A DNA stretch of 61,967 nucleotides, taken from Candidatus Omnitrophota bacterium. GTDB taxonomy: Bacteria > Omnitrophota > Gorgyraeia > Gorgyraeales > Gorgyraeaceae. The notes beneath the pieces were generated by a model. The model was not told the DNA's origin and ran no database searches. It saw only the letters and a program-made list of their open reading frames with translations. Position 1 is the first letter of the stretch, and every line of letters begins with the position of its first letter. The stretch is taken from the NCBI GenBank assembly GCA_018819285.1, contig JAHJQM010000020.1, positions 1 through 61,967 of the forward strand, read 5' to 3'. The translations under genes were made by a program, and so were the position numbers. Positions 1 to 61,967 of this stretch are shown in pieces.

Positions 1-1
1 G

Positions 2-949
2 ATAAAAAACAATCTTGGAAATATCGCAAAGACAGTCAAAATATCTTCCCATGATTATAAAAATGTTTTTTACGCCGGCCGATCAAAAAGAAATGTCCCT
101 ATATACCTGGATAAAAAACTAAAAGACGCTGATTCCATAATAACCATAGGCGTAGTAGAGCCTCATCTTTATGCCGGCTATAGCGGCGGAGTGAAAGTTC
201 TTTCCATAGGCCTGGCCGGAGAAAAAACAATAAATGCAACTCATCATCCAGAGTTTCTGGATCATCCCGGCACAAGGATATGCTCTATAAAAAATAACCC
301 TTTCCAGAATTTTATACAACAAACTGCCTCTATGCTTCCTGTCAAATACTCCATAAATATAGTAAATAACGAATTTGGGAAAATACTAAAAGTATTTGAA
401 GGAAAGCCGGAGCTGTGTTTTAAAAAAGCGGTTGATTATTCCAGAAAAATATTTGAAAAAAAATTAAACAAACGCCCGGATATAATCATATGCGACATAC
501 CTCATTCAAAAGGCGTAAATATATACCAGGCTTCCCGCGCGTTCAACTATGTGACGAACACTAAGAGCCCTGTTATAAAAAATAATTCCCTTATACTTGT
601 AAAAGCTAATCTGGAAGAAGGCTTTGGAAAAGGCCTAGGCGAAAAACGCTTTATGAAAAAAACTCTGGAAATGACAAGTCCTGATAAGCTGATAAATGAA
701 ATTAAAAAAGGCGGGTGCCTTGCTGGAGAACACAGGGCTTATATGGTTGCAAAAGCGCTCAGAAAAGCAGAACTGGGATTTATATCAAAAAATGCTTATC
801 TTTATAAAAATAAAGGCCTTCCGTTTTTATTCTTTGAAGGCCTTAAAGAAGCTAAAAGATATATAAGAAAAACTTTTAAAAAACCTACTATATATTACCT
901 CGATAACGTATTTACAACTATCCTGACTTCCGAAGTCACCGTACGGTGA
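2..949 (+). CDS. LarA-like (lactate racemase / DUF2088 family) protein, 5' end truncated by window start
   Basis: Frame 2 is open from base 2 through the listed ORF; GVVEPHLYAGYSGGVK matches the LarA H-x-x-x-GYSGG region. Stop lies inside the 924-961 palindrome. Confidence 0.75.
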   Translation: MKNNLGNIAKTVKISSHDYKNVFYAGRSKRNVPIYLDKKLKDADSIITIGVVEPHLYAGYSGGVKVLSIGLAGEKTINATHHPEFLDHPGTRICSIKNNPFQNFIQQTASMLPVKYSINIVNNEFGKILKVFEGKPELCFKKAVDYSRKIFEKKLNKRPDIIICDIPHSKGVNIYQASRAFNYVTNTKSPVIKNNSLILVKANLEEGFGKGLGEKRFMKKTLEMTSPDKLINEIKKGGCLAGEHRAYMVAKALRKAELGFISKNAYLYKNKGLPFLFFEGLKEAKRYIRKTFKKPTIYYLDNVFTTILTSEVTVR

Positions 950-961
950 CTTCGGAAGTCA
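924..961. repeat. Perfect 38-bp palindrome with self-complementary arms
   Basis: TGACTTCCGAAGTCACCGTACGGTGACTTCGGAAGTCA is its own reverse complement; each arm also contains GACTTC-C/G-GAAGTC. Confidence 0.95.
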
Positions 962-975
962 AAAAAACAGGCCTA

Positions 976-1665
976 TTAAAAATCCCTGCTTATTCCCAGA
1001 GAAACCTCTTCTCCGTCAATAAAATCTCCCTCTATATTTAACCTTGTATCTTTCGCAACCAGATAATCCATGCCTATCACAACACTACACATCTTTTCAG
1101 ATTTAATGCGCTTTCTATCGTGATCATTTACCCATCTTATAAAATCAACAGTCCCATACCTTGCGCCAAGATAAGGCGTAAAATTCCCTACATCTTTTGA
1201 AATCAATACTGATCCCTGCCAATCATCTATAATAACTCTATGCTTATCGCTTGCTGGACAAGCAGTCCTAGGATGAACGCTTATATGCTGAAACCCTGCG
1301 ACTGTTTTTATACCAAGATTTTTATTTTCATACCCTTTTATTCTAAATCCATACCCTCCTGCGAAACCTGTATTATAAGTTAAATTTCCAGGATTGGAAT
1401 TATCCCAAGCTACATCTCCCACTCCTATTTTTCCGTCAAAACAAATCCAGTCAAATACGCCGAAAGAACTTGTTAAAAAATACCTATCGCCGCTGGTGGA
1501 ACCATGGCTATCTTTTAAGTTTCTATCTATAAGAAAATTTCCCTGCAACCCTAATATCCATTGTTTTTCCTTAGGCATATGCGTCCCATAGCAAGGCGCG
1601 GCATAAGCTATTCCAAAACAAATTATAACCAGAATTATGCCAAAACATAAAAAATTCTTAAACAT
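976..1665 (-). CDS. Secreted / outer-membrane beta-barrel-like protein
   Basis: N-terminal hydrophobic signal, alternating aromatic/glycine pattern, C-terminal Phe. Confidence 0.5.
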   Translation of the reverse strand: MFKNFLCFGIILVIICFGIAYAAPCYGTHMPKEKQWILGLQGNFLIDRNLKDSHGSTSGDRYFLTSSFGVFDWICFDGKIGVGDVAWDNSNPGNLTYNTGFAGGYGFRIKGYENKNLGIKTVAGFQHISVHPRTACPASDKHRVIIDDWQGSVLISKDVGNFTPYLGARYGTVDFIRWVNDHDRKRIKSEKMCSVVIGMDYLVAKDTRLNIEGDFIDGEEVSLGISRDF

Positions 1666-1676
1666 GTCTTTTCTTT

Positions 1677-2477
1677 TCAGATTAATCCTCTGCCTTTCTC
1701 TGCTAATTCTTTCAGGTCAGGCCATAATTTTTTACCTTTCAGTATCACCACTATTAAATTATGCCTTTTATCATAACTAATATAGCCCAAAAAACACTGT
1801 TTTGCCCTTAGAGTGTATCCTGTTTTCCCAAGCATCAAATAAGACGAGCTCTTCCACAAGCTCTTATTATGATTTCTTAATTTTATACGCCTGAGGCTGG
1901 TTAACTCCGTTATCTCCGTTTCCTTTATCTGAAGTATACCCAGAAGCCTTTTGTCTTTTACTGCCTCGCGCATTATCAAAGCCAGATCATACGCCGTAGA
2001 ATACTGCCCTTTTGCCGGCAATCCGTTAGAAGTTTTGAAATTTGTATTGTGGCATCCGATTTTCCTAGCCATGTCATTCATCATCTTTACAAAATCCTTT
2101 TCTGTGCCAGCCACGCTTTCAGCTAGAGCTACGCTGGCATCATTGCCGGAATTGAGCAGCACCGCCTTGAGCATATCCTCTGTTGAATAAATCTCTCCTT
2201 TTTTAATATCCACTTTGCTTGGAGGCATGTAAGCTGCGCACCTTGATACATTTACATTTTTATTAAGCTTTGATTTTTTCAAAACCACCAGGGCTGTCAT
2301 TATCTTTGTAGTAGAGGCAGGCGCAAGCTTGAGATGAGGATTCTTGGAATAGACGACCTTTTTATTCCAGGCATTCATAAGCACTGCAGAATATGCAGTA
2401 ATATGAATAACTTCTTTTGCAAAAAGATTTGAGCTTAAGAATATAACGGATATAAAAACCAGGCTTTTTCTGAACAT
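1677..2477 (-). CDS. D-alanyl-D-alanine carboxypeptidase (peptidase S11)
   Basis: Signal peptide; PASTTKIM (SxxK), SGND (SxN) and KTGYT (KTG) motifs. Confidence 0.9.
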   Translation of the reverse strand: MFRKSLVFISVIFLSSNLFAKEVIHITAYSAVLMNAWNKKVVYSKNPHLKLAPASTTKIMTALVVLKKSKLNKNVNVSRCAAYMPPSKVDIKKGEIYSTEDMLKAVLLNSGNDASVALAESVAGTEKDFVKMMNDMARKIGCHNTNFKTSNGLPAKGQYSTAYDLALIMREAVKDKRLLGILQIKETEITELTSLRRIKLRNHNKSLWKSSSYLMLGKTGYTLRAKQCFLGYISYDKRHNLIVVILKGKKLWPDLKELAEKGRGLI

Positions 2478-2756
2478 TTAATCTTGATGCATCTCTCGGA
2501 TTTCTTTGCTAATATCTCCTAGAGACGTTCGCGCGCGCTCGAGTTCATCAGCAAGTCTAGTAGTTATAAGTAAATGTTTATAGGAAAGCCAGCTGAACGC
2601 CAGGTTCAAAAGCGATAGTAAAAATAAATATATATTGATCTTTGTATTAAGCAGGAAATATATGAAGAAAAATATACCTAGAATGATAAGCATCCTGTTC
2701 ACCCTGGAAACTACTTCTATGAATTTTTCTTCATCTGTCAGTTTCGCCAGATGCAT
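2478..2756 (-). CDS. Small membrane protein with two TM segments
   Basis: Hydrophobic segments; ATG at 2756 preceded by AGAGGTG is a better start than the GTG at 2762. Confidence 0.6.
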   Translation of the reverse strand: MHLAKLTDEEKFIEVVSRVNRMLIILGIFFFIYFLLNTKINIYLFLLSLLNLAFSWLSYKHLLITTRLADELERARTSLGDISKEIREMHQD

Positions 2757-2816
2757 AGTCACCTCTGAATTTCGCCCTGATACATCAGGGCGAAATTGGC
2801 TAATGAATTAATATAT
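2749..2816. repeat. Copy 1 of a ~70-bp repeat with variable hairpin core and conserved flanks
   Basis: AGATGCATaGTCACCTcTGAATTTCGC-[CCTGA..TCAGG]-GCGAAATTgGcTAAtGAATTAATaTATTG; same flanks at 4471-4540. Confidence 0.8.
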
Positions 2817-2852
2817 TGTCGCAGTTATAATATACATAGTATATACTAAAAA

Positions 2853-4478
2853 TCAACTAGGTGTAAATTTATTTGTTATAGGCATGCGCCTGTCTTTTCC
2901 AAATGCCATAGGAGTGATTTTTACGCCTGGAGGAGCCTGGCGCCTCTTGTATTCGCTGGAGTCTATCATATTAAGGATCTTTTTCACAATATCTTTATGG
3001 CCTACTTCTTTTATTATATAGCTAAACCCTTTATTTTTTTCAACATATAGGCCTATAACCCTGTCTAAAAAATCGTAAGGCGGTAAAGTATCCTGGTCTT
3101 TTTGATTCGGCCTTAATTCAGCAGTAGGGGCCCTTTTTAAAACGCTCTTCGGTATAATATCTTTTCCTTCTTTTTTATTTCTATATTCTGCAAGTTCATA
3201 TACAAGCCTCTTGGGCACATCTTTTATCACGCTGAACCCGCCTGCCATATCTCCGTAAAGAGTACAGTAGCCAGCACTCGTCTCGCTCTTATTGCCTGTA
3301 TTAAACACCAGGTATCCGAATTTATTAGAAAACGCCATGAGTATATTACCCCGTATCCTGGCCTGGATATTTTCTTCTGCTATATTTGGTTCTACGCCTT
3401 TAAAATATAGGTTCAGCGTATCTAAATAAGAGCTGAATATATTATCTATAGATATCTTGCGAAACTTTATACCCAGATTCCTGGCTATTAGACTCGCGTC
3501 TTTTTGCGTCTCGACCGAAGAATATCTGGATGGCATACTGAGCGCAAGGACATTTCCTCTGCCAAGCGCATCTTTGGCAATACATGCCACCAGCGCTGAA
3601 TCTATTCCTCCGCTTAAGCCTAGAGCAACTTTGCTAAAATTATTCTTAAGCGCATAATCTTTTGCGCCCAATACAAGAGCAGAATATATCTCCTCCTCTC
3701 TTGAGGTAAGGTTAATCTTTGGCTTTATTTTAACTGTCTCTTTACCGGAGGATAAATCGAATATTAACAAATCTTCTTCGAAAGCCTTTGCTTCCACAAT
3801 AGTCGATCCGTCTTTTCCAAATAAAGCGCTTCTTCCGTCAAATACCAGTTCATCCTGGCCGCCGACAAGATTACAATAAACTATAGAAATTCCAAATCTC
3901 TTTGCCTTGGCTCCAATTATTCTCTTGCGTTCTTCAACCTTACCGATATAATACGGCGAAGCAGATATATTGACCAGAAAATCTGCTTTTTTTAAAACCC
4001 TATCTGTCCTCCGCTCTCTGCCATCTGCCCATATATCTTCACATATATTTACACTAAAAAACAAACCTTTTATCTTTATCAATTTATTATCAGCGCCCGG
4101 TTTAAAATATCTCTTCTCATCGAAAACGCCGTAATTAGGCAGATGTATCTTGTGGTATACATAGGTTATTTTTTTATTATGCATAACCGCAGCGCTATTA
4201 TAAATATCTCCTTTTTTCTCATCCACAAATCCTACTATTGCAACTAAATCGCCTATTTCCTTGGATATTTTATTTAAATACCTTATATTCTCTTTTATGA
4301 AATTCGGATTTAGAAGCAGGTCCTCAGGAGGATAACCTGTTATGCTAAGCTCTGGAAATACAATTAAATCCATATCTTTGGAAGCTGCCTCTTTTATGCA
4401 GGATAATATCTTATTGGAATTTCCTTCCAGGTCCCCTACTACACTATTTATCTGGCCTATTGCTATTCTCAGATGCAT
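2853..4478 (-). CDS. nadE: NAD+ synthase, glutamine-hydrolysing
   Basis: N-terminal nitrilase domain (RIAIGQINSVVGD, FPELSITGYPPEDL) plus C-terminal synthetase domain (LGLSGGIDSAL). ATG at 4478 after AAAGGTG. Confidence 0.95.
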   Translation of the reverse strand: MHLRIAIGQINSVVGDLEGNSNKILSCIKEAASKDMDLIVFPELSITGYPPEDLLLNPNFIKENIRYLNKISKEIGDLVAIVGFVDEKKGDIYNSAAVMHNKKITYVYHKIHLPNYGVFDEKRYFKPGADNKLIKIKGLFFSVNICEDIWADGRERRTDRVLKKADFLVNISASPYYIGKVEERKRIIGAKAKRFGISIVYCNLVGGQDELVFDGRSALFGKDGSTIVEAKAFEEDLLIFDLSSGKETVKIKPKINLTSREEEIYSALVLGAKDYALKNNFSKVALGLSGGIDSALVACIAKDALGRGNVLALSMPSRYSSVETQKDASLIARNLGIKFRKISIDNIFSSYLDTLNLYFKGVEPNIAEENIQARIRGNILMAFSNKFGYLVFNTGNKSETSAGYCTLYGDMAGGFSVIKDVPKRLVYELAEYRNKKEGKDIIPKSVLKRAPTAELRPNQKDQDTLPPYDFLDRVIGLYVEKNKGFSYIIKEVGHKDIVKKILNMIDSSEYKRRQAPPGVKITPMAFGKDRRMPITNKFTPS

Positions 4479-4540
4479 TGTCACCTTTGAATTTTGCAGA
4501 TTGCTTTGTAATCTGCGAAATTAGTTAAGGAATTAATGTA
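4471..4540. repeat. Copy 2 of the ~70-bp repeat with variable hairpin core
   Basis: AGATGCATtGTCACCTtTGAATTTTGC-[AGATT..AATCT]-GCGAAATTaGtTAAgGAATTAATgTATCG. Confidence 0.8.
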
Positions 4541-4603
4541 TCGCTACCTATTAATACTAGCACAAGTTACAAAAATACGCAAATATGCATAACCAACCGC
4601 TGC

Positions 4604-5023
4604 TCATCTCAGTAAAAACACGCCCAATATTACAAACCCTATCCCTAATCCCTTAAGAATAGTAAAACTCTCTCCGAAAAATAAAAGGCCTAACAGAAAA
4701 GAAACTAACGGGTAGGTAGCAGCAATGGGCACCATTTTAGATACTTCTCCATGTTTAAGAGCATTATAAAAAAATATCTGGCCAAGGATGCTGGCAAGAA
4801 TCCCCCCGAGAAATAAAAAGAATATTGTTTTTGGGTCAGCTTTTAACGCTGATTTAAATATATTATTATTAAAAACGGCCAGGATAACAGCTCCCACGAT
4901 AATCCCGGATGAGCGCACTATAACGCCAGACAACGGTTCTATATTCTTAAGCCCTATCTTTTCCATTACAGGCGCTATGCCCCATACAACCGCTGCCAGT
5001 ATCGCAAAATAAAATGGCTTCAT
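4604..5023 (-). CDS. EamA/DMT-family transporter (single repeat)
   Basis: MKPFYFAILAAVVWGIAPVMEKIGLK and C-terminal FFGESFTILKGLGIGFVILGVFLL. Confidence 0.8.
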   Translation of the reverse strand: MKPFYFAILAAVVWGIAPVMEKIGLKNIEPLSGVIVRSSGIIVGAVILAVFNNNIFKSALKADPKTIFFLFLGGILASILGQIFFYNALKHGEVSKMVPIAATYPLVSFLLGLLFFGESFTILKGLGIGFVILGVFLLR

Positions 5024-5142
5024 GTTCTCCTCCTATTTTTGAATATAAGATAACATATCTCTAGCATAAATGAAATAAAATAATCTACTGAGCTATGCAT
5101 AAAACTCTTCCATTATCTATAAAGTCATATATAATATACCTA

Positions 5143-6024
5143 ATGTTTAAAGCTGGAAAAATAGCCATAATCGGAAGGCCGAATGTAGGAAAGTCTACGC
5201 TTTTAAATGTCCTAGTAAAAGAGAAGGTCTGCATTGTATCTAGTAAACCAGAAACCACGCGCGACAATATCCGAGGAATAATATCCGGCAAGGATTTTCA
5301 AGTTGTATTTGTGGATACCCCTGGAATACACAGGCCAAAGAATCTGCTCGGAAAATTAATGGTCCGTAAGGCACAATCCTCTATCATGGAAACAGACCTG
5401 AATCTCGTCCTCATAGATGCCCATAGCGGTATAACAAAAGAGGATATAGAAATATTCAATCTTATGCCAGTAAAATTAAATATCCTCATCATAAATAAGA
5501 TAGATGGAATTGATAGGCGCCATATCTTGCCTATCATTGAAAAAGCCCACAAATTTAATTTCAAGGAAATAATACCTATATCAGCCTTAAAAAAAGATGG
5601 CACAGACCTTGTATTTAAAAAAATACTGGAATACCTGCCTGAAGGTTTTCCGTTCTTTCCAGAAGACCAGTTAACTGATAAAAATGAGCGGTTTATAGTT
5701 CAGGAACTCATCAGGGAAAAAACACTGGAAATAACTTATCAGGAAGTGCCTCATTCTATAGCGGTAACTGTGGAAGATATGGAAGAAAGAAAAGACAGAG
5801 AAAATAACAACATCATCTATATAAGGGCTAATATATATTGCGAAAAGGAAAGCCAGAAAGGTATTATTATAGGCAATGGCGGTAAAATGCTTAAAAAAAT
5901 AGGCGAGATCGCTCGAAAAGATATAGAAAATTTCCTGCAGAAAAAAGTCTTTCTGGATCTATGGGTCAAGGTTTACAAAAACTGGAGAAAAGACCCGTTT
6001 GCCTTGAAAAATCTGGGCTACTAA
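5143..6024 (+). CDS. era: GTPase Era
   Basis: GRPNVGKSTLLN, DTPGIHRP, NKID and C-terminal KH motif IIGNGGKMLKKIG; ATG 5143 chosen over the 5095 start. Confidence 0.93.
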   Translation: MFKAGKIAIIGRPNVGKSTLLNVLVKEKVCIVSSKPETTRDNIRGIISGKDFQVVFVDTPGIHRPKNLLGKLMVRKAQSSIMETDLNLVLIDAHSGITKEDIEIFNLMPVKLNILIINKIDGIDRRHILPIIEKAHKFNFKEIIPISALKKDGTDLVFKKILEYLPEGFPFFPEDQLTDKNERFIVQELIREKTLEITYQEVPHSIAVTVEDMEERKDRENNNIIYIRANIYCEKESQKGIIIGNGGKMLKKIGEIARKDIENFLQKKVFLDLWVKVYKNWRKDPFALKNLGY

Positions 6025-6026
6025 AA

Positions 6027-6758
6027 CTATAAACCAAGAAATTGGACCGCTAATCCACAAAGAAATATACTCCCACCTGCTAAAGCGTGCGTATACCGTT
6101 CAAATCTCCTTAATGGAATAAAACTTATACCAAAAAACGAGACCATTACTATGCTAAGCATAGTAATAATTGTTGTCGCTCCGAATATCACTGTTACCCA
6201 CAATATTCCTTGGGCGTTATTTTTTGCTGCAGGGTACATTAGAATCGGTATCAAAGGTTCGCATGGGCCAAATACAAATATTGTAAATAAGATCCACGGG
6301 GTTATGTTAACTTTGGTTTTTTCGTCATGAATATGCGCATGATCATGGCTATGAGAATGGTCATGCGAATGAGTCTCATAATTCATATGAACATGTGAAT
6401 GTCTATGAGGCTTATTCTTTAATGCCTTATGCAACCCCCAGATAAGATAAGTAAATCCAAATATAATTAATAGCCACCCTGCAATATTTCCTCTAAATGA
6501 TTCTAATGCCTCTAATTTCATCACCTCTATTCCTAAAATAATGCCTATAAATCCAATAACAACAGAACTCATGATATGTCCAAGGCCACATAGGAGTGTA
6601 AGGACAGCTGTTTTTACTAAAGACCACCTCCTTGCCCTGCTCATCACAATAAAAGGGATATAGTGGTCAGGCCCAAAAACAACGTGCACAAAACCTATTG
6701 TCGCTGCGGTGATATATAAAGTTAGTAATCCGGTATCCATGGCTAATAATTTTATCAA
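6027..6758 (-). CDS. UreH/RcnA/HupE-like membrane metal transporter with His-rich loop
   Basis: TM protein with GFVHVVFGPDHYIPF and loop HRHSHVHMNYETHSHDHSHSHDHAHIHD. Confidence 0.7.
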   Translation of the reverse strand: MIKLLAMDTGLLTLYITAATIGFVHVVFGPDHYIPFIVMSRARRWSLVKTAVLTLLCGLGHIMSSVVIGFIGIILGIEVMKLEALESFRGNIAGWLLIIFGFTYLIWGLHKALKNKPHRHSHVHMNYETHSHDHSHSHDHAHIHDEKTKVNITPWILFTIFVFGPCEPLIPILMYPAAKNNAQGILWVTVIFGATTIITMLSIVMVSFFGISFIPLRRFERYTHALAGGSIFLCGLAVQFLGL

Positions 6759-7945
6759 ACAGATTTAAAACTGGCAAGTAAATTAAGAAGGCTTTCCTGT
6801 TTTGTAAAACTTTCTGTCTTCCAGGATTCTACTATTTCTTTTTTATACTTTTTCCATAAGGTATAGAAATTTTCAAAGCCATACACAGGGCCCTGGCGAT
6901 TAACCCAAGAAGGATTGGCTAAATATTGATAGATCCCATCCGGGTAAACGCTATTTCCTACAGCCTTGTATGTCCAGTATGTCCAGTGAAAACCAAACTC
7001 CTTAAAACACTGCAATGTATTCTTTACCCAAGTTAATTCCCCATAACACCCCTGGCATTTGGAATTCACTCCGAATTCTCCTGCAAAAATAGGTATATTC
7101 CATCTTCTGGAATAATCATAATAACTTTTCAGCTTTTTTCTTATTGTATTTATATCCCAGTATTCTCCGGATATATCCCCTGGATATCTAAGCCCCTTAT
7201 GATAATTAAAAGTAAAATCCACTGGATGGTAAAAATGAATGCTGTATGAAAGATTATCTGTAAATGGCTCGCCTATATGCTCCAAAACCTGAGCCCAAAT
7301 ATTTCCTTCCAAAAATATCATATGATTTTTATCTATATTTCTTATATGATTTACCGCTTTTATATAAAAATTACGTAATATCTTGCCGGCATTAAGCCTT
7401 TTTATAACAGGTTCGTTCAAAATATCATATCCTGCAATTATTGATTCATCTTTAAATATGTCTGATAGATTTTCCCATAGCCTGAAAAATTTTTCTTGAT
7501 GTCTTTTATCCTTCCATAACTCTATTTTACCATCGCTATCTGCATGCCAGTCTTGATTCTGACAACCAGGCGCAGCGTGCATATCCAGTATACAGTAGAT
7601 ATTATATTTTTTACACCGATTAACCGCTTCTTTAAGGATCCTTATGCCAATTTCATTTTCTATTAATCTGTAATTAAAAGGGATCCTGACGCAGTTAAAA
7701 CCTAAAGACGATATATTTTTAAAATCTGATTCTTTTATAAAATTATTCCTGTATAGGCTTGTAAAGTTATCCAATTCTTTCTGGCCGTAGCGTTTTTTGA
7801 ACTCGGATTTAAAAATCTTCTCTGCTATATTCCTGCTATGGAGAAAGTATCCTTCCATCATGAGCCATCCTCCGAAGTTGACTCCGCGGAGAAAAACTTT
7901 TCTGCCTTCAGAATTTACGATACTGTTATTTTGTGTTTTAAGCAT
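6755..7945 (-). CDS. Glycoside hydrolase family 5-like (cellulase / glucanase)
   Basis: RGVNFGGWLMMEG, DMHAAPG, YDILNEP and FAGEFG catalytic-type motifs; no obvious signal peptide. Confidence 0.85.
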   Translation of the reverse strand: MLKTQNNSIVNSEGRKVFLRGVNFGGWLMMEGYFLHSRNIAEKIFKSEFKKRYGQKELDNFTSLYRNNFIKESDFKNISSLGFNCVRIPFNYRLIENEIGIRILKEAVNRCKKYNIYCILDMHAAPGCQNQDWHADSDGKIELWKDKRHQEKFFRLWENLSDIFKDESIIAGYDILNEPVIKRLNAGKILRNFYIKAVNHIRNIDKNHMIFLEGNIWAQVLEHIGEPFTDNLSYSIHFYHPVDFTFNYHKGLRYPGDISGEYWDINTIRKKLKSYYDYSRRWNIPIFAGEFGVNSKCQGCYGELTWVKNTLQCFKEFGFHWTYWTYKAVGNSVYPDGIYQYLANPSWVNRQGPVYGFENFYTLWKKYKKEIVESWKTESFTKQESLLNLLASFKSV

Positions 7946-7989
7946 ATATTTTCGGTTTTTGAAACTCTATACCATAAATTAAGGGCAGT

Positions 7990-8073
7990 TTAAGCTCGTG
8001 CCCGGGAGCTAAGACTGCAACCCTCTTTGCAATGAGCCACAGGTCTTAACATATAATGAATCGTGACCTTCAT
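7990..8073 (-). CDS. Possible 27-aa small ORF / leader (MKVTIHYMLRPVAHCKEGCSLSSRARA)
   Basis: AAAGGAGGATATTATG start context in the ogg-GH5 gap, overlapping two hairpins. Confidence 0.25.
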   Translation of the reverse strand: MKVTIHYMLRPVAHCKEGCSLSSRARA

Positions 8074-8087
8074 AATATCCTCCTTTC

Positions 8088-8717
8088 TTATTTGAATATA
8101 AATCCTGTTTCTCTTGACCAGAATAAAAGATCTAACTCGTCCATCGGAATATTGATTTTTTTACAAAAATCTTTTAACTTGCTTTCTATTCTAATATACT
8201 CATTTTTAGTCAATGATTTAGGAATCTTATTTATTACCCCGTAATCTTTCAGGTTCTTGAGGATATGCACGTCAAGTATCGCCAGGTCTTTTCCGAAACC
8301 TATATTCCTTAAAAAATGGCTGGCTTCTTTATATCCTATGCCTTTTATATTTTTAACAAACCACTCCCTGGTTTTAGATATATCCTTTTCATCTATGTAA
8401 GACTTTATAGAGAAACAACCATTCTTTTTGAATAACCCCCTGGCATTTACAATAAACTCCGCCTTCTTATTCAGAAATCTTGCTGACTTAATATACGGGC
8501 TTATAGCCTCTGGATAGCCGTTAAAAAGCAGCCCTGTCTTTTTCAATTTCTTTATTGCTTTATCGCACTCAACTGCCTCTGCCTGGGGAGTCAATATGCA
8601 AAAACAAAGTTCTGAAAAAACATGCTTGTCATTTTTTTTGTAACTATCCTCAAAATCCTTAAGCCTGCTTTTTATCTCTTTTTTTCTTCTGTTATAATGC
8701 TCTAAAAGGCTCTTCAT
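8088..8717 (-). CDS. N-glycosylase/DNA lyase (Ogg2-type 8-oxoguanine glycosylase)
   Basis: HhH motif IKGIGYKEASHFLRNIGFGKDLAILDVHI with catalytic Lys/Asp. Confidence 0.85.
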   Translation of the reverse strand: MKSLLEHYNRRKKEIKSRLKDFEDSYKKNDKHVFSELCFCILTPQAEAVECDKAIKKLKKTGLLFNGYPEAISPYIKSARFLNKKAEFIVNARGLFKKNGCFSIKSYIDEKDISKTREWFVKNIKGIGYKEASHFLRNIGFGKDLAILDVHILKNLKDYGVINKIPKSLTKNEYIRIESKLKDFCKKINIPMDELDLLFWSRETGFIFK

Positions 8718-8726
8718 ATCAACGCC

Positions 8727-8763
8727 TAAGTTGACACCATGACAATGTCAGAGTGTCAACTTA
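8727..8763. repeat. 37-bp imperfect palindrome ending on the stop codon of the glutaredoxin-like gene
   Basis: TAAGTTGACACcaTGACAaTGTCAgaGTGTCAACTTA. Confidence 0.85.
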
Positions 8764-9000
8764 CTCACTCAAGTCAAGCGCCTTAGATATAGCGTCTTTA
8801 TCAAAACCCACTATTATCTGGCCGTCTATATCCAAAACAGGCACGCCCATCTGGCCTGACTTATCTATCATTTCCTGGCTGGCTTTGGGATTTATGCCTA
8901 CGTCTATATTCTGAAACTGGATATTGTTTTTCTTTAAAAAGTCTTTTACCATTACACAATATGAACACGTAGATGTAGAATACACCTTAACATCAGGCAT
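8761..9000 (-). CDS. Glutaredoxin family protein
   Basis: VYSTSTCSYCVMVKDFL and GQMGVPVLDIDGQIIVGFD. Confidence 0.88.
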   Translation of the reverse strand: MPDVKVYSTSTCSYCVMVKDFLKKNNIQFQNIDVGINPKASQEMIDKSGQMGVPVLDIDGQIIVGFDKDAISKALDLSE

Positions 9001-9481
9001 AATACCTCCTTTTTAGCAATGATAGTTTTTTAAGATGCATTTGTTCTTCTTTTATTAAACCGTCTATTATATTATGCTCTGATTTCAGAACAAAATTTTT
9101 CATCTCGTAATAGAATAATATAGAATCCCTTTCAAAACCCAATCCAAGCTCCACTGCCTTTTCCCCGTCTTTAACAGTATCTGCGATCTCTTTTCCTTTC
9201 TTCTTCTTTGTAAAAACATGTTCCTCTGATAAAGCCTTTATGTAACTGAAATATTCATCTGTATACGCTTCACTAGGCTCATATTTCTTAACTGCCGAGA
9301 GCATACCTTTAAATACATTTATATGCTTTTCCTCCTGGTCTGCTAAATATTTAAAAATATGTTTTATATTTTTATCTTTTAAAGACTTTGATACTTTATC
9401 GTAAAAATCCCTGCCATTTTTCTCTATCTCAACAGCCATTTCAACTATTTCACTTCCAGAGAATATATTTCCCATTTTCAT
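8993..9481 (-). CDS. Ferritin-like / rubrerythrin-type diiron protein
   Basis: EIEKNGRDFYDKVS, DQEEKH and EEQMH carboxylate pattern. Confidence 0.8.
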   Translation of the reverse strand: MKMGNIFSGSEIVEMAVEIEKNGRDFYDKVSKSLKDKNIKHIFKYLADQEEKHINVFKGMLSAVKKYEPSEAYTDEYFSYIKALSEEHVFTKKKKGKEIADTVKDGEKAVELGLGFERDSILFYYEMKNFVLKSEHNIIDGLIKEEQMHLKKLSLLKRRYYA

Positions 9482-9501
9482 CCTTTCCGGTCCCTTAAAC
9501 T

Positions 9502-9540
9502 TAACTTTATAATTTGTGCCAGGTACAATTTGTAAAGTTA
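9502..9540. repeat. 39-bp palindromic repeat, family A copy 1
   Basis: TAACTTTATAATTTGTGCC-A-GGTACAATTTGTAAAGTTA. Confidence 0.9.
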
Positions 9541-10101
9541 AGAAGCTATTTTTGCACCTAACTTAAATGCCTTTTTTAAATAACCTTGATGCCGAAGTAT
9601 ATCAGCCTTGAATTCTATGCCCTGACAGAAAAGCTCATATTTATAATTAGCGTTTATTGTGACAAAAAAGTTTTTCGTTACCGCTTTGGCATTCTCAAGA
9701 AAATCCTTTCTCGTAGACGCCTCCACGCAAATAAATGCGCTCTGTATCTTTTTATAGCCATTATCCTTTTTCAATATATATTTTGCCCTCCAAGCGCACT
9801 GGAATCTATCTATCATCATTTTTGCTTGCGCGCTCAGGCTCCCGAAAAATATAGGAGAAGCAAATATAACGGCGTCCGCTTCTTTTATTTTTTTGTAAAC
9901 TTCCTGCATGCCGTCTTTTATCAGGCACGAACCATCGTATGTCATTTCTTCGCATTCCTGGCAGGGAACAAATTTCAGTTTATTAAGAACTATCTTTTCT
10001 ATATCAGCGCCTTTACTTTCAGCGCCTTCCAAGACCTTATCCAAAAGAATATCTATGTTGCCACCTATTCTGGGACTGCCATTTATACCTAAAACTTTCA
10101 T
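9538..10101 (-). CDS. Flavodoxin-like NAD(P)H-dependent FMN reductase
   Basis: MKVLGINGSPRIGGNIDILL, ADAVIFASPIFFGSLSAQAKMMIDR. Confidence 0.88.
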   Translation of the reverse strand: MKVLGINGSPRIGGNIDILLDKVLEGAESKGADIEKIVLNKLKFVPCQECEEMTYDGSCLIKDGMQEVYKKIKEADAVIFASPIFFGSLSAQAKMMIDRFQCAWRAKYILKKDNGYKKIQSAFICVEASTRKDFLENAKAVTKNFFVTINANYKYELFCQGIEFKADILRHQGYLKKAFKLGAKIAS

Positions 10102-10113
10102 TTATATGCTCCG

Positions 10114-10152
10114 TAACTTTACAAATGGTGCCAGGCACGAATTGTAAAGTTA
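10114..10152. repeat. 39-bp palindromic repeat, family A copy 2
   Basis: TAACTTTACAAATGGTGCC-A-GGCACGAATTGTAAAGTTA. Confidence 0.92.
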
Positions 10153-10722
10153 GTAATTTTCTGATATCAGCTCGTAATATGCCTGAGGATGAGCGCACGC
10201 TGGGCATTTGTCCGGCGCTTCTCCTCCTTCATGCACATAACCGCAATTGCGGCATTTCCATTTCACAGCAGTATCTTTTTTAAATACTTTTTTATCTTTT
10301 ACATTTTTCCAAAGCTTTCTGTACCTGGCTTCATGCTGCTCTTCCACTTCAGCTATTTCTTTAAACTGATCCGCAGCTTCTTCAAGCCCCTCTTTCCGGG
10401 CAATTGCTTCAAAATTTTTATAGATCTTTGTCCATTCCATTTTTTCGCCTTCAGCAGCTGCGTCAAGATTATCTGAAGTCGTTCCTATGACACCCGCAGG
10501 ATAAGCTGCAACTATCTCCACATCTCCGCCTTCTAACAGCCTGAAAAACCTCTTTGCATGCTCTTTTTCGTTATCAGCTGTCTCTAAAAATATAGCTGAT
10601 ATCTGTTCATAGCCTTCTTTTTTTGCCACGCCCGCAAAATAGGTATAGCGATTTCTTGCCTGAGATTCTCCAGCGAACGCCGCAAGAAGATTTTTTTCTG
10701 TCTGACTTCCTTTCATTTTCAT
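10150..10722 (-). CDS. rbr: Rubrerythrin
   Basis: Diiron domain (AFAGESQARNRYTYFA, EVEEQHEARY) plus C-terminal rubredoxin domain CRNCGYVHEGGEAPDKCPACAH. Confidence 0.95.
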   Translation of the reverse strand: MKMKGSQTEKNLLAAFAGESQARNRYTYFAGVAKKEGYEQISAIFLETADNEKEHAKRFFRLLEGGDVEIVAAYPAGVIGTTSDNLDAAAEGEKMEWTKIYKNFEAIARKEGLEEAADQFKEIAEVEEQHEARYRKLWKNVKDKKVFKKDTAVKWKCRNCGYVHEGGEAPDKCPACAHPQAYYELISENY

Positions 10723-11885
10723 GACACTGCCTCCTTTACCTTATTTTTTAGTTCAACTAACTCTTTATCATCAGGTACCCACTGTATTTTTAAGCCTTTT
10801 ACCGGTAATTCAAACTTAGCCTGTTCCATGATGTTTTCTATATCGCCAATACTCTGACCTCCCCATCCATAGGACCCGAATGCAACACCAATTCTATTCT
10901 TAGGGGCAAGGCCTTTCATGTAAGTGAGAAACGCTGATACTGTAGGAAGCATGCCGTTATTTAATGTAGGCGAACCGACGCATATATATTTTGCCTCCAA
11001 AACAGAAGCCATTACATCAGATATATGATTTGTTTGTAGATTTCTTATTTCGCATGGCATGCCATTTTCTTCAAAAACATCTTTTATCGCATAAACCATC
11101 TTTTCAGTGCTATGCCACATGGTATCGTACACAACAACTGCCTTTTTTTCGCATACATTATTCGCCCATTTCTTATAAAACCCTAGTATATCCTTTATAT
11201 GGCTCCTCCAAACAAGTCCATGGCTCGGCGCAATCATATTTATATCCAGACCTGAAACAGCTTCCAGCGCTTTATTTACTTGAGCGCCAAATGGCAACAC
11301 AATGTTTGCATAATACTTAGCTGCCTCAATTCGCACCCTGCCCCATTCATACTCATCATCAAACCGCTCGCAAGACGCAATATGCTGGCCAAACGCGTCA
11401 TTAGGCAAAAGCAATTTTTCTTCAGGGATATAAGTAGCCATTGAGTCAGGCCAATGCACCATCTGAGTCAATACAAAATTCAAATTCCTTGTTCCTATAT
11501 TAATCGAATCGCCTGTATTAACTACTTTAAATTTCATATCTTTCTTAAAATGTTTTTTAAGGCCCTTTTCGCCGTTAGGGGAACAGACAATAATTGCATT
11601 TTTTGCAATATCCGCTACCTCCAAAATGCTTCCTGAATGGTCCATTTCAGTATGATTTGAAATAATATAATCTATTTTAGAAGGGTCTATAACGCTTTTT
11701 ATTCTTTCAAGCATTTCGCTAAACATATAATGCTTAACTGTATCTACAAGAGTGATCTTTTTATCTATTATTAAATACGCATTGTACGTAGACCCCAACT
11801 GAGTAGAATACCCGTGGAAGTTCCTCAGATCCCAGTCAACAGCCCCAACCCAATATATACCTTTTTTAATCTCTAATGCCTTCAA
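10719..11885 (-). CDS. FprA-type flavodiiron protein
   Basis: SNHTEMDHSG metal ligands; C-terminal flavodoxin domain VVVYDTMWHSTEKM. Confidence 0.93.
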   Translation of the reverse strand: MKALEIKKGIYWVGAVDWDLRNFHGYSTQLGSTYNAYLIIDKKITLVDTVKHYMFSEMLERIKSVIDPSKIDYIISNHTEMDHSGSILEVADIAKNAIIVCSPNGEKGLKKHFKKDMKFKVVNTGDSINIGTRNLNFVLTQMVHWPDSMATYIPEEKLLLPNDAFGQHIASCERFDDEYEWGRVRIEAAKYYANIVLPFGAQVNKALEAVSGLDINMIAPSHGLVWRSHIKDILGFYKKWANNVCEKKAVVVYDTMWHSTEKMVYAIKDVFEENGMPCEIRNLQTNHISDVMASVLEAKYICVGSPTLNNGMLPTVSAFLTYMKGLAPKNRIGVAFGSYGWGGQSIGDIENIMEQAKFELPVKGLKIQWVPDDKELVELKNKVKEAVS

Positions 11886-11924
11886 TGTATAGTCTCCTTT
11901 GAATTTCCTGCATTTTATTTATGT

Positions 11925-12620
11925 TCATTCGTATTTCACAAATTCGCTTTTCTTAGCGCCGCATACAGGGCAAACCCATGAATCAGGTATGTCTTCAAAC
12001 GCAGTGCCTGGCTGTATGCCTCCGTCAGGATCCCCTGTTTCAGGATCATATACATAATTACAGACTTTGCAGACATATTTCTGTTTCGATTTATCGGCTT
12101 TTTTAATAACACCTTCTCCTTTTATAAATGTAGGGGCTGTGTCAGGCGTTGTGCCGCGCTTTACCTGATGGTAATACTCGTATGTCATAGGCCTGCCTGT
12201 TTTTAATATCTTTGAATCTATCATTCTGCCTATGAAAAGTGTATGCGTAAAGCAATCAAACTGATCTACAACCTCTGCTTCTAAATAACAAAGCGCGTTA
12301 TCAATAACTACAGGGCATCCTGAGCCAAGTTTTATATATTTGATATCTTTAAATTTATCTTCCGACCTTCCTGATTTAAATCCAAATCTGCCTATAAAAC
12401 TTAAGGCTGCCTCCTCCTCTAGTATTGAAACGCTGAATTTCCTAGCTGATTCAATATACTCATGAGTCAGGTTTTTCTTATTTATGCTTATAGCTATAGT
12501 TACAGGCTCGCTTGTTATCTGGAAAACAGTATTAGCTATCTGGCCGTTTAACAGATTGCCCTTATTGGAGCTTACTATATACATGCCATAACCTATATTA
12601 TGCAAAACATTCAGATCCAT
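11925..12620 (-). CDS. Flavin reductase-rubredoxin fusion (high-molecular-weight rubredoxin type)
   Basis: N-terminal flavin reductase-like domain; C-terminal [33 protein letters not shown]. Confidence 0.92.
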
Positions 12621-12629
12621 GCGGCTCCT

Positions 12630-13919
12630 TTATTTTTTCAATATTTTATCAAGGTCGTCTTTCGGGTTAGTTATTAACTTCAGATCAAATTTCTCCTGGA
12701 GAACGCTAAATACATTCTTAGACACAAATGCAGGAGGAGTAGGGCCTATATGCATGCCTTTAATATTAAGATATAATAAACTCAGAAGAATTGCAACTGC
12801 TTTTTGTTCAAACCACGAGAGAACTAGCGTCAAAGGCAAGCCATTTACGTCTGTCTTAAACGCTCCTGCTAGCGCCTCTGCTATCTTTATAGCAGAATAC
12901 GCGTCATTACACTGGCCAAGATCTATAAGCCTAGGAATGCCTTCTATATTTCCGAAATCTATCTTATTGAAACGGTATTTTCCGCAAGCAAGCGTAAGTA
13001 TCACGCAATCGTCCGGAACCATTTCCGCGAATTCTGTATAATAGTTTCTTCCAGGCTTTGCGCCATCGCACCCGCCTACTAAAAAGAAATGCTTTATTTT
13101 ACCGGTTTTTACAGCGTTTATGATTTTGTCCGCCAGTCCAAGAACTGCTGTATAATGAAAACCTGTCATTATTTTCTTAGAACTTGATTCATGCAGAGAA
13201 GGCAGGCTTTTAGCCTTTTTTATCAACTCGCTGAAATCCCTTCTCTCCACACGTTTTGAACCTGGAACTCCTGTTATGCCTACTGTAAACAGCCTGTCCA
13301 GATAAGTATTCTCCGGAGGAATAAGGACGCAGTTTGTAGTAGCTAAAAGAGCTCCTGGAAATTCTTTGAATTCCTTTTTCTGTTCCTGCCATGCCCCGCC
13401 GTAATTGCCAGCCAGGTGCTTAAACTTCTTGAGTTCAGGATACCCGTGAGCAGGAAGCATCTCTCCGTGGGTATACACATTCACGCCTGTTCCTTCTGTT
13501 TGTCTTAATAATTCATAAAGATCTAGAAGGTCGTGGCCTGTCACAAGTATACATGGGCCTTTTTTCGTACCTGTCTCAACCTCTGTAGGCATTGGACTGC
13601 CGAATCGCTGGGTATGGGCTTTATCCAGGAGCTCCATCACCTTTATATTAATATAGCCGCACTTCAAAACTAAGGCTATGTATTGATTCAGGTCAAAACT
13701 AACATTTGTTACAGTTTTAAATAACGCCTCGTGCATGAACGCGTCCACTTCTTTATCTATAGCGCCCAATTCTCTCGCGTGATACGCATATGCAGCTATG
13801 CCTTTTAAGCCATATAACAATGTATCCTGAAGGCTTTGTATATCCTCGTTCTTGCCGCACACCCCTACTTTAGTGCATCCTGTTCCACCTACTGTTTGTT
13901 CGCATTGATAACAAAACAT
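12630..13919 (-). CDS. hcp: Hybrid cluster protein (hydroxylamine reductase), short form
   Basis: MFCYQCEQTVGGTGCTKVGVCGK, GTHGEMLPAHGYPEL, VGGCDGAKPGRNYYTE; 429 aa. Confidence 0.93.
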   Translation of the reverse strand: MFCYQCEQTVGGTGCTKVGVCGKNEDIQSLQDTLLYGLKGIAAYAYHARELGAIDKEVDAFMHEALFKTVTNVSFDLNQYIALVLKCGYINIKVMELLDKAHTQRFGSPMPTEVETGTKKGPCILVTGHDLLDLYELLRQTEGTGVNVYTHGEMLPAHGYPELKKFKHLAGNYGGAWQEQKKEFKEFPGALLATTNCVLIPPENTYLDRLFTVGITGVPGSKRVERRDFSELIKKAKSLPSLHESSSKKIMTGFHYTAVLGLADKIINAVKTGKIKHFFLVGGCDGAKPGRNYYTEFAEMVPDDCVILTLACGKYRFNKIDFGNIEGIPRLIDLGQCNDAYSAIKIAEALAGAFKTDVNGLPLTLVLSWFEQKAVAILLSLLYLNIKGMHIGPTPPAFVSKNVFSVLQEKFDLKLITNPKDDLDKILKK

Positions 13920-13931
13920 GCTAATCTCCTT

Positions 13932-14174
13932 TCAATTATTGTTTCTATTTTTATATCTTTCATATTTTTCAGTCCCTATACAGTCTTTTGCCATGCTGCA
14001 CCAGTCAAGACAGGAACCCGGCATGCATCTACGCACTTTTTGTTTGCAATAAGGGCATATTGTCTCCGCCTCGTCGGACCATATCTCTATTTCTTTGCCG
14101 CATGCGCATTTTATGCTCTCAGGGAAAGGTTCTTTGATCCTTTTAGAACCTGGGCAACCGTCAAAAAAACTCAA
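13932..14174 (-). CDS. Small Cys-rich protein downstream of 4Fe-4S protein
   Basis: AAGGAGGAATAAA-TTG start; CACGKEIEIWSDEAETICPYCKQKV; TTG start overlaps upstream stop (TTGA). Confidence 0.65.
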   Translation of the reverse strand: MSFFDGCPGSKRIKEPFPESIKCACGKEIEIWSDEAETICPYCKQKVRRCMPGSCLDWCSMAKDCIGTEKYERYKNRNNN

Positions 14175-14899
14175 TTTATTCCTCCTTGAATACCTATAGT
14201 AAATTCCTTTAGTGGTATCTTTTTGCCTGATAATTTCATTGCTTCGCTGACTATATGATTCAACCCAAAACAACACGGCACTTCCATATGCGCCACAGCC
14301 ACGCTTTTCAGGTTATTAACCCTGAAGATCTCTGAAAGTTTCTTTATATAAACATCTGCCTCGTCCAGTTTTGGGCACGCTATAACTAATGCCTTTCCTT
14401 TTAATAAATCCCTGTGAAAATCAGGATACGAAAACGCCACGCAGTCTGCAGCTATCAATAAGTCAGCATTCTTTAAATAAGGCGCGTCCACAGGCACAAG
14501 CATAAGCTGAATCGGCCAGTTCATAAGTTCAGGCCCACTATGTTCTGTCGTTCCCCGTTCATAGCTAGTGGTTCGCGCATGGTTTGGCTTAAAAGCCCTG
14601 ACAGCTGTTCCCGGGCATCCGCAGGGTAATTTCTTCTCCTCTTTCTTTTTTATCTCTTCCAGATGTTTTTTGGTGGCTCCTTCGTCAAATTCCTTGGCGT
14701 TTCTTTCTTCAATGGTAATGGCTCCTTCCGGGCAATGGCCAAGACATGCGCCCAGGCCATCGCAGTAAATCTCTTTAACAAGCTTTGCCTTCCCATCTAT
14801 AATTTGGAGCGCTCCTTCAGCGCAGTTTGGAATGCATAATCCGCAACCGGTACATTTTTCTTCATCTATATTCACGATTTTACGTTTTGACATATTCAC
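14171..14899 (-). CDS. 4Fe-4S dicluster ferredoxin-domain protein
   Basis: CTGCGLCIPNCAEGAL and CDGLGACLGHCPEGAI ferredoxin motifs. Confidence 0.88.
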   Translation of the reverse strand: MNMSKRKIVNIDEEKCTGCGLCIPNCAEGALQIIDGKAKLVKEIYCDGLGACLGHCPEGAITIEERNAKEFDEGATKKHLEEIKKKEEKKLPCGCPGTAVRAFKPNHARTTSYERGTTEHSGPELMNWPIQLMLVPVDAPYLKNADLLIAADCVAFSYPDFHRDLLKGKALVIACPKLDEADVYIKKLSEIFRVNNLKSVAVAHMEVPCCFGLNHIVSEAMKLSGKKIPLKEFTIGIQGGIN

Positions 14900-15312
14900 C
14901 TCGATTTAGATAATTCTTGTATAGTTATGCTATCCAGGTCTTTTATAACGCCTGCATTAATAACCTTTATCTTTTTTCTGACGCTACAGGCGCTCCTGTT
15001 AGGGCATATCTTTCCTTTAAGAAAGCAGTTTGTAAGATCTATTTGCCCTTGAAAAACGCTGATTATGCAAGCCAGACTTAATTTCCCAGGGGGAACTAAA
15101 AAAGAAAAGCCTCCTGTCTTGCCTTTATACGACGAAAGTATCTTTTTCTCTGCCAGCTTCTGCAGGATCCTCCTTAAAAACACCTTTGGAAGCTTTTCTG
15201 CGCAGACTATTTCCTCTGTAGTCACTATCCTCTTATGACCTTGCCTTAAAGTCTTGGACATAAATATCAGCGCCCTTAAAGCGTAATCCGTATCCCTGGT
15301 TATGAATTTCAC
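14896..15312 (-). CDS. Rrf2-family transcriptional regulator
   Basis: KFITRDTDYALRALIFMSKT wHTH start; LAEKKILSSYKGKTGGF wing; Cys-rich CFLKGKICPNRSAC. GTG at 15312 is the likely start. Confidence 0.9.
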   Translation of the reverse strand: MKFITRDTDYALRALIFMSKTLRQGHKRIVTTEEIVCAEKLPKVFLRRILQKLAEKKILSSYKGKTGGFSFLVPPGKLSLACIISVFQGQIDLTNCFLKGKICPNRSACSVRKKIKVINAGVIKDLDSITIQELSKSR

Positions 15313-15331
15313 AGCAAAACTCCTTTTAATT

Positions 15332-15366
15332 GATACTATTTTAATATCATTTAAAAAATATGTCAA
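15332..15366 (-). promoter_or_regulatory. Sigma70-type promoter with overlapping palindromic operator upstream of the Rrf2 gene
   Basis: Minus strand: TTGACA-17 nt-TAAAAT with GATATTAAAATAGTATC over the -10; same layout at 25707-25741. Confidence 0.7.
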
Positions 15367-15400
15367 GACAATTCTTTGAATTTAATCTTCTAATGCGCCC

Positions 15401-16042
15401 TTATTTGAAAAAGGCCTCTCCTGTTTTCCTGGCTGTTTCTTTTGCGGACTCTATTTTCTGTTTTTGAACTTCCAAACCGAGGGCGTCCATTGGCTGGGTG
15501 TTTATAAAGGTGACGTCAGTTATGCCTACGAAACCAAATACTGTCTTTAAATAAGGCTCTTGGTTATCATAAATATAAAATGGGCTCTCAGGACTGTAAT
15601 CGCCGCCCCTGCTTGTTATAATAACCATTTTTTTATTTTTAACAAGTCCTTCCGGCCCTTTTTCAGTGTACCTGAAAAGATATTTTGGCTGGACAATCAC
15701 ATCCAGGTAATGCTTAAGGTAATAAGGTATGCTGAAATTCCACATAGGGACGCTTAAAAGATAGCCATCTGCTGACAAAAATCGCTCTATCTGTTTTACA
15801 ATCTCATTCCATGCGAGTTTTAAATCCTCTGTCAGGTCCCCGCCCCCGAGTAAAACATATTTTCCATTAATCACTTTAACTGTTAAAGGAGGAAGTTTTT
15901 CTTTTGTAATATCTAACGTATCTATTTTACAGTCACCGCAGCTTTCCCTGAGGCCATCCAAAAAAACCCCTGACACCTTAAGCGTCCTTGACTCCTCAGC
16001 TCTAGGCGTAGCTATAATATGCAGCAATTTTTTCATAAACAC
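15401..16042 (-). CDS. FMN-dependent NADH-azoreductase (AzoR-like)
   Basis: MKKLLHIIATPRAEESRTLKVS and SVPMWNFSIPYYLKHYLDVI. Confidence 0.88.
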   Translation of the reverse strand: MFMKKLLHIIATPRAEESRTLKVSGVFLDGLRESCGDCKIDTLDITKEKLPPLTVKVINGKYVLLGGGDLTEDLKLAWNEIVKQIERFLSADGYLLSVPMWNFSIPYYLKHYLDVIVQPKYLFRYTEKGPEGLVKNKKMVIITSRGGDYSPESPFYIYDNQEPYLKTVFGFVGITDVTFINTQPMDALGLEVQKQKIESAKETARKTGEAFFK

Positions 16043-16066
16043 TTCCCTCCTAATTAACGCAGCTCT

Positions 16067-16699
16067 TTAAACCCTAACATATATTGATGATGCCAGTTCT
16101 TTATCAATAGCGAACTGACTTTTACCTATCTGAAAAACATATGAAGGAAACTTCTGAATAAGCCTTATGCCTGTATTAGGCAGCGCGCCTATAGCTATTA
16201 TTTTCTGCAGTATAGATTGATCCTGCGTCTCTAAGTATGAAATCGTGGCTTTCCTGTCAAGTTCTAACTCGCTCAACCGCATAATTAATTTTTTAGGTAT
16301 CCTCTTCGCGTCTTTGCAACATTCTCCCTCTGGGATAGGCCTTCCGTGCGGGCAAGTCTTAGGATGGCCTAGCAGGATACAAACATTTTCATCCAGGCCT
16401 TTATGCAGCAGATGTTCAAATTTACAGCTTGCCTCGTGCACTAATTTGTCCTTGATATCAAGGACATCTACAAAAAGCCTTTCCGCTAGGCGGTGACGCC
16501 TGACGCAATTCTTAGCCTCCTCTCTTCCTTTATTGGTCAGCCTGACCTGGTTATTCTTAACCTCTACATAATCTAGATCAGTTAATTGTTTAATAGCCTC
16601 GTCATCTTTTAACACGCTTATATCGCACATATGATTTTTCTTTTCAACTATCTCTCCCCATAACGCCTCTAATATTTCCTCTTCTCTATCTCTAAGCAT
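16067..16699 (-). CDS. DtxR-family metal regulator with C-terminal FeoA-like domain
   Basis: wHTH, LVHEASCKFEHLL metal-binding helix, CPHGRPIPEGECC, C-terminal SH3/FeoA-like segment. Confidence 0.85.
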   Translation of the reverse strand: MLRDREEEILEALWGEIVEKKNHMCDISVLKDDEAIKQLTDLDYVEVKNNQVRLTNKGREEAKNCVRRHRLAERLFVDVLDIKDKLVHEASCKFEHLLHKGLDENVCILLGHPKTCPHGRPIPEGECCKDAKRIPKKLIMRLSELELDRKATISYLETQDQSILQKIIAIGALPNTGIRLIQKFPSYVFQIGKSQFAIDKELASSIYVRV

Positions 16700-16711
16700 C
16701 GCCTTGCCTCC

Positions 16712-18169
16712 TTATAGTATTACGCCAAACTTCGTCAAAATAAAATTTACGATATATGCGGCGGTAAATGAAAAAAATAATATAAAAACTGATATGCCAA
16801 GCCCTGTTTTCCAGCCGCGCTCCTTGATATTCATAAGAAACTGGGCAATGCATGGAAGAAACAATGTCAACGCCACGCAGCTGACAACAAGCTGCGTCCC
16901 GTTCAAAAGCCCGTGTTTATTAAGGTCGTACAGCCCTGCCGCGCCATAATCGCGCCTGAAAAAACCAAATAAGAAAGCTGTGCTGGCTTCAGGTGGAAGC
17001 CCTATCAGCTCAACCGGCGTTTTCAAAAGGCCCACTATAAAATCAAATATATGCAAGAGCATGCCCAGCCATATAAAAATGCTTGCCAGCAAAAATAACG
17101 GCAGTATCTCTATAAAATACCATTTTACCCTGGCAAAGGTCTTAGTAATAACATTTGAAACGCTTGGCATTCTAAGAGGAGGTACCTCCATGTAAAAAGA
17201 CGGTCTTTCCCCCGGCAAAATTTTAGAAGTTAGGTATCCTACAAATAAAAATATCAGGCCGACTATCCCAGCCCATATCAACATTGCCTTTGGATTGCCT
17301 CCTAGTAAGGCTAATATAACGCCCATCTGAGCTGAACACGGAACAGCAAGGGAGAGAAGCATGGTTGCAATAATACGTTCCCTTTTGGTAGGCAATGTCC
17401 TTGTAACCATTGTAGCCATCGTAGCGCAGCCAAAACCCAGAACCATTGGGATGACCGCTCTGCCGCTCAAGCCGATTTTTTTAAATGTCCTATCGATAAG
17501 CATTGCGAGCCGCGGAAGATAACCTGTATCTTCAATTACAGAAAATACTATAAAAAAGAACGTGACTATCGGAAGTATGAGAGCTACGGCATATCTTAAC
17601 CCTAGAGTTATTATTCCATATTCTCCTACAAAAAGCCCCTGTAGAACCTCCCATGGCACGATCTTAATTATCAGATTTGCAATAAAAGGGTTGAAATATT
17701 TTTCAAACAGGGTTCCTTCGATAAAATTCACTACAGTGCCTGCGCCAAATTGACCGACAAATTTATACAAGCCCCAGTAAAGCACGAATAAAAGAATCGG
17801 GATACCTGTCAGAGGATTCATTGTCAGTCTGCTTAATCTCTCTCTTGTTCCGATAGATTCTTTTTTTATCTTTACTGCTTTGTCTACGATAGATTTTACT
17901 TCAGCCTGTCTTTCCAATGCTAATTCATAGGTAATGGCGTTTGCAAAATGAGATTTTGTTTCTTTTACCACTTCCCGTATCTTATCTACTGCCTCGCCTT
18001 CATTCGCGACTACCATCTCTTCCGTTTCTTTGTCATCCTGAAGAATAAGCAGCGCCACAGACCTCTTTGATATAAAATAGCTGGCATTAAGCAGAGCACA
18101 TATTCTTTCAATAGCTATTTCTATTGAATATTCTACAGGGCCTTTATAATCTATTGCCATACGCCTCAA
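16712..18169 (-). CDS. feoB: FeoB membrane domain (separate polypeptide)
   Basis: Gate/core motifs VLGFGCATMATMVTRTLPTKRERI and FLFGFFRRDYGAAGL. Confidence 0.9.
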   Translation of the reverse strand: MRRMAIDYKGPVEYSIEIAIERICALLNASYFISKRSVALLILQDDKETEEMVVANEGEAVDKIREVVKETKSHFANAITYELALERQAEVKSIVDKAVKIKKESIGTRERLSRLTMNPLTGIPILLFVLYWGLYKFVGQFGAGTVVNFIEGTLFEKYFNPFIANLIIKIVPWEVLQGLFVGEYGIITLGLRYAVALILPIVTFFFIVFSVIEDTGYLPRLAMLIDRTFKKIGLSGRAVIPMVLGFGCATMATMVTRTLPTKRERIIATMLLSLAVPCSAQMGVILALLGGNPKAMLIWAGIVGLIFLFVGYLTSKILPGERPSFYMEVPPLRMPSVSNVITKTFARVKWYFIEILPLFLLASIFIWLGMLLHIFDFIVGLLKTPVELIGLPPEASTAFLFGFFRRDYGAAGLYDLNKHGLLNGTQLVVSCVALTLFLPCIAQFLMNIKERGWKTGLGISVFILFFSFTAAYIVNFILTKFGVIL

Positions 18170-18644
18170 TCCTATCTTTTAATTCCTTTATGCCTTTTCC
18201 GATTATTGAGACAGCTTCTACAACAGGAACCTTGAGCTCTTTCTCTAATATACGCGCGTCTATTATTACTCCATTTTTCTGAGCCTCATCCATAATGTTT
18301 AGCACAAGCATAACTGGCAGCTCCGCTTCTATCAACTGCAATGTCAGAGAAAGCATCCTCTCTAGATTCTTGGCATCTACAACATGGATAACGATATCAG
18401 GCTTTTCATTAAATAATATCCTTCTTGCAACCTTTTCTTCTTCTGTAATCGACAGAAATGAATACATGCCAGGCGTATCAATAACCTCATATTCAATTCC
18501 ATTTATGCTCATCTTGCCCCTGGACACCTCAACAGTAGTGCCTGGATAATTAGACACATTCACATACTGTTTTGTCAGGATGTTGAAAAGGACGCTCTTC
18601 CCGACATTCGGGTTTCCAACAATAGCAATCTTTTTTACGCTCAT
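18144..18644 (-). CDS. FeoB N-terminal GTPase domain (separate polypeptide)
   Basis: VGNPNVGKSVLFN, YPGTTVE, DTPGMYSF, NIMDEA. Confidence 0.9.
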   Translation of the reverse strand: MSVKKIAIVGNPNVGKSVLFNILTKQYVNVSNYPGTTVEVSRGKMSINGIEYEVIDTPGMYSFLSITEEEKVARRILFNEKPDIVIHVVDAKNLERMLSLTLQLIEAELPVMLVLNIMDEAQKNGVIIDARILEKELKVPVVEAVSIIGKGIKELKDRIEAYGNRL

Positions 18645-19648
18645 AAAAATATTCCGTCTATCTTAGTGCCGCATTTCCAGCATTTGCCGGTATCTATATT
18701 ATTTTCTGCTACATCAAAAATTATTCTTTTGACTAAAAGATTGCCGCAATTATAACAAAATGTATTATTGTCTTCCCTTGTATTTCCCGCATAGACATAA
18801 CGTAAGCCTGCTTTTTCGCCTATAGCTTTGGCTGTTCTCAGGGTTTCTGCAGGCGTAGGGGCTGAATCCAGATATTTATAATCAGGGTGGAATCTGGAAA
18901 CATGCCATGGTATTTCTGCTCCAACGCTAGCGATAAATTCTGCAAGGCCTTTCAGCTCTTGTTCCGAATCATTCTGGCCAGGAATAATCAGAGTCGTAAT
19001 CTCAACCCATATGCCTGATTTTTTCATGGCCTTTATAAACTCCAGCACTGGTTCTAGATGAGCATTGCAGAGCTTTTTGTAATAATCCTCGTTAAACCCT
19101 TTAAGGTCCACATTCGCGCTATCCAGATAAGGCCTGATTGTTTCCAAGGCCTGCGCTGTCATGTAACCATTTGTTACAAAATTATTATAAAGACCTTCTT
19201 TTTTAGCTAATTTTGCGACATCATATGCATACTCGAAAAATATAGTAGGCTCTGTATATGTATATGATATGCTTTTACAACCAGTTAGTTTCGCATCCCT
19301 GATAATATCTTCCGGTTTCGTATCTTTTCCTGAAGCCTCATTATCCCTTTTGGAAACCTGCGATATCTCCCAGTTCTGGCAGAATTGGCATTTGAAATTA
19401 CAGCCTATAGTTGCTATGGAATAGGATGCCGTGCCTGGCAAAAAATGATAAAGCGGTTTTTTTTCTATTGGATCTACATGCAAAGCAATGATGTCGCCAT
19501 ATACAAAGGTATATAATTTGCCATCTATATTCTGCCTTACTCCGCAAATCCCGAATTTACCAGGAAGAATTACACAGCGATGCGAACAAAGACAGCAATG
19601 CGTCTTGCCGGCGTCAAGCCTTTCATAAAGCATTGCCTCTTTTATCAT
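18641..19648 (-). CDS. amrS: AmmeMemoRadiSam system radical SAM enzyme
   Basis: CSHRC..GICGVR, GCNFKCQFCQNWEIS, C-terminal Cys-rich tail. Confidence 0.92.
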   Translation of the reverse strand: MIKEAMLYERLDAGKTHCCLCSHRCVILPGKFGICGVRQNIDGKLYTFVYGDIIALHVDPIEKKPLYHFLPGTASYSIATIGCNFKCQFCQNWEISQVSKRDNEASGKDTKPEDIIRDAKLTGCKSISYTYTEPTIFFEYAYDVAKLAKKEGLYNNFVTNGYMTAQALETIRPYLDSANVDLKGFNEDYYKKLCNAHLEPVLEFIKAMKKSGIWVEITTLIIPGQNDSEQELKGLAEFIASVGAEIPWHVSRFHPDYKYLDSAPTPAETLRTAKAIGEKAGLRYVYAGNTREDNNTFCYNCGNLLVKRIIFDVAENNIDTGKCWKCGTKIDGIFL

Positions 19649-19989
19649 TTTGCCACTTTTATTTCTTTCTCTAATTTGCCGCTTATACTGCAGTAGGCTT
19701 CAACTGATAATTTATCCCCGGTCTTTGCGTCAGATATCAAATAGCTTACTGTCTGATTAGTATTATTATCCTGCTGGCTTATGACATGGCTTATAATTTC
19801 TTTTCCATTAAGGCCTATATCGACCTTCTTGATAAAATGTTTCTTAATATCACTTACATTATGCGTAATAACTGCCTTCAGGATCTTTGTCTTGGTATCA
19901 TATGTTATTTTTATATCTGATGGCGGATGAGCATATGCTACTGAAGAAACAAAAAAGCTCAAAATCAAAAACATTATTATTTTTTTCAT
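19645..19989 (-). CDS. Secreted small beta-sandwich-like protein of unknown function
   Basis: Signal peptide MKKIIMFLILSFFVSSVAYAHPPS; no family assigned. Confidence 0.55.
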   Translation of the reverse strand: MKKIIMFLILSFFVSSVAYAHPPSDIKITYDTKTKILKAVITHNVSDIKKHFIKKVDIGLNGKEIISHVISQQDNNTNQTVSYLISDAKTGDKLSVEAYCSISGKLEKEIKVAK

Positions 19990-19991
19990 TT

Positions 19992-20720
19992 CTATCTCCT
20001 TCTGTTTAATAAAAGCGTCGATAGATTAAAAAATGCCAGGGCTAAAAGCTCAGCTTCTTTAATCCCGAATAAATATAAAATAAAAATTAATATTCCTACG
20101 CCTGAACCGAATATTATTTTGCCATAATATGTCATAGGCGTTGTCATTGGCTCTACAAGCATTATAAAAATAAAGAAATAATTCAAATAGCCCAGTATGT
20201 TAAAGATCTGCACATTCTGAATAATTGCCTGAATCCCAAATAAAATAAAAGAGGCTATAAGATAACTTATCACTATTTCCTGTTTTCTTATTTTGAATAC
20301 AAAGTAAATACCTAAAGGGATAATGATATACCATAAATTCGCGCCTTTCCATTCTGTAGAAATGCCTAAAAGAAAAGTTATTATCAAAACTCCGAATCCG
20401 GCTGGATTAAATACATGTCTTCCATTAAACCTGATAATATGCTTGGAGCTTATTGCAAATATGGAGGCTAGAATTATTATCCACCACGCTTCGCCGCTTG
20501 ATAGTACATACCCTATTATTAAGCCTGATACAATTGAACTTTCTGTTATAATGATTTTTTTTGACTTCAGATACGTAATAATAGAATCTGCGCCTATCGC
20601 AGCAATGACGCTGACACCAAGGCTTAATAAAAATAGCGAGTCTTTTCCTGTAAAAGATAAACATAATGCAAATGCTATTAAAAAAATGCTGAGCTGAACT
20701 TTGATAGACTTTATATTCAT
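19992..20720 (-). CDS. RnfD/NqrB-like membrane protein
   Basis: NGRHVFNPAGFGVLI and VEPMTTPMTYYGKIIFG (flavin-attachment-like) in a multi-TM protein. Confidence 0.7.
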   Translation of the reverse strand: MNIKSIKVQLSIFLIAFALCLSFTGKDSLFLLSLGVSVIAAIGADSIITYLKSKKIIITESSIVSGLIIGYVLSSGEAWWIIILASIFAISSKHIIRFNGRHVFNPAGFGVLIITFLLGISTEWKGANLWYIIIPLGIYFVFKIRKQEIVISYLIASFILFGIQAIIQNVQIFNILGYLNYFFIFIMLVEPMTTPMTYYGKIIFGSGVGILIFILYLFGIKEAELLALAFFNLSTLLLNRRR

Positions 20721-20723
20721 AAA

Positions 20724-21629
20724 TTATTTTAGGCGCGCTAGGTATCTAAAAGCTCCTAACGCTGCTTTAGCTCCATCTCCAGCTGCTATTACAATCTGCT
20801 TTTCTGGAACGCTTGTTACATCGCCTGCAGCAAAAATTCCAGGGACATTAGTCTCATTTGCACAATTTACCTTTATTTCGTTTTTCTCATTCTTATCCAG
20901 GCCTTTGGCAAACCATGAATTCGGCATAAGGCCTATTTCTATAAATATGCCTTTTACATTGAGAGTTTCTTTTCTCCCTTGAGTATCTATATTTATACCT
21001 TTAACAAATTTATCACCTATTATTGATTCCACTCTTGTGTTATGTAAAATCTTAACCTTTGGGTTATTCTTTACCTTTTCCTGCATGATAGAATCGCCCA
21101 TGAATGCGTCTGTTATATTGATAAGATAGACTTTATTTGCAATATGCATCATCTGTATAGCTGCGTCTAATGCTGAATTCCCGCCGCCCACCACAGCAAC
21201 ATCCTTCTCAGCAAAAAGAAGCCCGTCGCATGTAACACAGTACGCAACGCCTTTGTTTTTATACTCCTTTTCTCCAGGGACGCCTATCTCTTTTACCCTT
21301 TTGCCTGCTGCAATTATAGCTGTCTTCGCCTCGTAGACTTCTTTGGTAGTTTTTATATAAATTATCTTATCCTTTTTTTCTAATTCTACTGCCTCTTCAT
21401 TTTCCCTTACCTGGATGCCGTACTTCTGGAGATGCTCCTGGAATTTCTCAACCAGGTCCGGACCTGTTATAAACTGGTATCCCGGGTAGTTTTCCACGTC
21501 CGAGCTCCACGCTGCCTGGCCGCCTATATCTTTAGTGATCACAAGAAAATTCATTTTTTTACGGCTAGCATAAACGCTTGCGGTTATTCCTGCAGGGCCA
21601 GCTCCTATAATAATCAAATCCATTATCAT
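20724..21629 (-). CDS. Thioredoxin-reductase-like FAD oxidoreductase
   Basis: GAGPAGITASVYASRKK, CVTCDG, VVGGGNSALDAA. Confidence 0.9.
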   Translation of the reverse strand: MIMDLIIIGAGPAGITASVYASRKKMNFLVITKDIGGQAAWSSDVENYPGYQFITGPDLVEKFQEHLQKYGIQVRENEEAVELEKKDKIIYIKTTKEVYEAKTAIIAAGKRVKEIGVPGEKEYKNKGVAYCVTCDGLLFAEKDVAVVGGGNSALDAAIQMMHIANKVYLINITDAFMGDSIMQEKVKNNPKVKILHNTRVESIIGDKFVKGINIDTQGRKETLNVKGIFIEIGLMPNSWFAKGLDKNEKNEIKVNCANETNVPGIFAAGDVTSVPEKQIVIAAGDGAKAALGAFRYLARLK

Positions 21630-22096
21630 CTTTCTGTCTTTCTTTTTATGTGAGGCGGCATAAAGTCCACTATCTCATCCACATCCACTGCAATAAGGTA
21701 AGTCGGCATTGGTAAAAGCGCTTCAGGATGCGCTTCGTGGCCTTTTTCTCCCTGCAGGTTCTTCAAAAGCCTGTGAGATATCCTGCTGGTGATCTTATTC
21801 TCCCACAGTTTCATGATACGCCTTGTTACTTTTTTCTTCTGGATTATTTTTGCCTTGCCTTTAAGAGAATATCCTTTAAATTTATGCTCGTCAACCGCTG
21901 TGATGCTTATACAGGAATTTACTTTCAGATTTTCGTACGTCTTTGCCATGTAAAGGTCCAGAAGATAAACCCTTCCTGATTCATCTATTTCCACTATACC
22001 TTTACAGGAATTATGAGGATATCCTTTTTCATCAATTGTGGATATTATGGTGAAATGCTGCTTATGAAAAAATTGAATTATATCAGGCGCGATCAT
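21626..22096 (-). CDS. Pyridoxamine 5'-phosphate oxidase-family (FMN-binding split barrel) protein
   Basis: FTIISTIDEKGYPHNSCKG and SCISITAVDEHKFKGYSLKGKAKI. Confidence 0.82.
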   Translation of the reverse strand: MIAPDIIQFFHKQHFTIISTIDEKGYPHNSCKGIVEIDESGRVYLLDLYMAKTYENLKVNSCISITAVDEHKFKGYSLKGKAKIIQKKKVTRRIMKLWENKITSRISHRLLKNLQGEKGHEAHPEALLPMPTYLIAVDVDEIVDFMPPHIKRKTER

Positions 22097-22931
22097 TTAA
22101 TAACTCCTTTATCTTTAAATCAGTGTTTATTTTCTTATCTTTAAACGCATATTCAAACACAGGCCTTTCCTTTTTATAAAATACGCCCAACGCGATCTTG
22201 GAATCATTATTATAGTCCCACTCCCGAATTTTCGCTAGAACCTTATTGTAATCGGCCAGGTCGTGGCCTTCTAATTCATAAACCCTCTTATCATAATATT
22301 CGTACATGTTGTAATACGTAACGCATACCTGCAATACATCAACAAGAGAAAACCCTTTATGCATAATTGCTTCCTTAAAAATTTTCTTCAATAGCTCCAT
22401 GCCATGAGAAGTCCCCCTGCTAATAAAGCTGGCGCCACTTGAAAGCATAAGTTCAAGAGGATTAATGGGGTATTCTGTAGTGCCTTTTGGCGTAGAGCGG
22501 CCCTTGAAACCTAAAGGAGATGTAGGCGTATACTGCCCTGTAGTAAGGCCGTAAACGCGATTATTATGTATTATTATATTTATATCTACATTTCTTTTTG
22601 CTGCAAATATCAGATGCTCAAGTCCTTCTCCATAAGTATCACCATCTCCTGCAAAACCTATCACCTTCAAATCAGGATTAGCAAGTTTTATTGCTTCACA
22701 TACAGGCACAACTCTTCCGTGCAGCGAATAAAAACTGTTCACATTTATATAATCAGCAATTTTAGCATGGCAGCCTATGCCAGAAACTATAACTATCTTT
22801 TCCTTTGGAAAACCTTCCTCTATCAATGCACCAAACACTGCTTTTATAGAGTTAAGAATAGCAAAATTCCCGCACCCAGGACACCACGTATTCTTCGCAT
22901 ATGTAGCTAAATTAACATTTCCCATTCCCAT
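22083..22931 (-). CDS. 2-oxoacid:ferredoxin oxidoreductase beta subunit (TPP-binding)
   Basis: WCPGCGNFAILNSIK, GFAGDGDTYGEGLEH. Confidence 0.92.
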   Translation of the reverse strand: MGMGNVNLATYAKNTWCPGCGNFAILNSIKAVFGALIEEGFPKEKIVIVSGIGCHAKIADYINVNSFYSLHGRVVPVCEAIKLANPDLKVIGFAGDGDTYGEGLEHLIFAAKRNVDINIIIHNNRVYGLTTGQYTPTSPLGFKGRSTPKGTTEYPINPLELMLSSGASFISRGTSHGMELLKKIFKEAIMHKGFSLVDVLQVCVTYYNMYEYYDKRVYELEGHDLADYNKVLAKIREWDYNNDSKIALGVFYKKERPVFEYAFKDKKINTDLKIKELLNDRA

Positions 22932-24584
22932 CTACTCCCATAACTTTTGCTCCAATTCATCCAGAGAAAATGGCCTGCCGTCGTATTTTAATATTCTTTT
23001 GTCTACATTTATCCCGTGAAATTTAACAAAATCTGCCAATTGCCCAGTAGCATTATTTTCAACGCATATTATCCTCTTAGCGCCTTTAAGGGCTTCTTTA
23101 AACTGTTTCAAAGGAAAAGGCAAAAATACAATTGGTTGGATAACCTTTAGCCCAAGCTTTTCGCCTACCTCCACGCATGGGCCTTTATTAGACCCCCAGA
23201 ATAAAATAACTGTTGAGGCATCTTTTTTGCCGTAAACTTTTACAGTTTCGTATTGTTCCAACTCTTCTAAAAGATATTTAGCCTTGCGCAGCCTTTTATC
23301 TTGCATTGTTATTGTTAAATTTTGATCCTCAGTAGTTACGCCGAATTCGTCATGTTCATAGCTATTAACTTTTATAAGAGCATCTTTGTCAGAAGGGAAC
23401 GCTAAAGGAGAAATTCCGCTTTCTGTATCCTGATATCTTTTGTATTCGCCAACCCTATCCCATAATAAAGGCCCCTGATATTTTATCTCCTTTATCAAGT
23501 CCTCATCAAAACTATAGACCCCTTCATTAAGGGTCTTGTCACATAAAATAATTGCTGGGATCTGATATTTCCATGCCAAATTCATAGACATAGCTGACCA
23601 GTAATAAGCCTCTTCCGCGTCTCCGGGAGCTGCTACGAAACGCGTAAACTCTCCGTGGCCTGCGCTTAACGCAAAGTTTAATTCCGACTGACACGTGTAA
23701 GTAGGAAGGCCTGTGCTCGGGCCTGGCCTTTGGCCAAGAATAATCGTCACGGGCAATTCTGCCATCGCGCTAAAACTCAAACCTTCTGTCATCAGGCAAA
23801 ACCCGCCTCCTGATGTTCCAACAGCCACTCTGTCTCCTGCGTATGAAAAGCCAAGAGCCATAAGCATAACACCTATTTCATTTTCAGGATGAATCACTTT
23901 TAAAGAAAAATCTTCTGCAATGCCTGCTAAATAATGTAATATCCCGGAACTTGGCGTCATTGGATACGCAATATAAGTCTTAAGCCCTCCTTTAATAAGG
24001 CCAAGGCCTATTGCTTCGCTACCTGTAACCATAGGCAAAATCTTATGCTTTAATTTTTCTATCTTAGTAAATTCTTTTGCTTCATCAAATCCGCGAAATG
24101 CCGTCTTTAGATTAAAGTCCGTCTCTTTGGATATATCTTTTCTAAAAACCTTTTCCAGCGTATCCTTTTCTATGCCAATCGCTTTACACATTGCGCCTAT
24201 GATACAAGAATTGCGCATCAAATCAAGCGCTCCTAACTCTTTTATTATCGCACCTATAGGAATTCCTATGCCTCCATCTGATTTGACTAAGGTTGAATCG
24301 TAGATAATAATGGATTTATCGTTTACTCTAGATCTATGTAAATCAATGCTATCCTGATTTAATGCAAGAAGAATATCTATTGTATTTAGGTGGGTGGCTA
24401 TTTTATCCGAAGAGCATCTTACAATAGAAAACGTGTGGCCGCCTCTTATTACAGAAGGATAGTCTCTGTAAATATAAATACGGTATCCAAGCTGGCTCAG
24501 AATATGCCCTATAACAGAGCTTGATTTATCAATTCCGTCCCCGGCTTTTCCTGCAATAAGAATTGAAAAATTATTCATAGGCAT
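22932..24584 (-). CDS. 2-oxoacid:ferredoxin oxidoreductase gamma-alpha fused subunit
   Basis: N-terminal IAGKAGDGIDKSSSVIGHIL gamma domain, then AIGLGLIKGGLKTYIAYPMTPSSGI alpha domain. Confidence 0.92.
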   Translation of the reverse strand: MPMNNFSILIAGKAGDGIDKSSSVIGHILSQLGYRIYIYRDYPSVIRGGHTFSIVRCSSDKIATHLNTIDILLALNQDSIDLHRSRVNDKSIIIYDSTLVKSDGGIGIPIGAIIKELGALDLMRNSCIIGAMCKAIGIEKDTLEKVFRKDISKETDFNLKTAFRGFDEAKEFTKIEKLKHKILPMVTGSEAIGLGLIKGGLKTYIAYPMTPSSGILHYLAGIAEDFSLKVIHPENEIGVMLMALGFSYAGDRVAVGTSGGGFCLMTEGLSFSAMAELPVTIILGQRPGPSTGLPTYTCQSELNFALSAGHGEFTRFVAAPGDAEEAYYWSAMSMNLAWKYQIPAIILCDKTLNEGVYSFDEDLIKEIKYQGPLLWDRVGEYKRYQDTESGISPLAFPSDKDALIKVNSYEHDEFGVTTEDQNLTITMQDKRLRKAKYLLEELEQYETVKVYGKKDASTVILFWGSNKGPCVEVGEKLGLKVIQPIVFLPFPLKQFKEALKGAKRIICVENNATGQLADFVKFHGINVDKRILKYDGRPFSLDELEQKLWE

Positions 24585-24611
24585 TATTAACTTTTAAAGA
24601 TAAACAGGCTA

Positions 24612-25007
24612 TTATTCTACTGCTATATCTTTGGAATTCTGCCACAGGCCATGTATATTGCAATAAGAAGAAACTAAGATTGAGCCTGATTTTTCTGTTT
24701 TAAATTTAAGATTTACTTCCGGGGCCGTATAAACAGTGCTTGTGTCTGCGCCCTGGCCTGACTCTCCGTGCGACGTAAATTCAAATTTTCCTATCTGGTA
24801 TGGAAATTTCTCTCCATTTGGAAGAAAATATGCATCTATCCAGCGTATATGATGGGCTGTGGTATTAGGATGAGCTATCTCTTTGCCAACGATTATTTTA
24901 ACACTAACCGTTTCGCCTTTTTTTACTTTTTCCTGCGCCTCGATAACAGGCGCATGTTTTTCCTTTTTCCAATCAGCGCTTTGAATCAAATCCTTTAATT
25001 CTGCCAT
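24612..25007 (-). CDS. Superoxide reductase (neelaredoxin-type)
   Basis: KHAPVIEA, HPNTTAHHIRWIDAYF, YCNIHGLW His/Cys iron ligands. Confidence 0.92.
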   Translation of the reverse strand: MAELKDLIQSADWKKEKHAPVIEAQEKVKKGETVSVKIIVGKEIAHPNTTAHHIRWIDAYFLPNGEKFPYQIGKFEFTSHGESGQGADTSTVYTAPEVNLKFKTEKSGSILVSSYCNIHGLWQNSKDIAVE

Positions 25008-25022
25008 AAAAGCCTCCTAATA

Positions 25023-25160
25023 TTATAGTGCTTCAAACTGATCTTTTCCTACCCCACACTCAGGGCAGGTCCAATCATCCGATAAATCCTCGAACGCCAC
25101 ATTATTATTATCTGCAGGATCATATACATACCCACATACAATGCACTTGTATTTTTTCAT
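25023..25160 (-). CDS. Rubredoxin, 45 aa (absent from the ORF track)
   Basis: [45 protein letters not shown] with two CxxCG motifs; GGAGGTGAAG RBS. Confidence 0.95.
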
Positions 25161-25172
25161 CTTCACCTCCTC

Positions 25173-25688
25173 TTATTTTATAACGCTCTTTAAAGCCCCT
25201 AGTGCTGCTTCATAATCAGGTGGAGATGTAAGTTCTGGCACAACTTGAACATATTTAATAATATCATTCTTGTCTAGTATAAATATCGCTCTGGCCAAAA
25301 GCCTCAACTCCTTTATTAGCACCCCAAACTTCTGGCCAAAATCAGCGCTTCTATGGTCTGATAGGGTTTTTACTATCTTTATATCATTTGCCTGGCAAAA
25401 TCTTTTCTGGGCAAATGGCAGGTCCATTGAAATAAAGATGATCACCAGGTCTTTTGAAAGTTTTGATGCCTCATCGTTAAAACGTTTTATCTCAAGGTCA
25501 CACACAGGAGTATCCAGAGAAGGGACGGAAGCGATTAATTTTATTTTATTTTTAAAACTCGACAGCAGCACCTCTTCCATATTCGTATTCAAGACTTTAA
25601 AATCTTGCGCCTTTTGGTCTAGCTTTGCTTCCTCTCCTAATAAAGTTACTGGATTACCTTTTACTTTCACAACACTCTCTCGCTCCAT
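25173..25688 (-). CDS. tpx: Thiol peroxidase (Tpx-type peroxiredoxin)
   Basis: VKGNPVTLLG, ASVPSLDTPVCDLE. Confidence 0.92.
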   Translation of the reverse strand: MERESVVKVKGNPVTLLGEEAKLDQKAQDFKVLNTNMEEVLLSSFKNKIKLIASVPSLDTPVCDLEIKRFNDEASKLSKDLVIIFISMDLPFAQKRFCQANDIKIVKTLSDHRSADFGQKFGVLIKELRLLARAIFILDKNDIIKYVQVVPELTSPPDYEAALGALKSVIK

Positions 25689-25706
25689 GCCACCCTCCTT
25701 TAAATT

Positions 25707-25741
25707 GATACTATTTTAGTATCATTAAAGATGTTTGTCAA
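25707..25741 (-). promoter_or_regulatory. Sigma70-type promoter with overlapping palindromic operator upstream of tpx
   Basis: Minus strand: TTGACA-17 nt-TAAAAT; 17-bp palindrome GATACTAAAATAGTATC over the -10. Confidence 0.75.
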
Positions 25742-25777
25742 GCAAAAAATAACTGTCAGTTGACATTTTTTGCTTGA
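25738..25777. repeat. Palindrome with 13-bp perfect arms
   Basis: TCAAGCAAAAAAT-aactgtcagttgac-ATTTTTTGCTTGA; nested TGTCA/TGACA in the centre. Confidence 0.85.
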
Positions 25778-25823
25778 TACTGCAAAGATTTTTGCGGCGC
25801 AACAAAAATATTAATATAACTCA

Positions 25824-25870
25824 AAAACAACTTTACAAAACCGATAGTGTTACTTTTGTAAAGTTGTTTT
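25824..25870. repeat. Palindrome with 17-bp perfect arms, at the 3' end of the PHP-kinase CDS
   Basis: AAAACAACTTTACAAAA-13 nt-TTTTGTAAAGTTGTTTT; contains the family-A-like core AACTTTACAA. Confidence 0.9.
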
Positions 25871-27358
25871 GGTATTAGACCGTGAAATTAATACCTCCAT
25901 CTCAAGGCTTTGGCCTTTACCTACTTTTATTAAATAAGCTGCAATGCTCAGATTCGCCCTTATCTTAAAAAGATTTACCTCATCCATAAAATCTGGCAGG
26001 ACAATATCCGACTCCTTTATATAGGTATCTATAAAATCCGATTCTATGCAATATTTCGAAATTTCAGGATATGCGTAAAACTGGCTTTCAAATTGGGATA
26101 AAAAATACCCCACGTCAAATGAGCGCGGAAATAAAATGCTGTTCCCGAAATCTATCACAGAAATAAAAAGCGTAGTTATGTCCTGTTGTTTGTCCTGACC
26201 TATTATAATATTTTTAGGATGATAGTCTCCGTGATTCAATATAAACGAATCTCTGGCCTTTAAATACATTTCTTCTTCTTTATCCTTCACAAGATTTATA
26301 ACAGGCTCTATTTTCTTTAAATACGGGTTATTAGTCCTGACAAATGAATTAAGATACGAATCAAATCTTTTGCGCTCTTTTTTGATCGCGCCCTCTATAT
26401 CGCCATATTTTATGTTTTTATTATGAAACCTAGCAAGCCATTGGGCTGCCAGCCTGAAATAATTTAAACCTATAGTTTTATCCACATGCGTCAATAAATC
26501 AAAAAGATTTTTACCCCTCTGTCCGGTTTCAATAATAAGCTTTTCTTTATCATTGACATATATTATATCTGGCACTCTGTATTGTCCTTCTCCAAACCCA
26601 TTTTTGCACAAAAAGGCATTTATATCAGAAGAAGACTTTGCAGCCAGCCATTTTTTATCATCTGTTATATTTTTCATTATAATCCTACTCCTGGACTCGT
26701 CATAGCCTTTAGTACCGATTGTAATTTCAGTTACTATAATATTAGTGCCTGACTTTGGAATTTCCTTGAAGAATGGCCTGCACCTGGATTTTCTAATTTC
26801 TGTTACAAGGTCCTGCATTGTTGTAACCGAATGGTCGAACTGCGTGGGATACGCCCCTGCCATGCCTTCTGTATGAGCGTCGCTTCCACTAGAGGCTGTA
26901 AATTTATATTTATGCCATGCCTTAAGGCCCAAATAATTCTCTTTAGGCGTTTGATTCATGCTGAATATCTCTATTGCGTCCAGTATGGGATTTAATAATT
27001 CCTTTTCGTCAGGAATATTTCCGTTTCTAAAAGGGTGGGCCCAGACTAAACCAGCATCTGGAAAAAATGCCCTTAAATCTTTTAAACTAATTTCTTCTTC
27101 AATCGTCCTCTTCGCTCCGAACACAAGAACATGGCCGATATCTGTTTCCACTTCCTGGCCTGCCATTATCAAAAAATTCTCATCCAGCTCAGCTTCAATC
27201 TTAAGCGCCTTTATCTCGTCTTCCTCCCATAGATAATGATGCTCTGTAATAATAACGCCTTGCAGTTCTTTTCTCTTTACCTGCATGACAAGGCTTGCAG
27301 CGCCTGCCTGGCTGCATCTGGAATATCTTGAAGTATGGCAATGCATTTCTAACAACAT
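25850..27358 (-). CDS. PHP-domain phosphoesterase fused to an aminoglycoside-phosphotransferase-like kinase domain
   Basis: N-terminal EMHCHTSRYSRC, ITEHH, WAHPFR, GSDAH; C-terminal LNHGDYHPKNIII and VIDFGN. Confidence 0.8.
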   Translation of the reverse strand: MLLEMHCHTSRYSRCSQAGAASLVMQVKRKELQGVIITEHHYLWEEDEIKALKIEAELDENFLIMAGQEVETDIGHVLVFGAKRTIEEEISLKDLRAFFPDAGLVWAHPFRNGNIPDEKELLNPILDAIEIFSMNQTPKENYLGLKAWHKYKFTASSGSDAHTEGMAGAYPTQFDHSVTTMQDLVTEIRKSRCRPFFKEIPKSGTNIIVTEITIGTKGYDESRSRIIMKNITDDKKWLAAKSSSDINAFLCKNGFGEGQYRVPDIIYVNDKEKLIIETGQRGKNLFDLLTHVDKTIGLNYFRLAAQWLARFHNKNIKYGDIEGAIKKERKRFDSYLNSFVRTNNPYLKKIEPVINLVKDKEEEMYLKARDSFILNHGDYHPKNIIIGQDKQQDITTLFISVIDFGNSILFPRSFDVGYFLSQFESQFYAYPEISKYCIESDFIDTYIKESDIVLPDFMDEVNLFKIRANLSIAAYLIKVGKGQSLEMEVLISRSNTKTTLQK

Positions 27359-27408
27359 AAATATATAATACCTTTCTATTATCCTAAAAACAACACTAAA
27401 TTTTGGCC

Positions 27409-27449
27409 AAAAAAATGAGGCCCGGATCTTTATGATACCGGGCCTCATT
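27409..27449 (-). terminator. Rho-independent terminator downstream of cspA
   Basis: Minus strand: AATGAGGCCCGG-loop-CCGGGCCTCATTTTTTT. Confidence 0.9.
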
Positions 27450-27471
27450 GCTTTACTAATTTTCCGTCGAG

Positions 27472-27672
27472 TTATATCTTTACTACGTTTGTAGCCTGTT
27501 CGCCCTTAGGACCATTCTGTATGTCAAACTCTACTTCTTGGCCTTCTTCCAGAGACTTGTAGCCATCTCCCTGAATAACACTGTGATGCACGAATACATC
27601 CTTACCGTTCTCAGGCGTAATAAACCCATAACCTTTCTGGTTATTGAACCATTTTACTTTTCCTCGCGCCAT
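27472..27672 (-). CDS. Cold shock protein
   Basis: [24 protein letters not shown]. Confidence 0.97.
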
Positions 27673-27727
27673 TACTCACTACCCCCTTTCTTTAAGATTA
27701 TAGCAAATAATGGCAGAAACAAAAACA

Positions 27728-27756
27728 CCGTAAGGTTAGTACTCGTTACCTTACGG
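27728..27756 (-). promoter_or_regulatory. Hairpin plus U-rich tract in the cspA 5' leader (attenuator-like)
   Basis: Minus strand: CCGTAAGGT-aacgagtacta-ACCTTACGG-TGTTTTTGTTT, between promoter and start codon. Confidence 0.55.
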
Positions 27757-27803
27757 CTCCAAACTTCTAAACCCTTATTTACTACTGCTTACTGATTAAA
27801 AAT

Positions 27804-27831
27804 AGTATAGCATATTCTTTATCTTTGTCAA
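27804..27831 (-). promoter_or_regulatory. Promoter of cspA
   Basis: Minus strand: TTGACA-16 nt-TATACT, giving a leader of ~125 nt. Confidence 0.65.
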
Positions 27832-27834
27832 TAA

Positions 27835-27987
27835 TTATTTCTTCGGTTTTCTTCGCAAAGCTTTTTCCATCCTGGCGCAAGCTTCCTGAGAAGTCCTGCC
27901 TTCTGTTAGATTATTACAGCAAATAGCTGCATAACCTTTTCTGTTCCTTATCTTAAGAACAGTTACTGTCTTTCCGCCTATCTTCAT
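27835..27987 (-). CDS. Small hypothetical protein (50 aa)
   Basis: Start GGAGGCGATATG; MKIGGKTVTVLKIRNRKGYAAICCNNLTEG.. Confidence 0.55.
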   Translation of the reverse strand: MKIGGKTVTVLKIRNRKGYAAICCNNLTEGRTSQEACARMEKALRRKPKK

Positions 27988-28000
27988 ATCGCCTCCTGCC

Positions 28001-28375
28001 TTATTTATCGAGTAAATTTTTCTTGATTGTCTCCAATAGCATTTCTCCGTTAAAAGGCTTATAAATGAAATCAGCTGCGCCATTAATCATGGCTTTATTC
28101 AATATTAGTTTGTCTCCTGTGCCACTTAGCATTATAACAGGTATATGTAATGTCTTTGGATTGTTTTTTAATTTTAAAAGCGTTTGAAGCCCGTCCATCC
28201 TGGGCATCACTACATCTAAAAGGATCAGATCTGGAATCTCCTTTTCAGCCTTTTCAATTCCTTCCTTACCGTCATTTGCCGATACAACATCATAATTCGA
28301 CTCTATTAGTCTGAGTTTATTCATCTTTATTATATCTTCTTCATCATCAACTAAAAGTATCTTTTTCTTATTCAC
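28001..28375 (-). CDS. CheY-like response regulator receiver protein
   Basis: ILLVDDEEDI, LILLDVVMPRMDG, VIMLSGTG, YKPF. Confidence 0.92.
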   Translation of the reverse strand: MNKKKILLVDDEEDIIKMNKLRLIESNYDVVSANDGKEGIEKAEKEIPDLILLDVVMPRMDGLQTLLKLKNNPKTLHIPVIMLSGTGDKLILNKAMINGAADFIYKPFNGEMLLETIKKNLLDK

Positions 28376-28405
28376 AACGCCTCCAATTTTTATGAAGTAA
28401 AACCA

Positions 28406-28996
28406 TCACCACTTTTCCCAGTGCACATTCGCCGGGTCGAATTTATCTTTTGGCTTTTCATCTCCCAAAGAATAGCCTACAGGAATTACATTTAAAGGCA
28501 CTATATTTTCAGGTATGTCCAGAACTTTCCTTACATGTCCCATCCTTTCCTGGGAAGGATAAGCTGCCGTCCATACTGCGCCCAGACTCATTGACTCGGC
28601 AGCTAAAAGTATATTCTCTGTCGCAGCTGAACAATCCTGTATCCAAAATTCCTTTCCTTCTCCAGGAAGAGCTTTTTCCATAACTCCACATACTATGATT
28701 CCAGCGCCTGCCTTGGTAAGCATCTTTGTATAAGGCAATCCCATCTCCAGCTCTTCCAGCTTAGCCTTATCGGTAACTATAATAAAAGCCCAAGGCCTTC
28801 TATCCACAGCCGTAGGCGCTGCCATGCCTGCCTTAACAAGCATCAATAAATCTTCTTTTGCAACTTTGCGGTTTATATAATGTCTGACACTTTTGCGACT
28901 ATGTATGACTTTAAGCGTAGGATTGTCCTCAGCATAGCCTATTGCAACTATTCCAATAAAAAATATGGCTATACTTATCAGTCTAAATATTTTCAC
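28406..28996 (-). CDS. Nitroreductase-family protein with N-terminal signal peptide
   Basis: MKIFRLISIAIFFIGIVAIGYAED, then IHSRKSVRHYINRKV, PTAVDRRPWAFI. Confidence 0.85.
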   Translation of the reverse strand: MKIFRLISIAIFFIGIVAIGYAEDNPTLKVIHSRKSVRHYINRKVAKEDLLMLVKAGMAAPTAVDRRPWAFIIVTDKAKLEELEMGLPYTKMLTKAGAGIIVCGVMEKALPGEGKEFWIQDCSAATENILLAAESMSLGAVWTAAYPSQERMGHVRKVLDIPENIVPLNVIPVGYSLGDEKPKDKFDPANVHWEKW

Positions 28997-29054
28997 AGCG
29001 TTCCTCCTTTAAAAAAATACACACCTTTACCTTTTTTAACAGCAAGTCCGACAC

Positions 29055-31748
29055 TTAAGATTTACGCATACAGTTTCTTATAAATTTTACTATTTCCATT
29101 GCCCACAATGGAAATGACGAGATGAGTATCACAAGGCCCCAGTCAAAAGCCCCTAGCGGCTCTGTTTTAAAAATAGTCTGCAAGAACGGCTGGTAGACTA
29201 CCAGCATCTGAAGAGAGAATGAAATAAGAGTAGCCAGGATCAATTTTTTATTTGTCAAAAATCCTATCTTAAAAATAGACTCCCTGTTACTGCGGCAGTT
29301 AAAGGAATGGAATAACTGAGCGCAGGATAGCACTATAAATGCAGCTGTCCTTGCGCGGCCGATGCCTTCCTTTTCAATAAATAATACAAAGCTGAAAGCA
29401 AGCAAGCTGCAAAGCGCTATAAAAGCCCCCTGCCAGAGCATTAAAAAACCATTCTCTCTTGTAATAACAGGCTCGTCAGGTTTGCGCGGCTTTCGGGCCA
29501 TTATATTTTTGTCGACAGGATCCATTCCCAGGGCAAGCGCAGGCAGGCCGTCAGTCACAAGATTCACCCATAATATCTGTATAGGCAAAAGCGGCACAGG
29601 AAAACCTATTAGAGATGAAATAAGCATTACTAAAATCTCTCCTACATTACAAGACAGAAGATAATGTATGAATTTTTTGATATTATCGTATATGCCCCTT
29701 CCTTCTTCTACTGCTGAAACAATAGAGGCAAAATTATCATCTGTAATAATCATGTCGGACACTTCTTTTGTAACATCTGTGCCTGTGATGCCCATACTGA
29801 TGCCTATGTCAGCTTCTTTTACTGCGGGCGCGTCATTTACGCCATCGCCTGTCATTGCTACGACTTCGCCGTGTCTGCGCCACACTTTTACAATCCTGAG
29901 CTTATGTTCAGGCGAAACCCTGGCGTAAACAGGGATATTTTCTATTTCTTCATAAAATTTTTCGTCGCTTAATCTATCAAGTTCCTCGCCTGTGAGAGCT
30001 ATTGAATCTTTTTTGAAAAATCCAAGCTCTTTGGCTATAGCGATTGCGGTATTTTTATGGTCGCCTGTTATCATTACTGTTTTTATGCCTGCGGAATTGC
30101 ATTTTTCAATAGCACCTTTGACCTCTTCCCTCGCAGGGTCTATCATTGCCACAAGGCCTAAAAATACGAGATCTTTTTCAATTGCCTCAGCGCTGTAGCT
30201 TTCAGGCGTTTTATCCAGGGTTCTATAACCTATAGCAAGCACTCTCATCGCGGATGAGGCAAGCTTTTCATTAGTTGCAAAGATTTCTTTTTTATCCTTA
30301 TCTTCCAATTTTCTAACACTATCTCTGTCTTCTATTTGAACACAGTCTTCTAAGAATATATCTGGCGCTCCTTTAATAAAGGCGATTATCTTGCCATTAT
30401 CCCGCCTGACTATTGTCATTTTTTTACGCTCAGAATCAAATGGTATTTCTTCAATAAATGGGAATTTATTTTCCAGGTCTTTTTTCCATACATTCAATTT
30501 GGCAGCGCAGCTAAGCATAGCGCCTTCTGTGGGATCGCCTATTATTTTATAGCCTGTTGCGTCTTTAACAAGGTCTGCTCCATTACAGAGCGCTGAGTAA
30601 GAAAGAAGTTTCTTTAGCTCTGGGTAATCAACAGGGTCTATTGTTTTATAATCTCTTGTAAATTCGCCTTTTACGTCATAACCAACTCCTGTTACATTGA
30701 ATAAAATTCTATTTATATAAACTGCCTGGACTGTCATCTCGTTTTTTGTGAGAGTGCCTGTCTTATCAGAACAAATGACTGTGGCACAGCCGAGCGTCTC
30801 TACTGAAGGCAATTTTCTTATGATGGCGTGGCGTTTTACCATTCTCTGGACGCCTAGCGCAAGAGCTATGGTTACGACTGCAGGGAGCCCCTCAGGGATT
30901 GCAGCAACAGCCAGGCTCACTGAAGTTAAAAATACATCTATAATTTTATTGCCGCGTAAAATCTGAAGTAAAAATACAAGCCCTACAAGGCCGAAACAGA
31001 TATAAACTATAAATTTCCCGAATTCTTCTAATCTTTTCTGTAAAGGCGTTACGTCTTCTTTCACTCCCTGGATCATGCCGGCAATATTACCTAGCTCTGT
31101 CTCCATGCCTGTTTCCACTACAATAGCCCTAGCCTTACCAGATGCAATAGATGTTCCCATATAGACCATATTTGCTCTGTCAGCCAATGGCACTTCTCGT
31201 TCCTTTAAGGAAAGTGTGGTTTTTGCCACAGGATGAGATTCCCCGGTGAGACTAGCCTCTGCCACACTAAAATTAGGAGTAACCCATATAAGTCTGGCGT
31301 CAGCTGGAATATTATCCCCTGCCTCAAGTTCGATCAAATCCCCTGGGACTATTTTATAGGAATTTATGATTTTGCGGCTGCCTTCGCGGATAACTTTTGA
31401 ATTCGGGGAGGAAAGCTTCTTTAAAGCAGCTAGAGATTTTTCTGCGCGGTATTCCTGGATAAAGCCAAGTATTGCATTTAATATTACAATCGCTATTATG
31501 GCAAATGCGTCTATCCATTCCTGTAAGAACCCTGAGACAAGCGCCGCGCCAATTAAAACCCATACGATAAAATCTTTAAACTGGCCTATGAAAATATCCA
31601 GAGGATTTATTTCTTTTTTCTCCTTGAGCTGGTTAGGCCCGTATTTCTCGAGCCTTGATTCAGCTTCCTTACAAGCAAGGCCCCTGGCAGAATCTACGCC
31701 AAGGGCTTTTTCTATTTCACCTATATCCTGTTCCCACCAGTTATTCAT
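29055..31748 (-). CDS. Cation-transporting P-type ATPase (P2 / Ca-type)
   Basis: ICSDKTGTLTKNEMTV, TGESHPV, MITGDHKNTAIAIAKELG, TGDGVNDAPAVKEADIG. Confidence 0.95.
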   Translation of the reverse strand: MNNWWEQDIGEIEKALGVDSARGLACKEAESRLEKYGPNQLKEKKEINPLDIFIGQFKDFIVWVLIGAALVSGFLQEWIDAFAIIAIVILNAILGFIQEYRAEKSLAALKKLSSPNSKVIREGSRKIINSYKIVPGDLIELEAGDNIPADARLIWVTPNFSVAEASLTGESHPVAKTTLSLKEREVPLADRANMVYMGTSIASGKARAIVVETGMETELGNIAGMIQGVKEDVTPLQKRLEEFGKFIVYICFGLVGLVFLLQILRGNKIIDVFLTSVSLAVAAIPEGLPAVVTIALALGVQRMVKRHAIIRKLPSVETLGCATVICSDKTGTLTKNEMTVQAVYINRILFNVTGVGYDVKGEFTRDYKTIDPVDYPELKKLLSYSALCNGADLVKDATGYKIIGDPTEGAMLSCAAKLNVWKKDLENKFPFIEEIPFDSERKKMTIVRRDNGKIIAFIKGAPDIFLEDCVQIEDRDSVRKLEDKDKKEIFATNEKLASSAMRVLAIGYRTLDKTPESYSAEAIEKDLVFLGLVAMIDPAREEVKGAIEKCNSAGIKTVMITGDHKNTAIAIAKELGFFKKDSIALTGEELDRLSDEKFYEEIENIPVYARVSPEHKLRIVKVWRRHGEVVAMTGDGVNDAPAVKEADIGISMGITGTDVTKEVSDMIITDDNFASIVSAVEEGRGIYDNIKKFIHYLLSCNVGEILVMLISSLIGFPVPLLPIQILWVNLVTDGLPALALGMDPVDKNIMARKPRKPDEPVITRENGFLMLWQGAFIALCSLLAFSFVLFIEKEGIGRARTAAFIVLSCAQLFHSFNCRSNRESIFKIGFLTNKKLILATLISFSLQMLVVYQPFLQTIFKTEPLGAFDWGLVILISSFPLWAMEIVKFIRNCMRKS

Positions 31749-31753
31749 ATTTG

Positions 31754-32092
31754 TTATTTTTTATCTTGCATCTTGCTGCACATAGGGCAATTCTTTTTCA
31801 TTTCTTCCATTGAATTTTTCATCGCTTCCATATCCATTTTTATTTCAACTTCTTTTACCAGGTTCATACTTGCATCATATTTTATAAGTTTATTGCCCAT
31901 CATCAACACCACTCCGCCATCTTGAGTCGCAATCAGCTTTTTGCCGTCCATCATCATTTTATGCATAGGGCACATTGAACAACCATGTCCTTTTTTATCC
32001 CATTTTTTATCACTCATATCTCTGGCAAAAGATACGGATAAAAAAGACATGCAGATTAATGCTGCAAGAAACACAAAAAGTATTTTCTTCAT
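31754..32092 (-). CDS. Secreted Cys/Met/His-rich protein
   Basis: Signal peptide MKKILFVFLAALICMSFLSVSFA; GHGCSMCPMHKMMMDGKK and NCPMCSKMQ. Confidence 0.6.
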   Translation of the reverse strand: MKKILFVFLAALICMSFLSVSFARDMSDKKWDKKGHGCSMCPMHKMMMDGKKLIATQDGGVVLMMGNKLIKYDASMNLVKEVEIKMDMEAMKNSMEEMKKNCPMCSKMQDKK

Positions 32093-32108
32093 CTTACACC
32101 CCTTTCTT

Positions 32109-32861
32109 TTATTCAACGAAAACCAGCAAAGCCATTATGCCAATCCCCAGCATAATCGCAACAAGCTGTAGTAACGACGTAGAAATCTTTACGTGGTCTT
32201 CCTTGTGAAGTTCCGGTATCAGATCAGACCCTCCGATATATAAAAACCCGCCTGCTGTTATCGGCAATAGATACATTGCAAAACCTTTTATCCTGGATTC
32301 CAGGATAAGAGCTATTATTGCGCCAACCACAGCTGTAAGCGCTGAAATAAAATTTAAAAAAAGCGCTTTTTTTACAGTTATACCGCTATAAATAAGTATG
32401 CCGAAATCACCTATCTCCTGAGGAATTTCATGAAGTATCACAGCAAGAGTAGTTGCTATGCCTATTGGAACAGACACAACAAAACTAGCAGCAACTATCA
32501 TGCCGTCCAGCATGTTATGCACGCCATCACCTACTAGATTCATCATGGCTACAGGATGGATATGCTCTTTAGAAACAGGTACGTGGCAATGTCTCCAGCG
32601 TATGAATTTTTCAAGAATGAAAAAAATAAAAATCCCCGCTAGAATATAAAGAGAGGTTTTAAGATTCACTCCTAAGGCCTCAAAAGACTGCGGCAGAAGA
32701 TGTATAAAGACATCTCCAAATAATCCGCCTACTGCAAAACTTACTAGAATTAGCAAAATAGCTTTGAGTTTTGTTTTATTCAAAGAAAGCGTAACTACGC
32801 CGACCAAAGAAATCAGACTTATTGCAATCACGCTTCCTATTGTCCACGCCCAAACCTTCAT
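32109..32861 (-). CDS. ZIP-family metal transporter
   Basis: VGDGVHNMLDGMIVAASF and LAVILHEIPQEIGDFG. Confidence 0.92.
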   Translation of the reverse strand: MKVWAWTIGSVIAISLISLVGVVTLSLNKTKLKAILLILVSFAVGGLFGDVFIHLLPQSFEALGVNLKTSLYILAGIFIFFILEKFIRWRHCHVPVSKEHIHPVAMMNLVGDGVHNMLDGMIVAASFVVSVPIGIATTLAVILHEIPQEIGDFGILIYSGITVKKALFLNFISALTAVVGAIIALILESRIKGFAMYLLPITAGGFLYIGGSDLIPELHKEDHVKISTSLLQLVAIMLGIGIMALLVFVE

Positions 32862-32878
32862 ATCATCCTTTTTATCCC

Positions 32879-32917
32879 TAACTTTACAATTCGTGCCATG
32901 CACGATTTGTAAAGTTA
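32879..32917. repeat. 39-bp palindromic repeat, family A copy 3
   Basis: TAACTTTACAATTCGTGCCATGCACGATTTGTAAAGTTA. Confidence 0.92.
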
Positions 32918-32924
32918 TATAGTT

Positions 32925-33842
32925 TTATGCCTTGCTTTCAAGGTAATGCTGGCAGCTAAATGCTGCAATGGCGCCATCGCCGCAGGCGGTTACTACCTGT
33001 TTTAATAGCTTTTTACGACAGTCGCCACACGCAAATATGCCTGGCTTTGAAGTCAGGCAGTTATCGTCTACGATTACATAACCGCTTTCGTCCCTAGATA
33101 GTTCATTTTTCAAAAAATCTGTGTTAGGCGCATAACCTACAAATATAAAAACTCCGCCGCAAGAAAAATCTGTCCCGGCATTAGTTTTTACATTTTTTAT
33201 CTTCACTCCTGTGACTTTATTTGCGCCTACAATCTCGGAAACAACAGAATCCCATATAAATTCTATCTTTTTATTGGCAGCTGCTCTTTCTTGTAATATC
33301 TTAGTTCCACGCAATGCATTCCTTCTATGAATAACTGTAACCTTTTTTGCAAATCTTGTAAGAAAAATAGCTTCTTCAAGCGCAGTATCTCCTCCTCCAA
33401 CCACAACTACTTCTTTATCTTTAAAAAGCGCGCCATCGCAAGTGCCGCAATAAGATACACCCCTGCCTCTAAATTTATCCTCACCTGGGACATCTAATCT
33501 TTTAGGACTTGCGCCAGTTGCAATAATAACTGACAAGGCAGTATAAGTTTTATCTTCTGTCACTATCTGCCAACCTGGTTTAGATTCTTTGATATCTTTC
33601 ACTTCGTCTGAAACAAATTCTGTTCCAAATTTCATGGCCTGGACTTTAAATTTCTCTATCAATTCAAAACCATTAACGCCATCTGGAAATCCAGGATAAT
33701 TTTCTATATGATCTGTTGTAACAGCCTGACACGGGATAGATACGCTTTCTATTAAAAGCGTTTTAAGCCTTGCCCTTGAAGCATATATGCCTGCGGTGAG
33801 GCCGCTAGGTCCTCCGCCTATAATAATGACATCGTAATTCAT
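32925..33842 (-). CDS. trxB: Thioredoxin-disulfide reductase
   Basis: GGGPSGLTAGIYASRARL, CGTCDGALF, GGGDTALEEAIFLT. Confidence 0.93.
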   Translation of the reverse strand: MNYDVIIIGGGPSGLTAGIYASRARLKTLLIESVSIPCQAVTTDHIENYPGFPDGVNGFELIEKFKVQAMKFGTEFVSDEVKDIKESKPGWQIVTEDKTYTALSVIIATGASPKRLDVPGEDKFRGRGVSYCGTCDGALFKDKEVVVVGGGDTALEEAIFLTRFAKKVTVIHRRNALRGTKILQERAAANKKIEFIWDSVVSEIVGANKVTGVKIKNVKTNAGTDFSCGGVFIFVGYAPNTDFLKNELSRDESGYVIVDDNCLTSKPGIFACGDCRKKLLKQVVTACGDGAIAAFSCQHYLESKA

Positions 33843-33910
33843 AAGTATATAGATTATACCAGATTTTATACGATTTAGGAAAGGTTTATGCTTAGGGTTT
33901 CTATTTTCAT

Positions 33911-34903
33911 CTAAAATAAAAGTTTTTGTAAAAAATTAAACAAATAGCCCGTAAAAATAATCGCCAAGGTAGCTATTGCAAAAAATATAGCGATTAACCT
34001 TAAATGTATCACCCTCCTTAACATGATTGCCTCTGGAAGGCTTAATGTCGCGACAGCCATCATGAACGCCAGGGCAGTCCCCAAAGGAACGCCTTTTTGA
34101 AATAAGACCACTGCGATAGGCACAATAGCTGCGCAGCTTCCATACATTGGGACACCTATAATAGTAGCGATAGGCACAGAGAATATTCCGGTCTTACTGA
34201 TTATCACGCGAATAGTCTCCTGTGGAATATAATTGTGGATTAAAGCGCCCAGTCCTACGCCAATCAATACCCACGCCCAGAGTTTGCGCACGATGCTATT
34301 TGATTCCTGAATCCCAAAAAGGATCCTCTGTCTAATACCTTTATATTTTACCTCCAATATCTCTTCAGCGCTTCCGGATAAAATATCTTTTTCCACGTAT
34401 TGCTCCAGTTTCATCTTGCCAAGGATAACCCCTGAAATAATTCCTATGGCCATGCCGCTTATTATATAAGCCAGCGTGATCTTCCAGCCAAAAAATCCGA
34501 ACATCAAAACAACCAGATACTCATTGATCAAAGGGGACGTGATAAGAAAAGAAAAAGTTATGCCCAGTGGCACCCCAGCTTTCAAGAAACTTATAAAAAT
34601 CGGTATTGAGGAGCATGAGCAAAATGGCGTGACTGCGCCAAAGAGCGACGCAAAAAAGTTGCCCCAGCCTTTGGCGCCAGAGATCCAGGATTTTATCTTT
34701 TGCTGCGATATAAAACTCCTTAAAAACCCTATAGCCGCTATTAATACATATAGAAGTAAAATAATTTTAACAGAATCGTAGATAAAAAAATTTATGCTGG
34801 CTCCCAGTTTAGAACCTGGGTCAAGTTTAAAAACAGAATATGTCAGCCAGTCGATTATCAGCTGCAGCACGAACTGCCTCCCTTGTCCGAAGGCTTGCAG
34901 CAT
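33911..34903 (-). CDS. Permease (DUF318/ArsP-like)
   Basis: [35 protein letters not shown] and [32 protein letters not shown]. Confidence 0.85.
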
Positions 34904-35010
34904 GGCTGAGATTTTGCTTTCTCCTCCATTTTCTTGTCTAATTTTTCAAGCATTCTAGAGAAAAATCCCTTCTTTGTTTTTTTCTCTTTTGTTTCATTCT
35001 TCATCTTCAT
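34858..35010 (-). CDS. 50-aa peptide with CC-x7-CC tail, overlapping the permease start (absent from the ORF track)
   Basis: [54 protein letters not shown] overlap with the DUF134 stop. Confidence 0.75.
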
Positions 35011-35303
35011 CTCCTTTCGATTTTACAACAACCGCCTTCAATCCTAATCGCCTTGATATTAACTAAACCATCCGCTATCTTGCTGTGAGCTAAAGTTAAA
35101 ATTCTGGAAAATGTAGGCCGGGATATTTTCATCTTCTTTGCTGCGTCTATATGCTTTAATCCCCCAAGACACGCGAGGCGCACAGCTTCAAATTCATCAA
35201 GCGTAAGATACACGCTCTTGAGTTTACTAAGCGGCCTGCATAAAGGCTTAAAACATCTCTCTTCTGGCGCGCATTTTATCCACCTGGTCTTCTTCGGCCT
35301 CAA
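35007..35303 (-). CDS. DUF134 (UPF0251) helix-turn-helix protein
   Basis: MRPKKTRWIKCAP..YLTLDEFEAVRLACLGGLKHIDAAKKMKISRPTFSRILTLAHSKIADGL. Confidence 0.92.
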   Translation of the reverse strand: MRPKKTRWIKCAPEERCFKPLCRPLSKLKSVYLTLDEFEAVRLACLGGLKHIDAAKKMKISRPTFSRILTLAHSKIADGLVNIKAIRIEGGCCKIERR

Positions 35304-35317
35304 GCGCCCCTCCCGAT

Positions 35318-35370
35318 AGTTATGAACATATGCTCATAACTAATTTATCATATCTAATTTCACCTGTCAA
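35318..35370 (-). promoter_or_regulatory. Promoter and 24-bp palindromic operator of the DUF134 gene
   Basis: Minus strand: TTGACA-17 nt-TAAATT, then AGTTATGAGCATATGTTCATAACT (11/12 half-site match). Confidence 0.75.
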
Positions 35371-35427
35371 GTTATTACAAAAAATAAAGGGCATTATTTG
35401 AATAGTTAAGTAACACATTACGTAATC

Positions 35428-35782
35428 GCCAGCCCTGGCAGGTCTTCGAAAAGACGTCCCTAGACTTCTACCTCGCTTGGGACTTTTAGTAATGAGCTTT
35501 CCTAATGAGGCTCAGCCGCCCCAGCGTGGCGTTCTTCGCTCCGCGCCGATTCTCGCTCGTCCTGTGCAGGCTGGGGCCTGAGGCACATTAGAAAAATTTT
35601 GGCAAATGTCCGCAAGGAATTACAGCGAGTTTCGGTCGGTTGACAAAGCGATAGTCGGCAGAGAAACGAGCTGTAAACCGTAGCGGACGGCAAAATTATT
35701 TCGTGCCGAACGGCCCCAGCCTGCACAGGATACCGTGCCCGCTCAAATCGGCGAGGCTTTTCTCAGACCTGCCAGGGCTGGC
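35428..35782. ncRNA. Candidate large structured RNA or palindromic element with nested inverted repeats; class and strand unassigned
   Basis: 18-bp perfect IR 35428-35445/35765-35782; inside it an 18-bp perfect IR 35561-35578/35712-35729; inside that GTCCGC/GCGGAC and TTACAGC/GCTGTAA pairs. No supported CDS. Confidence 0.5.
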
Positions 35783-35824
35783 AAATACCTATTAGTATTA
35801 CCTGATTGAAAGTATTGCCTTATG

Positions 35825-35867
35825 AAAAAATAAAGGGCAGTTCCGGAGTTAGGACCAGAACTACCCC
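35825..35867 (-). terminator. Rho-independent terminator downstream of the DUF5661 gene
   Basis: Minus strand: GGGGTAGTTC-loop-GAACTGCCC-TTTATTTTTT. Confidence 0.8.
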
Positions 35868-35892
35868 TGAAATGCGTACTTATGAATGCTTC

Positions 35893-36168
35893 TTACTTTT
35901 TCCCTTCCCAGTATTTTTCCGCTTCCTCTTCCATCTCTTCCAGCCTATCATAATAATCAGAAAACTCGTTAAGATGGGCGAGCGCTATCTTGCCTGTAAT
36001 GATACTGTCGTTATTCGTGACATTTGTTTTGGGATCTATCAGCCCATGCTCTAATTCCACATCCATGCCCTGTCTGAACTGTTCAACGTCAAACTTATCC
36101 CATTTTATTCCTAACTTATCTCCGATTTTCTTAGCCTGCTCCGGCGTAAAGTATCTTTTACCGCTCAT
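35893..36168 (-). CDS. DUF5661-like protein
   Basis: FTPEQAKKIGDKLGIKWDKFDVEQFRQGMDVELEHG and AHLNEFSDYYDRLEEMEEEAE. Confidence 0.75.
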   Translation of the reverse strand: MSGKRYFTPEQAKKIGDKLGIKWDKFDVEQFRQGMDVELEHGLIDPKTNVTNNDSIITGKIALAHLNEFSDYYDRLEEMEEEAEKYWEGKK

Positions 36169-36283
36169 TTTTCGCTCCCCTTTTAGCTTTCCTCGAGTAC
36201 CTCAAGGTATCCTTCTCCAGCATTTTCTTTTCCCTCAATAGTCTTGAAATATCTTTTTGCCTTCTTGTAATTTTCTGTTTCAT
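36158..36283 (-). CDS. 41-aa basic small ORF upstream of DUF5661
   Basis: MKQKITRRQKDISRLLREKKMLEKDTLRYSRKAKRGAKNER; overlaps the DUF5661 start. Confidence 0.4.
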   Translation of the reverse strand: MKQKITRRQKDISRLLREKKMLEKDTLRYSRKAKRGAKNER

Positions 36284-36366
36284 ATTGTATCTTATTTTAA
36301 TCCTTTTTCATAATAAAGGGTGACGCCGATAAAGGGGTCTTTGTGCATATTCTGCGAGTACAAAAA

Positions 36367-36891
36367 TTATTTTTTTCGTTTTCGGAAACCTGTCTGCTTT
36401 CTTTTATCTGGCTTTCGGTTTTCGCTGTTTTTTTGTTTATCAAAATGGCGTTCCGGAATAAAAGCTCGTTCCCTTGGTTTATTATCGTAGTTTTCCTTAT
36501 GCTGGGGCCTGTCCTTACGCTTTGCAAAACACTCTTTGCAATACACTGGACGGTCTCCGCTGGGCTTAAAAGGGACTTCGCATTCTTTGTTACAGTCTGA
36601 GCAGATTACCCGAGTAAAGTTTCTTTCTCTGAAGTTATTGTCTCTGTCGCTTCTATCGTGATGACGAGGCCGGTCAAAACGCTGAAAAGGTTTTGAAAAA
36701 TGTTTTTCCTCAGCAGGTTTTTTTGAAGACTGGCTGACCAGGGTATCTATTTTCTTTTCCAAAGAAACCAGCTGTTCCTGCATCTTATTAATAAGAGCTA
36801 TTACATCTTGTTCATCCTGCTGTGGAACTGAAGAACTTTTGTGTTTAATAATTTTTTTCATCTTGCTCCTTTTTTGTTTATCCCGCTGCAT
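36367..36891 (-). CDS. CxxC-x17-CxxC zinc-ribbon-like protein with basic, disordered tail
   Basis: RVICSDCNKECEVPFKPSGDRPVYCKECFAKRK; Arg/Lys/Asp-rich remainder. Confidence 0.8.
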   Translation of the reverse strand: MQRDKQKRSKMKKIIKHKSSSVPQQDEQDVIALINKMQEQLVSLEKKIDTLVSQSSKKPAEEKHFSKPFQRFDRPRHHDRSDRDNNFRERNFTRVICSDCNKECEVPFKPSGDRPVYCKECFAKRKDRPQHKENYDNKPRERAFIPERHFDKQKNSENRKPDKRKQTGFRKRKK

Positions 36892-36906
36892 TAATTCTTT
36901 AGATTA

Positions 36907-37569
36907 TTATACACCTTTTAGTAATCGGGGCCCGAAAATGGCTGTTCCTATCCTTACGATATTTGCGCCTTCCCGGATAGCTATCTGATAGGAATCGCTC
37001 ATGCCCATGGAGAGATATTTTATACCTAAGCTTAATTTTATTTTATCGAAAAGTACTTTTGTGTCTTTAAAATACGGCCTGTAATCTTCCGGGTTTTTAA
37101 GCGCAGGGCCCATTGTCATGAGGCCTGTTAACTTTATATTTTTTAATTCTAAGATATGGCGGGCAAGGATTTCTACGTCTTCGGACAATGCGCCAGATTT
37201 ATTTTTTTCTTTGGCTGAATTAACCTCTATAAAAACTTCCGTTACTCTATTTATTGCGGCTGAGTATTTATCTATAGCTTGGGCTATTTCAATTGAATCC
37301 ACTGTTTCTATCACGTCAAAAATTTTAACCGCTTTTTTGACCTTATTTTTCTGGAGATGGCCTATAAAATGCCATTTAACTTTTCCGCTTCCGATTATGC
37401 TAAACTTTTCTTCGGCTTCTTGCGTATAGTTTTCGCCAAATATTTTTACTCCGCCATCTATTGCCTCTAAAATCTCGCCTACGCTTCGGCCTTTAGCAGC
37501 AACCACGAGTTCTACATGGCTCGGAAACCCTTTCAGTATATTTTGAATATTATCTTTTATCCCTGCCAT
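36907..37569 (-). CDS. YggS-family PLP homeostasis protein
   Basis: VVAAKGRSVGEI, GENYTQEAEEKF, WHFIGHLQKNKV, SMGMSDSYQIAIREGANIVRIG. Confidence 0.93.
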   Translation of the reverse strand: MAGIKDNIQNILKGFPSHVELVVAAKGRSVGEILEAIDGGVKIFGENYTQEAEEKFSIIGSGKVKWHFIGHLQKNKVKKAVKIFDVIETVDSIEIAQAIDKYSAAINRVTEVFIEVNSAKEKNKSGALSEDVEILARHILELKNIKLTGLMTMGPALKNPEDYRPYFKDTKVLFDKIKLSLGIKYLSMGMSDSYQIAIREGANIVRIGTAIFGPRLLKGV

Positions 37570-38329
37570 GCCTCTTTTCAGTGTCCTCTTTATCCATGGC
37601 CTTTACTGCTTTTCTTTTGGCCCAATATACATAATTTACAGACATACCCTTAAAATACTTCTTTATAGTATCCATCTCAGACTTTGAAAGAGGCTTTTCA
37701 GAGCACTCCCTTAAAGGGGTATTGAGCTGCACCTCTTTTATGCCGAGCTTTTTCGCCATCTTTACTATCTCTTTTGCGTACGACTTATTTTTCCCGACAA
37801 ACATAATCTGAAGCGCCAATCTTCCTCTATAGATTTCGCTGAATCTTTTTATGCCTTTTACAACATCTCCGAATCTTATGCCCGGATCCGGCCTGTTTAT
37901 CTCCCTGAAAAGATCTTCCGCATTGGCGTCCAGCTTTACAAGAACAAAATCCGCCAGTAAAAGATCCTCCTGCACATCGCTTTTATTTATCAAAGAGGCG
38001 TTGGTTATGACAGCGATCTTTTCTTTTCTTATTTTTCTGATGCGCTTTATAATATCGCCCAGATTTTTAGCCAGAGTGGGCTCCCCGTTTCCTGAAAAAG
38101 TAATATAGTCTATTTTTATGTTTTTAGGCAGGGCTAAAATCTCCTTCGCTATAGCTTCTTTAGAAACAAAGACTTTTCTTCCGGAATTAAAAAGCTTAGT
38201 CTCACCTATCTGGCAATAGGAACAGTCAAACGTGCATATCTTATCTGTCTGGGATAATGGATCCACGCCAAGAGACCTTCCGAGCCTCCAGGAAAACACC
38301 GGTCCATAAATGTACTTGAATTTCTTCAT
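37550..38329 (-). CDS. Radical SAM protein
   Basis: YGPVFSWRLGRSLGVDPL, CTFDCSYCQIG, FSGNGEPTLA; ATG 38329 chosen. Confidence 0.88.
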   Translation of the reverse strand: MKKFKYIYGPVFSWRLGRSLGVDPLSQTDKICTFDCSYCQIGETKLFNSGRKVFVSKEAIAKEILALPKNIKIDYITFSGNGEPTLAKNLGDIIKRIRKIRKEKIAVITNASLINKSDVQEDLLLADFVLVKLDANAEDLFREINRPDPGIRFGDVVKGIKRFSEIYRGRLALQIMFVGKNKSYAKEIVKMAKKLGIKEVQLNTPLRECSEKPLSKSEMDTIKKYFKGMSVNYVYWAKRKAVKAMDKEDTEKRHGRDKR

Positions 38330-38360
38330 ATTTTTTATTATAACATACTTGGAGGTAAAT

Positions 38361-38912
38361 ATGTCGAAAAAAGCTATTATATTACTTGTAACAGGCTTTG
38401 AGGAGATAGAGACGGTTACTGTGGTTGACATCCTGAGAAGGGCTGGGATAGAGATTGTTAGCGCGGGGATTGACAGTATGAACATCACAGGCTCGCACGG
38501 AATAACAATATCCGCGGATAAAAAATTGAACGATATCAAGCCTGAAGCTGACGCTGTAATTATTCCAGGAGGAATGCCGGGGGCATTGCATCTTCACAAT
38601 TCTAGCGAGGTAAATGATTTTATCAAGGATATGAATTCTAGAGGCGCTTTAATTGCAGGTATATGCGCAGCGCCAAGCGTAGTTATGGCTCCGATGGGCC
38701 TTCTGGACAATAAAACCGCCACGTGCTATCCGGGAGACCAGATTGATTTTGCAAAAAGCACAAAATACAAAAATAAAGCTGTTGTGGTAGATGGAAATAT
38801 TATAACTAGCCAAGGACCGGCTACTGCGATGGAATTTGCTTTCGCTATAGTTGAAAAGCTTATAGGCAAGGATGCCGTTAAAAAACTAAAGAGACAAACG
38901 CTGGCGGATTAA
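38361..38912 (+). CDS. DJ-1/PfpI-family protein
   Basis: LLVTGFEEIETVTVVDILRRAG, IPGGMPGA, AGICAAPSVV; GGAGGT RBS at ATG 38361. Confidence 0.92.
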   Translation: MSKKAIILLVTGFEEIETVTVVDILRRAGIEIVSAGIDSMNITGSHGITISADKKLNDIKPEADAVIIPGGMPGALHLHNSSEVNDFIKDMNSRGALIAGICAAPSVVMAPMGLLDNKTATCYPGDQIDFAKSTKYKNKAVVVDGNIITSQGPATAMEFAFAIVEKLIGKDAVKKLKRQTLAD

Positions 38913-38933
38913 CCCTTCGATGCATTTTGTTTA

Positions 38934-39041
38934 ATCAAGTAAAATTTGCCAACTGGCGGTTATACATTAGCCCCGATAAATCGGGGCTAAGTATTCCGCC
39001 TACAAGACGTTGGCCCTGGTGGGCTTCAAATTCTACTTGAT
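38934..39041. repeat. ~108-bp nested cruciform element
   Basis: Outer arms ATCAAGTAaAATTTG/CAAATTcTACTTGAT (14/15), then CCAAC/GTTGG, GGCGG/CCGCC and TTAGCCCCGAT-AA-ATCGGGGCTAA. Confidence 0.85.
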
Positions 39042-40294
39042 GCCGCACAGACTTTTGCGGCGCAGGATAAATTTCCGCCTGCTATCCAGCCTGTTGAAAA
39101 AGCCGCCTGCAGATTATATCCACCTGTCCTTCCGTCTATGTCAATCAATTCTCCTGCAAAATAAAGCCCCTTTAGAATTTTAGATTCCATGGTTTTTGGA
39201 TCTATCTCTTTTACGGATACGCCGCCGCATGTAACCATAGCTTCCTGTATCGGCCGCACAGATTCTACATTTAATCTAAATCCTTTTAGTTTTTCTAAAA
39301 TGGCTATTATTTCTTCTTTGGAAACCTGGTTCAATTTTTTATCCGGATCCGTAGACATGGCTTTTAGAAATCTTTTTACCAGCCTGGCAGGTATAAATTC
39401 TTTCAGGGTGTTGCTTATTTTCCTGGCGGGGTTGGTTTTAAATACTTCCTGGAAAAGCAGCCCCAGTTCGTGATGATTTAGGGCCGGCTTAAAATCTACT
39501 GAAATAAAAACCTTTTTTCCTGAATCCAGGCCATCGTATATTATATGGCTCATATGAAGTATAATCGGACCTGATATTCCAAAGTGCGTAAATATCATTT
39601 CCCCGCGATCTTTATGAATAAGCTTGTCACCTGAGTAAACACTTACCCCTGCGTCTTCAAATGACACGCCTTGCCATTCTTTTAAAAAATTAGTCTTTAA
39701 TATAACCCCTGTGAGGCCTGGTTTTGATTTTATTACAGTGTGGCCTAATTTTTTTGCAATATGAAAACCAAATCCTGTAGAACCTGTCTGGGGATAAGAA
39801 AACCCGCCTGTCGCGATTATTACCTTTTTTGCGCTGTATATAGAGCTATCTCTTGTGGTTATTTCAAAAATATAGCCCTGTTTTACTATATCAGAAACCT
39901 CTTTTCTGTATAAAATCTGGCATCTTGAATCTTTAACATATTTTACAAGTATGCGGAGGATATCATTTGCCTTATCGGTAATCGGAAAAACCTTGCCGCC
40001 TGGCTCTACTTTAAAATCAAGACCTCTTTTTCTGAAAAATCTCAAAAGCTCTTTATTAAAAAATACGCTGAAGGCATTTCTTAAAAATTTTCCTGACTCT
40101 GAAAAATTACTTATAAAATCTTCCACGCTTTCGCAGCTATTTGTGATATTGCACCTGGTGTTTCCGGATAAGAGTAGTTTTTTACCGGGGGAGTCTGTTT
40201 TTTCAAGGAGGAGGGTTTTATTGCCAAGTTCGGCTGAGCGGCCTGCTGCCATCATGCCAGCCGGGCCAGCGCCTATAACTATTACGTCAAACAT
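39026..40294 (-). CDS. HI0933-family NAD(P)/FAD-dependent oxidoreductase
   Basis: VIGAGPAGMMAAGRSAELG, LLSGNTRCNITNS, TGGFSYPQTGSTGFG. Confidence 0.9.
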   Translation of the reverse strand: MFDVIVIGAGPAGMMAAGRSAELGNKTLLLEKTDSPGKKLLLSGNTRCNITNSCESVEDFISNFSESGKFLRNAFSVFFNKELLRFFRKRGLDFKVEPGGKVFPITDKANDILRILVKYVKDSRCQILYRKEVSDIVKQGYIFEITTRDSSIYSAKKVIIATGGFSYPQTGSTGFGFHIAKKLGHTVIKSKPGLTGVILKTNFLKEWQGVSFEDAGVSVYSGDKLIHKDRGEMIFTHFGISGPIILHMSHIIYDGLDSGKKVFISVDFKPALNHHELGLLFQEVFKTNPARKISNTLKEFIPARLVKRFLKAMSTDPDKKLNQVSKEEIIAILEKLKGFRLNVESVRPIQEAMVTCGGVSVKEIDPKTMESKILKGLYFAGELIDIDGRTGGYNLQAAFSTGWIAGGNLSCAAKVCAASSRI

Positions 40295-40880
40295 CGCGCC
40301 TGATTTCTTTTAAAATATCAACGCCCAATTTTCCAAACATCTCTTTTAACTTAGCTGTAGGAAGGCCAAGCACATTAAAATAAGAGCCTTTTATGTCGTC
40401 AAAGATAAACGAACCAACGCCTTCTATTGAAAATCCGCCTGCTTTGTCATACGGCCCAAGCAATTTAAAATATTTCGGGATCTCTTTATCTTTAAGTTTT
40501 TTCACAGTTACAAAAGCCCTTTCGTAATCTGAAATCGGGTTTTCTTTTTTTACATCTATAATGCAAAGCCCGGTATAGACTGAGATGGTCTTACCAGACA
40601 TCTCTTTTAACATCTTTTTAGCGTGGCTTGCGTTTCTGGGTTTACCGATTATCTTCTTTCCCAATAAAACAACTGTATCCGCACCTATCACATATCCGGA
40701 TTTAAATTTTTTTGCAACCGCTTCTGCCTTTATGCGAGCATTTATCATTGCCACCTGCTCAGGAAGCCTGCTGATAGCCATATACTCTGTGGCATTGCTT
40801 GGAAACACGCAATGTTTTATACCGCATGAGGCTAGAATCTCGTGCCTTCTCTTTGAATTAGACGCTAATATAATATTCAT
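40287..40880 (-). CDS. maf: Maf-family nucleotide pyrophosphatase
   Basis: MNIILASNSKRRHEIL, VIGADTVVLLGKKIIGKP, YDKAGGFSIEGVGSFIFDDIKGSYFNVLGLP. Confidence 0.93.
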   Translation of the reverse strand: MNIILASNSKRRHEILASCGIKHCVFPSNATEYMAISRLPEQVAMINARIKAEAVAKKFKSGYVIGADTVVLLGKKIIGKPRNASHAKKMLKEMSGKTISVYTGLCIIDVKKENPISDYERAFVTVKKLKDKEIPKYFKLLGPYDKAGGFSIEGVGSFIFDDIKGSYFNVLGLPTAKLKEMFGKLGVDILKEIRRDV

Positions 40881-40908
40881 AAACCTCGAATATTTCAAAC
40901 GTAACACG

Positions 40909-42366
40909 TCAGGGCTTGAATAAAAAATTCTTAAAAGCCCATGGAGTTTTTTTATCAAGGTATGCGTCCAGGTTTTCTTTGAAGAATACCTGGTAGTCTC
41001 TGAATGGAGTCCAGTCTGAAGGCTCTGATATTAATTTTCCGAGATATGGTTTTGCTATCTTTAATATATATTCGTGAGGCAGCTCATCAGGCTCTAATAC
41101 ACCTTGATCAGGGTTTTCTATGGCCCACATAATGCCTGACACAACCCCTATAGCTACCTGCAGCGTGGTGGCATTTTGATGTTTGACTAATTTTCTGGAC
41201 TCATCTATGCTCAATATACTTCCTGTCCACCAGGAGTTGTATCTGTGGCCCATTATAAGGGCGCCAAGCGTATCAGAACCGCTTATAATCTCATCATTCA
41301 TAATCCTGATCCTGGACTGTAATTCGTAATTTCTGCACCTGAGCTCATAAAGCGAGGAAAGCGTCTCGTTACAAGGCATATAAGCGTAATGAACCGTAGG
41401 CCTGTAAATAGCTTTTCCTTTTCTCCACATAGTAAGCCTGTCTGAAATCGTGAAAGCCTCTGCATGCCTTATTACCATGCCGACTACTTCGCCGTAAGGA
41501 ACCCATGAGCGCACCCATGTATTCATTCCCATGCGCGAAAGAAATATCTGGTTCCTAGGGCCTATTTCAGGTACATTGGCAAGCTCTGGAAGCTTGTTTT
41601 CATGCGTGCCCCACCCTATCTCAGCCGGAGAAATCCCCTCTTCTCTAAGGCCTTCTATACTCCATGTGCCTACAAACTCGTCTACTTGTTTCGGTTTATT
41701 AGTTATCTGGGTATCTCGTTCGCTTATGTGTATAACTTTTATGCCGAGTTTCATGCTTAACTCAGGAAATTTTTCCTCTTTTATAAAGTGCTCTATGATC
41801 TTTTCGTCTTTTTTTGAAACAACCTTATCTTTTAAAACCCTGGAGGCAATATCAATAATGCCTTTTTTTGTAAAATGCGAGATAAGGCCGGGATTTGCTC
41901 CGTGGTCCAAAACAGCTGTAGTGGCTTTATGGCTATTGTTCCACCTGGAAATCAATTTCCATATTTCCATCTGTTTATAATAAAGTGATTTTTCAAAAGG
42001 AGTTTTCTTGTCTATGTTGGCATACGGGTCCCACTCTTCTACTGATGTATTAACATACAATACTTTATTTTCGTGGCACCAGTTAAGCATGCTCACAGAG
42101 TCTATATTCCAAGCAAGATCTACAACAAGCCCACCCGGAGACACATACTGAGAAAGGGTCCTTGCTATATTGACAGGTGTAACCCTTTCCTGAAAATATC
42201 TTATTCCCTTTTTTATCCATGGGCTTAATTCTTCACGCTTATCGGCGAAATCTATTATAGTAATATTTTTATAAGAGACATTTATATGCTTTATTAGAAG
42301 CGGCAATGCGCATCTTCCCACTGCGCCGTAGCCTATCATGAGGATTTTATTTTTGAATTTTATCAT
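40909..42366 (-). CDS. Homospermidine synthase-like protein, paralogue 1
   Basis: KILMIGYGAVGRCALPLL, DHGANPGLISHFTKK, ISERDTQITNKPKQVDEFVGTWS, GWGTHE. Confidence 0.82.
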   Translation of the reverse strand: MIKFKNKILMIGYGAVGRCALPLLIKHINVSYKNITIIDFADKREELSPWIKKGIRYFQERVTPVNIARTLSQYVSPGGLVVDLAWNIDSVSMLNWCHENKVLYVNTSVEEWDPYANIDKKTPFEKSLYYKQMEIWKLISRWNNSHKATTAVLDHGANPGLISHFTKKGIIDIASRVLKDKVVSKKDEKIIEHFIKEEKFPELSMKLGIKVIHISERDTQITNKPKQVDEFVGTWSIEGLREEGISPAEIGWGTHENKLPELANVPEIGPRNQIFLSRMGMNTWVRSWVPYGEVVGMVIRHAEAFTISDRLTMWRKGKAIYRPTVHYAYMPCNETLSSLYELRCRNYELQSRIRIMNDEIISGSDTLGALIMGHRYNSWWTGSILSIDESRKLVKHQNATTLQVAIGVVSGIMWAIENPDQGVLEPDELPHEYILKIAKPYLGKLISEPSDWTPFRDYQVFFKENLDAYLDKKTPWAFKNFLFKP

Positions 42367-42379
42367 AATATTATTTTTT

Positions 42380-42408
42380 AGTTTACACCAATTCCGCATT
42401 TATGTCAA
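42380..42408 (-). promoter_or_regulatory. Promoter for homospermidine synthase-like paralogue 1
   Basis: Minus strand: TTGACA-17 nt-TAAACT. Confidence 0.6.
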
Positions 42409-42489
42409 ACATAGTAAAAATTTTATTTGATTAAAAAAAAATTTTTGTTAGAATAAACCTATCGTTTTTCAAGCGCTATAGGAGATGAG

Positions 42490-43947
42490 ATGCAATTTAA
42501 AGGAAAAATTCTTGTTATTGGATGCGGTTCTGTTTCCCAATGCGCAATACCGCTTATATTGAAAATCATAGATAGCCCGCCGAAAAATATCACCATAATG
42601 GATTTTATGGATAATAGATCCCGCGTAAAAGACAGCCTGGATAAAGGCGTTAGTTACGTAATTGACCGCATTACGCCTAAAAATTATGCCTTACTTTTGA
42701 AAAAATATGTAGGCGCTGGAGATTTGATAATAGACCTGGCGTGGAATATCGACTGCATCGCCATGCTTCAATGGTGCAGAGATAATAAAATTCTATACGT
42801 AAATACCTCTGTTGAGGTATGGGACCCCTATAAAAAAGGCGTTAACAATAACAACCCGACAAATCTGACTCTCTACGCGAGACAGATGGAAATACGCGAG
42901 CTTTTGAAAAAGTGGGGCGATAATAACGGCACTTCAGCTATTGTTGATCATGGCGCAAACCCAGGCCTTGTATCGCATTTTACAAAAATAGCCCTGGAGG
43001 ACCTCTCTAAAAAAATCATTGAAGATAAAACAAAAGATAAGCGCGTAAAGGTGCTAAAAGAAGCTTTGAAGAATAAAAATTATCCTGAGCTTGCAAGGCA
43101 CTCAGGCGTCAAGGTCATACATATAAGCGAGCGCGACACGCAGATAACAGACAAGCCAAAAGAACTTGACGAATTTGTAAATACATGGAGCATTGAAGGA
43201 TTCTTCGAAGAAGGTATTGCGCCTGCGGAGATGGGATGGGGAACACATGAAAAAAATATTCCTAAAAGATCCTGTTTTCATAAAACCGGCCCAAAAAATC
43301 AGATATGCCTGGAGAGCATGGGAGTAAATACGTGGGTCCGCTCCTGGGTTCCGGATTGCGAAATCATAGGAATGGTCATCCGACACGGCGAAGCATTCGG
43401 AATCTCGGATAGGCTTACGGTCTGGAACAATAAAGGAAAAGCCGTTTACAGGCCAACTGTACATTACGCATATTGCCCATGCGATTCTGCTATAAACTCT
43501 CTCCATGAGCTTGAGATGAGGCGATATAACCTTCAGGAAAAACAAAGAATAATGAACAATGAGATCATAAAAGGTGAAGACAGACTAGGCGTATTACTCA
43601 TGGGCCACGATTTTAATTCATGGTGGACAGGAAGCTTGTTGGACATTGAAGAAACAAGAAAACTTGTTCCTAACCAGAATGCTACTACGCTGCAAGTCGC
43701 TATCTCAGTAGTTGCCGCAGCCAGATGGATGATTGAAAACCCTGACAAAGGTTTTAATCTACCTGACGATATACCTCACGAAGATATAATGAAAATTGCA
43801 AAGCCGTATCTTGGGCCTTTTATATCAATACCCGTTGATTGGACGCCTCTTAAAGACTATGATAATACTTTCAGAACACTAGGCCTTAAAAAACCTAGAG
43901 AAAAGGATGTCTGGCAATTCACAACATTCCTTGTATCTCAATCATGA
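42490..43947 (+). CDS. Homospermidine synthase-like protein, paralogue 2
   Basis: KILVIGCGSVSQCAIPLI, DHGANPGLVSHFTKI, ISERDTQITDKPKELDEFVNTWS. Confidence 0.82.
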   Translation: MQFKGKILVIGCGSVSQCAIPLILKIIDSPPKNITIMDFMDNRSRVKDSLDKGVSYVIDRITPKNYALLLKKYVGAGDLIIDLAWNIDCIAMLQWCRDNKILYVNTSVEVWDPYKKGVNNNNPTNLTLYARQMEIRELLKKWGDNNGTSAIVDHGANPGLVSHFTKIALEDLSKKIIEDKTKDKRVKVLKEALKNKNYPELARHSGVKVIHISERDTQITDKPKELDEFVNTWSIEGFFEEGIAPAEMGWGTHEKNIPKRSCFHKTGPKNQICLESMGVNTWVRSWVPDCEIIGMVIRHGEAFGISDRLTVWNNKGKAVYRPTVHYAYCPCDSAINSLHELEMRRYNLQEKQRIMNNEIIKGEDRLGVLLMGHDFNSWWTGSLLDIEETRKLVPNQNATTLQVAISVVAAARWMIENPDKGFNLPDDIPHEDIMKIAKPYLGPFISIPVDWTPLKDYDNTFRTLGLKKPREKDVWQFTTFLVSQS

Positions 43948-45071
43948 AAAATAAATTAGGCGGAACAGAAAATCTGATACGTAAAATGCTAAAAAAACAC
44001 TCTTCTCCTATTATGCTGATACAGGAGAATATACTTGAGAGGCAATACGAGGCTTTCCGCAAAGCCCTGCCTGAAGTCACGCCTTATTACGCCATCAAAG
44101 CAAATCCGTATCCTGGAATCATTAAAAAATTTATTGAATTAGGCGCTGGTTTTGACGTGGCGAGCGCCAACGAAATGAATACTGTCCTGGAACTCGGCGC
44201 AAGCCCTGACAGAATAATTTTCGCTAACACTATAAAATCCCACGATGATATGAGATCAGCCTGCAAGAAAAAAGTAAAACTCATGACCTTTGACAACGAG
44301 CCGGAATTATACAAAATAGCGAAAGCCTGCCCTGGCGCAAAAGTCATTATAAGAATCAAAGTAGCAAATATCGGCAGTATCGTAGAACTCTCTCTTAAGT
44401 TCGGAGCTGACCCGGAACAATCTATATCTCTGCTAAAAAAAGCAAGATCTCTTGGTTTAAAACCAATGGGTATAAGTTTTCATGTCGGGTCACAATGCAC
44501 TAATGCTGAAAATTATTTACAGGCTCTCGAAGTATCTTCAGTGATATTCAACGAAGCAAAGCAATCAGGACTGTTTTTAAATATACTGGATATAGGCGGC
44601 GGTTTCCCTATAAAACACTTTGACGCTGACAGCCACCTTACATTTGAAGGCATGGCAAGCCAGGTAAGAAAAAAACTGCATAGGCTGTTTGATAAAAATG
44701 TCAGGTTCATAGCTGAGCCTGGCAGATTTTTTGCAGGCCCTGCTGGAATACTCGTTACACAAGTAATAGGAAGGGCTTTTAGAAATAATAAAAACTATTA
44801 CTATCTCAATGACGGGCTTTATGGAGATTTTTCAGGAATAGTATTCGATCATTGTAAATATGAATTTAAAACTTTAAAGCGCGGGCAGAAATTCCTGAGC
44901 ACATTAGCAGGCCCTACTTGCGATTCATTTGATACAATTTCTTTAAGCGAAGACCTTCCTGAGCTGGATGTTGGCAATGTTGTCTATGTAAAAAATATAG
45001 GCGCTTACTCCTCGGCAAGCGCTGTGCCAAACTTTAACGGCTTTAAACCTGCAAAGATAGTGATGTGTTAA
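43944..45071 (+). CDS. Type III PLP-dependent ornithine/diamino-acid decarboxylase
   Basis: YYAIKANPYPGI, FHVGSQC, LDIGGGFP, AEPGRFF, GPTCDSFDT. Confidence 0.88.
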   Translation: MKNKLGGTENLIRKMLKKHSSPIMLIQENILERQYEAFRKALPEVTPYYAIKANPYPGIIKKFIELGAGFDVASANEMNTVLELGASPDRIIFANTIKSHDDMRSACKKKVKLMTFDNEPELYKIAKACPGAKVIIRIKVANIGSIVELSLKFGADPEQSISLLKKARSLGLKPMGISFHVGSQCTNAENYLQALEVSSVIFNEAKQSGLFLNILDIGGGFPIKHFDADSHLTFEGMASQVRKKLHRLFDKNVRFIAEPGRFFAGPAGILVTQVIGRAFRNNKNYYYLNDGLYGDFSGIVFDHCKYEFKTLKRGQKFLSTLAGPTCDSFDTISLSEDLPELDVGNVVYVKNIGAYSSASAVPNFNGFKPAKIVMC

Positions 45072-45086
45072 TAGTCCAACTTGGTA

Positions 45087-46778
45087 TTAAAAAAATAAAA
45101 TACTTCCTGTGTCATGAAGAGGCTCATCGCATAATTCTACTATTTTCTTTCTCCTCTTCTTTATAAAATCTCTTATTAGCTTTCCATCTGGATGATTTTC
45201 TAATGTCCCTACAAAAAATATCATGTCTTTATGGACTCCTGACGCGCCACCTATAAATCCTGTCTTATAACCTGGGAGCTTTATACTGCCAGGCCTTACA
45301 AGCAAAGCGGGTTTGTCCCAAATATCTTTTATGCCTTTATCAGAGGTAATAATATGCTTGTCGTCCACAACTACTACAGAACACTTCACATATCCTTGTT
45401 TAACCCTTATAAATTCTGCTTTTAAATTTTCTATATTTTTTTCAATTTTTCCGGCATAACGGACTATATATTTTCCTATGCTGCACGCATCATAGATAAT
45501 ATCTTTTGGATATTTATACGACCTGATTTTCTCTCCCCTGATACATTCATAACCATTGTCTCTTAAAAGCCTCGCTATCTTTTCTAAACGCGGCTCGTAA
45601 ATAACTTTCTTACCATAAGAAAATAACATCATATCAGGATGGCCCTTTACAGGCTTTGCTAATCTTGGATGCGGCAGCACTTCCGTGACATAGTATCCCA
45701 TGTTCTTCAATCTCATCTTCGCCTTATCAGGCATCCTTGGGTCAATAATGGCGATATCTTTTCTTATGTCTTTAATCCTCACCATTGTCCACCTACGGGG
45801 TGAGCCATCTGGCTCACCCCGTAGGTGAATTGGCACTCCATAATATTTTTCTAAATATTTTTTTTCTAATCCCATGTGCCCTGATACTAGATTAAATAAT
45901 TTTTTAGGCGCATGTATCTCTATTATTTTGCGATTAGGTATTTTTTTAGCGCCTAAAATATCTATTATTTTATTGCGCATCTGTCTGGCGCGCGCCATCT
46001 CTCCAAAACTCGGATGATATGGCCCTGCGAGGATTATCTTCTTTGAGTTCAAACATTCCGAAGGATGAAGCCCTATGCGTATTACTTTCACAGCCCCTTT
46101 TTCAAAAACATCTGAAACGCAGGCAGACCACTCTATCGCATCTTCCAATGATAATGGCTTATACCTGCCTTTTTTAAATAAATCTCCAAGCCCAGTGCCT
46201 TTTAAAACAACCGCAGGATATATGCGGGCTGTTTCCGGCTTTAATTCTAAAAGCTTCTGGGCTGTTGTTATTGATTTCTGAAGCGTATCGCCTGGCAAAC
46301 CAAGCATTACCTGCACCCCTAAATCCAAGCCTGATTTTTTTATAACACCGGCTGCAATTTTAATTGTATTAAAATCCATCACCCTGTTTATTTTTTTTAA
46401 AACCTCTCTATCAAGCGACTGTACGCCCAATTCGACCAAACATCCGCCTCTTTTTTTAAATAGCCTCATGGATTTTTCAGTAACTGCCTCAGGATGGGTA
46501 GATGCGCGGATCCCTGCGATTTTTTTATTCTTCACATAAGGATAAACTGTGTCTAAATATTTTTTCTGCAAATCTTCCGGCAAGAGCGTAAAAGTGCCGC
46601 CAAAAAAAGCAACCTCTACTCTTTCATCTTTAGGGATTGTTTTAAGATTTCTTTCTATAATAGAGTTTATTTCATCTACCCGAGGAGTTCTCAAAGCTCC
46701 TGATATTTTATGCTGATCGCAGTATATGCACCTGTATGGGCACCCCGAGTGAGGGATAAATATAGGTATAATTTTCAT
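45087..46778 (-). CDS. Elp3-like radical SAM protein
   Basis: PHSGCPYRCIYCDQHKISG, FFGGTFT, GVQSLDREVLKKINR; contains the palindrome 45790-45827 in frame. Confidence 0.85.
   Translation of the reverse strand: MKIIPIFIPHSGCPYRCIYCDQHKISGALRTPRVDEINSIIERNLKTIPKDERVEVAFFGGTFTLLPEDLQKKYLDTVYPYVKNKKIAGIRASTHPEAVTEKSMRLFKKRGGCLVELGVQSLDREVLKKINRVMDFNTIKIAAGVIKKSGLDLGVQVMLGLPGDTLQKSITTAQKLLELKPETARIYPAVVLKGTGLGDLFKKGRYKPLSLEDAIEWSACVSDVFEKGAVKVIRIGLHPSECLNSKKIILAGPYHPSFGEMARARQMRNKIIDILGAKKIPNRKIIEIHAPKKLFNLVSGHMGLEKKYLEKYYGVPIHLRGEPDGSPRRWTMVRIKDIRKDIAIIDPRMPDKAKMRLKNMGYYVTEVLPHPRLAKPVKGHPDMMLFSYGKKVIYEPRLEKIARLLRDNGYECIRGEKIRSYKYPKDIIYDACSIGKYIVRYAGKIEKNIENLKAEFIRVKQGYVKCSVVVVDDKHIITSDKGIKDIWDKPALLVRPGSIKLPGYKTGFIGGASGVHKDMIFFVGTLENHPDGKLIRDFIKKRRKKIVELCDEPLHDTGSILFF
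45790..45827. repeat. 38-bp palindrome (18-bp perfect arms, 2-nt centre) inside a CDS
   Basis: CACCTACGGGGTGAGCCA-TC-TGGCTCACCCCGTAGGTG; encodes HLRGEPDGSPRRW in the radical SAM frame. Confidence 0.95.
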
Positions 46779-46793
46779 AAGACCATATGAAAT

Positions 46794-47081
46794 TTATTTT
46801 TCTTTTATATCAGGCTTGTTGTGGAAGAAAATAGTGCAGATAGCTACTATACTGAAAAAGAAAAAGTTTACCATAGTAAAAGTCCTGTAGACTATATCCT
46901 GGCTCTTGACGCCTGATGGAAACATGGCCAAGAAGCATATCCATACACCTATTGCCCAGTAAATACTCAGGTCCTTTGAGGAACGCCTTTTGATTATCCT
47001 TATTATAAGAGGAATGTTCCAGAGCGGTAAAATAATACTTGCTATGAGAGCTATTTTTTGCATCATTTTTTTAGATGACAA
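46794..47081 (-). CDS. Small three-TM protein, PQ-loop/SemiSWEET-like
   Basis: LWNIPLIIRIIKRRSSKDLSIYW plus further TM segments. Confidence 0.5.
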   Translation of the reverse strand: MSSKKMMQKIALIASIILPLWNIPLIIRIIKRRSSKDLSIYWAIGVWICFLAMFPSGVKSQDIVYRTFTMVNFFFFSIVAICTIFFHNKPDIKEK

Positions 47082-47087
47082 GAAAGT

Positions 47088-48059
47088 TTATGCTTTGCCT
47101 GCGCTACCGAGCACATGCTCGTTTTTATGCTTATACATTTTTACAAGCTCATCTCTTGCCGGCCCAAGATATTTACGCGGGTCAAACTCTTTTGGATTAA
47201 GCGCAAAAACTTCTCTTACCTTGGCTGTCATTGCGAGGCGGCCGTCTGAATCAATATTGATTTTACATACTGCGGAAGTTGTAGCCTTTCTTAACTGTTC
47301 TTCAGGAACGCCGGCTGTATTCTCAAGTTTCCCGCCATATTTATTTATAAGGCCTACATATTCTTTTGTAACAGAACTCGCCCCGTGTAAAACTATAGGA
47401 AAACCAGGTATTCTTTTTTCAACTTCTTCCAATATGTCAAATCTCAGAGGTGGAACGCTTTCTCCGGGTTTTAATTTGAATTTATACGCGCCGTGGGAAG
47501 TCCCTATTGAAATAGCCAAGCTATCTACGCCTGTCTTTTTTACAAAATCTTCCACTTCTTCAGGGTGGGTATAATGACTCGCTTCATGGCTTACTTCATC
47601 TTCTATCCCTGCCAATACTCCAAGTTCTCCTTCTACTGTAACATCGTATTTGTGCGCGTATTCAACTACCTTTTTAGTGAGGTTCGCGTTATCTTCAAAT
47701 TTATGCGCAGAGCCATCTATCATTACAGAAGAAAATCCTGACTCTATGCAGGAAACACAGAGTTCGTATGTATCGCCATGGTCCAGATGAAGCGCCACAG
47801 GAATACTGGAACCTGCTGTTTTTATTATCTCCATTGCGCCCATTGCCATGTGCCTCAATAAAATCTGGTTTGCGTATTTTCTGGCGCCCGAAGAAACCTG
47901 AAGTATTACAGGAGATTTTGTCTCCATACAGGCCGTGATTATTGCCTGGAGCTGCTCCATATTGTTGAAATTGTAAGCAGGGATAGCATATTTGCCTGCC
48001 ATTGCTTTTTTGAACATCTCTCTTGTATTCGAAAGGCCTATTTCTTTGTAAGAATGCAT
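47088..48059 (-). CDS. Class II ketose-bisphosphate (fructose-bisphosphate) aldolase
   Basis: AIPAYNFNNMEQLQAII, LHLDHGDTYE, GELGVLAGIEDEV, VLHGASSV. Confidence 0.93.
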   Translation of the reverse strand: MHSYKEIGLSNTREMFKKAMAGKYAIPAYNFNNMEQLQAIITACMETKSPVILQVSSGARKYANQILLRHMAMGAMEIIKTAGSSIPVALHLDHGDTYELCVSCIESGFSSVMIDGSAHKFEDNANLTKKVVEYAHKYDVTVEGELGVLAGIEDEVSHEASHYTHPEEVEDFVKKTGVDSLAISIGTSHGAYKFKLKPGESVPPLRFDILEEVEKRIPGFPIVLHGASSVTKEYVGLINKYGGKLENTAGVPEEQLRKATTSAVCKINIDSDGRLAMTAKVREVFALNPKEFDPRKYLGPARDELVKMYKHKNEHVLGSAGKA

Positions 48060-48101
48060 AAACTCCTCCTTTTTTTACGCGATGTTTATTATATCACCTT
48101 A

Positions 48102-49073
48102 TTAAACATTGGTCAATTTTCTAAAAGACTGGATAATTTCCAGCATCCCTTCTTTTGTTTTTGTGCGGAACGCCTTTTCTCTTAAAGTCCTCACATCAGG
48201 TACGCCTTTTGTATACCAGGCGAAAAATTTATGAAATCTTCGTATGCCGTGGAGAGCGTCATAAAAATCAACGTAAGAATTCATGTGATCTATCATAACA
48301 TCCGCTATTTTATCGATCCCTGGTTTTTTGACAGTCTTTTTATTCTTTAAGAACTCTTTTATCTCCTTGAAGATCCAGGGATTCCCGAGCGCGCCGCGCG
48401 CTATAAGCAAACCATCGCATCCTGTTTCATTTAACATCTTTTTAGCCAGCTCTGAGGAAAATACGTCCCCGCTTCCAATAACAGGTATATCAAGCGCTTT
48501 TTTTACACCCTTTATTGTGTCATAATCCACTTCTCCGCTATATCCCTGCTCCCTGTTTCTTCCGTGAATAAATAAAGCGCTCACGCCTGCGTCTTGACTC
48601 GCGAGCGCAATTTCTTTTGCGTTTATAGAATTTTCATCCCAGCCTGTGCGAATTTTTACAGTGACAGGCTTTTTGGAATTATTCACAATAAGCTTTAACA
48701 ATTTATGCAGTTTTTTAGGGTCCTTTAATAAAGCTGCGCCTTCACCGCGCCTCGCGACCTTTTTCACAGGACAGGCTGCATTAAAATCTAAGATGTCATA
48801 TTCGTAAGAACCCAAGACATCTATCCCTTTTAATATGAACTCTTCCTCGCAACCGATAATCTGCACGCCAAGCGGCCTGTCTTTAGCGTTAGTGGAAAGC
48901 ATCTTTTTTGTCTTGCGCATCTTATAGCTCAAAGACCTGACGTTTATCATTTCTATAAACCCAAGCTCACATCCGAACCTGCGGTTTAAAAGCCTGAATG
49001 GTAAATCGCTTACCCCTGCCATAGGCGCCAGAATAAGATTTGACTTTAATTTTAATGTTCCAATCTTGAGCAT
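48102..49073 (-). CDS. dus: tRNA-dihydrouridine synthase
   Basis: LAPMAGVSDLPFRLL, DFNAACPVKKVARRGEGAALL, VKIRTGWDE, HGRNREQGYSG. Confidence 0.94.
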   Translation of the reverse strand: MLKIGTLKLKSNLILAPMAGVSDLPFRLLNRRFGCELGFIEMINVRSLSYKMRKTKKMLSTNAKDRPLGVQIIGCEEEFILKGIDVLGSYEYDILDFNAACPVKKVARRGEGAALLKDPKKLHKLLKLIVNNSKKPVTVKIRTGWDENSINAKEIALASQDAGVSALFIHGRNREQGYSGEVDYDTIKGVKKALDIPVIGSGDVFSSELAKKMLNETGCDGLLIARGALGNPWIFKEIKEFLKNKKTVKKPGIDKIADVMIDHMNSYVDFYDALHGIRRFHKFFAWYTKGVPDVRTLREKAFRTKTKEGMLEIIQSFRKLTNV

Positions 49074-49134
49074 AACCTTATTTTACCTCATACCATTGAT
49101 TTTTTGCAAATTATATGGTATATTATAACTCCTT

Positions 49135-50163
49135 ATGAAAAAGAAAGTTCGAAAATCCTATACAGAATTAAAAAAAACTCTTTCCTTTGAGAGAGATATT
49201 CTGCAGAACCTGCTGGACAATATTCCGGACGCAATATACTTTAAAGATAATAAAAATAGGCTTGTTAGGGTAAACAAATACTACGCAGATGGGTACAAGC
49301 TTTCTCCTGAAGATATCATAGGAAAAACAGATTTTGACTTTTTCCAAAAAGACCAGGCTCAGCGTATGTTTGATGATGATACCTATGTTTTAAAAACAGG
49401 CAGGCCCATAATAGGAAAGATCGAGCGGACACTCTTGCCTAACGGGACATATGTCTGCGTCACCACTACAAAGATCCCGATAAAAAATAAAAAAAATAGG
49501 GTTACAGGAACTATGGGCGTAACGAGAGACATAACCGCTTACGATAACACTGAGCAGACAAACCTGGACATGATAATAAACTCTCTCAAGGTTCTGGATA
49601 AAATACTCGAGACAAAAGACCCTTATACATTCGGCCATACTAGACGCGTCTCTATAATTGCGGAAAGAATAGCTAAGGAACTCTCTTGGGAGAAAAACAG
49701 AATCCTGGAATTAAAGATCTCCGCAGAATTACATGATATAGGCAAAATCCTTATACCTCTTGAAATACTTAATAAACCAGGAAAACTTTCAGAACTAGAA
49801 TATAAAATGGTGCAGGAACACGTACAACAGAGTTACGATATGTTAAAGCCATACTCATTTCCTTCTAATCTTCCTGAAGCAGTATACCAGCACCACGAGA
49901 GACTTGACGGAACAGGCTATCCTAGGGGCCTTTTGGAAGATAATATCTTGCCTGAAGCTAAAATACTTGCCATATGCGACGTTATGGAATCCATGATATC
50001 GCACAGGCCTTACAGGCAGGCATTGGGCATGGAAGCAACGCTGCAAGAATTAAAAGACAATATAGGCAATAAATACGACAAGAATATTGTGGATATTGTT
50101 CTGAGAGTCATTAACGAAAACAACAACAAGCCTTTCTGGTTAAACTCAGAACCTTCTCTGTAG
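49135..50163 (+). CDS. PAS-HD-GYP domain protein (putative c-di-GMP phosphodiesterase)
   Basis: PAS (LLDNIPDAIYFKDNKNRLVRVN); HD-GYP (HTRRVSIIAE, ELHDIGKI, HHERLDGTGYPRGL). Confidence 0.9.
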   Translation: MKKKVRKSYTELKKTLSFERDILQNLLDNIPDAIYFKDNKNRLVRVNKYYADGYKLSPEDIIGKTDFDFFQKDQAQRMFDDDTYVLKTGRPIIGKIERTLLPNGTYVCVTTTKIPIKNKKNRVTGTMGVTRDITAYDNTEQTNLDMIINSLKVLDKILETKDPYTFGHTRRVSIIAERIAKELSWEKNRILELKISAELHDIGKILIPLEILNKPGKLSELEYKMVQEHVQQSYDMLKPYSFPSNLPEAVYQHHERLDGTGYPRGLLEDNILPEAKILAICDVMESMISHRPYRQALGMEATLQELKDNIGNKYDKNIVDIVLRVINENNNKPFWLNSEPSL

Positions 50164-50182
50164 CCTCCCTGATTCACTTAAA

Positions 50183-51484
50183 ATGAGTAATAGAAAAATG
50201 CTTCTTATAATAACTCCTCCTTTCTGGCCAAAGATGCCACCTATGGGCATTGGCTACCTGCAGGCATTTTTAGCAAAAAATAATATAGACTGCGACATAT
50301 TAGATCTGAACAATATATTTTATAATCTCTCCTCTCCTGAACTTAAAAAATCATGGCTTGTAAGTTGCAATACTCCGCTGGAAGAGAATATCTTTGATCT
50401 GCTGCAAAAGAATCATCCTGAAGAATTTAAAAAACTTCTAGGACAAATACTTCAATATGGAACAGTAGGCCTTTCTTTTTTTAAGAGTAACATAAACAGC
50501 ACTTTGAAGTTAGCCAGGCTTCTTAGATCCAGAAATAAAAATATAAAGATAATATTTGGCGGGCCTGAAATTGCAAGGCAATTTTTTAAAACATCCGGTA
50601 GATTTACAAAAGGCATTAAAAGCCTGGCTGATTTTATAGTTGCAGGTGAAGGTGAAAAGAGTTTATTAAGCTACATTAAAAAACCGCCTCTTAAAAATAA
50701 GACGGCTTTATTTTCTGAGCTAGGTAATTTGGATAAACTGCCCTTTCCTGTTTATAAAGGTCTTGATATGAATTCATATCCTCGCAAAAATAGCCTTTCT
50801 ATACTGTTTTCAAGAGGATGTATAAGAAAATGCGATTTCTGCTCCGAGAGGCTTTTATATAAAAAATTCAGATTAAGGCCTGTTGAAAGCGTGATCGAAG
50901 AAATAAAACATCACAAATCAAGAAATAAAATAGAATATTTCATTTTTCACGACTCTCTTATAAACGGCAACCTTAAAAAACTTGAAGAACTATGCGATAA
51001 GATAATTGAAAATTTTGGATCCATTAAATGGGAAGCGCAGATTGCCATACGTAACGACATGAGCCAGGTTCTTCTAGAAAAAATAAAAAAAAGCGGCTGT
51101 TACAACCTATTTATAGGACTTGAATCGGGCTGCGATAGGACATTAAAAAAAATGAACAAAGGTTTCACAATTAAAGATGCTCTAAGTTTTTTTAAAAAAT
51201 TAAACGGCGCAGGCATTTTTTTCGGCGTAAGCATTATAATAGGTTATCCAAGTGAAACAGAGTCTGATTTCATGGAAAGCCTGAATTTTATTATAAAAAA
51301 TAAATCCACCATACCAAAGATTGAACAGATAAATCCTTTTGTTTATTATGACGGCATAAACGCTAAAAAGGTTGGAAATAAAGATTCGCTGAAAAGGCTT
51401 AATATTTTCATAAAAACTATCAAATCTCATGGCTTCAAATACACCAATGCCTTTATAGGCAACTTGATAGAAAAAACCTCATAG
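50183..51484 (+). CDS. B12-binding-domain radical SAM protein
   Basis: TPPFWPKMPPMGIGYLQAFL; FSRGCIRKCDFCSERLLYKKFRLRPVESVIEEI. Confidence 0.88.
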   Translation: MSNRKMLLIITPPFWPKMPPMGIGYLQAFLAKNNIDCDILDLNNIFYNLSSPELKKSWLVSCNTPLEENIFDLLQKNHPEEFKKLLGQILQYGTVGLSFFKSNINSTLKLARLLRSRNKNIKIIFGGPEIARQFFKTSGRFTKGIKSLADFIVAGEGEKSLLSYIKKPPLKNKTALFSELGNLDKLPFPVYKGLDMNSYPRKNSLSILFSRGCIRKCDFCSERLLYKKFRLRPVESVIEEIKHHKSRNKIEYFIFHDSLINGNLKKLEELCDKIIENFGSIKWEAQIAIRNDMSQVLLEKIKKSGCYNLFIGLESGCDRTLKKMNKGFTIKDALSFFKKLNGAGIFFGVSIIIGYPSETESDFMESLNFIIKNKSTIPKIEQINPFVYYDGINAKKVGNKDSLKRLNIFIKTIKSHGFKYTNAFIGNLIEKTS

Positions 51485-51488
51485 CCCA

Positions 51489-52331
51489 ATGACAGAGTTT
51501 AAAGAAGTTAAAATCTCGCGCATACTAAACCCTACGTCTATAGACTTGGGGGAATACGTCATAAATCCTTTTATGGGATGCGAATATTCCTGCCTTTATT
51601 GTTATGTTAGATCTAATAAGGTTATAAGCAAACGCCTGGGAAAATGGGGCGAATATGTGGATATAAGAATAAATGCGCCTGTTTTATTGGAAAAAGAGAT
51701 AATTTCAAAGAAACCAAAATGCGTGCTCCTTGGTTCCACAACAGACTGCTTTCAGCCTGTTGAAAATAAATATAAAATTACCAGCAGGATGCTTGAGATA
51801 CTTAATAAGCATCGGGTTTATTACAATATACTGACTCGATCGCCAAATATCGTAGAATATATAGACTTACTTAAACAGGGTTTTTGCAAGAAAATTTATT
51901 TCACAATAAATAATATCACCTCGGAACTTAAAAATAAACTGGAGCCGAAAAGCCCCGGGTTTGAATTAAGATTTAAAGCTATAAATAAAATGCTGGATGA
52001 AAATATAAGCGTAGTCCCTTATTTCTCTCCCATCTTGCCATGGTTATCCAATTTTAAAGATATATTCACGCTTTTTCCAAAATCAGATTCAGTGGAATTT
52101 GAAGGCCTGAATATGAATCTTGTAAATATAACTGATATAATATCAGGGATAACCTCCTTGTATCCAGACTTAAAGACTAAATATGAGAAACTTTTACATG
52201 ATAAAACATTTTATGATTCTTTTTGGGCCAGCGTAAAAAAAGATATAATTAAAGAGGTAATTTCTGCAAAAAAGAATTATAATGTATATATTCACAACTT
52301 TGGTAACTATTTTAACAACAAATACACCTAA
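51489..52331 (+). CDS. SPL-like radical SAM protein
   Basis: NPFMGCEYSCLYCYVRSNK (CxxxCxxC), LGSTTDCFQPVE. Confidence 0.83.
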   Translation: MTEFKEVKISRILNPTSIDLGEYVINPFMGCEYSCLYCYVRSNKVISKRLGKWGEYVDIRINAPVLLEKEIISKKPKCVLLGSTTDCFQPVENKYKITSRMLEILNKHRVYYNILTRSPNIVEYIDLLKQGFCKKIYFTINNITSELKNKLEPKSPGFELRFKAINKMLDENISVVPYFSPILPWLSNFKDIFTLFPKSDSVEFEGLNMNLVNITDIISGITSLYPDLKTKYEKLLHDKTFYDSFWASVKKDIIKEVISAKKNYNVYIHNFGNYFNNKYT

Positions 52332-52346
52332 TCCAAGTTTAGACTA

Positions 52347-52392
52347 TTACCCGTTCGCCGAACGGGAAACTTCCCGTTCGGCGAACGGGTAA
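52347..52392. repeat. 46-bp palindrome with 22-bp perfect arms, each arm itself palindromic
   Basis: TTACCCGTTCGCCGAACGGGAA-AC-TTCCCGTTCGGCGAACGGGTAA. Confidence 0.97.
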
Positions 52393-52415
52393 GAAAATTC
52401 CTATACTATTAAATT

Positions 52416-53477
52416 ATGAAAAGCGATGTTTATTTGATAAAAGTTAAGACAAATGATTTAGAGGAGAGGTGCGATTCGCTTCAAAAATTGCTGGAGAAGG
52501 TAACCCCTTTCAGAGATTACAAGAAAGATGAATTTATACCCGTAAAACTTACCATAGGGGACAGCCAATGCGTTTATAACATACACCCTGAACTAGTGAA
52601 AATAATAGTATCTGACATAAAAAAAACAAAGGCAAAGCCTTTTTTATTTGATACAAACGTCATATATAAAGGAGAGCGATTAAATGCGGTTGACCACTTG
52701 ACTCTGGCTCAGAGTAAAGGTTTTGGCCATGCAAAAGTAGGCGCGCCTTTTATAATAGCTGACGGGATATTCGGACAGGATGGAAAAGAATACGCTATAG
52801 ATTCAGATTATATTAAAAAAATAAAAGTTCCTTCTTTTATAGGGTCTCTTAAAAACCTTTTGGTCTTATCGCACGCTACAGGCCATATCTTATCAGGATA
52901 CGCAGGCGCTATAAAAAATATTGCCATGGGTATGGTTTCAAGGCCTACAAAACAGGTCCAGCATTCATCTTTAAAGCCGCATATTATAGATAAAAAATGC
53001 ACTGCCTGCGGATGCTGTGTGAAAATTTGCCCGGCTCAAGCCATATCTTTTAAAAAAGAAAAAGCTTTCATAAGCCAGGCAAAATGCATTGGGTGCGGAG
53101 AATGCCTGTGTGCGTGTAAATTTTACGCTATATCTATAAACTGGTCTGAAGATCACGATATATTTGCAAAGCGTCTGATTGAAGTTGCTCATTTTATGCT
53201 CTCGAAGTTCAAAAATAAATTCTTTATAACATTTGGTTTTGACATAACAAAGGAATGCGACTGTATATCTACTAAAAATGAATTAATATTCTCGGAAGAT
53301 ATCGGTATTTTAGCTTCTCAGGATCCTCTTAGCATAGATAAGGCAATGGTTGATCTTGTAAATAAAGACAAGGCTTTATTCAAAGAAACAGGCCTTTTAG
53401 AAACGCATAAAACAATGTTCGATTATGGCTATAAAAAAGGCCTTGGCAGCCTGGATTATAACCTCATAAAGATATGA
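52416..53477 (+). CDS. DUF362 protein with 2x[4Fe-4S] ferredoxin domain
   Basis: CTACGCCVKICPAQAI and CIGCGECLCACKFYAI. Confidence 0.88.
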   Translation: MKSDVYLIKVKTNDLEERCDSLQKLLEKVTPFRDYKKDEFIPVKLTIGDSQCVYNIHPELVKIIVSDIKKTKAKPFLFDTNVIYKGERLNAVDHLTLAQSKGFGHAKVGAPFIIADGIFGQDGKEYAIDSDYIKKIKVPSFIGSLKNLLVLSHATGHILSGYAGAIKNIAMGMVSRPTKQVQHSSLKPHIIDKKCTACGCCVKICPAQAISFKKEKAFISQAKCIGCGECLCACKFYAISINWSEDHDIFAKRLIEVAHFMLSKFKNKFFITFGFDITKECDCISTKNELIFSEDIGILASQDPLSIDKAMVDLVNKDKALFKETGLLETHKTMFDYGYKKGLGSLDYNLIKI

Positions 53478-54169
53478 CGAAATTTGAAACTCTTTTCGGC
53501 ATTAAAGAATCTGAGATAAAAAATACGTGCATTCTTATGCCCTTATTGCCTAAAGGTGCGTTAAATAATTTTGGCATTAAAAATCTATCTAAGGGGAAAA
53601 TCTACTCTTCAGGCAATGCTAATAATTTTACATTAATAAATACCGGCATAGGCGCCTCATTTACCGGCGACGCAGCCCTTTATCTTGGCGATACAAATTG
53701 TAAAAATCTGATCCTATTCGGTTCGTGCGGGCTTGTAAAATCTAGCGACGACATGGACATAGGAAGCATTGTAACGCCTGTCGAATGTTACGCAATGGAA
53801 AGCTTCACAGATATGCTTTTAAAATATCATACCTTTAAAACATTTTATCCTGACACTGGCATGGTTGAATCTTTCCTAAATTATTATAAAAACGTCCAAA
53901 AGGTAACTTGCGCAACGCTTGGCTCGCTAAAACTCGAAGAAGAATATGCATCTTTATTCGCAGATAAAAATATCCAAGTAGTAGATATGGAATGTTCGGG
54001 TTTTTTCTCGGCAGCAACGCAGAAGAATATTAAGGCCATGGCGCTTTTCTATGTTTTAGATATAATAAATGAAAAATCCTTTTACAATAAATTCTCGGTA
54101 GAAGACGAGATAAGGCTCTTTTCCTCTATTAAATCAAGCGCGCAATGCCTATGCAGTTTCATAAAATAG
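53474..54169 (+). CDS. Nucleoside phosphorylase / PNP-UDP superfamily-like protein
   Basis: NTGIGASFTGDAALYL, FGSCGLV and VVDMECSGFFSAA; ATGA overlap with upstream gene. Confidence 0.72.
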   Translation: MTKFETLFGIKESEIKNTCILMPLLPKGALNNFGIKNLSKGKIYSSGNANNFTLINTGIGASFTGDAALYLGDTNCKNLILFGSCGLVKSSDDMDIGSIVTPVECYAMESFTDMLLKYHTFKTFYPDTGMVESFLNYYKNVQKVTCATLGSLKLEEEYASLFADKNIQVVDMECSGFFSAATQKNIKAMALFYVLDIINEKSFYNKFSVEDEIRLFSSIKSSAQCLCSFIK

Positions 54170-55449
54170 TTTCCAAATTCCCTGATTTCGGCATTAATAA
54201 AAAACAAGAAATCCTCCGTCTTCTATATGAAATATCCAAAAGAGAAAAAATCTCGTCTGAAAGAATTTTAAATAGTCTTGACTATAATAACTTCAAGACT
54301 ATAAAAAAAGAGCTATTAAAAAGAAGATTTCCATATTCATTTGCCCATAATAAAGAAATTAAACCTTACCTGCCTAAGTTTGAACTGTATCCAGGGCGTT
54401 CTTTTGACGTAAAGAAATCTAAATTTAACCCCAAAAAAATACTAATAGAAAAATCGCTGACATCCAATTATTTAAAAGATAGATTTAAAGCCTTTTTTCC
54501 TAAAGCAAAATTTATAGAAATAGCATCCCTGGAAAACTTTATTCTGGAGAATAAAAAATCCGGAGAAACCAATTACAATAAAAGACGGGATATAGTTTTT
54601 ATTACAAATGAAAAATATGATTTTTTTAAAAAATGTCCATGCACAAAAGACGCTATAGGATGCGGATATAACATATTTAACCTGGGATTCGGGTGTATCT
54701 TTGACTGCACATATTGCTATCTTCAGGAATATAGCAATATCCCGGGTTTAATATTTCCCGCGAATATAGAAAGATTTTTTGAAAAATTTAAATACTACAA
54801 AAAGTCAAAGATGCGAATTGGAACAGGCGAATTTTCAGATTCATTAATGTTAGACCATATAACAGAATATTCTCTCTCTATAATAGAATTCTTTGATGAG
54901 CACAAAGATACCTTATTTGAATTTAAGACAAAAAGCTCAAATATAGATAACCTCTTAAAAGCAAAGCACTCTGGAAATATCGTTACGTCATGGTCCTTGA
55001 ACCCTCAGAAGATAATAGATAAAAATGAATTTCTTACAGCTAGTTTAAACGAAAGACTTGTTTCGGCTAGAAAATGCGTTGATGCAGGCTATAAAGTAGG
55101 CTTCCATTTTGACCCTGTGATTTACTTTAAAGAATGGGAACGCGAATATGCTGATGTGATAGATTTGCTATTTAGCAAAATAAAGCCCCTGGATATAGCA
55201 TGGATAAGCATAGGCACTTTCAGATTTAAACCTGAATTAAAACCTATAATAGAAAATCGTTTTCCGAATAATAATATCTTAGATGAAGAACTGCTTTTAG
55301 GATATGATAATAAGTTAAGATACCCTTATAAGTTAAGATACGATATCTATAAATTCCTACTCAACACCTTTAAAAAACATTACAAAAATCTTCCGGTATA
55401 TCTTTGCATGGAAGAAATTTCTATGTGGCAGGCCCTTAGGCTAACCTGA
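54145..55449 (+). CDS. Spore-photoproduct-lyase-family radical SAM protein
   Basis: GCGYNIFNLGFGCIFDCTYCYLQEYSNIPG; GTGEFSDSLMLDHIT. Confidence 0.88.
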   Translation: MPMQFHKIVSKFPDFGINKKQEILRLLYEISKREKISSERILNSLDYNNFKTIKKELLKRRFPYSFAHNKEIKPYLPKFELYPGRSFDVKKSKFNPKKILIEKSLTSNYLKDRFKAFFPKAKFIEIASLENFILENKKSGETNYNKRRDIVFITNEKYDFFKKCPCTKDAIGCGYNIFNLGFGCIFDCTYCYLQEYSNIPGLIFPANIERFFEKFKYYKKSKMRIGTGEFSDSLMLDHITEYSLSIIEFFDEHKDTLFEFKTKSSNIDNLLKAKHSGNIVTSWSLNPQKIIDKNEFLTASLNERLVSARKCVDAGYKVGFHFDPVIYFKEWEREYADVIDLLFSKIKPLDIAWISIGTFRFKPELKPIIENRFPNNNILDEELLLGYDNKLRYPYKLRYDIYKFLLNTFKKHYKNLPVYLCMEEISMWQALRLT

Positions 55450-55457
55450 TAGGTGGG

Positions 55458-56861
55458 CTACGGTGAAACTTTTATAGCCCTTTCAGGCCTGGTAGGGCAT
55501 TTATTCTGGCAAATCCCGCATCCCACGCATAAAGAAGTATCTACATAAGGCTTTTTAATTTTTTTACCTGCAAAAAATTCATCATATGTTTTAATAGCCT
55601 TTGTGGGCACAGGACAGTGTTCTTCACACACAATACATTCCTTATTTTGCGACCACGGGATACAGATATTTTTATCAATATCAGCAAGCCCAAGTTTATG
55701 TTCTTTTTTTTGAACCAAGTTTAATTTAGGGATAGCACCTGTGGGGCAAACTTTGCAGCACAGGTTGCAGTTATATTCGCAATATCCTATTTCAGGGACA
55801 AGATGCGGGATCCATATACCTGCTAAACCTGATTCAAATATAACCGGCTGCAGGCCATTGGTAGGGCAAACCCTCATGCAGTTTCCGCATCTTATGCATT
55901 TATTTAAAAATTCGCGCTCACTCGTAACCCCTGGCGGCCTGATAAGTCTTTTCTTAGCTCCGCCTGTCCTACTTTTAAATCCTAATAATAAAAATGAGGC
56001 GGTTATTAGAAATAAAAAATCCCTGCGCGATATCCCGTTTTCTTCATTAGCTTTAATTTTCTTTACAGGCCATATAAATTTAGTAGCGCGGTCCGGACAA
56101 CCATATATGCAATCCATGCAAAGGATACATTCCTCTTTTCTATAACTCGTATCTTCTTTAATCGCGGACATACGACAGCCAACGCTACATTTCATACAAT
56201 GCATGCACTTATCAACGTGGCGTCTTAATATAGAAAATTTTGCAATAAGCGCGTATATGGCGCCTAAAGGGCAAAGTATGCGGCACCAAAATCTTTTAGC
56301 TATGACCAGAAGACCTAAGATAATAAGAAAAAACCCTAAAGTAATAAAGGAATGCGGGAAATAATATATTTTTATGCCTAGTATTGACGATTTCGTAAAA
56401 CGGTAAAAATCATATAAAGGCGTATAAAAATTCATACCTTTTATTATAGAAATAAAAAACTTATCCAGCATAAAGACCACGGACGGAATAAAATTCAAAG
56501 AAATAAATCTCGCTGTAATAACCAGGGGATCAAAGATCCAAGCAATCTGCATGCCAAAAAACGTGGATATGACGATAAACCCTAGAATATAATATTTTAT
56601 CTGCCTGAAACCTAAATCCCTGTTTTTTGCCTTAACTCCGCATATATCAATAATAGCTCCTAAAGGGCAAATCCATCCGCAGAAAAATCTTCCTACTATA
56701 AACGTCAGGACCAACATGGTTAAAGCCGAAAGGCTGAATATAGACACAAGCGGGTCTATCTTAAAAAACACGGCTGTATTCGTAGTCAACCATAGGATAT
56801 AAATAAATAATGATAAAAAAAGTATCTGGCTGAACCTTCTGATTAAAACTAATTTTTTCAT
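55458..56861 (-). CDS. Membrane polyferredoxin (NapH-like plus NapG-like) with internal Tat-like motif
   Basis: N-terminal TM region with CGWICPLGA and CRILCPLGA, several 4Fe-4S motifs, internal ISRRDFLFLITASFLLLG, C-terminal ferredoxin domains. Confidence 0.88.
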   Translation of the reverse strand: MKKLVLIRRFSQILFLSLFIYILWLTTNTAVFFKIDPLVSIFSLSALTMLVLTFIVGRFFCGWICPLGAIIDICGVKAKNRDLGFRQIKYYILGFIVISTFFGMQIAWIFDPLVITARFISLNFIPSVVFMLDKFFISIIKGMNFYTPLYDFYRFTKSSILGIKIYYFPHSFITLGFFLIILGLLVIAKRFWCRILCPLGAIYALIAKFSILRRHVDKCMHCMKCSVGCRMSAIKEDTSYRKEECILCMDCIYGCPDRATKFIWPVKKIKANEENGISRRDFLFLITASFLLLGFKSRTGGAKKRLIRPPGVTSEREFLNKCIRCGNCMRVCPTNGLQPVIFESGLAGIWIPHLVPEIGYCEYNCNLCCKVCPTGAIPKLNLVQKKEHKLGLADIDKNICIPWSQNKECIVCEEHCPVPTKAIKTYDEFFAGKKIKKPYVDTSLCVGCGICQNKCPTRPERAIKVSP

Positions 56862-56890
56862 ATATGACCTATCTGACTTCTAAAACCGGA

Positions 56891-57868
56891 TCAGACAGTT
56901 ATCGTTAAGATATCCGCATTCATAATATCTGCGTTCCCAAGATTAAGTTTTACAGCCTGGCTTATGTAGCTCACAGACAACGGATCTTTCTCCATTAATT
57001 TAGCTGCATATGAATCGCATAATATAGGATCTGTGCCAATTATTAAAGTTTTTTTCATGCTAACATCTTCTAAATTACCGCCGCTTGGACCATTTCTTGT
57101 CAGCACTCTATATGCATCTATTACAGTCAGGTCTGGTTTTATAAAATCTGTCAAATGAGCAAGTTTTATTCCTATATCAGAATGCATCAACCCCCTATTC
57201 CCTCCGCAGACACCCATGAGATTTTTCATAGAAATCGTAAGACCTACAAGGCTATGATGTTTCAATATAGGCACATTTATAAATGTATCGCACTCCAAGG
57301 CATCCCTGTAAATAGGCCAGTTTTGCATAGGGCTATCATAATTAAACTTAGCTTTTACAAAGTTCCAATCATCTACAAAGTACACGTTGGCGCCTTTTTC
57401 TTTGGCTATTTTTTCTATCCCGCTATTCTTATAGCACAGCTTTGCATTATTACATGTTATGTCAAAAATATTTACCCTCTTGGCGCCTGCCTCAAAGCAC
57501 ATATCCACCAATGCTCCGACAACGTAAGGGTTAGTGTTAGCTGCCTGCTCAGGAGAACTATCCCATCCTATATTAGGCTTTATAAGAACGGTGCTATTTT
57601 TTTTAACAAATTTTCCCATGCCTCCCATTGTCTCTACCGCTTTTACCGCCATTATATAAGGATCCTCGCCTTTTGCTACAATCAGATCGTGCATTCCCTT
57701 TATCCTCTTAGTAACTCTTCCAGCAGAACTCTCTTCCTGACCAAAAACAAATTTAAATAATGTGCTGTTTAGAACGAGGCTTCCAGCGCCTATCCCGCAA
57801 AGTTTTACAAATCCTTTTCTTGAAATTTTTATCTTAGGTAATCTTTCGAATATTGATTCTTTTCTCAT
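56891..57868 (-). CDS. DUF362 protein with Tat-like signal
   Basis: KISRKGFVKLCGIGAGSLVLN signal; LIKPNIGWDSSPEQAANTNP and PILKHHSLVGLTISMKNLMG. Confidence 0.85.
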   Translation of the reverse strand: MRKESIFERLPKIKISRKGFVKLCGIGAGSLVLNSTLFKFVFGQEESSAGRVTKRIKGMHDLIVAKGEDPYIMAVKAVETMGGMGKFVKKNSTVLIKPNIGWDSSPEQAANTNPYVVGALVDMCFEAGAKRVNIFDITCNNAKLCYKNSGIEKIAKEKGANVYFVDDWNFVKAKFNYDSPMQNWPIYRDALECDTFINVPILKHHSLVGLTISMKNLMGVCGGNRGLMHSDIGIKLAHLTDFIKPDLTVIDAYRVLTRNGPSGGNLEDVSMKKTLIIGTDPILCDSYAAKLMEKDPLSVSYISQAVKLNLGNADIMNADILTITV

Positions 57869-58604
57869 GCCCTCTCCTTTTTTCTATTATCCATGACGCC
57901 AATATGCCAGTTTCATAAAGCACCAGCATTGGTACTGCGAATATCAACATATTTATAATATCCTGCGTCGGAGTAATAATAGCTGCTATGATAAAAATAA
58001 TCACTATCGCGTATTTACGATTTTTACTGAAAAATATAGTATTCGAGATACCTATCTGCGATAAAAGCGCCATAATGACAGGCATCTGAAATATCCCTGC
58101 TCCTATTAACAGTAACGCGCCTGCGAATGAAAAATATTTGCCTATGCTTATCATTGGAAAAGCTGCGTCTCTGGCAAAATTAATAAGAAACTTCAGTGCA
58201 AACGGCAGCGCAAGAAAATAAGAAAATATTATACCTAACATTGAGAGCAAAAATGAAATTATTAACCAGCTTATTATAGTTTCTCTTTTATCATGCGGTA
58301 CTGCTGGCATTAAAAATAACCCAAGCTGGAATAAAACAAACGGCAAAGAGATTATAAACCCTGCTAAAATAGACAACCTCATATATGTAGTAAAAACTTC
58401 CGTAGGTGATGTAAATATAAAATTATCTATTATGTCTAACGCAGGCAATCTTAATATATCAGAAATCTTATCTACAAACACAAAGGAAAAAATAGCCGCC
58501 GCCACAAAGAAAATAAGGCTCGCTATAATGCGCTTACGCAATTCCTCCAGATGTTCTATTACTGACATTTTATTCTGATATACCCCATCTGTCCAGAGTG
58601 CCAT
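57834..58604 (-). CDS. tatC: Sec-independent protein translocase TatC
   Basis: MSVIEHLEELRKRIIASL; FTSPTEVFTTYMRLSILAGFIISLPFVLFQLGLFLMPA. Confidence 0.95.
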   Translation of the reverse strand: MALWTDGVYQNKMSVIEHLEELRKRIIASLIFFVAAAIFSFVFVDKISDILRLPALDIIDNFIFTSPTEVFTTYMRLSILAGFIISLPFVLFQLGLFLMPAVPHDKRETIISWLIISFLLSMLGIIFSYFLALPFALKFLINFARDAAFPMISIGKYFSFAGALLLIGAGIFQMPVIMALLSQIGISNTIFFSKNRKYAIVIIFIIAAIITPTQDIINMLIFAVPMLVLYETGILASWIIEKRRGHEKRINIRKIT

Positions 58605-58687
58605 ACCTGCCTCTCTTTGCGCTATAAACTTGACAAACCTTAAGGCATATTATAATATATAATTTGTAATTTGAAAAGGGAGGTTTT

Positions 58688-58813
58688 ATGGCGGTAAAAA
58701 AGGTTGGAGAAAAGTATAGGTGCAATGTTTGCGGAAATGAAGTAACTGTTACAAAGGTAGGCGGCGGGGAATTAGTTTGTTGTAACCAGCCAATGGAAAA
58801 AACAGCCGGTTAA
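58688..58813 (+). CDS. Desulforedoxin-type small protein, 41 aa (absent from the ORF track)
   Basis: MAVKKVGEKYRCNVCGNEVTVTKVGGGELVCCNQPMEKTAG (CxxC...CC); GGGAGG RBS and upstream TTGACA/TATAAT-like promoter. Confidence 0.94.
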   Translation: MAVKKVGEKYRCNVCGNEVTVTKVGGGELVCCNQPMEKTAG

Positions 58814-58833
58814 AATAATTTTAATGCACAAAT

Positions 58834-59331
58834 TTAGCTATGTTTTTCCCAGCGCAAAACTTCCTTTAGGCTTTTCTTTGCACGAGGCTTTTCTTCTTTT
58901 TTAGGATATCCGACTGTTACCATGCTTACCAGCTTATAACCATCAGGTGCGTTGAATATCTTTCTAATATCTTCTGCATAATCTTTTTTATCCCCTGCTA
59001 CCCAGCATCCTCCCAGGCCCAAAGCCTCTATTGCAAGAAGCATATTTTGCGTGGCACTAGAGCAGTCCTCAATATAGTATTTTGTATCTTTAGAAAATAC
59101 TGCTACGAGATGCGAAACATCTTTAATGAACGGCCCGTTCGGGCACATGTCGCATATTCTTTTAAGTGTTCTTTTATCCGATGTTACTATAAACTCCCAC
59201 GGCTGTTCATTTCTAGCAGTTGCAGCCAGTCTTCCTGCGTCTACAATTTTTTCTATCAAATCTTTTGAGACAGTTTTATCTGAATATTCCCTTACGCTCT
59301 TTCTATTTTTTATTACACCAAAAAATTCCAT
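58834..59331 (-). CDS. Nitroreductase-family protein
   Basis: IKNRKSVREYSDKTV, TARNEQPWEFIV, GLGGCWVAG. Confidence 0.9.
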   Translation of the reverse strand: MEFFGVIKNRKSVREYSDKTVSKDLIEKIVDAGRLAATARNEQPWEFIVTSDKRTLKRICDMCPNGPFIKDVSHLVAVFSKDTKYYIEDCSSATQNMLLAIEALGLGGCWVAGDKKDYAEDIRKIFNAPDGYKLVSMVTVGYPKKEEKPRAKKSLKEVLRWEKHS

Positions 59332-59334
59332 ACG

Positions 59335-60609
59335 CTATCCCTGAGACTTGTTCAGATTCGAAGTAAACCGTCTAATCTCCCTTGCCTTGCGGATATAAGC
59401 CGGCATCAAAAGCTCTGAAAATATAGACTTATTATGCCACAAAGGATCGATGCCATCTTTTATTATTTTATTTTTTACCAAAACCTTATAATCCAAAGTC
59501 CCTGGTATCGGAGAGTAAGATGCCAAAATCGCCTTTGCGCCCAGAGAGTTTATAAAAATAATGTCATCCATAGTATTCTCCATATCAATATAACTTGCGC
59601 CCATTAATATATAAACGCCGAGGTCTTTTTTCGTAAAACCTGCTTCTTTTAGATTTCTAAGGGCGAGTTTCAAGTCATTATTGCTTACCTTTCCTCCTGT
59701 AAATTGCTGGATGCCCTCATCAGACGTTTCGAGTGATATGCATAGGTCCCTGAAATTTGTTTTTTTAAAAAGCTCCGCGAGCTCTTCGTCTATAAACCTG
59801 GCGTGTAATCCATTTGGCGTGTGAAAGGTAAACTGCATGCCTGATGCAATAATAAGCCTCAAGAATCTTTTAATGCCTTCTGAATTTTTATAGGCCAGGG
59901 CGTCATCGTAGAAAACAAAACTCTTTGTCCCGAAAACCCTGTTATGATGCATTACTTCTTCAAATAGATTTACAGGGTCTTTCATCTCGAATTTTGCTCC
60001 AAATATTCTGGAGGCGCAATAAGTACATCTGAAAGGGCATCCTGTGGTAAGCTGTATAGGAAGTATCTCTTTATCCGCTAATAAATCATACGCGGGATAA
60101 AAACCGCTTTGGCAAAAATACTCTTTATCAAGATAACTTCCTTTCCATACAATATCTGCATTGCTTGTAGAACATGCGTGCTTATGACAGATAGTGGCAT
60201 AAATACCGCCTAATGTTATAGGCGTTTTATTAAAACGCTCTTTCAAGAACCTTATGGCAAGATGAGCCCCCGGATACCAATAAGTCATTCCAGAAGTAAC
60301 GTATATCTCATCTATTTCTGAAAAAGATGATATCTTTTCTAAAAATCCCTGAATAGATATGCCGTACCTGAAATAAGGCCTTTCTATATCTTTCAATATC
60401 TCCGGCTTTTCTATTTTTTCTTTTCTTATCTTTGAAAAACCATATTCGTCTTTACGCCTCGAGCATCCTTCCATGCAATCTATCAGATTTATCCTAGCGC
60501 CTTTCCTGCGCAAAAATTCCCCTATGCGTAATAGTCCGACTGGCTTTATGCCAAAATCATATGCGCTGAAATCATATATCCATGGATTGACTAAAAGTAT
60601 ATTTTTCAT
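59335..60609 (-). CDS. B12-binding-domain radical SAM protein
   Basis: GIKPVGLLRIGEFLRRKGARINLID; TTGCPFRCTYCASRIFG. Confidence 0.88.
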   Translation of the reverse strand: MKNILLVNPWIYDFSAYDFGIKPVGLLRIGEFLRRKGARINLIDCMEGCSRRKDEYGFSKIRKEKIEKPEILKDIERPYFRYGISIQGFLEKISSFSEIDEIYVTSGMTYWYPGAHLAIRFLKERFNKTPITLGGIYATICHKHACSTSNADIVWKGSYLDKEYFCQSGFYPAYDLLADKEILPIQLTTGCPFRCTYCASRIFGAKFEMKDPVNLFEEVMHHNRVFGTKSFVFYDDALAYKNSEGIKRFLRLIIASGMQFTFHTPNGLHARFIDEELAELFKKTNFRDLCISLETSDEGIQQFTGGKVSNNDLKLALRNLKEAGFTKKDLGVYILMGASYIDMENTMDDIIFINSLGAKAILASYSPIPGTLDYKVLVKNKIIKDGIDPLWHNKSIFSELLMPAYIRKAREIRRFTSNLNKSQG

Positions 60610-61175
60610 TAAAAAGTAACCTTGGGAACCTCTTTTGCGCCTTCGGCTGCCTTAAAATAAACTCTTGGCTGACCTAAACCCCTCAAACTACAAAAAACGC
60701 TGCCGAATATAGTCCTTTGATATGCATTGAATGTTTTTACCGAATCATTGTACCTCATCCTTTCAACCGCAATCCTGTTTTCAGTACCTTCTAATTGCGC
60801 ATGAAGGCTCAGGAAATTTTCATTTGCCTTTAATTCAGGATAATTTTCTGACACCATTAAAATCTTTGACAATGCGTCTGTTATAGCATTGGCTGTCTGT
60901 ATCTTATCTTGAGTAGTTGCTGCCTTTGCCCACTGACTCCTAAGCTCTGTTATTTTTTCAAAAGTACCTCTTTCATGCTCCATGTAGCCTTTTACAGTGC
61001 TCACCAGATTAGGAATCAGGTCAACCCTTCTTTGGAGTTGATTCTCAACCTGAGCCCAGGTATTATTTACCTGCTCGTCCAGGATCACAGGCTTATTAAG
61101 TCCCGCTATAACCATTCCCCCAAAAACTATTACTACTCCTGCAATAATCAATAAAACCATTCCTATTTTTTTCAT
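60609..61175 (-). CDS. LemA family protein
   Basis: NTWAQVENQLQRRVDLIPNLVSTVKGYMEHE. Confidence 0.94.
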   Translation of the reverse strand: MKKIGMVLLIIAGVVIVFGGMVIAGLNKPVILDEQVNNTWAQVENQLQRRVDLIPNLVSTVKGYMEHERGTFEKITELRSQWAKAATTQDKIQTANAITDALSKILMVSENYPELKANENFLSLHAQLEGTENRIAVERMRYNDSVKTFNAYQRTIFGSVFCSLRGLGQPRVYFKAAEGAKEVPKVTF

Positions 61176-61192
61176 ATCTATCTCCCTATTTT

Positions 61193-61933
61193 TTACCAGC
61201 GACCGGACGCTCCACCGCCACCTGAAAAACCACCTCCAAAACCTCCGAATCCTCCGCTAAATCCTCCTGAGCTGCTCCCGCCATGCCAATAACCGCCCCT
61301 GCCTCTGCCTGTACCTGACATTGGAAAAAACCAAAAAAACCTGATTCTAATGAATATTATAATAAGAATAAGTATAAATAAAAAGTCAAAAATAGAAGGC
61401 TGTTTTGAAGATGCTGCTATTTTTATATTTTCCAATTCGGATATTTCCACATTGTATTCTCCGGCTATCAGCTTGCTTACAACTGCCGCACCCTGAAGAA
61501 GTCCTGCGTTGTAATCACCGTTTTTAAAAAATGGAAGCATAGACTTTTCGATTATATTTTTAGCCAACGCATCAGGTATTGCGCCCTCCAGGCCATATCC
61601 CACTTCTATCCTCATCTGCCTGTCTTTTACAGCCACGAGCATCAAAACCCCATTATCTTTGCCTTTTTGTCCAATGCCCCATTTTTCAAAAATCTTTACC
61701 GCATAAGTTTCTATGTCCAGCGGCGCAGTCGTATCTATGGTCAGAATAGCCAGCTGGCTTGTAGTTTTAACTTCAATCTCCGAAGAAAGCGCCGTGAGTT
61801 TTGCTTTTGTTTCATATGATAAAATACCGGCGTAATCGCTAACATAACCAGCATAGTTTTTAAAATCGGCTTCTTCACAGAACCCGATGCCTGTAAAAAT
61901 AAAGAAGGTGGCTATTATAAATATCTTTTTCAT
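61193..61933 (-). CDS. TPM-domain (YgcG-like) protein
   Basis: YAGILSYETKAKLTAL, IGQKGKDNGVLMLVAVKDRQMRIEVGYGLEG, Gly/Ser-rich tail. Confidence 0.92.
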   Translation of the reverse strand: MKKIFIIATFFIFTGIGFCEEADFKNYAGYVSDYAGILSYETKAKLTALSSEIEVKTTSQLAILTIDTTAPLDIETYAVKIFEKWGIGQKGKDNGVLMLVAVKDRQMRIEVGYGLEGAIPDALAKNIIEKSMLPFFKNGDYNAGLLQGAAVVSKLIAGEYNVEISELENIKIAASSKQPSIFDFLFILILIIIFIRIRFFWFFPMSGTGRGRGGYWHGGSSSGGFSGGFGGFGGGFSGGGGASGRW

Positions 61934-61967
61934 GAAAGTTTTTCTATCTCTTTAAGATACCTTTCAA

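Follow-up and report, generated by a model that had tools for sequence, protein, structure and literature searches.

Our analysis supports a model in which REPIN-like elements are spread by a clade of RAYT transposases in a genus of the Omnitrophota, and survive within genes only where they fall in tolerant loops and in open frames, a reading to which we give a probability of about three in four. The palindrome at 45790–45827 of the window (the whole stretch of 61,967 nucleotides analysed here, which belongs to the 1.56-Mb, 69-contig assembly G000) is a member of a dispersed family with a common architecture, is translated in frame in a loop of its host protein, and lies in a tract whose distribution is most simply read as the outcome of recombination between species. 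Palindromes of several unrelated families recurrently occupy the same sites in several genes, and palindromes of this kind are associated with RAYT genes. The features of the window are listed in Table 1.

A translated palindrome in a radical-SAM gene

The sequence-only reading of this DNA had described an 18-bp inverted repeat with a 2-nt centre inside an intact 563-aa ORF, and the coordinates, the arms and the unbroken frame all proved exact: the element reads CACCTACGGGGTGAGCCA / TC / TGGCTCACCCCGTAGGTG, with 18-bp perfect arms. Perfect inverted repeats with arms of at least 18 bp are expected about 2e-5 times per window of such size and composition, and when the peptide HLRGEPDGSPRRW was recoded 20,000 times at random with synonymous codons, no version reached 18/18 matched bases. 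Palindromes are prone to mis-assembly and the genomes compared are metagenome-assembled; nevertheless an assembly artefact, or a chance origin, is hardly credible, given this low expectation, the ORFs that remain open, and the presence of the palindrome at the same place in assemblies obtained independently, for different species, in different studies.

The label 'Elp3-like' initially given to the host gene did not hold. The Elp3 and MnmL/YtqA models score below their cut-offs, and Pfam recognizes Radical_SAM, Radical_SAM_C and DUF6873, with the palindrome-coded residues 318–330 falling between the last two domains. In an AlphaFold model of the host protein (mean pLDDT 75.7, 11 sequences), residues 322–333 form a loop between strands 317–321 and 334–339, with pLDDT <50 at residues 325–330, and the segment encoded by the palindrome is thus predicted to be a low-confidence β-hairpin loop. 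In several Bacteroidales homologues the radical-SAM frame stops at the linker and the match to the query goes on past it, which suggests that the two halves are two separate genes in these bacteria; in G054, a relative in the same class, separate ORFs match the two halves of the host protein. The insertion site therefore appears structurally permissive.

Folded as RNA, the palindrome reaches -44.2 kcal/mol (z = -9.9), and a search of Rfam with it gave no match. A hairpin of this stability, with arms that are perfect in both G000 and G004, could be functional, for example by slowing ribosomes or by protecting or ending transcripts. We consider this very improbable, because no U-run follows the hairpin and because orthologues are without the element, have an unrelated one in its place, or are missing the linker altogether.

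Table 1. Positions of the host gene, its domains and the palindromes within the window
Feature	Position	Strand	Basis or remark
Host gene, radical SAM / DUF6873 fusion protein, 563 aa	45087..46778	-	ORF and Pfam
Radical_SAM PF04055, residues 8–168	46275..46757	-	Pfam
Radical_SAM_C PF16199, residues 181–265	45984..46238	-	Pfam
DUF6873 PF21778, residues 344–561	45096..45749	-	Pfam
38-bp palindromic element	45790..45827	-	codes HLRGEPDGSPRRW, residues 318–330
Mini-hairpin CACC-TACGG-GGTG, REP-like unit 1	45790..45802	+	sequence; unit recurs in genus-wide family
Spacer AGCCA-TC-TGGCT	45803..45814	+	AGCCA common to many genus copies; centre variable
Mini-hairpin CACC-CCGTA-GGTG, REP-like unit 2, inverted copy of unit 1	45815..45827	+	sequence
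46-bp double-hairpin palindrome, second family (CCCGTTCGCCGAACGGG)	52347..52392	.	between two genes
38-bp palindrome, third sequence	924..961	.	overlaps 3' end of ORF 191–949

Orthologues at the insertion site

It had been predicted that the 12–13 residues of the insert would be absent from relatives. Relatives without the insert do have a shorter linker, but the difference is only 4–8 residues (the distance from EK.YLE to IDP is 43 residues in G000 and 35–39 in these relatives), from which it follows that the element took the place of some linker residues. The G004 ortholog carries the same element as G000 with 22-bp arms, the G011 ortholog carries an eroded element equal in length to that of G000, and the G002 ortholog has an unrelated palindrome at the site (CCGTTCGCCGATCGG...). 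A longer insert is present in G005, and the G010 ortholog, at a contig end, reads TGTCCACCTGACAGGTGGAC. About 70 residues of the radical-SAM protein, including the linker, have been lost in G001, G006 and G008 (L017, L015 and L016, respectively).

In a sliding comparison, codons 161–400 of the G004 gene resemble the G000 clade, with an identity of 0.85–0.94, and outside these codons the gene resembles those of its own sisters, G001 and G009. The simplest reading of this comparison is that a tract of about 0.7 kb, including the element, moved by homologous recombination. Such a transfer of the flanks together with the element was found for G000 and G004 in the radical-SAM gene and is no rule in the other genes. 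The deletion of about 70 residues is common to three species that are not sisters (G006, G008 and G001), and could again reflect recombination.

A dispersed palindrome family in the genus

Matches to the pattern CACCYNNNRGGTG-N2-24-CACCYNNNRGGTG number about 80 and are spread over 10 of the 12 genomes of the genus, mostly in G002 (25), G008 (24) and G004 (14). The reversed control pattern has none, and no match was found in the seven genomes from other genera of the family. Across the phylum 24 of 285 genomes have matches, and among the matches listed the AGCCA spacer type occurs only in the genus. In the 75 contexts examined, the two inverted units pair into one hairpin with perfect or nearly perfect arms, and the family is built of a double mini-hairpin, CACC-NNNNN-GGTG, followed by a spacer and an inverted copy, for a total of 38–54 bp. 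The elements end in TGTCC...GGACA and variants; a terminal GTAG or CGTC tetranucleotide is absent from these ends, GTAG being found only internally and in one subtype. In many copies the outermost and central bases vary from one copy to another, yet each copy keeps them complementary; the 13-bp mini-hairpin occurs in both orientations, its two arms having changed in concert. This suggests that the arms are copied as one unit or are re-symmetrised.

As the sequence-only reading had anticipated, the pattern matches of the genus and their contexts place relatives of the element both inside and outside ORFs. Its expectation of further copies in the same genome was met by one related 50-bp copy (C20), the relatives being mainly in sister species, but the 18-mer itself is unique: a search of G000 allowing up to 3 mismatches gave no second copy, and the exact 18-mer recurs in G004 and G002. 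Clear family copies in G000 number only two. Another pattern match of this genome, G000:C14:1771, was left out of the copy count because of 5 mismatches in its arms.

The same reading had also grouped the element with other palindromes of the window, said to be 38 bp long and to lie at gene ends, as one class. The third sequence of Table 1 has this length and position, but the second-family palindrome does not (46 bp, intergenic), and while all have a double-hairpin build, they belong to separate families that are unrelated in sequence. The second family, CCCGTTCG(G/C)CGAACGGG, has a 15-mer core present in 8 of the 12 genus genomes, with most copies in G002. This core also lies in frame within alaS of G000 itself (C24:30171), and a palindrome related to it adjoins a RAYT gene in G005. 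Four imperfect AT-rich palindromes of the window (9500–9542, 10114–10152, 25817–25877 and 32879–32917), all with TAACTTTACAA...TTGTAAAGTTA, resemble the AACAACTTTACA/AACAACTTGACA repeats around another group of Y1_Tnp genes (L093, L098, L101).

In-frame copies and recurrently occupied sites

About 20 of the 75 contexts lie deep in long ORFs, in frame. The host genes, as identified with NCBIfam and Pfam, are dnaE (G002), ileS (G008, with the same insert in G010), alaS (G008), mtnA (G008, G010), fmt (G008, G010, G011), miaB (G004, G008, G009), aroA (G008), dprA (G002) and a lipid-A acyltransferase/ELM1 fusion (G004, G008). The proposal that this type of element can sit in frame within coding sequence is therefore borne out well beyond the window, including in dnaE, ileS, alaS, fmt and miaB. 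We did not accept ORF L122 (173 aa) as a genuine gene. Of the three reading frames of the AGCCA-type element, one or more are closed by a stop codon; intragenic copies of this type use open frames. Inserts that persist in the loops are translated as HLxGEPxGSPxRW or STxxVxQxxHxxGG.

Orthologues from the genus were aligned and palindromic inserts were scored by shuffling. Significant inserts were found at one site per gene, in 7 of 11 species for mtnA, 6/10 for fmt, 6/8 for alaS, 4/10 for ileS, 3/7 for miaB and 5/10 for the lipid-A acyltransferase/ELM1 gene, an occupancy that is not a genome-wide rate, since the six genes were picked for an insert in one species. The acyltransferase site has in addition a sixth, repeat-like insert that is non-significant. 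Sister species thus carry unrelated palindrome families at the same site of each of the six genes, with almost none elsewhere; the mtnA site has about six sequence types and the alaS site five or more. In an indel scan of these genes (about 3,160 fully occupied columns, blocks of at least 6 aa), the only palindromic indel outside the recurrent sites is that of G011 near the alaS N-terminus, which may precede the true start. Two non-palindromic blocks lie outside the recurrent sites, both in the acyltransferase gene, and a further block is near the miaB N-terminus. Among control genes of the window, picked blind to inserts, nadE (G002) and era (G002, G005) have palindromic in-frame inserts and dus has none, so in-frame inserts are common. 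In mtnA of G003 (L226) and miaB of G005 (L229), inserts in the same loops read CHCERSEAIS...DCF, in frame, a peptide that we take to be typical of a repeat occurring in many bacteria.

One way to account for fixed sites is that the insertions date from the ancestor of the genus and were later converted to the type dominant in each genome, by concerted evolution. The fmt gene, where the same CCACCTGTCAGG type is present at the same codon in five species and is partly eroded in G004 and G005, is in keeping with such a history, as is the acyltransferase site, where the G004 and G008 subtypes are those typical of their own genomes. We nevertheless regard it as unlikely: several species are empty at the site, the miaB copy of G004 is not of the G004-dominant subtype, and unrelated families of different lengths share one site, as in mtnA and alaS, which gene conversion within one family cannot produce.

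Alternatively, later families may prefer to insert into, recombine with or replace resident palindromes. A tolerated loop would then serve as a landing pad for newer families, and mobile DNA would rewrite identical codons of essential genes repeatedly. A preference of this kind would explain why each gene has one recurrent site and hardly any palindromic insert outside it, and insertion sequences are known to target REPs (PMC1525189). This alternative is tentative and in our view somewhat doubtful, as we found no element that was clearly nested in, or half replaced by, another and as a loop that is uniquely tolerant could yield the same pattern. It is possible that unique tolerance, landing pads, or inheritance with turnover account for the refilling of the same loops.

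Association with a RAYT clade

Genes of the Y1_Tnp type are present in 12 of the 12 genus genomes. The protein encoded by L094 in G008 is a 213-aa protein with HUH and catalytic-Tyr motifs (THIHL and RYIHLNP), and it scores 32.2 bits with PF01797 against a cut-off of 23. It scores 62 bits in the NCBIfam model REP_Tyr_transpos, whose cut-off of 80 is not reached, and on these sequence comparisons the L094 clade appears to be related to REP_Tyr_transpos but separate from it. Palindromes of the same family lie 10 and 17 bp from the two ends of L094. Relatives of this RAYT are flanked by variants of their own: TGGTCAACCTCCGAGGTTACCCA in G006, CAACCTGCGAGGT-AACCTGCGAGGTTG in G007, CCCTGTACGGACGCG in G014 and ATTCCGTTCGTCGATCGG in G005. 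In G032, the RAYT gene (L345) is flanked by CACCCCGTAGGTG, the mini-hairpin of the element at 45790–45827, that is, the 13-mer of unit 2 (CACC-CCGTA-GGTG).

Among 31 loci of the clade, palindromes are found on both sides in 10 and on one side in 7, and 14 have no adjoining palindrome of the strength searched. The density of palindromes is about 17-fold higher beside RAYT genes, with 31 in about 18 kb vs 7 in the 72 kb further out. The assemblies of G000, G004 and G002 contain no member of the flanked clade, their best sequences having about 33–35% identity, and this is the main weakness of the link with RAYT, all the more as G002 and G004 are rich in copies. Assembly gaps or loss could explain the missing genes. 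Other Y1_Tnp genes, L083, L084 and L091 in G000 and G005, have nearby palindromes of their own (ACTGTGCTCAAGACC... and AAGTTGACACTCTGACA...), which are also dispersed in the sampled stretches of G000.

Proposed mechanism

We propose that the element is a small non-autonomous mobile repeat made of two REP-like mini-hairpins in inverted orientation, owing to which the whole 38–54 bp can also fold as one long hairpin. Copies would be mobilized, the most likely intermediate being single-stranded, by a single-copy Y1/HUH tyrosine transposase, the gene of which is itself flanked by cognate palindromes; for the G008 RAYT, CACCTGCCAGGTG and CACCTACGGGGTG are candidate single-stranded hairpins. Insertions into genes would be purged by selection unless they lie in a tolerant loop, offer an open frame and change the length by a net number divisible by three, and those in tolerant loops would persist and be translated. 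A few loops would be refilled repeatedly as one unrelated palindrome family succeeded another, and alleles with an insert may also have moved between species by homologous recombination. We infer that the RAYT clade carries out the insertion, probably through a single-stranded DNA intermediate, and the inserts may well be neutral. Neither a target-site duplication nor an exact same-strain empty site was seen among the species compared, which are about 70–90% identical in DNA.

Relation to known systems

REP doublets that form hairpins, and their RAYTs, are known (PMC3116915). The Omnitrophota elements resemble REPINs (PMC3116915, PMC2817692) in that an inverted pair of REP-like units forms a hairpin, with tens of dispersed copies, and in that a single-copy Y1/HUH transposase has cognate flanks, the sequence of the repeat tracking the transposase lineage. 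They differ from REPINs by the near absence of a spacer, a length of 38–54 bp, the lack of a GTAG foot and a large intragenic share, and also because no RAYT was found in several genomes that bear copies and because the REP_Tyr_transpos score is below the cut-off.

GTAG and CGTC REPs have been reported inside genes, including uvrA, dnaE and tRNA synthetase genes, and in two species of Xanthomonas recB carries different REPs at nearly the same position (PMC3733652). The Omnitrophota elements likewise lie in frame within housekeeping genes and are comparable to the recB case of double occupancy, but they are untagged, and unrelated families recur in several genes and several species of one genus. 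RPE-4 and RPE-6 of Rickettsia have been identified as CGTC REPs, and no linked transposase was reported for CGTC repeats (PMC3733652). The analogy with Rickettsia palindromic elements drawn in the sequence-only reading is apt for behaviour: RPE-1, RPE-4 and RPE-6 are short palindromic inserts translated in functional proteins (PMC3733652), and in Omnitrophota too the in-frame coding insert is absent from some orthologues. As far as can be compared by description, the Rickettsia elements differ in belonging to another phylum and, for RPE-4 and RPE-6, in being CGTC-tagged and without a linked transposase. In-frame intragenic REPs are thus a kind already known (Rickettsia RPEs; PMC3733652); the elements described here lack both tags. 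What appears new is this variant, its RAYT clade in Omnitrophota and how extensively the same sites are occupied again; in a literature that was partially covered, we found no published description of in-frame coding palindromes in this phylum.

The same or unrelated repeats are found at the same spots in sister species, so mobile repeats appear to settle again and again at the few places where proteins tolerate them. In-frame coding palindromes have been known mainly from Rickettsia and from isolated REP cases; here they are tied to a transposase clade that can be identified, and this in a phylum seemingly without earlier description of them. Such repeats break assemblies, and the inserted peptides may mislead annotation when taken as 'conserved'. 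A natural experiment is offered by mtnA and alaS, in each of which many unrelated inserts occupy one loop in different species; it makes testable both the target choice of REP-type elements and the origin of new peptide segments in essential proteins.
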